This document shows positions 1-46,250 of a stretch of 46,250 nucleotides of DNA, one piece after another. Each line of letters opens with the position of its first letter. The first letter of the stretch is position 1. Below the pieces are notes generated by a model. That model saw only the letters and a program-made list of their open reading frames with translations, ran no database searches and was not told the origin of the DNA. The stretch is from Chloroflexota bacterium (lineage in GTDB: Bacteria; Chloroflexota; Anaerolineae; Ardenticatenales; JAADHH01). The DNA is taken from positions 1 through 46,250 of the forward strand of contig JAADHH010000021.1 in assembly GCA_013151955.1 (NCBI GenBank), in the 5' to 3' direction. The position numbers and the translations under genes were made by a program.

Positions 1-196
1 CCAGCACATCTCCGGTGGGCAGCATCTTGGCCCGCCCCGTAAACGTCCAGTCCGAAATTGTTACACGAAGGATTGCTTGACAATCTTCTATGGTGTCCCT
101 TGCCAAGCTACATCATCTGCCACTTCTTACACAACACGGCAACCCGAAATCACAATTCACAAATCCAAAATCGCAGCACGCAACAGGAGGTAAACC
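1..196. other. Left-edge intergenic / leader of copA
   Basis: No gene can be supported here. The last 60 bases before copA are A/C-rich with a loose seven-base rhythm (aatcac, attcac, aatcca, aatcgc), like the heptamer arrays elsewhere in the window. A strong Shine-Dalgarno AGGAGG lies just upstream of the copA ATG at 197. A TTGACA-like hexamer occurs near 77-82 but no well-spaced -10 follows, and I see no clear CueR/CsoR-type operator. A short open frame on the minus strand runs off the left edge; it is too short to call. Confidence 0.4.
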
Positions 197-2884
197 ATGA
201 CAACCGTGACCGATCCCGTATGCGGGATGAACATTGATCCCGCCGGCGCGGTAGCGAGCCGGGAAGTGGAGGGGCAAACGTATCACTTTTGCTCCGACAA
301 CTGTGTAACGCAGTTCGACGCCGACCCGCCGGCCTACACAAAGAAAGACGCCGAGCCAGAACCACCACCACCGGCACCCGTTGTCGGCTCGGCGACCACC
401 GGCGTCAATCCGGCGCTGGCCGGCCCTTTGCACGCGGAACTGCCCATCGTCAACCTGGACTGCGCTTCCTGCGTGCAGACCATCGAGCGGGTGCTGCAAG
501 GGATGGGCGGGATGCAGGAAGCCCACGTCAACTTCGCCACCGCCAAGGCCCATGTCGTCTACGACCCCGACCAGGTCTCCCTGGCCGATATGGAACAGGC
601 CATCCGCAAGGCCGGCTACACGGTCGGCGGGGCGAGAACGCAGATCGGCATCAAAGACCTGCGCTGCGCCTCCTGCGTCACCTTCATCGAGGAGGCATTG
701 CAGGCCACACCCGGCGTGCTCAAGGCATCGGTCAACGTGGCCACACAACGCGCGGACGTAGAATACGTGCCGGGCGTAGCCACGCTGGCCACCCTGCGGC
801 AAGCGGTCGAATCGACCGGCTACAAGACGGTCGCCCTGGTCGCCGAAGAGCCGCCGGAAGATGCCGAGCGGGCCGCGCGCCAGGCCGAGTACCGCGATTT
901 GCGCAACCGCTTTGTTACCGCCAGTGTGTTGGCCACCATCGTTCTGCTGCTGACGTTCGGCAAGTTCATTCCCGGTCTGAAGGCGATCCCCACACAGATC
1001 AACCTGATCGTCATGTTTGCGCTGACCACGCCGGTCCTTTTCTGGGCCGGTAGCCGCTTCTTCATCGGCGCGTGGAGCGCATTCCGCCACCGCACGGCCG
1101 ACATGAACACCCTGATCGCCCTGGGCACCGGTGCGGCTTACCTCTACTCCACGGTAGCCACGTTCTTGCCCTTCCTCTTGCCGGAGGGATTGCGGGAAGT
1201 ATACTTCGACACCACGGCCATCATCATCGCCCTGATCCTGCTGGGACAGGTGCTGGAAGCGCGAGCCAAAGGGGAAACGAACGAAGCAATCCGCAAGTTG
1301 ATGGGTTTGCAGCCCAAGACGGCCCGTGTCGTACGGAACGGGGAAGAGATAGACATCCCCATCGAGGAAATGCTGGTCGGCGACATCGTCATCGTGCGAC
1401 CGGGAGAGAAAGTGCCCGTGGACGGTATCGTCGTCGAAGGCCGCTCCACACTGGACGAGAGCATGATCACCGGTGAATCGCTCCCGGTGAGCAAGGAAGC
1501 GGGTGACGAGGTCATCGGTGCGACGATCAACAAGACCGGTTCCTTCCGTTTCCAAGCCACGAAGGTGGGCAAGGACACCGCCCTCAGCCAGATCATCCAG
1601 TTGGTGCAACAGGCGCAGGGGACCAAAGCGCCGATCCAGCGGCTGGCCGACGTCATATCCAGCTACTTCGTGCCCGTGGTCATGCTGATCGCCATCTGGA
1701 GTTTCGCCGTGTGGTTCGTCTTCGGGCCGCAACCGCCGCTGCTCCATGCGCTGGTCACCGCGGTCACTGTGCTGATCATCGCCTGCCCCTGCGCACTGGG
1801 CCTGGCCACGCCGACCTCGATCATGGTAGGCACCGGCAAGGGAGCGGAGAACGGTATCTTGATCCGCTCGGCAGAGGCATTGGAGACGGCACACAAGCTG
1901 GACGCCATCGTCCTGGACAAAACCGGCACGATCACCAAAGGCAAGCCCGAACTGACAGACGTTATCGTATCACGTTCGGAACCGGCAGACGGCAATCTCG
2001 ACCTGGAGACCGAACTGCTGAAGGTAGCCGCCAGCGTGGAGAAAGCGTCGGAGCACCCGCTGGCCCAGGCGATCGTGGATGGTGCGAAAGCGCAAGGCAT
2101 CACCTTGGTCGATCCGACCGACTTCGAGGCGATCCCCGGTCATGGGGTGCGGGCTATGGTCGAAGGACACACGATCGTCCTCGGCAATCCGAAGATGATG
2201 GAGCAGATCGGCGCCAGTCTGAATGGGCTCGAAACGCAGGGCCAGGCGCTGGCCGATGATGGCAAGACGCCGATGTATGTGGCGGTGGACGGCCAGGCGG
2301 CCGGCATCATCGCCGTGGCGGACACCGTCAAGGAAGACAGCCTGCAGGCTATCGCCCACCTCAAAAAGCTGGGGCTGGAAGTGGTGATGATCACCGGCGA
2401 CAACCGGCGCACGGCAGAGGCTATCGCCCGTCAGGTGGGCGTGGATCGCGTGCTGGCCGAGGTCTTGCCGGAGGATAAGGCGCGCAATGTGCAAATGTTG
2501 CAGCAAGAGGGCAAGACGGTGGCGATGGTCGGCGACGGGATCAACGATGCGCCGGCGCTGGCCCAGGCCGATGTGGGACTGGCGATTGGCACCGGCACCG
2601 ACGTGGCCATCGAAGCCAGCGACATCACCCTGATCAAGGGCAGCCTGACCGGCGTGGCCATCGCCATTGAGCTGAGCAAGGCGACCATGCGCAACATCAA
2701 GCAGAACCTATTCGGCAGCTTCATCTACAACACGCTGGGCGTACCGATTGCGGCGGGCCTGCTGTACCCCTTCTTCGGTATCCTGCTCAGCCCGATCATC
2801 GCCAGCGCGGCCATGGCCATGAGCAGCGTAACCGTGGTCAGCAATGCCCTGCGGCTGCGCGGGTTCAAACCGACGGGGCGTTGA
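197..2884 (+). CDS. copA: Cu(I)-translocating P1B-type ATPase with N-terminal YHS and two HMA domains
   Basis: Inner-membrane pump that uses ATP to export Cu(I) (or Ag(I)) from the cytoplasm. The 895-residue protein begins with a YHS-type metal-binding segment (DPVCGM near residue 6, a FCSDNC stretch near 31), then a Pro-rich linker and two heavy-metal-associated domains, each with a CASC site (residues 89-92 and 157-160). The P-type core follows, with TGES near 422, the transmembrane CPC metal site at about 530-532, the phosphorylation motif DKTGT with its Asp near 574, and GDGIND towards the end. The last helix pair carries the [13 protein letters not shown] motif typical of Cu(I) pumps. 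An AGGAGG ribosome site supports the ATG start. The cupredoxin and two glutaredoxin-like genes downstream on the same strand suggest one copper-handling operon. Family assignment is firm; metal choice is inferred from the motifs. Confidence 0.97.
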
Positions 2885-2890
2885 GCAATG

Positions 2891-2995
2891 GTCAATTGCC
2901 AACGATCAATGATCAATTGTCAATGGCGTGAAACGTGAAGACGTGAAACGTGCAAACGCAACACGCATCACGCAATACGCATCACGTTTCACGCC
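2891..2995. repeat. Degenerate heptamer array A
   Basis: Fifteen consecutive 7-base units without a phase slip fill the gap between copA and the cupredoxin gene. They drift from GTCAATT/ATCAATG types to ACGTGAA types and then to ACACGCA/TCACGCA types. It resembles the short tandemly repeated repetitive (STRR) heptamers known from cyanobacteria. No function can be read from the sequence. Confidence 0.8.
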
Positions 2996-3035
2996 ATTAA
3001 ATCGCCAATCCAAAATCGAATGAGGAGAAACAATC

Positions 3036-3413
3036 ATGTCAATTGCAGACATCAGTACCATCACAGGGGCCGCTATACTTTCTGCCCTGGTCATCTGGTA
3101 CTTCTTCTTGTCGGAGAAGGAAGGGACCCAGCTAGCGGTGAGCAGCGGCGTACAAGAAGCGAACATCGTGGTCAAAGGGGGCTACACCCCCGACGTGCTG
3201 GTCGTCAAAGCCGGCCAGCCGGTGCGCCTGAATTTCAACCGGCAGGAGACAGCCTCTTGCTCGGAGATGGTGCTCTTTCCCGACTTCAACAAGAGTGCCA
3301 AGCTGCCAACGGGCGAAGACGTGACCATCGAGTTCACGCCGGAAGAGCCGGGCGAGTACGACTTTCAGTGCCAGATGGGCATGTTGCACGGGAAGTTGAT
3401 TGTCGAAGAGTAG
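3036..3413 (+). CDS. Membrane-anchored cupredoxin-domain protein
   Basis: Predicted small copper-binding protein of 125 residues. One hydrophobic segment at residues 7-25 looks like an uncleaved anchor or signal anchor, so the globular part should face outside the cytoplasm. The remainder has a cupredoxin pattern: a beta-rich domain with a Cys at 75, and near the C-terminus the ligand-like series Cys112, Met114, Met116 and His119 within QCQMGMLHGKLIV. A GAGGAG ribosome site precedes the ATG. Lying directly after copA, it probably receives or buffers copper outside the membrane; this role is inferred from context. The copper ligand set differs from classic plastocyanin (His-Cys-His-Met), so the exact site type is uncertain. 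Confidence 0.85.
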   Translation: MSIADISTITGAAILSALVIWYFFLSEKEGTQLAVSSGVQEANIVVKGGYTPDVLVVKAGQPVRLNFNRQETASCSEMVLFPDFNKSAKLPTGEDVTIEFTPEEPGEYDFQCQMGMLHGKLIVEE

Positions 3414-3414
3414 G

Positions 3415-3525
3415 GGCGTGGAATGTGAAGCGTCGAGCGTCGAGCGTCGGAACACCCAGCACGTGAAACGTGAAGACGTGGAAACGTGCGAACGTTCAAA
3501 CGTAACACGCATCACGTTTCACGCC
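3415..3525. repeat. Degenerate heptamer array B
   Basis: Between the cupredoxin and first glutaredoxin-like gene. It contains GCGTCGA, GCGTCGA, GCGTCGG (3430-3450), then an in-phase run from 3461 to 3523 of ACGTGAA, GACGTGG, AAACGTG and related 7-mers ending TTTCACG. The right part closely resembles the end of array A. Confidence 0.75.
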
Positions 3526-3577
3526 TTATGCTAACAATCATCGATCCGAAATAACTACGAAAGGGGACGAAGAAGAA

Positions 3578-3814
3578 ATGGCTGCAAAGAACGTTGTTGT
3601 CTACACCCAACCGGGTTGAATGTTCTGTGGCAAGGTGAAAGAGTTTCTTTCACAAAAGGGCATCGCATACGTCGAGCGAGATGTGACGAAAGATGAGAAG
3701 GCCCTGGACGAGCTGGGGGCACTGGGCGTGATGACCACGCCGGTGACGGTGATTGACGGACAGATCGTGATCGGCTTCGACAAACCGAAGCTGGAACAGC
3801 AGTTGGCAAGTTGA
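3578..3814 (+). CDS. Glutaredoxin-like selenoprotein 1 (in-frame TGA read as Sec14)
   Basis: Small thiol/selenol redox protein of the glutaredoxin fold. Read from ATG 3578, the frame encodes MAAKNVVVYTQPG, then TGA (3617-3619), then MFCGKVKEF and onward to TGA at 3812-3814. With the internal TGA read as selenocysteine the product has 78 residues, and the active site is Sec14-Met-Phe-Cys17, where glutaredoxins have C-x-x-C. The rest fits the family: the cis-Pro motif TPVTV and a terminal VIDGQIVIGF segment. A perfect 7-bp hairpin lies 22 nt past the TGA. An AGGGGACGAAGAAG stretch supplies the ribosome site. A conventional gene finder would start after the TGA at ATG 3620 and lose the active site. 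It precedes a second gene of the same design, which makes sequencing error or decay unlikely. Confidence 0.88.
3635..3653 (+). promoter_or_regulatory. SECIS-like hairpin of glutaredoxin-like selenoprotein 1
   Basis: GTGAAAG (3635-3641) pairs perfectly with CTTTCAC (3647-3653) around a 5-nt loop AGTTT. The loop begins 22 nt after the in-frame TGA and has a G in its second position. Bacterial SECIS elements typically have a small apical loop about 16-37 nt after the UGA with a G in the first two loop positions, so this fits. Confidence 0.82.
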
Positions 3815-3829
3815 GAGGAGAAAATATCT

Positions 3830-4120
3830 GTGCTGCGCAAACTCTTCGGCCGCCGGGCCAAGAAGGTCATCATCTACACGCAACCGACCTGAGCAGACTG
3901 CCATGCCGCGAAGAGGTTCTTCGCTCAAAAGGGAATCGAGTATGACGAGCGGGACGTGACCACCGATGAGAAGTATATGAAGGAGCTGAAGAAGGTGATC
4001 GGCCGGTTTGCCACGCCGACGATCGTCATCGGCAAAGAGGCGCTGCTGGGATTCGCGCTCAACCGCCGGCGGATCGAGGAGTTGTTGGGTATGGGTCCGG
4101 CCAGTAGCGGAGAGACGTAA
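3830..4120 (+). CDS. Glutaredoxin-like selenoprotein 2 (in-frame TGA read as Sec21)
   Basis: Paralogue of the preceding gene. Starting at GTG 3830 (GAGAGGAG ribosome site at 3813-3820, overlapping the previous stop), the frame reads VLRKLFGRRAKKVIIYTQPT, then TGA (3890-3892), then ADCHAAKRFFAQKG and on to TAA at 4118. This gives a 96-residue protein with active site Sec21-Ala-Asp-Cys24. A basic N-terminal extension of about eight residues is absent from the first copy. The cis-Pro motif (ATPTIVIG) and the glutaredoxin strand order are present. The hairpin after the TGA starts at exactly the same offset as in gene 1. Standard calling would miss the N-terminal third. The role is presumably thiol/selenol reduction linked to copper stress; this is inferred from position only. 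Confidence 0.87.
3908..3924 (+). promoter_or_regulatory. SECIS-like hairpin of glutaredoxin-like selenoprotein 2
   Basis: GCGAAGA (3908-3914) pairs perfectly with TCTTCGC (3918-3924) around loop GGT. The 5' arm begins 18 nt after the first base of the TGA, the same offset as in the upstream paralogue, although the paired bases differ (for example T-A versus C-G at the second pair). Confidence 0.82.
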
Positions 4121-4175
4121 GAGACCCGGCCCTGGCAACCCAACTACGCAGTGGGGTATGCTGCAAAAAAATACA

Positions 4176-4208
4176 GGCCACCCCCTTGCAGGGGTGGCCG
4201 TCTTTTTT
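4176..4208 (+). terminator. Rho-independent terminator of the copper/selenoprotein operon
   Basis: A 9-bp GC-rich stem (4176-4184 with 4191-4199) with a 6-nt loop is followed by TCTTTTTT. It lies 55 bp after the stop of the second selenoprotein gene and closes the operon. Confidence 0.93.
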
Positions 4209-4250
4209 GCACGTTGGGGCACCGGTGGGGGCGGGTTTTGCACCCACCCA

Positions 4251-4310
4251 GGGCGACCGCAAGGGATCGCCCCTACGTTCCACCGCCCTGGAATAGGGAT
4301 TCCAGGGCTA
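4251..4310. repeat. Two short hairpin elements ending in CTACG
   Basis: GGGCGA/TCGCCC followed by CTACG (4251-4277), then CCCTGGAAT-AGGG-ATTCCAGGG followed by CTACG (4286-4311). The second matches the architecture of the hairpin at 33631-33650. These look like small dispersed palindromic elements in the 497-bp gap before transketolase. Confidence 0.65.
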
Positions 4311-4414
4311 CGTCTGACCGTAGCGACGGATTTCCCATTCCATCGCGTCCAGGCCGGCCCTTGACCAGCCCAAAACGCGAAACGTCGACGCACACCCTTG
4401 CGACAGAGGCATGT

Positions 4415-4443
4415 TTGCCCTTCATGCAAGATTGTGGTAAACT
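4415..4443 (+). promoter_or_regulatory. Sigma70-type promoter of the tkt operon
   Basis: TTGCCC (4415-4420), a 17-nt spacer, then TAAACT (4438-4443). It is the best-spaced pair upstream of transketolase and leaves a leader of about 165 nt, in which I see no convincing riboswitch. Confidence 0.5.
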
Positions 4444-4617
4444 GTGCGAGCACACCGTTCGTGCCCCCGACCTTGAGTGTTCGCTATGAGCCAATCCATT
4501 CGTAAGTATTGCGCATCTGGGAGCGTCCAGGTGTAGCAAACTTTCAGCCAGAAAAGTCAGGCCCCCGGCGGGGCAATTACATGCGTTGTTCCAGAAAAAC
4601 AGCAAGGAGAAGCCACC

Positions 4618-6645
<2,028 letters not shown>

Positions 6646-6656
6646 GAGGCGCTGGC

Positions 6657-7394
6657 GTGCCTGAACCACCAGTGGCGTTGGTCACCGGCGGGACGCGCGG
6701 GATCGGGCTGAGCATTGCCGAACGGCTGGCCCGCGCGGGCAAAACCGTAGTAGTGAATTACCACGCGAACAAAGAGGCGGCCGCCGAGGCCCTGGAGACA
6801 TTGCGCCCACTCTGCTCCGCGGTCGTAGCCGTGCAGGCCGATGTGGCCGTGCCGGCGGCGGCCCAGGCGATGATCGAGCGCGTGCTTTCACGCTTTGGCC
6901 GGCTGGATATCCTGGTAAACAACGTCGGGCCATTCCTCGTGCGCTCCCCGATAGACACGACGGTGGAGGAATGGCGCTACCTCCTGGACGCGAACCTCTC
7001 CAGCGCATTCTACTGTGCCAAGTTTGCCTTGCCTGCCATGCGCCGCCAAAAGTCGGGGAACATCATCAACCTGGGGTCTTTGAATTGTGAAACAGTCCGG
7101 GGTGCCCCAACGACCACGGCGTACAATGCGGCCAAGGCCGCCCTCGTTGTACTGACAAAATCGCTGGCCCGCACAGAAGGAAAATATGGCATACGGGTGA
7201 ACATGGTCAACCCGGGGTTCATAGAAACGTACGCAACGACGGAGGAGGACCGCGAACAAATGCCGCCGTCCATCCCGCTGGGACGATTGGGCCGGCCAGA
7301 AGAGGTGGCTGCGACCGTCGGCTACCTCGTTTCCGATGAGGCAGCGTATGTGACGGGGGCCATCATCAACGTACACGGCGGCTTGTGGAGCTGA
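6657..7394 (+). CDS. SDR-family NAD(P)-dependent oxidoreductase (FabG-like)
   Basis: Short-chain dehydrogenase/reductase of 245 residues starting at GTG with a TAGGAGG ribosome site that overlaps the tkt stop. It shows the dinucleotide motif TGGTRGIG near residue 11, NNVG in the middle of the Rossmann fold, and the catalytic Ser and YNAAK (Tyr-x-x-x-Lys) pair. The C-terminal GAIINVHGG is typical of the 3-oxoacyl-ACP reductase branch. The substrate cannot be read from sequence. Its place between tkt and rpiA suggests a sugar or sugar-phosphate carbonyl as an alternative to a fatty-acid role. Confidence 0.9.
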   Translation: MPEPPVALVTGGTRGIGLSIAERLARAGKTVVVNYHANKEAAAEALETLRPLCSAVVAVQADVAVPAAAQAMIERVLSRFGRLDILVNNVGPFLVRSPIDTTVEEWRYLLDANLSSAFYCAKFALPAMRRQKSGNIINLGSLNCETVRGAPTTTAYNAAKAALVVLTKSLARTEGKYGIRVNMVNPGFIETYATTEEDREQMPPSIPLGRLGRPEEVAATVGYLVSDEAAYVTGAIINVHGGLWS

Positions 7395-7412
7395 CCACTT
7401 TTGGGGAGACCG

Positions 7413-8102
7413 ATGGACACGAACTTGAAACAACAGGCCGCCGAAGAAGCGGTGACACGCTTTGTGCGTGACCGGATGACTTTGGGCTTGGGCACGGGAA
7501 GCACAGTCTATTTTGCCCTGCGCAAGTTGGGCGAGGAACTGGCAGCGGGCCGGCTGAAACAGATCGCGGGCGTGCCGACATCGGTAGACACGGAACGCCA
7601 GGCCGCGACGTTTGGCATTCCGCTGACGAATTTGCGGGATCACATCCCCCTGGACGTAACGATTGACGGGGCTGACGAAGTAGACGATGACCTCAACCTG
7701 ATCAAAGGACTGGGCGGTGCGCTATTGCGCGAGAAACTTGTGGCCGCTTCATCCCAAAAATTGGTCATCATCGTCGACGAGAGCAAGCACGTTACCCGCC
7801 TGGGCAGTCACGTGCCGCTCCCCGTGGAAGTGGCTCAATTTGCCTGGCAGGTACAGGTGCCCTTCCTGAAATCTCTGGGGGCACACGCGCAACTGCGCAT
7901 GTCCACCGCAACAGAACCGTACGTGACCGATAACGGCAATTTCATTTTGGATGCCCGCTTCCCTGGCGGCATCCCGGATGTGCGACGGGTGGCGGAAGCC
8001 CTGGCCCATCGTCCCGGCGTGGTCGAACATGGCCTATTCCTGGGCATGGCCCATGCGGTCGTCCTGGCCACTGTGGGCGGGGTGCAGATCATGACGATTT
8101 GA
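7413..8102 (+). CDS. rpiA: Ribose-5-phosphate isomerase A
   Basis: Converts ribose 5-phosphate and ribulose 5-phosphate into each other. The 229-residue product has the RpiA hallmarks: GLGTGSTV near the N-terminus, the TIDGADEVD catalytic loop, and KGLGGALLREK. I chose ATG 7413, which sits after GGGGAGA; an in-frame TTG at 7401 would add four residues but overlaps the ribosome site. It ends the tkt-SDR-rpiA unit. Its stop codon lies inside the -35 region of the next promoter. Confidence 0.96.
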   Translation: MDTNLKQQAAEEAVTRFVRDRMTLGLGTGSTVYFALRKLGEELAAGRLKQIAGVPTSVDTERQAATFGIPLTNLRDHIPLDVTIDGADEVDDDLNLIKGLGGALLREKLVAASSQKLVIIVDESKHVTRLGSHVPLPVEVAQFAWQVQVPFLKSLGAHAQLRMSTATEPYVTDNGNFILDARFPGGIPDVRRVAEALAHRPGVVEHGLFLGMAHAVVLATVGGVQIMTI

Positions 8103-8128
8103 CTCCACCAACCATTCTGTGGTACAAT
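8099..8128 (+). promoter_or_regulatory. Promoter of the fluoride-switch operon
   Basis: TTGACT (8099-8104), an 18-nt spacer, TACAAT (8123-8128). It overlaps the rpiA stop and places transcription start about 8135, right at the first base of the aptamer. This agrees with a leader RNA that starts with the riboswitch. Confidence 0.75.
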
Positions 8129-8134
8129 GACATA

Positions 8135-8185
8135 CGGCGATGAGGCTCGCCCAACCGTCAGCCTGATGACTGATAGCCTCTACCA
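8135..8185 (+). promoter_or_regulatory. Fluoride riboswitch (crcB motif)
   Basis: The sequence matches the crcB fluoride aptamer in order and spacing. Stem GGCG (8136-8139) with CGCC (8148-8151) encloses the GATGAGGCT loop. A linker CAACC precedes a hairpin GTCA (8157-8160)/TGAC (8167-8170), then TGATA and GCCTCTACC. Loop bases 8142-8147 (GAGGCT) can form a 6-bp pseudoknot with 8175-8180 (AGCCTC). The layout is nearly the same as the crystallised Thermotoga petrophila aptamer as I recall it, with matching GGCGATGAGG, CGCCCAA and GCCTCTAC blocks. The pseudoknot uses the same bases as the 5' side of the terminator that follows, so fluoride binding should prevent termination and switch the genes on. 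Confidence 0.92.
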
Positions 8186-8216
8186 TGTCGCGTGCGCCCT
8201 GGTAGAGGCTTTTTTT
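8175..8216 (+). terminator. Riboswitch-controlled intrinsic terminator
   Basis: An 11-bp perfect stem (8175-8185 with 8200-8210), a 14-nt loop and a seven-T tract sit inside the leader, before the coding start. The 5' arm overlaps the aptamer pseudoknot, which is the classic arrangement of an ON switch. Confidence 0.93.
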
Positions 8217-8252
8217 GTTCAAGAGAAAGCAAAAGAGAGGATTCGACACCCG

Positions 8253-9056
8253 ATGGGTCTGATCAAGTTAGACCTGAAACTCGCCTTTCAGGAAGAGGGC
8301 TGCCCGGTCTGTCGCCTGCGCCACCAAAGTGAACAGCGTTACATCTACAACTTGCTGTGGGAGAACGTAACCGACGGCGGCATACGCGCTATGCTTGTGC
8401 GCTCGCTCGGGTTCTGTCACGCGCATTCCTGGCAACTGCAAGAAACCGAGCAAAAGCAGTGGAACGACGGTCTGGGCACCGGCATCATCTACGAAGACCT
8501 GACCGAACGCGCGTTGGCCGGCCTCAAAGCCTATACGCAGGAAGTGAGTCGCTCACCCGCACGCAACATGGCCCCCCGGTGGTGGAAAAGGCTGCGCCGC
8601 CTTTGGCCCAGCCAGCCCCACGGCGCGCACGATTCTGGCCCCGCCAACAACGACTTTCTGCCGGCGAGCCTCGTGCCGCGCGGCCCGTGCCGCGTGTGCG
8701 AACTGGGCGACAGGACAGAAGCGACCTACCTGAGCTGGCTCCTGCGGTCCCTTTCCGACGACGATTTCCAAGAAGCCTACCGCACTTCGGACGGTCTCTG
8801 TTTGCCCCATCTGCGTCAGGCCCTCGCCCTGGCCCGCGACGAGAATCCGGACACCCTGCCCACCTTGACGGAGATTGCCGAGGAGAAGACCCGCCGGCTG
8901 GCCCACGCACTGGGCGAATACGTTCAAACACAACTGGCAATTCCAAAACGAGACGGTATACCCCGAAGAACAATCTTCGTGGCACCGTGCCGTGGCCTTC
9001 TTTGCCGGCGAGAAGAGACAGAGAAGTCCCGGAAGTTCCAGAAGTTCGACTTCTGA
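8253..9056 (+). CDS. DUF6062-type zinc-binding-like protein, C-terminus frameshifted
   Basis: Function unknown. ATG 8253 is chosen because upstream in-frame codons lie inside the riboswitch and terminator; AGAGAGGA precedes it. The protein has two similar modules, each with Cys-x2-Cys followed later by Cys-x2-His: CPVC with CHAH in the first, and CRVC with CLPH in the second. This resembles a duplicated metal-binding unit and the DUF6062 family. After LGEYV the reading frame departs from the family. The next frame encodes KHNWQFQNE and SSWHRAVAFFAGEK, which match the expected C-terminus, and would end at 9102. A 2-base deletion (or a +1 shift) near 8922-8927 explains this. As written, the last residues are read from the wrong frame and from a palindromic repeat. 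The gene is directly under the fluoride switch. Confidence 0.8.
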   Translation: MGLIKLDLKLAFQEEGCPVCRLRHQSEQRYIYNLLWENVTDGGIRAMLVRSLGFCHAHSWQLQETEQKQWNDGLGTGIIYEDLTERALAGLKAYTQEVSRSPARNMAPRWWKRLRRLWPSQPHGAHDSGPANNDFLPASLVPRGPCRVCELGDRTEATYLSWLLRSLSDDDFQEAYRTSDGLCLPHLRQALALARDENPDTLPTLTEIAEEKTRRLAHALGEYVQTQLAIPKRDGIPRRTIFVAPCRGLLCRREETEKSRKFQKFDF

Positions 9057-9072
9057 GGGAAGTCGAACTTCT
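9040..9072. repeat. Palindromic repeat core, copy 1
   Basis: AGAAGTTCGACTT (9040-9052) and its exact complement AAGTCGAACTTCT (9060-9072) around a 7-nt loop. It lies at the 3' end of the DUF6062 gene and supplies that gene's stop codon in one frame. It could act as an mRNA end structure. Related cores occur at 9632, 15097, 24281 and 37232. Confidence 0.85.
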
Positions 9073-9091
9073 AAGACTGAAGAGCAGGAGA

Positions 9092-9688
9092 ATGGATCAT
9101 AACCTGACGCCTTGCGAATTCCGCCAGCGCCGCCCCCTGGCCGGTGGCGGCGAAGAGATCGTCTGCCTGGCGGCCCAATCTGCCCAACTGGCCATTGTGG
9201 GCCAGGAAGAAGGCAACCATCTGGCCGCGGTCTGCGGCTCCTGCCCCATCCCCGGCGCCATCGCCGGCAATCCTGCCGCTTGCCTATTCCTCCGGCCCCT
9301 CCGCTTCATCGCCGACCCGGAACGAGCGCCGGCCTACTTCACCTGTCGCTGGTATTACGCCATCCGCAGCGGGGAGCAGCCAACGGACATTCGCTGGTGC
9401 CAGGGGTGCCGCGATTGGTTTCCGCGCCCACCGCTCGAGCTCATCCAGGGCTACGAAGAAGAGAACGAAAGAATTCGTCGCTTCATGCTCACCGGCGACG
9501 ATGGCCGGGCTCGTTTTCGCTGGGCCACCTCCGAGGAGGTCGCACCCCACGCCTTCACCGGCTGGCGACGGATCCGTTTCGTTTTGCAGCGATGGGTCAT
9601 GCTGCTCCGGCTGCGCTGGCAGCAGAGACAGAGAAGATCGACCTCTGGGAGAAGTCGATCTTCTGACCCTTCTGACCTCAACGCATGA
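9092..9688 (+). CDS. Eight-cysteine hypothetical protein under fluoride switch
   Basis: Unrecognised 198-residue protein starting at ATG 9092 with an AGCAGGAG ribosome site, 35 bp after the previous stop. It has eight cysteines in its first 106 residues: C8, C25, C48-x2-C51 followed by PIPGAI, C64 after NP, C85 and C103-x2-C106. The same order and key words (CxxCPxP, NPxC, final C-C pair) recur in the 102-residue protein at 42013-42321, so the two appear related. The arrangement suggests a metal or Fe-S site but proves none. The C-terminal tail is Arg/Ser-rich and is encoded by a palindromic repeat. It is the second and last gene of the fluoride-switch unit and overlaps the convergent gene by 11 bp. 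Confidence 0.75.
   Translation: MDHNLTPCEFRQRRPLAGGGEEIVCLAAQSAQLAIVGQEEGNHLAAVCGSCPIPGAIAGNPAACLFLRPLRFIADPERAPAYFTCRWYYAIRSGEQPTDIRWCQGCRDWFPRPPLELIQGYEEENERIRRFMLTGDDGRARFRWATSEEVAPHAFTGWRRIRFVLQRWVMLLRLRWQQRQRRSTSGRSRSSDPSDLNA
9632..9664. repeat. Palindromic repeat core, copy 2
   Basis: Arms 9632-9646 and 9650-9664 are complementary with one mismatch around GGG. It is preceded by the same CAGAGACAGAGAAG stretch seen before copy 1 and encodes the C-terminal tail of the eight-Cys protein. Confidence 0.8.
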
Positions 9689-11417
9689 TGAGAGGCAGGT
9701 AAATCCGCGGCAAAAAGACCATGACGCCAAAGTCGGCATTGGTCGGCATGACGGCCCCGTCCCGATTGAAGATGGCCCACTTGTGCTCACTGTTTCCGTA
9801 GCGCACGCCAATCCGATGGCCGCTGTGCGTGCTCCCTGGAGCCGCGTTCCAGTTCTGCGTAACCAGCAGGAGGGCGAACGGGTTGTTGTTCGTCAACGGG
9901 TTGTCGATCCAGGTTGCGCTCCCGGCGATGTTCCCAGACGTTGCCCTGTGCACAAAGGCCGTAGTGCTCGTCGAGCGCACCATGACATTGAACCCCACGT
10001 CTGCCGGCATGGTGGTAAAGTCCTCGTTGTGAATGGCCCACTTGTTGGAGGCATTGTAGACCGCCCCGATGGAGTGTTTGTTATACTTGGGGAGGATCCC
10101 GCTCGGGTCGAAGTTCTGGGTAGCGAACAGGATAGCGTCTGATTTTCCGTTGGTAAGGGGATGGTCAATGGTCGCCGTAGAACCGGAGATGCCACCCGAT
10201 CGGGAGATGTGGGTAAAGACCGCCGCGTCCACCGACGGGATCACCACATTGAATGCCGCTCCCGCAGGCATGGTAGCCAGGTCTTCATTGAAGATACCCC
10301 ATTTGTGCGCACTTCCATTATACAAGACGCCAAGCGGATGGTTGTTTGGGGTGCCACCAACCCCACCCGGATTCCAGTTCTGGGTGACCAACACGATGGC
10401 GTGGGGGTTGTTGTTGGTGAGAGGGTTGTCTATGAAGGTCACGCTCGCCGATGAATTCGCGGCCGTAGCGAAGTGGAAAAAGGCGGTCGTGCCGGTGGTA
10501 GGCACCAGCACGTTGAAGGCCGCACCTTCCGGCATGTCAGTGTGGTCCTTATTGTAGACGGCCCATTGTCGGTACAAAACATCATACCGCACCCCGATGG
10601 GATGGGCATTGGTACCGGCGCCGCTCGTCTGGGTGATGAGGACAATGGCGTTCGGTTTCCCATTCGTCAGCGGACTGTCGATGTAGCTCCAGCCCACGGT
10701 GTTGGTGTTTCCCGCCGTGGCCGTATGCACAAAGACATCAGGACCGTGGGATAGCACCAGTACGTTGAAGGAGGCGCCTTCCGGCATGTCGGCGAGATCC
10801 TGGTTCAAAATGAACCAACTACCACCGAAATATCCCACCTGGACGGGATGGTTGTTGTAGACGCCAAGCCCCCCACCCGGGTTCCAGTTCTGGGTGACCA
10901 ACAAGGTCGCGTTGGGGTTGTTGTTCGTAAGGGGATTGTTTATGGTGGTGACGTTCCCATAGGTGTTCCCGGCACTGGCCGTATGTACAAAGGCACCGGC
11001 GGATGCGTCGGGGATCAGCACGTTGAAGTTCACCCCTTTGGGCATGGTAGCAAGGGACTGATTGAAGATGGCCCACTTGCTGCCGTTATAATAGACGCCG
11101 AGGAGATGGCTATTGACAGTGCCACCAGACCCGCCTGGGTCCGCATTCTGGGTGACGAAAACGATGGCGTTGGGGTTGTTGTTGGTAAGGGGGTGATCAA
11201 TGACGGTCGCGTCGCCGCCCCTGTTCGCGTCCGTGCTGATGTGGACGAAACGGGCTCCCGGCACACGGGTTGTCGCGCTGAAGAGATGCTGAGTCTCGAC
11301 GCTGCCGGCCGGTGCGGCGCTCCGCGCGCTGGCGACGGGCAACGTTACCAGAAAAGCGACCAAAGCCACAGCTAGTCCTCGTACGATCATCCTATTGAAT
11401 AACGTCCTCTCGGTCAT
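9678..11417 (-). CDS. Secreted protein with six DUF7452-like repeats and LP-type C-terminal tag
   Basis: Exported protein of unknown function, 579 residues. ATG at 11417 follows a GGAAGGAGA ribosome site; further upstream ATGs lack one. The N-terminus (FNRMIVRGLAVALVAFLVT, then an Ala-rich stretch) is a signal peptide. The mature part is six tandem repeats of roughly 85-90 residues, each with FVH-type start, a DxPLTNNNPxA block, a VTQNWNPGG-like block, a HPxGVxY strand, KWAIFNxDLATMP and FNVLVP. This resembles the DUF7452 repeat as I recall it. The protein ends in IYLPLIMR, a short hydrophobic Leu-Pro tag also seen in modified form on the neighbouring BNR protein. It probably forms a surface or secreted beta-rich array. 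Confidence 0.8.
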   Translation of the reverse strand: MTERTLFNRMIVRGLAVALVAFLVTLPVASARSAAPAGSVETQHLFSATTRVPGARFVHISTDANRGGDATVIDHPLTNNNPNAIVFVTQNADPGGSGGTVNSHLLGVYYNGSKWAIFNQSLATMPKGVNFNVLIPDASAGAFVHTASAGNTYGNVTTINNPLTNNNPNATLLVTQNWNPGGGLGVYNNHPVQVGYFGGSWFILNQDLADMPEGASFNVLVLSHGPDVFVHTATAGNTNTVGWSYIDSPLTNGKPNAIVLITQTSGAGTNAHPIGVRYDVLYRQWAVYNKDHTDMPEGAAFNVLVPTTGTTAFFHFATAANSSASVTFIDNPLTNNNPHAIVLVTQNWNPGGVGGTPNNHPLGVLYNGSAHKWGIFNEDLATMPAGAAFNVVIPSVDAAVFTHISRSGGISGSTATIDHPLTNGKSDAILFATQNFDPSGILPKYNKHSIGAVYNASNKWAIHNEDFTTMPADVGFNVMVRSTSTTAFVHRATSGNIAGSATWIDNPLTNNNPFALLLVTQNWNAAPGSTHSGHRIGVRYGNSEHKWAIFNRDGAVMPTNADFGVMVFLPRIYLPLIMR

Positions 11418-11745
11418 CTCGATTCTCCTTCCGGTCATTCGTGCGTATCGTGATGGTTTCATTTCCGCGCTCTACCAATAAAATCAGGTTCCAACCCTGC
11501 CCCCGAGTGTACACGCCCCCCGCCATCCGCCATCCGCCGTACGCCAGTATGCCAGGATAGATCGTAGCTCTGCCCCCGGCCAGCGTTGATAAGCAGCAAG
11601 CAAGGAGAGCCTGGCGAATGAATTCGCGGCTACAGTTGCAAAACCGACCGCCGCCGGTTCGATCTTCAGTCGGTGGAGGCCGACATTGCGGTGGTAGGCG
11701 TGGGTTCAACCACTAGCCACGGAGGCGTGAGTAGTAACCCTCCAC
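11418..11745. other. Intergenic region between two secreted-protein genes
   Basis: No gene seen. It holds the ribosome site of the downstream minus-strand gene, a hairpin GCGAAT-GA-ATTCGC followed by GGCTAC at 11614-11632, and a second weak palindrome (ACCGAC...GTCGGT, around 11640-11690) that could be a poor terminator for the BNR gene. A T-loop-like GGTTCGATC near 11657 is not part of a tRNA. Confidence 0.45.
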
Positions 11746-14700
11746 CTACTCCCGCCGGATCACCGGCAGGAACAGATCGTACGCGCCGGCCTCACCCGTC
11801 GGTGTGACGGAGGGGCTGGCTGTGGCGACGGGTGTTGCCGTCTCCGAAGGCGTTGCGGTCGCCGTCGGGGTCGGGGTCGCCGTCGACCAGGTCACCTCCC
11901 AGGCATCGAGGCTGGCCGTGGCGTTGCCCGCACTGCTGTGCAGCGTAGCACGCAATCGGATCTGCGGGTAGGCGGTCGCATCAATCGCCGACAAACTCGC
12001 CCCACTGGCAACATCCAAGAGCAAGGGAGCACCACCGGCCGAAAGGACATCCACCTGCATGCTCGTGTGCAGCGGCACTGTGGTCGTGTAGCGCAAACTG
12101 TCCCACACGCCGAGCAGCGACGGGCTGATGACGACCGAGGTGATGACGCCGGTGGCGCTGTACCGCGTATAACCGAGCGTGAGTGCGCTGAGCAGCGGTG
12201 TCGTGAAGCGATCTGTCGTCGTGAACGTTGTGCGAACCTGCACGTAGCGGGAAAGCGGGCTGGGCAAAACGGTTCCCGATGGGGTCACCGGAGACCACGT
12301 GCTCCACGAAGCGCCCGGTACGCCCACCGGCCCGGTACGGCTTGCGAACGACTGTGTTGTCCCGGCCGGCGTCACGTTCGCCCAAGACAACGTCCCCCAG
12401 GAAGTAGCCCACCCGGTGTCAAATGGCCTGGAGGTGAATGTGCCGGAGGCATAGAACGTGCCTTCCCTGGAGAAGTAGATGTTTTGCTCCACACGGCGGT
12501 CGTCCTGCCACACGAGGAAGGCGTTGCCATCGCCGGCCAGCACGCCGGAAGGCAAATGTTGTGCGGCGCTGTTGGCCTCTGCGATGGCGTTTTCATTTGC
12601 GCTCCAGTGTTGGCCGGCGTCTGTGCTGCGCGCAACGTAGATGTCGTAATCGCCACCCCGGCGATCCTCCCACGCCAGAAACACGTTCCCGCCGGTGCCG
12701 GCAGCCAAACGAGGGGCATCCTGATCGTTCGCCCCAACATCATCATTGACTCGCGCATTTTGACTCCAGGTCGTGCCGCCGTTGGTGCTGCGCGCGTAGT
12801 AAATGTCGTTTCCACCCAATCGCGCGTCGCGCCAGGCCAGGTGCAGCGTACCGCCGGTTGCCCACGCCAAGGACGGAGCTCCCTGGGCGGCCGTCCCGCC
12901 ATCGTCGTTCACGCGTGTTTCGGCCCAGGTGCTGCCACCATCGGCACTCCGCGCGAAGTACACGTCATCGTTGCCATTGCGGCCATCCTGCCAGGCCACA
13001 AAAATCTGGCCGCCATCCGCACTCACCGCCAGCGAGGGGGCCGTTTGGTCCGTCGTTCCGCTATCCTGGTTGACCCGCGTGTTGGCACTCCAAGTCGCGC
13101 CCCCGTTTGTGCTGGTCGCAAAGTAGATGTCGTAATGGCCCTGGCGGCGGTCTTGCCACGCCAGATAGAGGTGTCCCAAAGCATCGGCGGCCAGGCTGGG
13201 ATGGCCCTGGTCCACAACAAAAGAATCGTCGTTCACCCGCCGGTTCGCCGACCACGTCACCCCGTTGGCGGAGGAAGCAAAATAGATGTTGCCGTCGCCG
13301 CCCCGCGTGTCCCGCCAGGCCAGATAAGCATTCGTACCACTGACGGCCAGGCTGACCTCGCTCTGGCTGGCGTTGCTATCGCCGTCGTCGCTGACTTTCA
13401 CGTCTGCGGACCAGGTCAGGCCTCCATCGGTGCTGTGCGCATAGTAGATGTCTGCGTCGGGCTGCCCCGTGCCATCTTCGCGGAAATCTTGCCAAGCCAC
13501 ATGCAGGCCGCTTCCGCCATCGATGGCCAGGACCGGCCGGTATTGGGAAGCGACACCGCCGTCGTCATTCAGGCGAAAATTGGTCCCCCACGTGCCGCCA
13601 CGATTGTTCGAAACCGCTCCGTAGATATCGGGGCTGCCGGTTCGACTGTCGCGCCAGACCAGGGCCAGGCGCTGGCCTCCGCCAAAGGTCAGGACCGGTG
13701 TATCATGGAAGGAGCCGGTCGGCGCATCGTCGTTGACCCGCGATTCCGAAAGCCAGTGCGCCCCGCCATCCTCACTGCGCGCGGCGTAAATGTTGTGGGC
13801 GCCATCGCGATTGTCCCGCCAGGAAACAAACACCCTCCCGGCATCGTCCGCGGAGACCGCCGGCAAGTATTGCAGCGCCCCCGGGTCGTCTTGATTCACG
13901 CGGCGGTTGGTTTGCCAGTTGGCACCCCCGTTGGTGCTGCGCGCATAGTAAATATCGGCATCGCCATTGCGCAAGTCTCGCCAGGCAAGGTGCAAATTGC
14001 CGAGGCCGTCCCGCGCCAGGCTGGGCTCGGTCTGACCAGTGGAGCCTATATCGCTGTTCACCTTGACATTCGTGCTCCACGATTGGCCGCTGTTCGTGCT
14101 GGAAGCAAAGTAGATGTCGTCGTTGCCATTCCGCGCATCGGACCAGGCCAGGTAGAGATGACCGGCAGTGCCGGCCACCAGCGTGGGGAGCGTTTGGTCG
14201 CGGGTCGTGCTGTCATCGTTTACGCGCACGCCATACCCCCAGCCCGCACCGCCATCCGTGCTGCGGGTGACATAGATGTCCCCATTTCCCCCTTTTTGCT
14301 CTTCCCAAGCGACGTAAAGCGTGCCGGCTGAATCGAGTGCCAAAACGGGAGTTCGTTGATAAGATGAGCTGACGTCAAAGACGGCTTGAACCGGGGTGGC
14401 CCAGCTAGTCCCACCGTCAGCACTACTCGCAAACATGATGTCTGTGTCGGCCGTTCCCCCCGCAGATTCTTCCCACACAACGTACACCTTGCCGCCGCTG
14501 CCGGCCACGATGTCCGGTGCGCGCCGGGCCGCCGAAGGGTCCGTGGGCCGGATCGGGCGATTGGCGCTCCAGGTGACGCCGCCATCGGTACTCTTGCTGA
14601 GGTACAGATTCCACTGACCATCGCGCAAGTCTTCCCAGACGGCGTATAGCGTGCCGTCCGGCGCTGCGGCAATGGCCGGCGCAGATTGGCGAGCGGCAGC

Positions 14701-15039
14701 GTCCGCGCTCAAGACGTGATTGACCGACAAGCCCTCTTCGGCCAGGCGCAGATCACCGGGAAGGGTACTGGCATCGAGATGGAAGAGATCGCCGGAAATA
14801 AAATCGTCCTGCGAGCTCTGCGTCCAGGTGAACGGCTCCGTGCTCGCATACACCAGCCCCCCGGCCACAGTCACGCCCTGTTGCGCGCTTATGCCGGTTG
14901 CGTCGGTGAATTCGTCTTGCCAGTACGTACCGCCAATGATCGGAGCAGCCCCAACCGACACAACCAGGTAGAGCGGGACCAGCAGCAAGACGAGCAAGGC
15001 AGCGGTCAGCCCCAAACGGTGTTGTGGTGTGTAATTCAC
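11746..15039 (-). CDS. Large secreted BNR/Asp-box repeat protein (sialidase-like fold)
   Basis: A 1097-residue exported protein starting at GTG 15039, supported by AGGAGGGA upstream. The signal peptide (LGLTAALLVLLLVPLYLVV) is followed by a lamin- or laminin-G-like short segment (YWQDEF...) and then about 13 Asp-box units of roughly 55-60 residues, each with a WxDxRxGxxDIYYARS-like strand and SxDGGxTW turn. This predicts beta-propeller domains as in BNR/sialidase proteins, but I see no clear sialidase Arg triad, so enzymatic activity is unproven. Near the end there is a beta-domain, a Thr/Pro-rich linker (TATPTPTATATP) and a final LFLPVIRRE tag. It is likely cell-surface attached or secreted, for binding or degradation of glycans or proteins. 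Confidence 0.85.
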   Translation of the reverse strand: MNYTPQHRLGLTAALLVLLLVPLYLVVSVGAAPIIGGTYWQDEFTDATGISAQQGVTVAGGLVYASTEPFTWTQSSQDDFISGDLFHLDASTLPGDLRLAEEGLSVNHVLSADAAARQSAPAIAAAPDGTLYAVWEDLRDGQWNLYLSKSTDGGVTWSANRPIRPTDPSAARRAPDIVAGSGGKVYVVWEESAGGTADTDIMFASSADGGTSWATPVQAVFDVSSSYQRTPVLALDSAGTLYVAWEEQKGGNGDIYVTRSTDGGAGWGYGVRVNDDSTTRDQTLPTLVAGTAGHLYLAWSDARNGNDDIYFASSTNSGQSWSTNVKVNSDIGSTGQTEPSLARDGLGNLHLAWRDLRNGDADIYYARSTNGGANWQTNRRVNQDDPGALQYLPAVSADDAGRVFVSWRDNRDGAHNIYAARSEDGGAHWLSESRVNDDAPTGSFHDTPVLTFGGGQRLALVWRDSRTGSPDIYGAVSNNRGGTWGTNFRLNDDGGVASQYRPVLAIDGGSGLHVAWQDFREDGTGQPDADIYYAHSTDGGLTWSADVKVSDDGDSNASQSEVSLAVSGTNAYLAWRDTRGGDGNIYFASSANGVTWSANRRVNDDSFVVDQGHPSLAADALGHLYLAWQDRRQGHYDIYFATSTNGGATWSANTRVNQDSGTTDQTAPSLAVSADGGQIFVAWQDGRNGNDDVYFARSADGGSTWAETRVNDDGGTAAQGAPSLAWATGGTLHLAWRDARLGGNDIYYARSTNGGTTWSQNARVNDDVGANDQDAPRLAAGTGGNVFLAWEDRRGGDYDIYVARSTDAGQHWSANENAIAEANSAAQHLPSGVLAGDGNAFLVWQDDRRVEQNIYFSREGTFYASGTFTSRPFDTGWATSWGTLSWANVTPAGTTQSFASRTGPVGVPGASWSTWSPVTPSGTVLPSPLSRYVQVRTTFTTTDRFTTPLLSALTLGYTRYSATGVITSVVISPSLLGVWDSLRYTTTVPLHTSMQVDVLSAGGAPLLLDVASGASLSAIDATAYPQIRLRATLHSSAGNATASLDAWEVTWSTATPTPTATATPSETATPVATASPSVTPTGEAGAYDLFLPVIRRE

Positions 15040-15066
15040 GTTCCCTCCTGCTTTGAAAACAGACGT

Positions 15067-15165
15067 CAGTCGTCAGACTCTAGCCACGCGACGCTTAGAA
15101 GTTCAACTTCTCGGAGAAGTTGAACTTCTGGGCCTACTGCGTAATCTGTCGCTCGACGCTCCACG
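15067..15165 (+). repeat. 99-bp palindromic repeat, copy A
   Basis: The core is two 15-nt blocks, AGAAGTTCAACTTCT (15097-15111) and AGAAGTTGAACTTCT (15115-15129), separated by CGG. Each block is almost self-complementary and they also complement each other. The flanks (15067-15096 and 15130-15165) match, with about six mismatches in all, a reverse-oriented copy at 24245-24343. Confidence 0.88.
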
Positions 15166-15220
15166 ATTTTCATCCTTGGGCAAACCTGCCAACTCCGGTG
15201 CGTACGGCCTCCACCGACGC

Positions 15221-15260
15221 AAAGCAAAGGGCCGGCGGGGCAATCAAATCCCGCCGGCCC
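15221..15260 (-). terminator. Intrinsic terminator after the subtilase gene
   Basis: On the minus strand, an 11-bp GC-rich stem (15250-15260 with 15229-15239) is followed by TTTGCTTT. It lies 36 bp beyond the stop of the subtilase gene. The T-tract is interrupted, so efficiency is uncertain. Confidence 0.68.
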
Positions 15261-15295
15261 CCTGTCAAGCAATCAAACTACCTGCGCACCCCCAA

Positions 15296-18200
15296 TTACG
15301 AACCGAAGTTCACTTCGAGGATCGGGCGTTCGCTTTGGACCATCCAGTCCGAAGACCGGAAGTCGTGCCGGCTGGAAACATCGCCGGAGCCGACCAGGAT
15401 CAGGCCAAAGTTGCTGGCCGGATCGTTGATCCAATCTTGAACCGCACTGGTTACATCAATCGTATACCAGCCCGGCGCGTCTGCCGTGAACGAAGCGACT
15501 GCGGTACTGGCCCGGTCGTCGGTGCCGGTAGCACCTGGCCCAGTCCAGTTGGTGCTGGCATTGGCTGCCAACCACGTTGCCGTGGTCGGGTCCCAAGCCT
15601 TGGACATCTTGTACGCCGTGATTTGCGTTGGTAGACCGCTGGCGTAGTGGCTATACACCTTGAGCTTGGCCGAAGTGACCGTCCAACCGGCGGGCAGGCT
15701 CGACGTGTCGAAGCGGATCAGCCCGCTCATCACGTTGTTCTGGCGCACTTGCAGACCAGACGTGCTGCCGTAGCTGGCGCCGGTGGCCCAGGCGTTGATC
15801 CACGTATCGGTCGTACCGCTGTAGCCGTTGTCATCCCCTTGTTGGAAGGAGAAGTTCAAGCTGCCGACACGCGAGATGGTCACCGGAATCTCGAGCGCCC
15901 CCGGTGCCGTGCTCGGCCCAAGGGTGATCAAGCCGGAGGCTGTATTGCCCGGTGCGACCGCTGCCGCGTTGTAGGTGTAATGCAACATGACCGACGTGTT
16001 CGGCCCGAAGGGACCGGACGGCGCGGCCGCAGCAGTGATGTCCGTGCCCTGGATCGCGTCGACCGTCAGATCGAACGTATCCGCGCCACCAGCCACAGAC
16101 CAGCCATGTACGGCAATCATGTAATCGCCGTCAGCCGGGAACTGCAACGTAATCTGTTCCTCGTCACCAGAGGTCGTAGAAGACCCCATTGATTCGTCGA
16201 AGGTACCATCCCCATTCGAGTCGTAGTACAGGAACAGATCGATGTCGCTGCCGCTGGTGTTGCCGGTGGTTATGTCGAGCAGGCCGGCGTGGTTGAGCGT
16301 CACCGTTTTGGTGTAGCTGGCCGTGGTCGGGTCGTTCGGGTCGTCCTGCGAGATAGGTTGGTTTGTATAGACTTGTGGCACACCCAACCCGAAGCCATCG
16401 GTGTTGTAGTCCGGCAAGCCCATAGACGAGCTGACCTGGATGTCGAAGCTACCGGAATCCGAAGCGGTGACGATGTTGATGGTGTTGGGATTGGCCGTGA
16501 TCGTCCCCACCTGGCCGACAAAGTTCTCGCTGAAGTCGGAGCCCTCGAAGTTGACGTTGTGCAGGGCAATGAGGTTCAAGCCCGGCTTCGCCGGCGCGCT
16601 GACCAGGTCCTGCGGCCCACCGGTCGAGGTATCAAACGTCCAAGTGCCGTCGTGGATGTTTGTGTTCGGGCTCTTGCCCACCACACCCAGTGTGTAGGGG
16701 CCGTAGTAGGCTGGCGCGCCCGCGCCCTTGCAGCCCACGCCATTGCTATAGCAGTCCTGCGTCGGGCCCATGATGATGGTGTCTATGTCGGTGTGCGGGC
16801 CGTTCTGCCAGTCGGTCTTGACCAAGAAGTTCGTCCCGGCCGGCGTGCTATCGGGAACGTCGGTGAAGAAGAAGCGCCAGTCGCCCGATTCTGCTCGCCA
16901 GCGCCAGTCTTGCGTGCCGAAGACCTGGGCATTGTCGTACAGCGTGTCGCCCGAGGAGGCACCGCCGAAGCTAAAGTCGGTGGAGAATGCAGCTACATTG
17001 ACGATGACCGGCACGACGATTGTCCCCTCCATGGAGGCCGGTCCGGACGCGGCGCTCACTGTCGCCGGCGAAACCATGATGGCCCCGTCGTACACGCCAT
17101 AGCCGGCGCTGGCCGGTACGTTGACCGTAGCGTCAAAGGTCGCCTCACCGCCGGCCGGCACCGTTACCGAGCTGGTGCTAGTCGTCAGCCAATCCCATGC
17201 TTGGTGCTGGTAGTATTCCACGCGAACCTTGAGGTGGGAAACCGGCACTCTGGCGTCCGTGCCGGCATGTTGCAGGCCGAGGAATACGCCATCGTGCATG
17301 CGGCCCAGCGGGTTTTGCACGTAAACAGCGCGGTTGTTGGAGTAGGAGTGCAGGTAAGCAAAGCGCACATATTCGCCATCTTCCAACTCCGCACCGTTGA
17401 CCGTGCCGTTGCCGTTCGTATCGGTCCAAAGAGCACCGTCCCCACTTACGTCGGTCCAGTCATAAAGGACCACCCGCCAGTATTGGTCCTGCACATAGTC
17501 GCCGTCTATATCCCATTCACTATAGGGATAGATGACACGCACGACCATCAAATCAGTGCCGGCCGGAATGTCCGGCGTCAGATTGCGCAGGTAGCCTGGC
17601 CGGTTGAAACTATAGGCGTCCTCCTGGGACAAGTCGGCGGTCGTCCAATCGAAGGTTTGTTCGCTAACCTTGCGCAGGATGTCGCTCTGGACGTTGAAGG
17701 TCACGTCGGAAGTTGCCTGCGCTCCGAGGGCACCGACCTGACTAACGCTGAACGTCTGCGTGTCGCTCTGGCCGGGGTGGATAATGTTGGCGAACGCGGG
17801 ATACTCCATACCCCGGTAATCACCAACCTGCCACGATTCGGGCCTGACTAAGCCCGGTCCCATGCCTGCGGCGATTTGCGTAGCCCGATCGGCGTTCACG
17901 CGACCGGCACCCTGGATCAGGACGTCGTAGTTGATGTTGTCCGCGCCGCTCATCAAGATGGCACGGGCCAGTCTGAAGTCCGGCCAAACACCGTTGGTCT
18001 GCTTGTAGGCATCGTAGACCAAGGCCAGGTTGCCGACGGCGACCGGGCAAGCGCGGCTCGTGCCGCCCCAGGTCTCCCAGGCGTTCCAGCCATCGCCGAT
18101 CTCGTTGAGGGCCAGGTCACCGGAGGCGTAGGAGCCATCGGCCACCACGTGTACGCCCGCGTCACCGCGAGCGCCGGGTCCCCGATCTGACCAGGGAGCC

Positions 18201-19960
18201 ATGTCGCCGTGGGTGATCTGGTCGGCAGTCGTGGCGGAATCCCAGCCGGTGGAGCCCATCTCTGTGGAGGCACCCACGCCGATGCCAGACGGCGGGTTCG
18301 GCGAAGTCACCGTACCAAAGCCGGGCGCGCCGTTGCCGGTGGCGACGAGCACACTCAAATTCGGGTTGAGGGATTGATAATTGTCAATCAGGCGAGACTC
18401 TTCATCCCACCCGTCATTATCTGTAGACGACGTCCCCCAACTGTTGTTGATAGCCTGGATGTCATCGTCTGTGCCCGGCACGCCATCGTAACCGAGAGCG
18501 GAGAAGATGAATCCGTCCTCGACGAAGAACGACTGGTAGAAGTCGCCGTTGCTGGTCAGGCCGACGTCTTTGCCCGCGCCGAGAACGAGGCCGGTGCCCG
18601 GTGTACCATCACCGGCCGGTTTGTAGCTGGGTGCTCCACCGTCGATGACGCCCTGCGCCACGATGTTGGAAGCCACCAACTGACCATGATCCGTAAAGGT
18701 GGTATCATTCAGGGAGAAGGCGACCAGCGACCCATTGTCCGGTTCGCCAAAGTCCTGCGCGTTGTTGCCGGCCACGCCCAGTCCCCACATCCAGTCTGAC
18801 GTGGGAATCGGGTTGACGCCATCGGCGATAAAGTAGACCAAGCCACCGGAAACGTCGGCATAGCCGTCGCCGTCCATATCCGCACAAGCGGTGGGGCTGG
18901 CTTTCGTAGCCGTGGGGTCGTCGGTAAAGTCGTAGTTGTCGTTCAGGTCCACGTACACCGTGTCGTAAACGCCGGCCGTGTTCTCGTCCACGACCAGGAT
19001 CGCCACGCGCTCGCCATACCACCAGTTCTGCAGCGCCTTGTCGGGGTGGCTACCGATGTGGTAGGTACCACTCTGGCTGGTAGCGGGCAGGGTGTAGGTG
19101 TGTGCTTCGGTGGCACCGATCGGCTGGTACAGGCAGTCGGCACCGGATGTGCAGGTCGCGCTGGTGTCGGCGTAGTCGGCCAGTCCCCTGGCAACTGTCG
19201 TGTCGCCGGTATAACTATCCAATGCCCAGAAATAGACCGATCGGCTGTCGAACATCTCCGGCCAGCCGTTGTAGGGCGAAGCGGTATCGCTGATCACGGC
19301 CCAGGTGCCCTGCAGGTCCGGGTGGCAGAAGTCCACGCCGGAGTCGTTGACCATGGCCTTGACGCCGGCACCGGTGAAGCCATTGGCCCAGGCGGCCGCA
19401 GACTTGTGGTTGTCCAGCACGTCGAACCAGCCGGTGATGCTGACATTGCCACTGCGATCCGGGACACCTTCGACGGCGCTGTAGTTCGCACGCACGCTGG
19501 CCAGCCGTTGCTGAATCTTTTCGGCGCTGACCGGCTGACGGGCCTCAATCGGCTTGGGTGGCGCGAATGGATTTTCGGCCAGCCGGATCGTGCTGACTCC
19601 ATCTACGGATGACAGCTTGGCCAGGTTGCCGGCACGTACACCGCCAATGACGGCCTGCTCACCTGAGGGGCCCACGAAGGGGCGAGTCAGAGACCAGGTC
19701 ATATAGCGACTGACATCTGTGCCGGCACGGACGTGCAGTACGACCTGTATCTCTGCGTCCGATGCGGCGGCAGACGCCGCTTCGCGAAGTTGGGGCTGCA
19801 CTTTGAAGGCAACGCTGTCGGTTTTCGAGGTAATCTTCACAGCCTGCTTACCCCCGTCGGGGCCGGCAGCTGTGGCTGTAGATCCCAAATTGACGGTTGG
19901 CAACAACAACGCCATCATCAATGCCATTGCCAGAATTTTCCAAACGTGTTTTTTCATCAT
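15296..19960 (-). CDS. Secreted subtilisin-like serine protease with DNRLRE C-terminal domain
   Basis: A 1554-residue exported peptidase of the S8 family. ATG 19960 follows AAGGAGGAAGG. The signal peptide (KKHVWKILAMALMMALLLP) ends near residue 32. An inhibitor-like propeptide precedes the catalytic core. Asp lies in VNDSGVDFCHPDLQG (around residue 210), His most likely in DHGQLVAS, the oxyanion Asn in NNSWGT, and Ser in GGTSRACP. A long Asp/Gly-rich insert separates Asp and His. Following are beta domains, a PPC-like domain (DIDLFLYYDSNGDG) and a DNRLRE-type C-terminal domain (about the last 190 residues, from TDTWINAWA). It presumably digests extracellular protein. It may be an autonomous transcription unit. 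Confidence 0.92.
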   Translation of the reverse strand: MMKKHVWKILAMALMMALLLPTVNLGSTATAAGPDGGKQAVKITSKTDSVAFKVQPQLREAASAAASDAEIQVVLHVRAGTDVSRYMTWSLTRPFVGPSGEQAVIGGVRAGNLAKLSSVDGVSTIRLAENPFAPPKPIEARQPVSAEKIQQRLASVRANYSAVEGVPDRSGNVSITGWFDVLDNHKSAAAWANGFTGAGVKAMVNDSGVDFCHPDLQGTWAVISDTASPYNGWPEMFDSRSVYFWALDSYTGDTTVARGLADYADTSATCTSGADCLYQPIGATEAHTYTLPATSQSGTYHIGSHPDKALQNWWYGERVAILVVDENTAGVYDTVYVDLNDNYDFTDDPTATKASPTACADMDGDGYADVSGGLVYFIADGVNPIPTSDWMWGLGVAGNNAQDFGEPDNGSLVAFSLNDTTFTDHGQLVASNIVAQGVIDGGAPSYKPAGDGTPGTGLVLGAGKDVGLTSNGDFYQSFFVEDGFIFSALGYDGVPGTDDDIQAINNSWGTSSTDNDGWDEESRLIDNYQSLNPNLSVLVATGNGAPGFGTVTSPNPPSGIGVGASTEMGSTGWDSATTADQITHGDMAPWSDRGPGARGDAGVHVVADGSYASGDLALNEIGDGWNAWETWGGTSRACPVAVGNLALVYDAYKQTNGVWPDFRLARAILMSGADNINYDVLIQGAGRVNADRATQIAAGMGPGLVRPESWQVGDYRGMEYPAFANIIHPGQSDTQTFSVSQVGALGAQATSDVTFNVQSDILRKVSEQTFDWTTADLSQEDAYSFNRPGYLRNLTPDIPAGTDLMVVRVIYPYSEWDIDGDYVQDQYWRVVLYDWTDVSGDGALWTDTNGNGTVNGAELEDGEYVRFAYLHSYSNNRAVYVQNPLGRMHDGVFLGLQHAGTDARVPVSHLKVRVEYYQHQAWDWLTTSTSSVTVPAGGEATFDATVNVPASAGYGVYDGAIMVSPATVSAASGPASMEGTIVVPVIVNVAAFSTDFSFGGASSGDTLYDNAQVFGTQDWRWRAESGDWRFFFTDVPDSTPAGTNFLVKTDWQNGPHTDIDTIIMGPTQDCYSNGVGCKGAGAPAYYGPYTLGVVGKSPNTNIHDGTWTFDTSTGGPQDLVSAPAKPGLNLIALHNVNFEGSDFSENFVGQVGTITANPNTINIVTASDSGSFDIQVSSSMGLPDYNTDGFGLGVPQVYTNQPISQDDPNDPTTASYTKTVTLNHAGLLDITTGNTSGSDIDLFLYYDSNGDGTFDESMGSSTTSGDEEQITLQFPADGDYMIAVHGWSVAGGADTFDLTVDAIQGTDITAAAAPSGPFGPNTSVMLHYTYNAAAVAPGNTASGLITLGPSTAPGALEIPVTISRVGSLNFSFQQGDDNGYSGTTDTWINAWATGASYGSTSGLQVRQNNVMSGLIRFDTSSLPAGWTVTSAKLKVYSHYASGLPTQITAYKMSKAWDPTTATWLAANASTNWTGPGATGTDDRASTAVASFTADAPGWYTIDVTSAVQDWINDPASNFGLILVGSGDVSSRHDFRSSDWMVQSERPILEVNFGS

Positions 19961-20471
19961 GGAAGTTCCTTCCTCCTTCTACCTTCTCCTTTGAAAATAG
20001 GTCACGGGGCACTGCAACAAATGAAACGACTTGCAATTATTCTCGAAATCACCTCCCCTCGGATTCAATAAAACGCCGCGATCAAATGTTTGTGCTAACA
20101 ATAGAGCCATACGCTTAAGGGATAGATATCCCGTTACAGTGGAAAAGGAGCAGGGAACACAAAGAAACCAGAACGGAGCGTTCCGGAAATGATCCTGACG
20201 AACCGGTATCGTGTACTCTCATCAGAATAACTGTGTGGTTGAGGCCGTCATGGGGATCAAGGCTCTATTCCACGTTGAACGAGCAAACCATCGATAACCA
20301 ATGGAGCTTGCCGGTCTGGTACAGCACGCATCCAAAGTACACTCTCATTATATCGTTTTTGGTTGAATTTGTCAATAGGCCTGCAAGAGCTGCCCCTGAA
20401 GGCTATAGCATTGCCAAATTGTACAGGCTGTGTTATACTGGTCATCATTCGGAATTTACCTGGGGAAGGAA
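19961..20471. other. Divergent intergenic region
   Basis: Separates the minus-strand subtilase gene from the plus-strand histidine kinase gene. It contains the AGGAGG ribosome site for the subtilase (around 19971) and the kinase promoter at 20411-20439. I see no gene. A short inverted GGGATA-GA-TATCCC lies near 20118-20131 and is a possible operator. Confidence 0.5.
20411..20439 (+). promoter_or_regulatory. Sigma70-type promoter of the histidine kinase gene
   Basis: TTGCCA (20411-20416), a 17-nt spacer and TATACT (20434-20439). Transcription from about 20446 rules out the earlier GTG at 20430 as the start of the kinase and supports ATG 20472. Confidence 0.78.
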
Positions 20472-22235
20472 ATGCGAGCACTGCAACGTTCTGGACTTCC
20501 TATGGAAAAGTCTCTCTGGCGCACACGCTGGCTCTACCTTGTTGGGTCAGCGCTCATCAGCATCGTCATGGGTGCGCGCAGTTGGAATCACCCTTCCTTG
20601 CTCGTTCTGGTCTTCGCCGGCATTGCAAATCTGGCCCTTCTGCCACTGCTGGCCAGGGATCAAGGCGACCGCGACATCACCCCCCTCCAAGTGGCCGGCT
20701 GGGGCTTGGACATTGTCATCCCGCTGGCCTGGTCGCTCACGTTGCCTTTGCCAACGGAGCAGTGGAGCATTTGGATACTCCTTTACCCGGTATGGGTCAC
20801 ATCTCTGCGCAGCGACTGGTTTTGGGGTGTGTTGCTGGCCGGCGGGTTGCTCTCGGGCTACAGTTTGCAACATCTTACGCTGGCAACAGAACTCCCCACG
20901 AGTGTACACGGCTTGACTCTCTTTCTGAAGAGTCAATCGGCAAATCTCTTCGAATTGGCGCTGATCTCCACGCTTGCGGCAATCCTTGCCCAGGTCTCCC
21001 GCCAAACCTTCAGCACGGAGGACACCGATCTGCGCCAGTCCCTGGAGCGCGACCAGCGCGAAGCGCACGCCCTGCGCGACATTTCCAAGGCAATGGCCAC
21101 GAGCGGTAGCTACCATCTCCAGCTCCATGCCCTGGCCGAAACGACGCGCCACTTTCTGGGGGATGAGAAATGGGGCAGCCTCCTCCTCCTTTTCAACGAC
21201 GATACAGACAGGGGTGAACTGCGCGTTGTCACCGGGTCCAGCTACCGTCAGGAAGACAAAAACGTACGCCTTTCATCGGACTCGGGGGTTCTCCGGCAAG
21301 CCATCCTGGAGGGGGAACCCATCATCTGCACGAAGCCTGACGAATCGCTGAAACCGCTCGCTTCCCTGGCGGGCATGAACGCTATCATTCTCATCCCCCT
21401 TCAGAGCGGGTTGGACGAATACGGGATTCTGCTTTTGGCCTCGCGGAACAAAGTCACTGTCAACCAAAAAACCCTCGCTTTCCTGAAAACATTGTGTCAA
21501 ATGAGCTCGCTCACCCTACACAATGTGCAATTGCACCAAGATTTGCAAAAGATACACGATGGAGCGATCAGCGACGGCGAAGTATCCCGCAGGCAATTGG
21601 CACGCAACCTGCACGATGGGCCGGTGCAGACGGTTGCCGCCATGTCGATGCAAATCGAATACATAAAGGCCTTGTTGCAGCGTATGCCGGCCCAGGTGCC
21701 TGGGGAGCTGGATGAGTTGTACGAGATGTCCAGGAAGGCTTCCCACAGTATGCGCACCCTGCTCTTCACACTCCGCCCGGTCGTATTGGAAACCGAGGGA
21801 CTGCCGGCGGCCCTGGCACAACTTGTCGGCCGGCTAAGAGAAGAGAGCAATCTTGACATCCATTTTATGGATCACTCAGAAAATGTGCGCCTGCGTGCCG
21901 AAGCAGAAGAAACAGCCTTTGCCATCCTGGAAGAAGCGGTCAACAACGCCCGAAAACATGCCTCGGATGCCAGAATCGACGTGCGCCTTCTGGTTGACGG
22001 CGAATTCCTTATCGCGCAAGTAGAAGACAACGGCCCCGGTTTCGACGTAGCCGCTATGCTTGAAAATTACCACGAGCAGGCCAGTTTGGGTATGCTCAAC
22101 ATGAAAGAGCGCGCCGCACTCATCGAGGCAAACTGGACCATCGATTCGTCTCCGGGCAAAGGGACCTTGATTTCCCTGGCGATTCCCCTTGCTTCCCACC
22201 ACAGAGCCAGCGATGGTTCCGGCGACCATGAGTGA
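20472..22235 (+). CDS. Membrane sensor histidine kinase with GAF domain (NarX/LiaS-type HisKA_3)
   Basis: A 587-residue membrane kinase. The first 170 or so residues hold five to six hydrophobic segments with short loops, probably the sensing or anchoring part. A GAF-like domain follows, then the HisKA_3 dimerisation/phosphoacceptor box LARNLHDGPVQ with His381, and a HATPase_c domain with NNARKHA, DNGPGFD and GLLNMKERA-like motifs (here LGMLNMKERA). This architecture normally pairs with a LuxR/NarL-type response regulator, but none is next to it. The ribosome site GGGGAAGGA is close to ATG 20472; ATG 20502 is an alternative. Its 3' end overlaps the next gene. Confidence 0.92.
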   Translation: MRALQRSGLPMEKSLWRTRWLYLVGSALISIVMGARSWNHPSLLVLVFAGIANLALLPLLARDQGDRDITPLQVAGWGLDIVIPLAWSLTLPLPTEQWSIWILLYPVWVTSLRSDWFWGVLLAGGLLSGYSLQHLTLATELPTSVHGLTLFLKSQSANLFELALISTLAAILAQVSRQTFSTEDTDLRQSLERDQREAHALRDISKAMATSGSYHLQLHALAETTRHFLGDEKWGSLLLLFNDDTDRGELRVVTGSSYRQEDKNVRLSSDSGVLRQAILEGEPIICTKPDESLKPLASLAGMNAIILIPLQSGLDEYGILLLASRNKVTVNQKTLAFLKTLCQMSSLTLHNVQLHQDLQKIHDGAISDGEVSRRQLARNLHDGPVQTVAAMSMQIEYIKALLQRMPAQVPGELDELYEMSRKASHSMRTLLFTLRPVVLETEGLPAALAQLVGRLREESNLDIHFMDHSENVRLRAEAEETAFAILEEAVNNARKHASDARIDVRLLVDGEFLIAQVEDNGPGFDVAAMLENYHEQASLGMLNMKERAALIEANWTIDSSPGKGTLISLAIPLASHHRASDGSGDHE

Positions 22236-22995
22236 CATACGCCTGACCCTTTGGGGCTGGATCGGCCTAAGCTTCACGGCATACGTGGTCGTGCGTATGC
22301 TCGCCTGGCGCTTTCGGCAACCCCGGCCAGGCAAGGCGGGCCAATGGGTCGAGCGTTTCCGGTCATGGGCCGGCACGCCATTCCTGATTTCTTTCGTCCG
22401 GGTGGGATATTTCGTACTCCTGCCATACCTGCTCCTGCTACGCGGCGTCACCAATTCCCGCTGGATGGGGCTGAGCAACCTGGATTGGCCGCGAGGCCTG
22501 GGCATTGGCATACCCGTTGCGTTGGCAGCGACCGCGCTCCTCGTCGTTGCCGTATCGCGTTACCAACACCTCACGCACAACGGCGCTTCCTTTCCCAAGA
22601 GCGACTTTGTCGTCCAACCCTGGGGCTGGGCCACCATTTTGCCCGGCGTCATTTTCTCCGAAGTCCACTGGGCCTTCTACCGCTCCGGAACACTGGCTCT
22701 GGGATGGGGGCGCTATACCGGGTGCTTTGCTTCTCTGGCAATCATCCTGCTGGAGCAGGCGCTGGACCCTACGGTCGCAAACGGGGTGCAGAAACCTGGT
22801 AAAAGCCTCCACGCGCTGATGCCCGGCGTCTTCGCGTTGTTGAGTACACTCTTGTTCTATTTCACGGCCAACCTCTGGCTGACCATCGCCTTGCACTGGG
22901 CCGTGGAATGGGCCATCTTGCAAGTCGTGGCCCGCACAGCGCCTGTCCGTGAACCGGGGGGATTCCCCTTCGCACAGACACCTGCCGGAACATGA
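22228..22995 (+). CDS. Multi-pass membrane protein, possibly CPBP-like
   Basis: A 255-residue integral membrane protein with about seven hydrophobic segments. I take ATG 22228, which overlaps the kinase stop by 8 bases; ATG 22213 is an in-frame alternative. The overlap indicates translational coupling to the histidine kinase, so the protein may be part of the same signalling unit. A conserved-looking SEVHWAFYR near the middle and LWLTIALHWAVEW near the end recall the Glu and His motifs of CPBP (Abi) intramembrane proteases, but the spacing is not canonical. I would not assign protease activity. Confidence 0.72.
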   Translation: MSDIRLTLWGWIGLSFTAYVVVRMLAWRFRQPRPGKAGQWVERFRSWAGTPFLISFVRVGYFVLLPYLLLLRGVTNSRWMGLSNLDWPRGLGIGIPVALAATALLVVAVSRYQHLTHNGASFPKSDFVVQPWGWATILPGVIFSEVHWAFYRSGTLALGWGRYTGCFASLAIILLEQALDPTVANGVQKPGKSLHALMPGVFALLSTLLFYFTANLWLTIALHWAVEWAILQVVARTAPVREPGGFPFAQTPAGT

Positions 22996-23006
22996 CTGTC
23001 AAACTA

Positions 23007-23035
23007 TTGACAATATGCTCTTGCGACGGTATAAT
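23007..23035 (+). promoter_or_regulatory. Perfect-consensus sigma70 promoter
   Basis: TTGACA (23007-23012), 17-nt spacer, TATAAT (23030-23035). It should start transcription about 23042 and drive the HD-domain gene through a 220-nt leader. Confidence 0.9.
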
Positions 23036-23100
23036 TTCAGATGTTCGATGATTTCTCGCCGGTCATGGCGATTTGAGGGCGAAGAGCGACGCAACACGTT

Positions 23101-23135
23101 CTGACGACTGACGACTGGCTACTGACGACTGACGA
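23101..23135. repeat. Degenerate heptamer array D
   Basis: Five in-phase units: CTGACGA, CTGACGA, CTGGCTA, CTGACGA, CTGACGA, in the leader of the HD-domain gene. Further along the leader, AAGACACAAAG (23173-23183) pairs perfectly with CTTTGTGTCTT (23210-23220). Confidence 0.8.
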
Positions 23136-23260
23136 CTATTTTCAAAGCATGATTTCTTACCAAAAAGACTCCAAGACACAAAGCGTGAAAGAAGTTCCTT
23201 TCTTCGGACCTTTGTGTCTTCGTGATCAAATCTTCTTGCGCTAATCACAGGGAGCGTTTC

Positions 23261-24007
23261 GTGATCTTGAAAACAGAGCAAAACGGACATATCGTCGAAG
23301 GTCACCCGGCAACGGAAGAAGCCGAAACCGACCAGGGCCACCAGCACATCGTCACCGTTGCCGATATCCGTAAAGAGCCACAGATCGAGGCCTTCTTGCG
23401 CGGGGCCAACCAGCAACTCAAAGTGCTGGGATACACGGAACATGGTCAACGGCACGCCAGCTTGGTCTCGAACATTGGTCACAACATCCTGGAAAGGCTC
23501 GGGTATTCCAAGCGAACGGCAGACCTGGCGGCGATTGCCGGCTACATGCACGACGTTGGCAACGTCATCCACCGCGACGGCCACGCGCTGGGCAGTGCGA
23601 TTATCGCCATGCAGGTATTGCCCCGTTTGGGGATGAATTACGACGAGGTTGCAACCGTGATGGGAGCCATTGGCAATCACGAAGAAGAGCGGGGCGTTCC
23701 CTCCAGTGAAGTGACCGCCGCCGTGATTATTGCCGACAAAGCCGATGTTCACCGCAGCCGCGTACAAAATCCCGACCCCGACCAGTTCGACATACACGAC
23801 CGGGTCAATTTTGCGTCACGTCGATCCTTCGTGCGCGTCGATGGGGACAAAAGAGTGATTGCCCTGGAGTTGGATATCGACACGGATATATCCCGTGTCA
23901 TGGAGTACTTTGAGATTTTTATGAGCCGCATGGTCATTAGCCGGAGGGCCGCCCGGTATCTGGGCTGCAAATTTGAACTTTGCATCAATGGAGACCGGCT
24001 TTTTTAG
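23261..24007 (+). CDS. HD-domain phosphohydrolase-like protein
   Basis: A 248-residue cytoplasmic protein. GTG 23261 is chosen because GGGAG lies six bases upstream; earlier in-frame codons overlap the leader hairpin. The HD metal site is visible as [10 protein letters not shown], then GYMHDVG (the His-Asp pair), HRDGHALG and NHEEE, so a divalent-metal phosphohydrolase acting on a nucleotide or (p)ppGpp/cyclic nucleotide-like substrate is plausible. The C-terminal part, with a DADIDTDIS-like strand, has no recognised domain. It has its own strong promoter, so the substrate cannot be inferred from an operon. Confidence 0.85.
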
Positions 24008-24244
24008 AACGACGGTAATTACCCAACGAAGCTTCGCCTCAAACCGACAAGTTGATGGGACACAGATTGGCACAGATCAAAAAAGCTTTTTCCGTGTTCA
24101 TCCGTGAGAATCTGTGTTCAGAATCTTGACTCGTTTGTAAAGAATTTGGGGCGTCAAGGATTTCAGGCAAGGGCTGTGCCGGATTGAAATCGGCACTGGG
24201 CAGTCTCGCCAAGCAGCCTGAGTAATTACAAACGATGAGGGGGG

Positions 24245-24343
24245 CGTGGAGCGTCGAGCGTCGGATTACGCATTGGGCCGAGAAGTTCAACTTCTCCGAG
24301 AAGTTGAACTTCTAAGCGTCGCGTGACTAGAGTCTGACGACTG
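24245..24343 (-). repeat. 99-bp palindromic repeat, copy B
   Basis: Same length as copy A at 15067-15165 but inverted. The 33-nt core (24281-24313) is identical and the flanks differ at about six positions. Its end overlaps the first heptamer unit of array E. Confidence 0.88.
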
Positions 24344-24424
24344 GCATCTGACATCTGACATCTGGCATCTGACATCCGACGACTGGCAACTGCCATCTGA
24401 CGACTGATGACTGGCGACTGGCGA
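24334..24424. repeat. Degenerate heptamer array E
   Basis: Thirteen in-phase 7-mers: CTGACGA, CTGGCAT, CTGACAT and variants such as CCGACGA, CTGCCAT and CTGATGA. It is the reverse-complement class of the CAGTCGT units in array F. Confidence 0.85.
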
Positions 24425-24462
24425 CAGCATCATAAAGATATCCAAAAAGGAGGAGGTGGAAA

Positions 24463-25959
24463 TTGAGACACTTGTTTACTGACCCTGTACCAGCCGGCAA
24501 CCTGTTGACGAATTTACAACCCGATGAGCTGCGCATGATGGCAAAGAAGTATGAAATTCCCAACCGCTGGGGCACTGCGGTCTATCACTCACAAATTCGC
24601 TCGCGCAGCGCCAAGAACACATACGTAATCTATGACCCGGACGAAGAGCAACAGGAACGAATGCGCAAACTCCGGGAATACCTCCAAGGTGCAGACCTGG
24701 TACGCGTTGAACGCGACGTCGGACAACACCCGAACAACCGCTTCCGCGTGCTGTATTACGCCACACGGAGCTATCCTCACCTGGCCTATTTCTTCAGTCG
24801 CAACATGTTCGAACCGGTCGGAGACCGGCAACCAGAAATCATCATCGTGCAAGTGCCCGAATGGCCGGAACGATTCATCTACGTTCACCCGACCCGTGGC
24901 GCGCGTGTTTACACCTACATCATGGGCTCCGACTACTACGGCGAAGCGAAGATGGGTGCGCTGCGCGCCTCCATGCACATCATGCGCGACCATCGTGGTG
25001 GGCTGGGGCTTCACGCCGGCTCCAAATACTACCGCGTACTGCGGCACGGCAAACTCGTCCAACTGGGCGCTGTCATCTTTGGACTGAGCGGGACCGGCAA
25101 GACCACGATCACGGTAAACAACCACGGTTTCCAACCGCCGGAGGGCATCACAATCCTACAGGACGATATCGTGATGATGAACGGCCAAACATATTGCTAT
25201 GGAACCGAACGAAGTTTCTACGTAAAGACCGACAGTGTCAGCGAACAGCCCGACCTGCTTCGGGCAACGCAGGTGGACACCGCAATCGGCGAAAACGTGT
25301 GGGTAGACGAACAGGGCGAAGTAGACTTCGACAACTGGGAACTGACCACGAACGGGCGCTGCCTGGTGCCCCGCTTCGCCATTCCACACACGGATGATCG
25401 CATCGACCTATCCCGCACGGACGTGGTCTTCTTCAATACCCGGCGCTACGACCTGCCCCCCATTGGCCGGTTGGTTTCGCCGGCCCAAGCCGCTGCATTC
25501 CTGATGCTCGGCGAATCGACGATCACCTCTGCCGACGACCCCGCCCGGGCCGGTGAATCCAAGCGCGTCGTGGCCTTCGACCCCTTCATCATGGTCAAGC
25601 CGCACAAGCAGGGCAACCGGTTCTATGAGATCCTAAAGGCCAATCCGCACGTGCAGGCCTATTTGATCAACACAGGCAAGGTGGGCGGCATAGAAGAAGG
25701 GAACAAGATCACGCCACAGATCACCATGAAATCTATCGAGGCCATCCTACGCGACACCGTCGAATGGGAGTTCGACCCGATACTCGGCTATGATACCCCC
25801 AAAAATATTCCCGGCGTAGACATGAACCAGTTCAACCCGTACGAGGTCTACGGTCCAGAGGAATATGGCCGACTGATGGGCAAACTGCGGGAAGAGCGCA
25901 AGAACTGGTTGGCAAAGTTCCCAGATTTACATCCCGACATTATCGCCGCATTGGACTGA
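24463..25959 (+). CDS. Divergent ATP-dependent phosphoenolpyruvate carboxykinase-like protein
   Basis: Predicted PEP carboxykinase (oxaloacetate + ATP to PEP, gluconeogenesis), 498 residues. It starts at TTG after AGGAGGAGGTG. Family features: an N-terminal SRSAKNTYVIYD that parallels the TGRSPKDKYIV substrate loop, FFSRNMF in the first domain, the P-loop GLSGTGKTTI, LQDD in place of the usual IGDDEHGW metal motif, NGRCLVPRFAIPH, then LPPIGRLVSPAQ, and YLINTGKVGG near the C-terminus. The usual GTERGITEP motif with its catalytic Arg is not recognisable; DPARAGESKR occupies the place. It is therefore a distinct subfamily, and the reaction should be considered probable, not certain. DJ-1/PfpI and argF genes follow on the same strand. 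Confidence 0.8.
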   Translation: MRHLFTDPVPAGNLLTNLQPDELRMMAKKYEIPNRWGTAVYHSQIRSRSAKNTYVIYDPDEEQQERMRKLREYLQGADLVRVERDVGQHPNNRFRVLYYATRSYPHLAYFFSRNMFEPVGDRQPEIIIVQVPEWPERFIYVHPTRGARVYTYIMGSDYYGEAKMGALRASMHIMRDHRGGLGLHAGSKYYRVLRHGKLVQLGAVIFGLSGTGKTTITVNNHGFQPPEGITILQDDIVMMNGQTYCYGTERSFYVKTDSVSEQPDLLRATQVDTAIGENVWVDEQGEVDFDNWELTTNGRCLVPRFAIPHTDDRIDLSRTDVVFFNTRRYDLPPIGRLVSPAQAAAFLMLGESTITSADDPARAGESKRVVAFDPFIMVKPHKQGNRFYEILKANPHVQAYLINTGKVGGIEEGNKITPQITMKSIEAILRDTVEWEFDPILGYDTPKNIPGVDMNQFNPYEVYGPEEYGRLMGKLREERKNWLAKFPDLHPDIIAALD

Positions 25960-25991
25960 CAAACTTACAACCCAGTTGGAGGATATGTGTC

Positions 25992-26525
25992 ATGCGTTTG
26001 AAAGGAAAAAAAGTAGCAATCTTACTGGAGACCGGTTTCGAAGACCTGGAATTATGGGCGACCTCACTACACCTGCAAGCGCAGGGAGCCACGGTCATCG
26101 TCATCGGCAACCGCTCCGGGCAGGAGTGCCAGGGCCGTCACGGCTTGACCGCCATCGCCGACACAGCGCCCGTCGATGTTTCGCCCGACGAACTTGATGC
26201 ACTGGTCATCCCCGGCGGGTGGGCACCCGACAAACTGCGCCGGCGCCGCAGCATCACCAAACTGGTGCGGGAAGTCTATGAACAGGGCAAACCCATTGCC
26301 ATCATCTGCCACGGTGGCCAGGTGGCCATCTCCGCCGGCATCATCGAGGGACACCACGTCACCGGCTCATGGGGCATCAAGGACGACCTCGTCAACGCCG
26401 GAGCACGCTGGAGCGCACAACGCGCCCTCTCCGACCGGCAAATCATCTCAGCCCAAGGAATCGGCGACATTCCGGCCTTCCTGCGCCTGCTCGATAGCGC
26501 CCTACACAAGAAGACGAAGAAGTAG
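25992..26525 (+). CDS. DJ-1/PfpI-family protein
   Basis: A 177-residue cytoplasmic protein of the class I glutamine-amidotransferase-like fold. ATG 25992 follows TTGGAGG. The nucleophile elbow AICHGGQV carries the conserved Cys and His, and E near residue 17 (TGFEDLE) fits the Glu that tunes the Cys. GSWGIKDDLVNAGARW is typical of the PfpI/YhbO branch, known for protease, deglycase or chaperone-like stress roles. Which of these applies cannot be decided from sequence. Confidence 0.9.
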   Translation: MRLKGKKVAILLETGFEDLELWATSLHLQAQGATVIVIGNRSGQECQGRHGLTAIADTAPVDVSPDELDALVIPGGWAPDKLRRRRSITKLVREVYEQGKPIAIICHGGQVAISAGIIEGHHVTGSWGIKDDLVNAGARWSAQRALSDRQIISAQGIGDIPAFLRLLDSALHKKTKK

Positions 26526-26561
26526 GGTCGCAGAGACTCGTCTGTGGAGAGGAAAACCGGC

Positions 26562-27488
26562 ATGACACACTTCATCTCTCTGGCCGATGTGACAGCAGCA
26601 GAGTTTCTCGACCTCCTTGCCTTGGCCAAACAATTGAAAACCGAACAGAAACGGGGGGGCAACCGGCCGTTGCTCCAGGGGAAGACCCTGGGCATGGTGT
26701 TTCAGAAGCCTTCGCTTCGCACGCGCGTGTCGTTCGACGCGGGTATGTTGCAACTGGGGGGACACGCGCTCTACCTCTCTCCAAACGAAATACGGCTGGG
26801 CGAACGCGAGAGCACGCCCGACGTAGCCCGCGTGTTGGGCGGATATGTAGACGCGATCATGGCCCGCGTCTTTGCCCACAACGACATCCAGACGCTCGCG
26901 GCCTACTCCCCCGTTCCGGTCATCAACGGCTTGTCCGACACCTTTCATCCCTGCCAGGCCCTGGCCGACATATTCACATTGTACGAACAGTGGGATGGTG
27001 CGTTGGCCGGCCACACCATGGCCTACGTAGGCGATGGAAACAATGTATCCCATTCCCTGCTGCTGGCCTCCGCCTTGGCCGGAATCAACATCCGGGTGGC
27101 CAGCCCACCCGGATACGAACCGAAGAGCGCCGTCGTGCAACAGGCCCGCTCCCTGCCTAGCGCAGGAGAGATCACCATCACCAACGACCCGTTGCGCGCC
27201 GTCGATGGTGCCGAAGCAATCTACACCGACGTATGGGCCAGCATGGGCCAGGAGAAGGAGCAGCAAAAGCGCCTGCGCATCTTTCCCCCCTATCAAGTCA
27301 ACACAGAACTGCTGGCCCATGCGGAACAAAATGCAATCGTCCTACACTGCCTGCCGGCCCACCGGGGGGAAGAGATCACAGACGAGGTAATGGAAAGCCC
27401 CCACTCCCGCGTCTTTGAACAGGCGGAGAACCGTCTCCATGCGCAGAAAGCGTTGCTCGTCAGGTTGATGGCCAGGGAAGAAGCTTAG
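26562..27488 (+). CDS. argF: Ornithine carbamoyltransferase
   Basis: Forms citrulline from ornithine and carbamoyl phosphate in arginine biosynthesis. ATG 26562 (GGAGAGGAAA upstream) gives 308 residues, normal for the family. Carbamoyl-phosphate site [20 protein letters not shown] and the ornithine-site [10 protein letters not shown] are all present. The S-L-R-T-R form replaces the commoner S-T-R-T-R. It precedes the TPR gene, whose ribosome site overlaps its stop, so they are probably cotranscribed. No other arg genes are in the window. Confidence 0.95.
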
Positions 27489-27503
27489 GAGGGGCAAAGG
27501 ATC

Positions 27504-29711
27504 GTGTGGCGTTCAAAACGCAAGGACCCCTTTGAAGAAGCACTCTCTGCGGGAAATTCATGCGCATGGGAGTCCGACTGGGCCGGCGCAGCAAAGTCCT
27601 ATAAACAAGCGGCGGAACAGCGTCCGGAAGACCCCCGCGTACACATGAACCTGGGCCTCGCCTACCTGAATCTGGGGCAACTACAAAACGCGCTGGCCGA
27701 ATACCAACGAACCGACCAACTAAAGGCCGGAGACCCCGTAGCCAAGACCAAAGTCGCGGAACTCTACGAACAACTCGGCCAGCACGAATCTGCCGCCCAA
27801 ACCTACCTGACCCTCGCCAAACTTTACGAGGCCGAAGGTTCCGTGCAACAGGCCATCTCCGCGTGGAAAGCGGCGGTACGCCTTTCCCCAAATCTGTACG
27901 AAGCACACAAGCACATCTCTGCCGCTGCCCTGAAAATGGGACACACCGAGCTGGCCGTGGAATCGCTCCTGAGCATGGCCAAAATCCACCAGCAGAATCA
28001 AGAACTCGGCCAGGCCATTGCCGTATGCCGCCAGGCTCGGGAACTCGCCCCACACAACGTCCACGTGCAGCAAGTGGAAGAAAGACTGCGCCAGGGAGGG
28101 CCGCTCGACGACGAAGCAGACAGCGAACCCGATGAACAGGAAGAGCAAGAACATACGCTCGTCCAGGAAGCAACGGATCGCGCAGTAACCCGGCTCGCAG
28201 AACGCGTCTTCCAGGAAGCAGAACCCACAGCACCGGGCACCACCTCCAAAACGGAAATTGGCGCCCTCATCGCCAAGGCACTCTCTTGTCAAAAGCAGGG
28301 GCTCGCCGAAGAAGCCATCCGATACTACGAAGCAATCATCAACGCCGGCCAACAAGCGCCGGAAGTGCTCTTCAACCTGGGCCGGCTCTACCAGGAAACC
28401 TTGCGCCTGGACGAAGCGATCGCCTATCTTTCCCGCACAAGGGACACACCCGATTTCGCCATGGCCAGCCACCTATCCCTGGGCCAGTGTTATCAACTGC
28501 AAGGCAAATTCGATCAGGCCCTGGAACATTTCCTTGAGGCGGTCAAGATCGTAGACCTGCGCACCGTTGGTCGCGACCAGGCCGACGATCTGATCCAATT
28601 ATATGGACAATTGGCCGATAGTTACGAGGCAAAAGGAGATTCCAAGAAAGCCATGGCCTTTGCCAGCGCACTGTCCACCTTCCTGCAGGGAAAAGGTTGG
28701 CAGGACAAAGCGCTGGAAGCAAGACAACGCATGCAAATCCTTTCCTCGCAAGGAGAAACAATCAGTCTCGCCGAAATCCTGGAAAAACCGGGAACAGACG
28801 AAGTCCTCAACACACTGGCTACCAGCAAAGAACTGGCCGCCCAGAAACGGTACGCCGCCGCCACAGACATCTGCTTTTGGGCCCTGGGCAAAGCGCCCGA
28901 TTATCTGCCGCTGCACCAACAACTGGCCGACATCCTGGCCAGCACCGACCGGGTGCAAGACGCCACCGAAAAGTACCGGATGATCGCCGAGGTATACGCC
29001 GTACGCGGCCAACAGGGCAAGGCAATCGCCACTTGTGAACGGGTGCTTGAAATCGCCCCTATGTCCACGCACGTTCAAACACGACTCATAGCGTTGTTGA
29101 TCGGACAAGGAGAACTCGATAAAGCCCTGGAACATTACCTTTCCTTGGCCGACACCCACTATAGAATGGCCGAGATGGACGAAGCTATCAAACAGTACAA
29201 GAAAGCCCTGCTCCTGGCTCCCCGAGGCTCGCCCGACCGCCAATGGGAGATTCGCATTCAACGGCGCTTGGCCGACATCTACATGCAGCGCCTGGACTGG
29301 AGCAAAGCTGTCGAAGGCTACGAATACATCCTGGCCCGCCAACCGCATGACCAGGAAATTCTCGTCCAGCTCCTGGAGCTATACAGAAAACTGGGCAACA
29401 AGTCAAAGGCCCGAGAGATCGTGAAGTCTCTGACGCAGTTGTACCAGGAACAAGGGAACACACACGCCATCATTGAAATCCTCGAAGAAGAGGCCGAGTT
29501 GATGGCAGACGACATTGATTTGCGCATTTATCTGGGCGAAATTTGCAGCAAGGCCGGACGCAAGCGGTTGGCAATGGATGCCTGGTCGGAGGCACTCCAG
29601 TTGCAACTGGCCCAAGGGCAAAGGTCGCAAGCGTCGGCAACCATCCGCCGCATCATTGCGCTCAATCCCCCCAACGTTTCAGCCTACAAGAAGCTGCTGG
29701 CCACATTGTAA
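27504..29711 (+). CDS. TPR-repeat protein
   Basis: A 735-residue soluble protein made almost wholly of tetratricopeptide repeats. GTG 27504 follows AGGAGGGG in the argF stop region. Repeats such as DPRVHMNLGLAYLNLGQ, VLFNLGRLYQETLRLDEA and MAEMDEAIKQYKKALLLAP are spread throughout; an acidic Glu/Gln/Asp linker occurs around residues 205-225. No catalytic or export signal is visible. The gene is adjacent to cdaA (13-bp gap), so it may scaffold cell-envelope or c-di-AMP related functions; that is only inference. Confidence 0.9.
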   Translation: MWRSKRKDPFEEALSAGNSCAWESDWAGAAKSYKQAAEQRPEDPRVHMNLGLAYLNLGQLQNALAEYQRTDQLKAGDPVAKTKVAELYEQLGQHESAAQTYLTLAKLYEAEGSVQQAISAWKAAVRLSPNLYEAHKHISAAALKMGHTELAVESLLSMAKIHQQNQELGQAIAVCRQARELAPHNVHVQQVEERLRQGGPLDDEADSEPDEQEEQEHTLVQEATDRAVTRLAERVFQEAEPTAPGTTSKTEIGALIAKALSCQKQGLAEEAIRYYEAIINAGQQAPEVLFNLGRLYQETLRLDEAIAYLSRTRDTPDFAMASHLSLGQCYQLQGKFDQALEHFLEAVKIVDLRTVGRDQADDLIQLYGQLADSYEAKGDSKKAMAFASALSTFLQGKGWQDKALEARQRMQILSSQGETISLAEILEKPGTDEVLNTLATSKELAAQKRYAAATDICFWALGKAPDYLPLHQQLADILASTDRVQDATEKYRMIAEVYAVRGQQGKAIATCERVLEIAPMSTHVQTRLIALLIGQGELDKALEHYLSLADTHYRMAEMDEAIKQYKKALLLAPRGSPDRQWEIRIQRRLADIYMQRLDWSKAVEGYEYILARQPHDQEILVQLLELYRKLGNKSKAREIVKSLTQLYQEQGNTHAIIEILEEEAELMADDIDLRIYLGEICSKAGRKRLAMDAWSEALQLQLAQGQRSQASATIRRIIALNPPNVSAYKKLLATL

Positions 29712-29724
29712 AGCGAATCGCCCC

Positions 29725-30546
29725 ATGACCGATCTGACAGATATTCTCCTTACGTTTTCACGTCTTGACCTGCTAAATGTCGTAGACATCCTGCTTGTCG
29801 CATCCATCATCTACGCAGTCCTTTATCTTGTACAGGGCACGCGCGCCGTCCTGCTCCTCCGAGGAGCTTTGGTGGCCGGCATCTTGATATTCCTCCTGAG
29901 CAACTTCTTCCAGCTTACCGCCTTCAACTGGCTCATGCGCAACCTGCTGCCGGCTTTTCTGATTTCCATTCCGGTCATTTTCCACCCGGAAATCCGCCGG
30001 GGTCTCGAACGGCTGGGCCGCCCCGGCCACCTGTTTGGCAATCCGGTGATGCAGACAGAAGTGACCCGCTTGATCACGCACATCTGCCGCACATCACAAC
30101 GCCTCTCCGAGCAACGGATTGGGGCGCTCATCGTCCTGGAACGCGAAGTTCCTCTGACCGAAATCATCGACGAAGGCGTGGCCATAGACAGCCTGATTAG
30201 CACCGAACTCTTGATGACCATCTTCTACCCGGGCACGACCTTGCACGATGGCGCGGTGATCATCCGGGGGACACGCATCGTAGCCGCCGCCTGCGTCCTC
30301 CCCCTTTCCGACAACCTGCGAGACCGCCGCTTGGGTACCCGCCATCGCGCCGGCGTGGGCGTCACCGAATCGAGCGACGCGGTATCTGTGATCGTCTCCG
30401 AAGAAACCGGTGACATCTCCCTGGCGTACAGTGGCCGGATCATTCGCCACCTCGATGACGGGCGACTTAACCGTCTGCTGCACACCTTCTATGCTTCGCA
30501 CTCCCGTCTGACCCTGGACATTCTGAGACGTCGAAAGGAAGAGTAG
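29725..30546 (+). CDS. cdaA: Membrane diadenylate cyclase CdaA
   Basis: Makes the second messenger c-di-AMP from two ATP. The 273-residue protein (ATG 29725) has three N-terminal membrane helices (LLNVVDILLVASIIYAVLYL, a second from AVLLLRGALV, a third after FQLTAFNW), then a DisA_N/DAC domain with the catalytic DGA motif (TTLHDGAVII) and RHRAG (GTRHRAGVG). It ends with an intact C-terminal helix. Next to cdaR (the usual partner), it fits the conserved cdaA-cdaR pair; glmM is not next to it here. c-di-AMP typically controls potassium, osmotic pressure and cell wall. Confidence 0.96.
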   Translation: MTDLTDILLTFSRLDLLNVVDILLVASIIYAVLYLVQGTRAVLLLRGALVAGILIFLLSNFFQLTAFNWLMRNLLPAFLISIPVIFHPEIRRGLERLGRPGHLFGNPVMQTEVTRLITHICRTSQRLSEQRIGALIVLEREVPLTEIIDEGVAIDSLISTELLMTIFYPGTTLHDGAVIIRGTRIVAAACVLPLSDNLRDRRLGTRHRAGVGVTESSDAVSVIVSEETGDISLAYSGRIIRHLDDGRLNRLLHTFYASHSRLTLDILRRRKEE

Positions 30547-30552
30547 AGAACA

Positions 30553-32322
30553 ATGCCGCAGCGCAGCAAATTCTTTGTCGACCAACTGGGCTCTTTTGTA
30601 CTCTCACTCCTCCTGGCGACCATCGTTTGGGTGGTCGCCGTGAACCAACAGAACCCCCTGCGCATTGGCAGCTTTCCAGACGCGGGGCTGACCATCGAAG
30701 TCACCAATATTCCAGAAAACCTGGTGCTGGTGAACAAACTGGAGCAGCGAGAAGTTCTGGAGTTGCGGGCACCGGCCGACAGTTGGCAGCGCCTGGAAGT
30801 GGCCGACGTGCGGGCCTTTGTGGACCTCGCCGGTTTGGGGCCGGGCCTGCACGAGGTGAAAGTTCAGGTAGAACTGGCCGACCCGCAGATCAACATCCTG
30901 AGACAATTGCCCGATCGGGTAGCCGTTCGCCTGGATACCGTGACCGAAAAGGTTCTGCCTGTACACGTGGAGATCATAGACCCGACCAGCGTCCCCCTGG
31001 GCTACGTGATGCAGCCTCCGGTCAGCGAGCCTCCCACCATCACGGTCCGCGGGCCGCGTACACAAGTGGAGCAAATCGTCCGGGCAGAAGCTACCGTGCT
31101 CATTTCAGGCTCCAAATCCCCGGTGACCGAAATGCGTCCCATCACGCTGCGAGACGGGTCGGGCAACATCGTCGACGGGCCCAAGAGCGATCCTGCCCGC
31201 GTAAGCATACAAGTTCCGATTGGCCAACGGACCGGGTACCGGGAAGTCTCCGTCCGTGCGTCCATCTCTGGGACCGTCGCTTCGGGGTTCTGGATCAGCA
31301 ACATCGCCGTGCAACCACAGACTGTGACCGTGGTAGGCAATCCCGAGATCGTAGCGCAACTATCCGGTTTCATAGGCACGCAACCGATTGACGTATCCGA
31401 CGCCCAGAAAACGATTTCCCGGCAAATCGGCCTGGTCCTTCCGGAGGGCGTTACCCTTCTGGGGGAAGAGGGCGTCTCCGTAGAGATTCAGATAACGCCG
31501 GTTTCGGGCGGCAAGACGATTCAAAAAGAACCCGTTTTGCAAGGGATTGGGCCCGGCCTGACCGCGCAGACCTCTCCCAAACTGGTAGATATTATTCTCT
31601 CCGGCCCCCTCAATGCCCTGCAAGATTTGAATCCTGATCAAGTGCAGGTAATCGTGGACCTGACCGAACGGGGGCCGGGCACCTATCAACTCCGGCCAAC
31701 GGTCAGCGTGCCGCCCCCGCTACAGGTGCAAACCATTGTTCCGGCCCTGATCGAGGTGACGATAGACGTCGCTACGAGTACACGAGATGTCACAGTGCCC
31801 CTTCGCATCGCCGGACAGAGCAAATTGCTGGAAAGCGCGATATCGCCCAAGGTTGTCACGGTAACGGTTGCCGGGCCGGTACTCGAACTACAATCGTTGA
31901 TAACGGACACCGTTATTGCTACGCTTCCGTTGCAGGGGATTGGCCCCGGAATGCACATGGTGACTCCGGGTATTTCCCTCTCTCCAACCTTGTCCGTAGA
32001 TGCGATCTATCCCGCACAAACCGAGGTTGTCCTTGGCTCGATTGGCAATTCGCAGAAGATTGTTGTGAAACCGAGTTGGGAAGGATTGGGGACGGACCTG
32101 TTGATCCGGTTCACGCCATCCACGGTAACGATCACGGTGAAGGGACCGGCCCTGTCGGTGCGAAACCTCAGCCCAAGCGACATTCGGAGCATATTGGATG
32201 TCCATGGGAGAGGGCCGGGCACCTACCTGCTGACACCCCGCGTCGAATTGCCGTGGGGCTACCGGTTGGCTGCCATCACCCCGCCACAACTTCGCGTGAC
32301 CCTGCAAAAACGGAGTCAGTAG
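30553..32322 (+). CDS. cdaR: CdaR-like protein with YbbR domains
   Basis: Regulator and partner of CdaA. A single N-terminal membrane anchor (FVLSLLLATIVWVVAVN) places six YbbR-like beta domains outside the cytoplasm; each has a PxxVTVxGP-type strand and a GPGTYxLxPxV-type end. Length is 589 residues. It follows cdaA after six bases. The stop codon TAG lies inside the first heptamer of array F. Confidence 0.93.
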   Translation: MPQRSKFFVDQLGSFVLSLLLATIVWVVAVNQQNPLRIGSFPDAGLTIEVTNIPENLVLVNKLEQREVLELRAPADSWQRLEVADVRAFVDLAGLGPGLHEVKVQVELADPQINILRQLPDRVAVRLDTVTEKVLPVHVEIIDPTSVPLGYVMQPPVSEPPTITVRGPRTQVEQIVRAEATVLISGSKSPVTEMRPITLRDGSGNIVDGPKSDPARVSIQVPIGQRTGYREVSVRASISGTVASGFWISNIAVQPQTVTVVGNPEIVAQLSGFIGTQPIDVSDAQKTISRQIGLVLPEGVTLLGEEGVSVEIQITPVSGGKTIQKEPVLQGIGPGLTAQTSPKLVDIILSGPLNALQDLNPDQVQVIVDLTERGPGTYQLRPTVSVPPPLQVQTIVPALIEVTIDVATSTRDVTVPLRIAGQSKLLESAISPKVVTVTVAGPVLELQSLITDTVIATLPLQGIGPGMHMVTPGISLSPTLSVDAIYPAQTEVVLGSIGNSQKIVVKPSWEGLGTDLLIRFTPSTVTITVKGPALSVRNLSPSDIRSILDVHGRGPGTYLLTPRVELPWGYRLAAITPPQLRVTLQKRSQ

Positions 32323-32491
32323 CCAGTCGTCAGTAGCCAGTCGTCAGTCGTCAGTCGTCGGTAGCCAGTCGTCAGTAGCCAGTCGTCAGTAGCCAGTCGT
32401 CAGTAGCCAGTCGTCGGCAGCCAGTCGTCGGCAGCCAGTCGTCAGTCGTCAGTTGACAAGTAACAATTGACCATTGACAATTGACAATTAA
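32317..32491. repeat. Degenerate heptamer array F (25 units)
   Basis: Twenty-five contiguous 7-mers without a phase break fill the whole gap between the convergent cdaR and trpS stops. Units are CAGTCGT, CAGTAGC, CGGTAGC, CGGCAGC, then CAGTTGA, CAATTGA, CCATTGA and CAATTAA. The change from CAGTCGT-type to CAATTGA-type units is abrupt. It is the clearest example in the window. Confidence 0.92.
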
Positions 32492-32498
32492 CCATGGT

Positions 32499-33473
32499 TC
32501 AGGGAAGCTGCACGGCCTCGCGCACCTCGGCGATGGTCTGGGCGGCAATTTCCGTGGCGCGACGCGCCCCGTCCGCCAAAACGTCCCACACGGCGTCGGG
32601 CTCTTTGGCCCACGCTGCACGTCGCTCCTGGAAGGGGGCCAGAGCGGCAACGAGATGTTCAGCATACAACTGCTTGCACTGCACGCAACCGATGCCGGCA
32701 TTGCGACACTCGCCTTCGATGCGTTCCACATCATCGGGTGAATAGATTTTGTGCATGGCAAAGACGTTGCACACCTCGGGATGTCCGGGGTCGCGGCGGT
32801 ATTTCCGGGCCGGATCGGTGACCATGCTCATCACCTGTTTGCGAATGGCGTCCGGCGGGGCCGCGAGTTCGATGTGATTGTTCAATGATTTGCTCATCTT
32901 GTTCACACCGTCCAACCCCATCACACGTGGAATTTCGGTCAAGCGTGCCTGCGGCTCAACCAGGACGTCACCAAAGTGGTGGTTGAAAGTGCGCACGATC
33001 TCGCGGGTAAATTCCAGGTGCGGCAACTGGTCGGCGCCAACGGGAATCAGGTCGGCTTTGTAGAGTGTGATGTCCGCAGCCATCAACACCGGGTAGCCGA
33101 CGAGACCATAATTTACATTGTCGGGTTGCTGTTGAATTTTCTCTTTGAAGGTGGGCAAGCGGGTCAATTTGCCCAGCGGGGTGACCATGGACAAGAGCAG
33201 GTGCAACTCGGTCACTTGCGGCACGTGCGATTGCACATAGACAATGGTCCCCTTGGGGTCTATGCCGGCCGCCAGCCAATCGAGTACCATTTCATAGGTA
33301 TTATGCCTTAGCTCGGAAGTATCGCGCAACGTCGTCAGCGCGTGGTAATCAACGATAGAATAAATGCACTGGTACTCGGTCTGCAGGGCGACGTAATTCT
33401 TGATCGCACCCAGATAGTTTCCAAGGTGTTGGCGGCCTGTGGGCCGGGCACCGGAGAAAACGCGCTTGCTCAT
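32499..33473 (-). CDS. trpS: Tryptophanyl-tRNA synthetase
   Basis: Charges tRNA-Trp. ATG 33473 yields 324 residues, the normal bacterial length. The class I HIGH-like signature is PTGRQHLGNYLG, the KMSKS loop is NKMSKSLNN, and the AADI-like and GDD elements of the Rossmann fold are present (MAADITLYKADLIPVG). A GGGAGA is 14 nt upstream and is weakly placed; an in-frame TTG at 33497 is an alternative. Expressed from its own promoter at 33543-33571. Confidence 0.97.
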   Translation of the reverse strand: MSKRVFSGARPTGRQHLGNYLGAIKNYVALQTEYQCIYSIVDYHALTTLRDTSELRHNTYEMVLDWLAAGIDPKGTIVYVQSHVPQVTELHLLLSMVTPLGKLTRLPTFKEKIQQQPDNVNYGLVGYPVLMAADITLYKADLIPVGADQLPHLEFTREIVRTFNHHFGDVLVEPQARLTEIPRVMGLDGVNKMSKSLNNHIELAAPPDAIRKQVMSMVTDPARKYRRDPGHPEVCNVFAMHKIYSPDDVERIEGECRNAGIGCVQCKQLYAEHLVAALAPFQERRAAWAKEPDAVWDVLADGARRATEIAAQTIAEVREAVQLP

Positions 33474-33739
33474 TTGGTGGTCTGTTCTCCCTTCCAATGC
33501 GATGTACGATCAGTTCGTTGTGCCTCGATGGAGGCAGGCCCAAGTGTACCACACTTATCGCCAACCGGCAAATCGCTCAGGAAAAAGGGGTCCGGCATTT
33601 TTTGCGTCTTGGTTGGTCAAGAGGGGTCACGCCGGAATGGGGATTCCGGCGCTACGGTCATGCGCAACCCCGCGACGGCGGATTGTCATCCGTCGCGAGC
33701 AAACGGGGGGTAGCTCCCAGGCGCAAAACCCCGACTGAT
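33474..33739. other. Intergenic region with promoter and hairpin elements
   Basis: Between trpS and the DUF2079 gene, both on the minus strand. It holds the trpS promoter, GCCGGAAT-GGGG-ATTCCGGC followed by GCTACG (33631-33656), and a palindrome CGCGACGG...CCGTCGCG (33672-33699). I see no T-box motif and no gene. Confidence 0.55.
33543..33571 (-). promoter_or_regulatory. Sigma70-type promoter of trpS
   Basis: Read on the minus strand: TTGCCG (33571-33566), 17-nt spacer, TACACT (33548-33543). Start of transcription is expected near 33536, about 60 nt before the ATG. Confidence 0.72.
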
Positions 33740-36286
33740 CTATGGCACGACTCCCAGATCGGCGGCTCCATCTCCGCCGGCGCCGGCGACGAGGGGCAGC
33801 CGCTCGCCCGTTTCCGCATCGTAGAGGCCCACCCGCAGCCGGTACGGTCCCGGTGGCGCATCAGCGGGTAGCTCCAACGACATTTCGTCGGGGACAACCT
33901 CTCCCGCAGCCCACCACCGCGTAGGGTATGTGTATGCCTGCGGCTGGCGATCCACCTGGGCTACGATTTGTCCGCCGGCATCCACCAAGTGTACGAATAC
34001 CGTGTAGTTCCGGTCCATCGGGCGCAGCGCCTGCCAGTAGAGGATCAGGTTCACCTGCGCACCGGCTGTGCAGACATCGCCCTGGTGCTGTCTCTTCCCA
34101 TGCTGCCAGCAGGCCGCCTCGTACCCGCGCAAGGCGACGACCTCGCCCCAGCGGGCTTCCAAGGTTCGGATGTACGGGGGAACATCCCACAAGCGCTCCT
34201 CCCCGGTCAGGCGCAACCGATTGTTGCGTCGCACGAAGTGCGCCAATCGGGCCCACGTATCGCCGTCGAAACGGCGTACCGCCAGGTTGCCCGGTTCGAC
34301 AGAGCGAATGGGCAGCCGCTGTGCCGGGTCAGCCCAGCGCTCTCCCGCCAGAAATCCGGCAGCCACCCAAAAATCACCGCCCACGTCCCAGGGAATGGTC
34401 TGCACCACCACCGTTTCACCCACGCGCCAGCGCTCAGGCGGATACCAAACCGTAGCGACCGGGGGACGCAGCACCGGTTCCTCCAGCACCTGACGCTCGT
34501 CGTCGACCAGGAAGGGCCAGGGACGCGCATTGGGCGGAAGGGGGCGCAGGGGTTGCCAGTAGGTGCGTGTATACGCCCGCCCCCACGGGTCTACGTCCGC
34601 ATCGAAGCCCAGGAAACGCACCGCATCGCCAAAGACAATGTCTGCCGGATAGCGGGGCGCGGGCGCAGAAGCGCGCGCGAAATCGTAGAATGCGTCGGGA
34701 ATGGTTTGCCGCCCGGCCAGGCCACGCTGCAAGAGCAAATATCCATCGGCAGCATCACGGACCCCAAAGTCGCCACCCTCGACCAAAGAGAGGACTTTTG
34801 TGCGCAGGTCAACGGGGTGCATTTCGTTCATACCGGTAACGTCGATCAGCACATACTGCGCATCGGCCACGGTCGGGAAGACGTGCATGCGTCGCCGGTG
34901 CGTGAAATGGGGGAAGAGTTGCGCTGTGGCCGATAGCGGGGCTTGCGGCGGAATCTGCTCGGCGAACCGGCCCAAGGCGCGGTCGTGTGCGGTGACGTTC
35001 GGCCAGCGAAAGGAGGCCGCCAGCACCGAAGCGCCTGCACGACGATGGTAGCCCAAGCTGGTGACCAACACCGCCCCCAACACGAGCGCAGGGACCAGCC
35101 GGCGCGCGGCCGGCCGGGAGATGGCTTGTGTGAGCCAGCGGGTCAGGCGCAAGGCCCCAAATATCGAAGCAACGACGAAAAAGGGCACCAGCGGCGCCGA
35201 GTAGTGGAATTGCCCGGAGTATTGGGCGTAGTAACCACTCAGCATGTTGATTCCCAGCGTGGGCAGAGCCAGAATCAAGACGAGCGGGTCGAGCAAGGCC
35301 ACGAAGCCGGTCGAAGCCAGCAGCCCCCCCAGATAGGCCAGGCGGTCCGGCTGCATAGCGATTCCCAAAACGAGCCACGGGCGGGTCAGCAGGGAGCGGA
35401 AAATATCGGCGGGCGTATTCCCAAGTTCGCCAAAACGTTGAAAGTAGACCGACGCCCCTTGTCCGCGGTACACCTGTGCGGCATAGTGTGGGATAATGAC
35501 GAACGTGGCCACGGAAAACCAGGCCGCGCTGACCAAAGCCAGCATCGCACCCACGCGCGGGCGGCGGCGGACAACAGCAATGTAGAATCCCAGCATCATC
35601 GTGAGCAGCGGGATGTGCTCCTGGGTGCTCATCGCCAGCAATGCGAAAACCCACACGCGGTCATAGCGCTCTTCAAATGTGTAGTGCAACGCGAAAAGGA
35701 GTGGCGCGACAGCCAGGGGCACCGCGTGGAACTCCGTCACGTTGGCCCAGCCCAGCGCCGGGAAGAGCAAGTAGACAGCGGCAAAGCCCAGGCCCCACGT
35801 CTCGCCCCCTGTCTCGCCCAATCCCGCGCGTTGGAAAGCGTCCCGTGCGATCCAGTAGATGGGGATCGCTCCCAGCGCCAGGGCCAGCGTCTGCAACCAC
35901 AACAAGGCCCGTACATCATCCCAAATCAGAAAAACGAGCGAGACGGGCAAGAAAATCGGCTCAAAGTGGTCAGAGAGGCGCGTGCCTTCGGTACCGTTTT
36001 TCTTCGTCTCCTGGAGCAAGCGTCCGTGCAGTGTATTCCAGATGGGCTGGTCCATGTTGCCCAAATCCGCGGCGTGCGTGCGGAAGGAATCGTGCATGGC
36101 TGTGGAGAGCAAGCCAAAATTAAGGACGTAGAGGAGGATGAGCAAGCCCAGAACAAGGAGGGGAGCGGAAAAGGGATCACGCCGGCGGGGTGTGCTCGGG
36201 CGGCGTCCTTCGTCCTGCCGGCCCAGCCGTTGCCGCCGGCGGCCCACGTCCTGCCAGGCATTGCAGAGGGAATCCCAGAGAATCAT
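33740..36286 (-). CDS. DUF2079 multi-pass membrane protein
   Basis: A large membrane protein (848 residues if begun at ATG 36286) of a GT-C-glycosyltransferase-like type. After a basic cytoplasmic N-terminus the segment PLLVLGLLILLYVLNFGLL starts a set of roughly nine to ten transmembrane helices. Between the first two, HAADLGNMDQPIWNTL and SDHFEPIFLP match the DUF2079 luminal motif with the conserved acidic and His residues. The C-terminal half is soluble and carries beta-rich regions (VNLILYWQALRPMDRNYTVFVHL). Function unknown; by analogy it may transfer sugars to lipids or proteins. The start is poorly supported: no ribosome site precedes the ATG. Confidence 0.85.
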   Translation of the reverse strand: MILWDSLCNAWQDVGRRRQRLGRQDEGRRPSTPRRRDPFSAPLLVLGLLILLYVLNFGLLSTAMHDSFRTHAADLGNMDQPIWNTLHGRLLQETKKNGTEGTRLSDHFEPIFLPVSLVFLIWDDVRALLWLQTLALALGAIPIYWIARDAFQRAGLGETGGETWGLGFAAVYLLFPALGWANVTEFHAVPLAVAPLLFALHYTFEERYDRVWVFALLAMSTQEHIPLLTMMLGFYIAVVRRRPRVGAMLALVSAAWFSVATFVIIPHYAAQVYRGQGASVYFQRFGELGNTPADIFRSLLTRPWLVLGIAMQPDRLAYLGGLLASTGFVALLDPLVLILALPTLGINMLSGYYAQYSGQFHYSAPLVPFFVVASIFGALRLTRWLTQAISRPAARRLVPALVLGAVLVTSLGYHRRAGASVLAASFRWPNVTAHDRALGRFAEQIPPQAPLSATAQLFPHFTHRRRMHVFPTVADAQYVLIDVTGMNEMHPVDLRTKVLSLVEGGDFGVRDAADGYLLLQRGLAGRQTIPDAFYDFARASAPAPRYPADIVFGDAVRFLGFDADVDPWGRAYTRTYWQPLRPLPPNARPWPFLVDDERQVLEEPVLRPPVATVWYPPERWRVGETVVVQTIPWDVGGDFWVAAGFLAGERWADPAQRLPIRSVEPGNLAVRRFDGDTWARLAHFVRRNNRLRLTGEERLWDVPPYIRTLEARWGEVVALRGYEAACWQHGKRQHQGDVCTAGAQVNLILYWQALRPMDRNYTVFVHLVDAGGQIVAQVDRQPQAYTYPTRWWAAGEVVPDEMSLELPADAPPGPYRLRVGLYDAETGERLPLVAGAGGDGAADLGVVP

Positions 36287-36313
36287 ATCATATCACGGTA
36301 AAGGGCAAAAAGA

Positions 36314-36362
36314 GTCGTCAGTCGTCAGTCGTCAGTCGCCAGATGTCAGATGTCAGATACCA
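36314..36362. repeat. Degenerate heptamer array G
   Basis: Seven in-phase units: GTCGTCA three times, GTCGCCA, GATGTCA twice, GATACCA. A second, looser TTTCACG-type run follows at about 36400-36420. Confidence 0.8.
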
Positions 36363-36483
36363 GAAGGTGTGTGCTGCGTGTTGCGTTTGAACGTTGGCAC
36401 GTTTCACGTTTTCACGTTTCACGCTCCCACACGATTCATCATTCATCGTTCTGCGTTCATCATTTCCCACAGGGTGACGCGCA

Positions 36484-37017
36484 CTACATTTGCGCTTGCC
36501 ATGCGCGGATGATGTGCGCGTGGCCATCGAAGGCGATGTTCGCGGGCAACCGGGCCGGCGAAAAGAAGGCCGCTTCGGAGGCGTCGTCGCCGGGGGCCAG
36601 GTCTCCGCCGGTCAAGCGGCCGGCATAGACGATGAGCGCACCCTTTTTGTGGCGGAACGGATCATCGAAGCTGTGTACGTCGAGCAAGCCGGTGAGCTCG
36701 ATGTCCAGGCCGGTCTCCTCCCGACATTCACGAACGGCTGCTTCTTCCGGCCCTTCGTCATACTCCACGAACCCGGACGGCAAGCACCAGTCGCCGAGGC
36801 GTGGGGCAACGCCACGGCGGACGAGCAGAATCTGGCCTGCTTCCTCCACCACGACGGCCGCAGCAAGTTTGGGGTCACGGTAGAGAATCACTTTGCAAGA
36901 CGGGCAGGCTGCGCGCGTCCGGCCATCGACGGCACGGTGTTCCAGCTCGTGCGCGCAATAGGGGCAGAAGCGCATCGAACCGCGTCCGCGTCCCGAAAAA
37001 TCTGGTGGAATTGTCAT
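36484..37017 (-). CDS. Nudix hydrolase with N-terminal zinc ribbon
   Basis: A 177-residue hydrolase of nucleoside-diphosphate-linked compounds. ATG 37017 follows AAGGAGTG at the right distance. A zinc ribbon (FCPYC near residue 18 and ACPSC near 38) precedes the Nudix domain. The Nudix box is intact (the GFVEYDEGPEEAAVRE stretch with CREETGLD following). The zinc ribbon plus Nudix order resembles NADH pyrophosphatase NudC, but the SQPWPFPxS motif typical of NudC is not seen, so a more general substrate is possible. It has its own promoter. Confidence 0.92.
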   Translation of the reverse strand: MTIPPDFSGRGRGSMRFCPYCAHELEHRAVDGRTRAACPSCKVILYRDPKLAAAVVVEEAGQILLVRRGVAPRLGDWCLPSGFVEYDEGPEEAAVRECREETGLDIELTGLLDVHSFDDPFRHKKGALIVYAGRLTGGDLAPGDDASEAAFFSPARLPANIAFDGHAHIIRAWQAQM

Positions 37018-37043
37018 AGGTCACTCCTTTGATTTGGAAATGG

Positions 37044-37072
37044 AGTATAGCATAGTTGGTTTCGCTTGTCAA
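37044..37072 (-). promoter_or_regulatory. Strong sigma70-type promoter of the Nudix gene
   Basis: Minus strand: TTGACA (37072-37067), 17-nt spacer, TATACT (37049-37044). Transcript start near 37037, giving a leader of 20 nt with the AAGGAGTG ribosome site. Confidence 0.9.
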
Positions 37073-37231
37073 AGAAGCTCCAACTTGGGGCTTGCGCAGC
37101 GGGTCGCCGCAAGCCCCGAAATGTAGGGGAGGGGGAAAGGCGAGGGGATACCCCTCGTACTCCCCAGGCATTTGCTGCGCATGCCCAGCTTGGAGTGTCC
37201 GGCAAAGTGTTGCGCTTTTTTGCCAGACGCG

Positions 37232-37266
37232 TAGAAGTTCAACTTCTGGCAGAAGTTGAACTTCTA
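37232..37266. repeat. Palindromic repeat core, copy 5
   Basis: Perfect 16-bp inverted repeat (TAGAAGTTCAACTTCT, 37232-37247, and its complement at 37251-37266) around GGC. It lacks the 99-bp flanks. It lies between divergent promoters. Confidence 0.88.
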
Positions 37267-37295
37267 CACGAATTCATTCACCGGGCACGCCGCCT

Positions 37296-37324
37296 TTGAC
37301 AGAAGCCATGCTTTGTGGCACAAT
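37296..37324 (+). promoter_or_regulatory. Promoter of the DUF2225 gene
   Basis: TTGACA (37296-37301), 17-nt spacer, CACAAT (37319-37324). The start of transcription at about 37331 leaves an 11-nt or 29-nt leader depending on which ATG is used. Confidence 0.78.
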
Positions 37325-37341
37325 AGGGGTACAAAGCATTC

Positions 37342-38082
37342 ATGAAAGAGACGCTGCCTATGTCCAAAACATTTCCAGAGAGCGAATTCATCGCCAAACC
37401 GTTGTCTTGCCCGGCCTGTAGTGCAAAATTCAAGGCCCTGCAAGTTCGCACAACGGCCATTCGCCCCCGCCGACAAGAAAGTGATTTCTACACGGAATAC
37501 GACGGCCCCAACCCGGCGCATTACACGGTTTGGGTATGCCCGCATTGCAAATATGCCTCCTATCGTTACGACTTTCGTGAACTTACCGGGCGGGCCAGAA
37601 TCAATATTCGCGCGGACGCCGCAAAACGAAAGGAGGCGTTCGCCGACTATGAATTCCAGGGAATACGCGACCTGGCCACGACGCACGCATCCTACGAACT
37701 GGCCGGTCGTTGCTACCGCATCCGAAAGAGTCGCATCGCCATGCAAGCCGCCCTATACCTGCACAGAGCATGGTTGGCCCGGGAACAGCACCTGGAGGAG
37801 GAAGAAAAAAACTATCTAGAGCTGGCTCGTGATCACTACACCCAGTCCTACGCCAAGGAAAAGGCGCGCACGGAAAAAGACGAAATCAGACAGTGCTATT
37901 TCATCGGAGACCTCTCCCTGCGCCTGGGTCTCTACAAAGAGGCCGTTCGCTGGTTTCAAGAAGTAACCACACACCCGGCCATAGGTGAATATCCGGGGCT
38001 GGCCCGCCGGGCACGTGAACGATGGGCCGACGCTCGAGAAGAATCCGAAAAATCACGAAAGTCCTTGTCCGCAAATTCCTGA
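37342..38082 (+). CDS. DUF2225-family zinc-binding protein
   Basis: A 246-residue cytoplasmic protein of unknown function. An N-terminal double zinc-knuckle is visible: CPACS near residue 23 and CPHC near residue 66, with the intervening VRTTAIRPRRQESDFYTEY motif common to DUF2225. The C-terminal half is helical (YLHRAWLAREQHLEEEEKNY) and TPR-like. ATG 37342 is at the very 5' end of the predicted transcript; ATG 37360 (MSKTFPESEF) may be the real start. Genes of this family are often found with stress or sporulation genes; here it stands alone. Confidence 0.85.
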   Translation: MKETLPMSKTFPESEFIAKPLSCPACSAKFKALQVRTTAIRPRRQESDFYTEYDGPNPAHYTVWVCPHCKYASYRYDFRELTGRARINIRADAAKRKEAFADYEFQGIRDLATTHASYELAGRCYRIRKSRIAMQAALYLHRAWLAREQHLEEEEKNYLELARDHYTQSYAKEKARTEKDEIRQCYFIGDLSLRLGLYKEAVRWFQEVTTHPAIGEYPGLARRARERWADAREESEKSRKSLSANS

Positions 38083-38374
38083 CCCGGCCAAGCCGAACCA
38101 AAAAGGCTTACCACAGATTTCTCAGATTATTCTTGGTTTTTCGTTACTGCTCAGCCACCAAGCGACGAATGAATGCGCCGCCTGAGACTGCGAAGTGCGT
38201 CAAAACGCACTATTCCAGCACGACAGCAACCTGTTTCAACAGGTTTCGCAATTATAGGCGGGCAATTCATTGCTTGCCGAATCCTGGCTGAGTAGTTACG
38301 GTTTTTCAATCTGTGGCTGCTTTTTCTTACCCGAAAAACAAAAATCTTGCTGATAAGCCCAAGGAGGAAACAAA
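38083..38374. other. Intergenic region with small palindromes
   Basis: Holds AACCTGTT-TC-AACAGGTT (38228-38245), an imperfect GGGCAATTCATTGCTTGCC palindrome near 38254-38273, and GGCTGAGTAGTTACGG near 38286. These resemble the dispersed elements near 24160-24235. No gene and no confident promoter or riboswitch seen. AAGGAGGAAA before 38375 is the ribosome site of mtnP. Confidence 0.5.
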
Positions 38375-39241
38375 ATGCCTGAACCTGTACGACTGGCCGT
38401 CATTGGCGGCAGCGGCCTCTACCAAATGGACGGCCTGAGCGATGTTGAAGAAGTGCGTGTGGAAACGCCCTTTGGCGCACCAAGCGATGCCATCGTCATT
38501 GGCACCCTCGAGGGGGAGCGCGTCGCCTTTTTGCCCCGGCACGGGCGCGGCCACCGCATTTCGCCCACCAACTTGCCAGTACGGGCCAACATCTATGCCC
38601 TGAAGTCGCTGGGAGTTGAGCGCATCATCTCGGTCAGTGCGTGCGGCAGTCTCCGCGAAGAGATGGCCCCACGCCACATCGTCATCCCCGACCAACTCTT
38701 CGACCGTACCTGCCTGCGCCCCCTCACCTTCTTCGATGAAGGACTGGTCGTACATCTCAGTTTCGCCGAACCCTTTTGCCCGGATCTCTCGCAACTGTTG
38801 TACGAAGCGGTGCTGGCAACGGGGACGCCAGTACACAAAGGGGGAAACTTTGTCGTCATCGAAGGGCCGCGTTTCTCGACGAAGGCGGAATCGCACGCCT
38901 TCCGGCAATGGGGCATGGACATCATCGGCATGACGGCCGTCCCCGAAGCGCAATTGGCTCGCGAGGCAGAGATCTGCTACGCCGCCATGGCCCACGTGAC
39001 AGATTACGACGTGTGGCACGAATCGGAAGAGCCGGTCACTGTGGAGGCGGTCATCCGCAACCTGTTGGCCAATACCGCCGCCGCCCAACAGGCCCTCCAC
39101 AACGTGGTGCCCAACATTCCTGCCGCACGGGATTGTGCGTGTGCCACGTCCCTGGCCGATGCCATCATCACCCAGCGCGACGCCATACCGCCCGAAGCCC
39201 GCGAACGACTCGATCTGCTGGTCGGCAAATATCTGGCATGA
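38375..39241 (+). CDS. mtnP: S-methyl-5'-thioadenosine phosphorylase
   Basis: Phosphorolysis of methylthioadenosine to adenine and methylthioribose 1-phosphate in methionine salvage; 288 residues. Motifs of the NP-I family: VIGGSGLY at the N-terminus, PRHGRGHRISPTNLPVRAN, SACGSL, IEGPRFSTKAES and the substrate Met-Asp region IIGMTAVPEAQLAREAE. HRISP and the small MTAP-specific segment favour MTA phosphorylase over inosine/guanosine phosphorylase, which is the separate gene at 43269. An ideal AAGGAGG precedes ATG. Related families include 6-oxopurine phosphorylases, so the exact nucleoside is probable, not certain. Confidence 0.93.
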   Translation: MPEPVRLAVIGGSGLYQMDGLSDVEEVRVETPFGAPSDAIVIGTLEGERVAFLPRHGRGHRISPTNLPVRANIYALKSLGVERIISVSACGSLREEMAPRHIVIPDQLFDRTCLRPLTFFDEGLVVHLSFAEPFCPDLSQLLYEAVLATGTPVHKGGNFVVIEGPRFSTKAESHAFRQWGMDIIGMTAVPEAQLAREAEICYAAMAHVTDYDVWHESEEPVTVEAVIRNLLANTAAAQQALHNVVPNIPAARDCACATSLADAIITQRDAIPPEARERLDLLVGKYLA

Positions 39242-39325
39242 CGGCTTTCCGGCTGTTCCGTCTGCCCGGTGCGGTGACGAAATCTGCGCCAGGTTTTGAC
39301 CGCCGCTGAAACCCGTGTCAGAATT

Positions 39326-40615
39326 ATGAACGAAGACCGGCCGGGAACGCTCCGGCATTTCCGCACAACCGAGTTGGCATTGCTCTTGTTCCCCCTCGCC
39401 CTGGCTGTGGTCGGGACCATCTCCCAAAGCCTGGTCCGTGGGGAGCAGGTGACCCTTGCCGGTGCCGGGCCGGTTGCCGTCATCGGCCTGGGTGGCCTGG
39501 CGATCCACATCCTGCTGACCCTACGCGCCCCCCAGGCCGACGAGACCATCCTGCCGATCACCCTGACCCTGGCCGTGCTGGGCCTGCTCATGATCGGCCG
39601 GCTGACACCGCACTTCGGTACACGTCAGATGATTTGGCTGGCACTGGGCATGGGCCTGCTGGGCGTACTGGCAACCCGTGCCGGCGACCTGCGCTGGTTG
39701 CGGCGCTACCGCTATAGCTGGGCCGCGCTGGGCCTCGTTCTGCTGGCCCTCACATTGATCATCGGTTTTGGGCCGGCGGGCACGGGCGCACGGCTGTGGC
39801 TCGGCATCGGCAGCATCGGGTTCCAGCCATCGGAGCCACTCAAGGTCCTGCTGGTCGTCTTCCTGGCCAGCTATCTGGCCGAACGACGGGAACAACTCCG
39901 CCATTCGTTCATCGCCCTTGGGCCATTGCGGCTGCCCCCCCTGCCCTATCTGGCCCCGATGGTGGTGGTGTGGGCCTTCTCGTTGTTGTTGCTCGTTGCA
40001 CAGCGAGACCTGGGAGCAGCCCTCCTCTTCTTCGGCCTCTTTCTGGCCATGTTGTACATGGCGACCGCACAGAGCCGGTACATCATCTTCGGCCTCCTGC
40101 TCTTTGTCGTGGGGGCCTACGCCTGCTACCTGCTGATCCCACACGTGCGCCTGCGGGTGACGATTTGGCGCAACCCTTGGGCCGATCCGCAAGGTGCCGC
40201 ATTCCAGGTGGTGCAGGGTCTCATCGCCATCGGAGCGGGCGGCCTCTTTGGCCAGGGTCTGGGCCAGGGGTCAGCCGGGTTCGTACCCCTGGCCCACAGC
40301 GACTACATCCTCGCCGCCCTAACCGAAGAATGGGGACTGGCCGGCCTGCTCGCCGTCATTGGCCTATACGTCGTGTTGCTGGAGCGGGGCTTGCGCATTG
40401 CCATGACCACAAAAGGCACCTTTTCCAAACTCCTCGCTGCCGGCCTGTCAACCCTCATCGCCCTGCAGGCGATCGTGATCAGTGGTGGCGTACTGAAAGT
40501 GATTCCCCTCACCGGCATTACGCTGCCTCTGATCAGCTACGGCGGGAGTTCGCTGCTCACCACGCTCGCCGCCATCGGTCTGATCCTGCACATTTCGGGC
40601 AGGAGCAGGGCGTGA
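39326..40615 (+). CDS. SEDS peptidoglycan glycosyltransferase (RodA/FtsW)
   Basis: Integral membrane polymerase that links lipid II into glycan strands. The product has 429 residues and about ten hydrophobic helices. Conserved RodA/FtsW features: the W-LGIGSIGFQPSEPLKV loop, LLVAQRDLGAALLF, and ISYGGSSLL near the C-terminus. A TTG at 39296 would add 10 residues; ATG 39326 is my choice but neither has a strong ribosome site. It overlaps the following transpeptidase gene by 4 nt (GTGA), so the two form a coupled elongation or division pair, similar to rodA-pbpA in actinobacteria. Confidence 0.93.
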   Translation: MNEDRPGTLRHFRTTELALLLFPLALAVVGTISQSLVRGEQVTLAGAGPVAVIGLGGLAIHILLTLRAPQADETILPITLTLAVLGLLMIGRLTPHFGTRQMIWLALGMGLLGVLATRAGDLRWLRRYRYSWAALGLVLLALTLIIGFGPAGTGARLWLGIGSIGFQPSEPLKVLLVVFLASYLAERREQLRHSFIALGPLRLPPLPYLAPMVVVWAFSLLLLVAQRDLGAALLFFGLFLAMLYMATAQSRYIIFGLLLFVVGAYACYLLIPHVRLRVTIWRNPWADPQGAAFQVVQGLIAIGAGGLFGQGLGQGSAGFVPLAHSDYILAALTEEWGLAGLLAVIGLYVVLLERGLRIAMTTKGTFSKLLAAGLSTLIALQAIVISGGVLKVIPLTGITLPLISYGGSSLLTTLAAIGLILHISGRSRA

Positions 40616-42009
40616 ACCGCGCCTTCCGCAATGTCGGGCGGGTTATGCTGGCCCTATTCGCCCTCCTCGCCATGTCGGCCACATATTGGTCGGTCTGGCG
40701 CGGCCCATCGCTGACCAAAAGGCCGGATAATCCGCGCCGGCTGAACCAGGAACTACACATCGCGCGGGGACGCATTCTCAGCAGCAACGGAGCAGCCCTG
40801 GCGTGGACCGAGATGGGCGCGGAAGGAGCCGTGCGCCACTATTCCTACCCCGCCCTGGCCCCTCTCGTCGGCTATTGGTCGCCCAGACAGGGCGTCAGCG
40901 GCCTGGAGGAGGCGTATAATGACCAATTGCGGGGCATGGCCGGTCGGGATAGCTGGAGCGCCGCCGTCGAGGACTTGCTGCACAAGCCGCACCAGGGACA
41001 CGACCTGATCACCGCGCTGGACATGAATTTGCAGAAGGCAGCCGACCAGGCTTTGGGCAATCGCCGGGGGGCAATCGTTATCCTGGACCCCAACACGGGC
41101 GACCTGCTCGCCTCGGTCAGCCACCCGTACTACGACCCCAACCACCTGACCGATGATTGGGAGCAAATACGGGACGACCCGGACCATCCGTTGTTAAACC
41201 GGGCCACGCAAGGCCTCTACCCGCCCGGCTCCGTGCTGAAAACGGTGACTCTGGCCACAGCGCTCGCCGACAACGTGACCCGTAGCAGCGAGGTTTTCAC
41301 CGACGCCACCGGTCTGTTCATCGTGGAGGGGTTTCCCATCCACGACAACAACCATCCCGGCATCAGCACTTTTGATTTGCCCCACGCCTTCGGCTATTCC
41401 TGCAACATCGTGTTCGCACAACTGGGGTTGCGGCTGGGGCCGCAGCGATTCAAGCAGGGCGCGGAAAACTTTGGCTTTGGACAAGCTCTGCCCCTGCCGC
41501 TCGAATCGGCCACCAGCAGTGTGGGCCGCGATGTTGCCCTCTTCGAGCAGCCCGGGTTGGCAACGGCAGCCTTCGGCCAGGGAGAGGTGCTGGTCACGCC
41601 CATGCAAATGGCGCTGGTGGCCGCAGCCATCGCCAACGGCGGTCTCGTGCCGCGCGTCCGGCTGGTCCGCGAGGTTCGCGACACGGATGGCAGCGTGCTA
41701 CAGCAGATTCGGCCCCAAACCTGGCGGCGGGCCGTGAGCGGTGCCGTAGCCCAGGAGGTGCGCGAGGCGATGATCGTTGCGGCCAGCGATGGCTGGGCAC
41801 GGACGGGCACGCCGCCGGGAATCGCCATCGGTGGGAAAACAGGCACCGCGCAGGTGGGCGGCACCGCCCTCCCTCACGCCTGGTTCATCGGTTTTGCGCC
41901 GGCCATCCACCCGCAAATCGCACTCGCTGTGCTGGTCGAGAACAGCGGACAGGGTGGGGCAATCGCCGCCCCCATCGCGCGCCGGCTGTTCGAAGCCGCG
42001 TTGCGGTAG
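40612..42009 (+). CDS. Class B penicillin-binding transpeptidase (PbpA/FtsI-type)
   Basis: Cross-links peptidoglycan; partner of the upstream SEDS polymerase. GTG 40612 overlaps its stop. The 465-residue protein has an N-terminal membrane anchor (VGRVMLALFALLAMSATYW), a short dimerisation domain (LHIARGRILSSNG) and a transpeptidase domain with all three motifs: SxxK (S207-V-L-K210 in YPPGSVLK), SxN (S263-C-N265) and KTG (K409-T-G). It is compact and lacks PASTA domains. A class B PBP beside a RodA-like protein suggests a wall-synthesis unit. Confidence 0.95.
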   Translation: MNRAFRNVGRVMLALFALLAMSATYWSVWRGPSLTKRPDNPRRLNQELHIARGRILSSNGAALAWTEMGAEGAVRHYSYPALAPLVGYWSPRQGVSGLEEAYNDQLRGMAGRDSWSAAVEDLLHKPHQGHDLITALDMNLQKAADQALGNRRGAIVILDPNTGDLLASVSHPYYDPNHLTDDWEQIRDDPDHPLLNRATQGLYPPGSVLKTVTLATALADNVTRSSEVFTDATGLFIVEGFPIHDNNHPGISTFDLPHAFGYSCNIVFAQLGLRLGPQRFKQGAENFGFGQALPLPLESATSSVGRDVALFEQPGLATAAFGQGEVLVTPMQMALVAAAIANGGLVPRVRLVREVRDTDGSVLQQIRPQTWRRAVSGAVAQEVREAMIVAASDGWARTGTPPGIAIGGKTGTAQVGGTALPHAWFIGFAPAIHPQIALAVLVENSGQGGAIAAPIARRLFEAALR

Positions 42010-42012
42010 GCA

Positions 42013-42321
42013 CTACGCCACGTCGCGCCGCTGCTCGCAACCCTGGCGACAACCGACCGGGTCTTTCAGTTCGATTAGCTTCGCCGTACAGACCGCATAG
42101 GGTTCCACGCGACGCAACAAGCCCAAACGGCGCACGACGCTGGCTTCCAGGGCCAGATGAATGCACGGATTCTTTTCCAAAATGGCTGGCACCGGACAGG
42201 TTTGGCATAGCCCAAAATCCCACTCCGCGCCGGCCCCGGAACGCTTCAAAAGCCGGCACTCCTGGATCGAGCGCCCCCGGTGGTGATCTTCATAAAAGAA
42301 TTTGCATTGCGGTCTCTTCAC
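42013..42321 (-). CDS. Eight-cysteine small protein (second family member)
   Basis: Unrecognised 102-residue protein starting at GTG 42321; GGAGATTGAG, which includes the previous gene's TGA, is its ribosome site. Eight cysteines: C6, C22, C39-x2-C42 within CQTCPVPAIL, C53 after NP, C78, C91 and C95. The order and the CxxCPxP and NPxC words match the protein at 9092-9688, which lies under a fluoride riboswitch. No transmembrane segment. A metal or iron-sulphur role is likely but unproven. It is the last gene of the overlapping xerD-pnp-toroid unit. Confidence 0.72.
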   Translation of the reverse strand: MKRPQCKFFYEDHHRGRSIQECRLLKRSGAGAEWDFGLCQTCPVPAILEKNPCIHLALEASVVRRLGLLRRVEPYAVCTAKLIELKDPVGCRQGCEQRRDVA

Positions 42322-42324
42322 GAC

Positions 42325-43266
42325 TCAATCTCCATAGGCAGCGTGAATGACGTGCAGGGCCTGCCAGGTAGTCCACTTTTGAGCAGTGCTCCGGTCGAGG
42401 AACGACCAATCATCTGGTGAGCTAACGCTTCTGCGCGGCGACCATCCGCCCGCATCGTCTTGGGCCTGCACGATAAATTCTACCCAAGGTTGGAAGCGCG
42501 CATCCTCCGCATATCCCAGGTCCACCAGGGTTCGCGCGGCAAAGAGCAAATCGGGCCAATCGAACGTGGGGAACGCCGGCCGCAGCCAGTGTGCGGGCAG
42601 GGAAGCCAGAGGCTGCGAGAGGAGCCAATCTACGACGGGCAACGGCCAGGAGACAACTTCCGCGGAATGCCGATCCGGCGGCCACGCGACAATTGCGTCC
42701 AGAATGAGCGCGAGGCAATCGGCGCAAGGCGCGGCCTGGTGCCTGGGGCACAACCCACGGGAGCCGTCGAGGGCGGGATAGGCCAACAACCGCGCGAACA
42801 AAGCCCGAACACGCGCGTCGCCGGCGAAGCCGAGACGCGCTATCGCCCGCACGGCAATCGCCGCCCAGGGAAGGGCTTCGGCCCGCAATTCCCCCTTTGC
42901 ATCGAGGAACGACTGGGCCTCGCCGGTGGTTGCCGGCTGCAAAGCTCGCGCCAGCAACAGGTCGCAGGCGGTGGCGATGGTCTCGTCCCGCCGGCCGTCA
43001 GCACCGAACGTGGCCAGCAAACTCACCGCCCAGAGCAGGGCGCGATAGGGGGGAGCAACGAGGTGCCCGTCCAACTGACCCAACTCCTGACGAAGCAGGC
43101 GGATCGCCGGAGCATGGGCCAGTGCGGCGTGCGCGCGCCGGACTGCCGGCGCAGACAACGGACGTTCCAGGACCTTCGTCAGGGTAAAGTAGCGCACCGG
43201 CGGGTCGTCTTCCTCCAGGAGGCCATACAGCGGACGCCCGCGCAGCTTCTCCCACCAGCGGCTCAA
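42325..43266 (-). CDS. Hypothetical protein with alpha-toroid-like repeats
   Basis: A 313-residue protein not assignable to a characterised family. TTG 43266 is used; ACGAGGC inside the end of pnp serves as ribosome site. The sequence is rich in Trp, Ala, Leu and Arg. Segments such as LGYAEDARFQPWVEFIVQAQ and GGWSP with KWTTWQALHV recall the helical QW-type repeats of terpenoid cyclase/prenyltransferase alpha/alpha toroids. A CPRHQAAPCADC segment near residues 180-190 could bind a metal. There is no signal peptide. Function unknown; position suggests translational coupling with pnp. Confidence 0.75.
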   Translation of the reverse strand: MSRWWEKLRGRPLYGLLEEDDPPVRYFTLTKVLERPLSAPAVRRAHAALAHAPAIRLLRQELGQLDGHLVAPPYRALLWAVSLLATFGADGRRDETIATACDLLLARALQPATTGEAQSFLDAKGELRAEALPWAAIAVRAIARLGFAGDARVRALFARLLAYPALDGSRGLCPRHQAAPCADCLALILDAIVAWPPDRHSAEVVSWPLPVVDWLLSQPLASLPAHWLRPAFPTFDWPDLLFAARTLVDLGYAEDARFQPWVEFIVQAQDDAGGWSPRRSVSSPDDWSFLDRSTAQKWTTWQALHVIHAAYGD

Positions 43267-43268
43267 GA

Positions 43269-44150
43269 CTATGCCTCGTCCCAGCTTTCCAGGAGGTGTG
43301 TGATGAGCTGCACCATGCGGGGCACAGCGGCCGCTCCCGTAGCCAGCACTTCATGATGGAGTGCCTCCGCGTCGCCGGTTCCGGTCGTGTGTACGGGGTG
43401 GAAACTGACAAGATTGCTGATCAGTGAAATGCCCAGGACCCGTGTGCCACCATGTCGGGCCACGATCACCTCCGGCACGGTGGACATGCCCACAGCGTCG
43501 GCGCCAATCGTGCGCAGGAAACGGAGGTCTGCCGGCGTCTCGAAGGAAGGGCCGGCCAGCATGATGTACACCCCTTCCTGCAAGGTAAAACCGAGACCCT
43601 TGGCGGCACGTTGGGCGCGAGCCCGAAGAACCGGATCGTAGGCCAGGGACATGTTGGGGAAGCGCGGCCCCAATTGGGGGTCGTTGGGCCCCCGGAGCGG
43701 GTTCGCGCCGGCCATGCCCACAAAATTGATGTGGTCGGTAATCAGCATGAGATCACCGGGCCGAAAGGACTCATTGATACCGCCGGCAGCGTTGGTCACG
43801 AGCAGCGATTCGATCCCCAAAGCCTGCAACGTACGTACGGGAAAGGCCACCTGGGCCATCGAATACCCCTCGTAATAGTGCACACGGCCCTGCATAATGG
43901 CCACCGGCTGGCGGCCCAGTGTGCCGAGAACCAGTTGGCCGGCGTGTCCCTCCACCGTGGAGATTGGGAATCCCGGTATCTGCCGGTACGGAATCACGTC
44001 GGCGTCCTGCACCACGTCGGCCAGTGGGCCCAGGCCGGAACCGGTGATGATTCCAATGCGCGGCGTATGGCGCGAGTCGCGGCGGATCGTCGCGGCCGCT
44101 TTCTCATAATCAGCGCGGCGGTAGGTCGTGGGAAGGGAGTCAAGTTTCAT
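43269..44150 (-). CDS. Purine-nucleoside phosphorylase
   Basis: Phosphorolytic cleavage of purine (deoxy)nucleosides (inosine/guanosine class); 293 residues from ATG 44150. Motifs of the trimeric NP-I family: GIITGSGLG, GRVHYYEGY, NAAGGINESF, LAGPSFETPAD and GADAVGMSTVPEV. Three ATGs lie close together at 44159, 44156 and 44150; GAGTGG best fits the last. The start overlaps the 3' end of the recombinase gene. Alternative names are punA or deoD2; I leave the symbol blank. Confidence 0.93.
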   Translation of the reverse strand: MKLDSLPTTYRRADYEKAAATIRRDSRHTPRIGIITGSGLGPLADVVQDADVIPYRQIPGFPISTVEGHAGQLVLGTLGRQPVAIMQGRVHYYEGYSMAQVAFPVRTLQALGIESLLVTNAAGGINESFRPGDLMLITDHINFVGMAGANPLRGPNDPQLGPRFPNMSLAYDPVLRARAQRAAKGLGFTLQEGVYIMLAGPSFETPADLRFLRTIGADAVGMSTVPEVIVARHGGTRVLGISLISNLVSFHPVHTTGTGDAEALHHEVLATGAAAVPRMVQLITHLLESWDEA

Positions 44151-45024
44151 CGTCATCATCCACTCGATTCGTGCGGAGGTATGCTCGCGTAGCAGCCGGG
44201 CTCGTATGCCCCAGCAAGTTTTGCAATTCATCTATGCTCACGCCTTCGGCAAGCTGGTGGTGGGCAAAGGAATGGCGCAGCGTCCGTGTTGTCACATTTC
44301 CAGGGATATTTGCTTTCTTCACATATTGCTTGATGATCAGCCATACGCCCTGCCGGGAGAGTCGGCGGCCGTTGTAGTTGACGAACAGTGCCGCAGTGGA
44401 TAAGTCCCGAAGGAACTGTATTCGGCCTCGTTCCAAATAATCTCGCAGGGCTTGGATCGCCTGCGCACTCATCAACAATATGCGCTCCTCCTGACCGTCC
44501 AGCAAACGGAGCGTGCCCGAAGCTATGTCCACATCACCCATCTTCAGGGCGGTTAGCTGGCTGACGCGCATACCGGTGGCAAGCAACACTTCCAGCATGG
44601 CACGGTCACGAAGACCTTTTGGAGAAGAATTCAGCGTAGTTTGATGCAAAAGTTGTTGCACTTCTTCTTCAGACAGAACGCGTGGCGGCGAAATCGGGGG
44701 GCCAGGGTGTCGAAGTTCGTCACACGGATCTTCTTCCACAACACCCTGTTCTTTCAGGTACTGGAAGAAGGAGCGGATGGCGACGACACGACGCGCGACG
44801 GTGGATGGTTTTAGCGCTTGCCGGTCGCGCATGTGTGTCACGTATTCATGTAACGTTGCCGGGCGCACCTCATTCCAAGACCCTATCGCCGGCTCGCGCG
44901 TTTTCAGATACGACGAAAACAACCGTAAGTCGCTATCGTATGCCGTGACGGTGTTTTTCGAAACCTTACCCTGGTTATTCAAATGCCACACGTAGTGTGC
45001 AACCTGTACTTCCAACTTATCCAT
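44140..45024 (-). CDS. XerC/D-like tyrosine recombinase with altered active site
   Basis: A 294-residue tyrosine recombinase. The SAM-like N-terminal DNA-binding domain (NTVTAYDSDLRLF) precedes the catalytic domain. Arg153 (TGMRVSQL), Arg250 (TLRHSF), His273 (LGHTS) and the nucleophile Tyr282 (TRAYLR) are present. The HxxR His is replaced by Arg247 (TRTLRH), and the usual Lys of the beta-hairpin is not obvious (DGQEERILL). It may be a less active or specialised recombinase, not the chromosome dimer-resolving XerD. The gene leads a four-gene minus-strand unit with overlapping starts. It has its own promoter at 45078-45105. Confidence 0.85.
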   Translation of the reverse strand: MDKLEVQVAHYVWHLNNQGKVSKNTVTAYDSDLRLFSSYLKTREPAIGSWNEVRPATLHEYVTHMRDRQALKPSTVARRVVAIRSFFQYLKEQGVVEEDPCDELRHPGPPISPPRVLSEEEVQQLLHQTTLNSSPKGLRDRAMLEVLLATGMRVSQLTALKMGDVDIASGTLRLLDGQEERILLMSAQAIQALRDYLERGRIQFLRDLSTAALFVNYNGRRLSRQGVWLIIKQYVKKANIPGNVTTRTLRHSFAHHQLAEGVSIDELQNLLGHTSPAATRAYLRTNRVDDDDET

Positions 45025-45077
45025 GCTACAGCACCCTGGAAATTCTTTTCAAAACGACAACGCCTTTCTGTCTCTTA

Positions 45078-45105
45078 ATTCTACCATATCTCTCCAGAAG
45101 GGCAA
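45078..45105 (-). promoter_or_regulatory. Promoter of the recombinase gene cluster
   Basis: Minus strand: TTGCCC (45105-45100), 16-nt spacer, TAGAAT (45083-45078). Start near 45071, about 47 nt before the ATG. Confidence 0.65.
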
Positions 45106-45226
45106 ACTGGCAAACTACTGCGGTCGTGCATCTTCTTCGGTGGAAATTGAGTAGGCGCTTAGGGCGTCAACATCGACAAAACGTTGTCTATGTTTCTGTA
45201 GGACACAGGTTACTGCTCCGGCTCAG
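45106..45226. other. Short intergenic spacer
   Basis: Between the FHA gene and the recombinase promoter. No gene or obvious hairpin terminator. It contains the stretch TGTCGATGTTGACGCCC (minus) without a promoter partner. Confidence 0.35.
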
Positions 45227-45892
45227 TCAAACAGAACGCTTTTGCAGGCGAAATCCGTGACCGCGTACCGTTACAATGTATGCGTGGTCGGGGTCCACCT
45301 GCGATAAGCGGCGGCGAAGGCGACGCACCAGCGCGTCAAGCGCCTCCTCCGAAACGCCCCCGGCCGCTTCCTCGCCCCAAACGGCGTCCACAATTTCCTC
45401 GCGCCCAACGACCTGGTTCGTCCGGCTATACAGGAGCGACAAGAGGGAGAACTGGGCCGGCGAAAGGGGAGGCTGCACTTCCCGGCCTTGCACCCAAACC
45501 TGGCGACGTTCCGGGTCGATGCGCAAACGTTCGGCGGCGCGGGGTGGCAGCCGCGAGGGGCTCTCCGGCAATCGCGGCTCACCGGCAGGTTCCACCAGCG
45601 AGAATGCGTAGCTCAAAGCAATCTGCAAGGTTGCTCCGACGGGCAAGGGTCTTCCTTCACCGGCCGGCACGCCATCCACAAAGGTACCATTCTTACTCCC
45701 CAAATCGGCGACCAAGAATTCCTTTCCTGTCCAGCGGATCAGGGCGTGATGACGAGAGACCTGACGACCGGTGAGCACGATGTCATTATCCGCGTCCCGG
45801 CCCAGCGAAACCGGCGAACGGGTCAGAGGCCAACGCCGGCCCACGCCTTGTCCTTCGATGAGCACCAACACGGGTGCAACGGTGGCTTGCAT
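45227..45892 (-). CDS. FHA-domain winged-helix regulator
   Basis: A 221-residue soluble protein. ATG 45892 follows AAGGAGA. The N-terminal FHA domain carries SLGRD, SRHHA, DLGSKNGTFVDG (a phosphothreonine-binding loop). The C-terminal half is an OmpR/PhoB-type winged helix (LSPAQFSLLSLLYS, then EIVDAVWGEE and VRRLRRRLSQVDP, ending in VRGHGFRL). It lacks a receiver domain, so control would be through phosphothreonine binding, presumably from a Ser/Thr kinase. No kinase gene is near. Confidence 0.92.
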   Translation of the reverse strand: MQATVAPVLVLIEGQGVGRRWPLTRSPVSLGRDADNDIVLTGRQVSRHHALIRWTGKEFLVADLGSKNGTFVDGVPAGEGRPLPVGATLQIALSYAFSLVEPAGEPRLPESPSRLPPRAAERLRIDPERRQVWVQGREVQPPLSPAQFSLLSLLYSRTNQVVGREEIVDAVWGEEAAGGVSEEALDALVRRLRRRLSQVDPDHAYIVTVRGHGFRLQKRSV

Positions 45893-46250
45893 TTTTCTCC
45901 TTTCGTGCAATCACCCGCAGCAGCCTCGATTTGAAATTCCCGGCTGCTATCCCCAGCACGGCGTTCTCCCCCTCTAGCCGTCTATCGGAGAAAGAATAAA
46001 TGGGACACAGATTTGCAGGCCAAATCATCGGAAAATCTGTGTCTCTCTGTGAGAATCCGTGTTCTAAAAAGAAAAAACTGTTCTCTCCGACAGCCTGCCA
46101 GGTCAGTTCAGCCGGCCTTCGGAGCCGCCGTTTCGGGTGTATTTCAATTCTGGGGGCAGGGTAAGGATTCTACCGCAAAGACGCAGGGCACACAAAGGTT
46201 TGCGTTGTTATGAAAATAGCACTGCCCCCTCATCCCCCCCGACCCCCCTT
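45893..46250. other. Right-edge intergenic region
   Basis: No gene seen. A GGGACACAGATT...GAATCCGTGTTC element (46001-46065) resembles that at 24057-24120. Further on, a CGCAAAGACGCAGGGCACACAAAG sequence near 46170 looks like another degenerate repeat. I see no promoter with confidence. Confidence 0.5.

Follow-up and report, generated by a model that had tools for sequence, protein, structure and literature searches.

A fluoride riboswitch upstream of a DUF6062 gene in a Chloroflexota bacterium and the recurrence of this pairing within the class Anaerolineae

Organization of the locus

The window analysed here, i.e. the whole stretch of 46,250 nucleotides, comprises positions 1 to 46,250 of contig JAADHH010000021.1 (assembly GCA_013151955.1) of a Chloroflexota bacterium of the class Anaerolineae. 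The reading frame of rpiA (Rib_5-P_isom_A) ends at position 8102 and is separated by a leader from a gene of the DUF6062 family (PF19538, listed in Pfam without an assigned function), which is followed by a second, small gene. The features of the locus are summarized in Table 1.

Table 1. Predicted features of the riboswitch-DUF6062 locus (positions in the window)
Feature	Position	Strand	Evidence
Sigma-70-like promoter, TTGACT-18-TACAAT	8099..8128	+	consensus scan, 1 found vs 0.3 expected (8050-9750)
Fluoride (crcB) riboswitch aptamer	8127..8189	+	RF01734, 38.1 bits
P1	8136-8139 with 8148-8151	+	100% of cells paired; both-sided changes in 2/4 pairs (33 aptamers)
Pseudoknot	8142-8147 with 8175-8180	+	99.5% of cells paired; both-sided changes in 4/6 pairs (33 aptamers)
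Second short stem	8157-8160 with 8167-8170	+	class alignment A1
Intrinsic terminator (arms 8175-8185 and 8200-8210, U7 8210-8216)	8175..8216	+	sequence reading, inverted repeat I2
DUF6062 gene, open frame of 267 aa	8253..9056	+	PF19538, 54.9 bits vs 27; own profile, 207 bits
ORF with the missing DUF6062 C-terminal motif (motif 8926-9024)	8875..9102	+	profile positions 205-236, 24.6 bits
Second gene, 198 aa, eight Cys (by reading)	9092..9688	+	overlaps ORF 8875-9102 by 11 bp
Two palindromic repeats	~9032-9072 and ~9632-9672		similar to a genomic element with 67 occurrences
Next gene	9678-11462	opposite to DUF6062	ORF list

The family match in the DUF6062 frame stops at about residue 226, and the last ~40 residues are foreign to the family. 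The C-terminal motif of the family (EFIRKxDYRFxxE...E) is not in frame with the gene and was found in another frame (Table 1); the window copy is thus frame-broken, either through an assembly error or through a recent change. That the locus has decayed, with an intact switch left in front of a DUF6062 pseudogene, appears rather unlikely: a frame change does lie ahead of the conserved motif, but the motif is still recognisable beyond the break (24.6 bits), and the ORF that carries it runs 11 bp into the next gene, in keeping with an error of draft assembly or sequencing, or with a very recent change.

The second protein has no match in Pfam or NCBIfam. When searched against 392 genomes of the class, it was matched at E <=0.001 in five, namely in its own genome, in genome G297, and in three genomes with weak matches. 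The homologue in G297 (41% identity, E = 6.6e-31), which is the sole strong one in these genomes besides the protein itself, is encoded directly 3' of a DUF6062 gene; the ~1.4 kb of sequence examined upstream of that gene pair yielded no switch.

Structure of the leader

The leader had been interpreted in an earlier note, made from the sequence of this window, as a crcB aptamer with a GGCG/CGCC stem and a 6-bp pseudoknot, the latter sharing its 3' strand with an 11-bp terminator. The covariance search with the Rfam fluoride model (RF01734) that was suggested there as a check yielded a significant match (38.1 bits, E = 4.1e-7; gathering threshold 34); the score exceeds the cut-off, which rules out a chance match to the fluoride riboswitch, and the match is the sole one above an Rfam cut-off in the whole window. 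P1 and, at the proposed positions, the pseudoknot (8142-8147 with 8175-8180) were recovered in an alignment of the window aptamer with 32 aptamers of the class (alignment A1, 33 sequences). Over the entire structure 97.4% of the cells in A1 are paired, and both-sided changes occur in nine of the 14 pairs; the covariation score is 0.499 versus 0.218 for shuffled alignments, with none of 500 shuffles as high, and both the alignment and the choice of sequences lean towards the RF01734 family, since the aptamers were picked by Rfam search. Folded alone and without pseudoknots, the aptamer reached a z-score of -1.55, with 15 of 200 shuffles folding equally well and with P1 absent, and the assignment is therefore one of Rfam match and covariation, not of folding energy. 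A class-specific model (R1), built from the window aptamer and the 32 aptamers (each >=39.5 bits; five of the 32 with a DUF6062 gene no more than 600 bp away), scores the window aptamer at 55.7 bits, the window being one of its 33 training rows. In the genome itself (3.02 Mb, 86% complete draft), the switch of the window (contig C7) is the single fluoride riboswitch found, a lower bound because 150 of 410 first-look candidates were scored.

The terminator has an 11-bp stem of -20.1 kcal/mol (z = -4.2), is present also in the MFE structure of the whole leader (z = -3.0), and ends in the U7 tract, and thereby the second part of the earlier structural proposal, a shared arm at 8175-8185, is borne out. 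Bases 8175-8180 are common to the pseudoknot strand and the terminator 5' arm, which makes aptamer and terminator mutually exclusive. The terminator was absent from the list of a consensus terminator scan, because its loop exceeds the limit of that scan. The promoter-like sequence (Table 1) would set the +1 roughly at the 5' end of P1; sequences resembling a -10 element were noticed by eye, uncounted, before several other riboswitch leaders.

An overlap of terminator and aptamer has been described for many crcB RNAs (PMC2864571). Among 32 riboswitch-DUF6062 leaders, i.e. those of the 26 DUF6062 genes with a switch within 300 bp upstream plus six picked from named loci, an automatic scan, run without shuffle control, placed a terminator 5' arm over the pseudoknot strand in 26. 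Arm and T run are visible by eye in the leaders L011, L182 and L288, and no such terminator arm was found at the respective switch match in L092, L187 and L157.

As read from the sequence, the architecture of the leader is that of an ON switch. In the presence of fluoride (as Mg-F complex), bases 8175-8180 would be held by the pseudoknotted aptamer and withheld from the terminator, so that DUF6062 and the small second gene would be transcribed; when fluoride is absent, the same bases would pair into the terminator instead. We infer both fluoride binding and read-through for the leader of the window.

Recurrence of the riboswitch-DUF6062 pairing

An RF01734 search of 396 class genomes, made independently of whether DUF6062 was present, scored 12 candidates in each under strict filters, so that its counts are lower bounds: a match at E <=0.001 is present in at least 70 of the 396 genomes, and a match over the cut-off in at least 47. 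The search gave 82 riboswitch rows for the class, 54 of which reach the gathering score. For DUF6062, 157 of the 396 genomes were positive, and 45 genomes have both it and the switch (p = 6e-6 for an odds ratio of 3.4, kinship being ignored). Of 81 class switches (window excluded), 13 are followed on the same strand by DUF6062 within 300 bp, 19 within 1.5 kb, and 23 within 3.2 kb; 16 of these 23 linked switches reach the gathering score and seven score below it.

The converse survey started from 121 unique DUF6062 genes, which represent 109 of the 157 genomes, and used model R1: a switch is located within 300 bp upstream of 26, within 1.5 kb of 35, and within 5 kb of 41 of these genes, and for 80 no switch was found within 5 kb upstream, many loci offering only ~1.5 kb of sequence. 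The earlier note had staked its proposal on the same leader being present at other DUF6062 genes, and at 35 of 121 genes (within 1.5 kb) it is. Both the switch design and DUF6062 as a putative new family of fluoride response are well supported by recurrence, and since many related bacteria have the same pairing with the switch, this family appears to have been overlooked so far in bacterial fluoride tolerance.

Other cargo of the class switches

The gene runs after 77 class switches of >=24 bits (excluding the window and four rows <24 bits) were tallied with one or two representative queries per operon family; the queries were taken from these same operons, and the tally is not a full census. 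DUF6062 is present in 23 of the 77 runs, MutS-V in 21, CrcB in 20, DUF190/CBS in 19, Zn-ribbon/HEAT in 14, MFS and a small unnamed protein (c9) in 11 each, Na+/H+ exchanger and Usp/CBS in seven each, pyrophosphatase in six, dynamin-like GTPase in five, and enolase in four; nine runs are without any recognised family. DUF6062 is to be considered level with CrcB and not ahead of it, as the 23 DUF6062 runs span 10 family codes, with six runs in one genus (g14), and the 20 CrcB runs span 11 (hand counts). With respect to the proposal of two new fluoride-response proteins at the window, the tally bears out DUF6062 and leaves the eight-Cys second protein, with its one strong homologue in 392 genomes, as a weak candidate.

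Pyrophosphatase, enolase, exporters, Na+/H+ antiporters, HAD and formate hydrogen lyase are named as cargo of fluoride riboswitches (PMC11139923), and mutS, K+ or Cl- transport and formate hydrogen lyase as cargo of the crcB motif (PMC2864571). This other cargo has known roles, and DUF6062 is not among the cargo genes named in the available parts of the two sources. Nor is DUF6062 named in the 5.39 million open-access full texts searched, a set that does not include the first description of the fluoride switch in Science, where DUF6062 might stand among unnamed table entries.

Around DUF6062 genes, no constant partner unrelated to fluoride emerged, as the largest neighbour cluster was present in six of 80 named DUF6062 loci. 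A Zn-ribbon/HEAT protein often accompanies DUF6062: 15 of 19 listed genes for it share locus and strand with DUF6062, some of these rows being duplicates.

Exporters

Two exporter families are at the centre of the known bacterial defence against fluoride. CrcB was not found in the genome of the window, at its 86% completeness, and its two CLC genes are located on contig C66, with the switch on C7. The earlier statement that no exporter follows the switch is right for the window, where the operon contains no exporter gene (CrcB or CLC-F); elsewhere, DUF6062 shares runs with CrcB (G254), enolase (G386), pyrophosphatase (G016) or paired MutS-like genes (G070, G048).

Among the 33 genomes with a switch within 5 kb upstream of DUF6062, CrcB was found in seven and not found in 26; CLC is present in 11 of these 26 genomes and was not found in the other 15, and 11 of the 15 are at least 90% complete, such absences coming from profile searches in mostly draft genomes, which divergent exporters could escape, and thus weighing less than presences. 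Neither CrcB nor CLC was found in genome G016 (single contig, 98% complete), in which the one riboswitch found (35.0 bits) is followed by genes for DUF6062, a small protein, Zn-ribbon/HEAT, MFS, and pyrophosphatase.

That DUF6062 is an accessory passenger in such operons, and that resistance is conferred by their other genes (MFS transporter, pyrophosphatase, CrcB, MutS-like), strikes us as improbable. The run in G016 would agree with it through its Zn-ribbon/HEAT, MFS and pyrophosphatase genes, as would the first recognised family of the 77 runs, which is MutS-V in 16, DUF6062 in 13, and CrcB in nine; yet in four of the 13 runs led by DUF6062 it is the sole recognised family (G038, G056, G311, G135), and at the window the rare second gene alone follows it.

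The DUF6062 protein

Exactly eight residues are invariant among 88 DUF6062 sequences (alignment A4), and these form two CxxC...CxxH (Cys3His) sets, which correspond to C17, C20, C55, H58 and to C146, C149, C183, H186 in the window protein; judged by the ligand set, the two are probably zinc sites. The two halves of the protein are homologous (hhalign 97.5%, E = 5e-12), and DUF6062 is therefore a duplication. The near-invariant K, E, E and R of the C-terminal motif are a candidate for a working surface.

An AlphaFold2 model, computed from alignment A4 for the DUF6062 protein of locus L211 (33% identical to the window protein), consists of eleven helices and no strands, with a mean pLDDT of 93.9 and a pTM of 0.87. 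A Foldseek search with this model returned a best E of only 0.52 against PDB and no viral model at E <=0.001 against BFVD; within these two libraries, the predicted fold is without a solved match. By sequence, the best PDB match of the A4 profile was ribosomal bS18 (E = 0.12), which is too weak to be accepted as kin. Searches of Pfam and NCBIfam over the 88 members yielded otherwise weak matches only, mostly to zinc-finger-like or unknown families, and there was no transporter match in Pfam.

Taxonomic spread and phylogeny

The scan of named genomes covered the best 80 of 169 DUF6062 loci, 74 of which have labels of Chloroflexota type and six have other labels (L219, L226, L264, L278, L280, L287). 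An R1 switch (E <=0.005) within 1.5 kb upstream is present in 20 of these best 80 loci (hand count; many genomes overlap with the class set). Rfam at its own threshold confirmed eight of 14 R1-positive named loci, and the R1 switches of L285, L211, L236, L272, L223 and L221 are below the Rfam gathering score. In two MAGs, the labels of which may reflect binning errors, DUF6062 is next to a riboswitch confirmed in this way, i.e. in L278 (Omnitrophota, RF01734 at 55.7 bits) and in L287 (Aerophobetes, 50.4 bits). A phylum-wide search gave 29 DUF6062 loci, 23 of them from other Chloroflexota classes; an upstream switch was found at three of the 23 (L296, 58.6 bits; L302, 30.8 bits; L318, 24.9 bits) and none at the other 20.

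A tree of DUF6062 was calculated for 129 rows by a quick search that gave long-branch warnings, and its eight outside rows were labelled manually. The window protein falls into a clade of 19 rows (SH-aLRT 99) with a switch within 1.5 kb in 13 rows; five further rows of this clade (G070, two G021 genes, G048:C19, one G254:C441 gene) lie 1.5-3.2 kb downstream of a switch.

The tree bears on the possibility, to which we give less than even odds, that DUF6062 is a general protein of stress or metal handling (a zinc or redox adaptor) which was recruited several times by fluoride operons and is not specific for fluoride. Ninety-one of the 129 rows, including whole sub-lineages, are without a switch within 1.5 kb, and well-supported branches force at least 12 changes of the switch label, which agrees with such recruitment, as do the invariant Cys3His sets, which would suit a structural metal. 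The label is nevertheless clustered, with 19 changes on the tree versus 33 in shuffles (0 of 500 as low, near-copies adding to the clustering); 18 of the 19 members of the window clade are within 3.2 kb of a switch; and after class switches DUF6062 is as common as CrcB. From the 19 changes, 12 of them forced, the link between switch and DUF6062 has been gained or lost repeatedly.

Interpretation

The best explanation overall, which we hold with a probability of roughly 0.8, is that the leader of the window is an ON fluoride riboswitch, that DUF6062 belongs recurrently to the fluoride regulon of the class and accompanies the switch in a few other groups, and that it is an all-helical, duplicated protein with two Cys3His sets. 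The earlier interpretation as a whole is partly supported.

For the function of DUF6062 within this regulon, the proposed mechanism is that the protein would bind two metals and limit the damage by fluoride inside the cell. It may tentatively be viewed, short of an even chance, as a damage-limiting adaptor or scaffold that acts together with the zinc-ribbon/HEAT protein and with fluoride-sensitive phosphoryl-transfer enzymes, rather than as an exporter. A more far-reaching proposal, which we consider unlikely, is that DUF6062 and its zinc-ribbon/HEAT and MFS neighbours constitute a core of fluoride tolerance that uses neither known exporter family, in which DUF6062, as a two-site metalloprotein of new fold, might either limit damage or aid the MFS protein as a new fluoride exporter.

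The riboswitch itself is ordinary; the novelty is its cargo family, the frequency of this family, and its presence in genomes in which known exporters were not found. An uncharacterised family, the predicted fold of which has no solved match in the libraries searched, ranks with the most frequent riboswitch cargo in a large environmental class, part of which shows neither known exporter family, and, if the interpretation is true, a non-exporter arm of fluoride tolerance would be opened to direct test. Released fluoride is an obstacle in the engineering of microbes that break C-F bonds (PMC11139923), and the finding, if true, would bear on such engineering.

Comparison with known systems

In relation to the fluoride riboswitch of Rfam (RF01734), the leader of the window is alike in its score above the cut-off and in the overlap of terminator and aptamer, and it differs in its cargo, DUF6062 and an unnamed protein. 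In relation to the Pfam family PF19538, the window protein is alike in its match (54.9 bits) and in the presence of both Cys3His sets, and it differs in its C-terminal motif, which is out of frame. The operons of the CrcB/Fluc exporters share the riboswitch class with the leader of the window, and in G254 one switch, which scores 28.3 bits by Rfam (under the cut-off) and 40.9 bits by R1, is followed by DUF6062 and crcB in a row; unlike these exporters, DUF6062 matches no transporter family in Pfam, and its predicted structure consists of helices throughout and carries metal-type sites.

The window operon and its surroundings

The DUF6062 gene of the window changes frame directly ahead of the conserved C-terminal motif, which reflects either an error in the draft genome or recent decay. 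The frame tails of the DUF6062 region and of the second, eight-Cys gene are supplied by two inverted repeats resembling a palindromic element of the window; matches to this element (near AGAAGTTCAACTTCT-CGG-AGAAGTTGAACTTCT) number 67 on the forward strand of the organism's own genome (reversed control, 0) and 66 on the reverse strand, mostly at the same places.

Companions in fluoride-riboswitch runs

Among 77 same-strand gene runs following riboswitches of the class (at least 24 bits; collected without regard to DUF6062), a zinc-ribbon plus HEAT-repeat protein was found in 14, often adjoining DUF6062, and a dynamin-like GTPase in five. One GTPase locus, L092 (genome G065, contig C58), carries four matches to the class riboswitch model R1 across approximately 9.4 kb, on both strands. 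Neither of the exporter families CrcB and CLC was found in the one-contig genome G016, for which a single riboswitch was found, heading a DUF6062 run; the MFS protein of this run is a candidate for a new fluoride transporter.

Features of the window and of riboswitch loci in the class
Feature	Location	Strand	Remark
DUF6062 frame change	window 8925-8932		
Palindromic element	window 15097-15129, 24281-24313, 37233-37265		near AGAAGTTCAACTTCT-CGG-AGAAGTTGAACTTCT
Inverted repeats	window 9032-9072, 9632-9672		
594-aa protein, six DUF7452 repeats	window 9678-11462	-	convergent to DUF6062 operon
Zinc-ribbon plus HEAT-repeat protein	L101, L115, L116, L104, L108 and others		
Dynamin-like GTPase	L071, L076, L070, L092, L098		after riboswitch
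G254 run	L128 1571-2812		riboswitch, DUF6062, crcB, directly consecutive
G016 run	L108 1576-5672		riboswitch, DUF6062, small protein, Zn-ribbon/HEAT, MFS, pyrophosphatase
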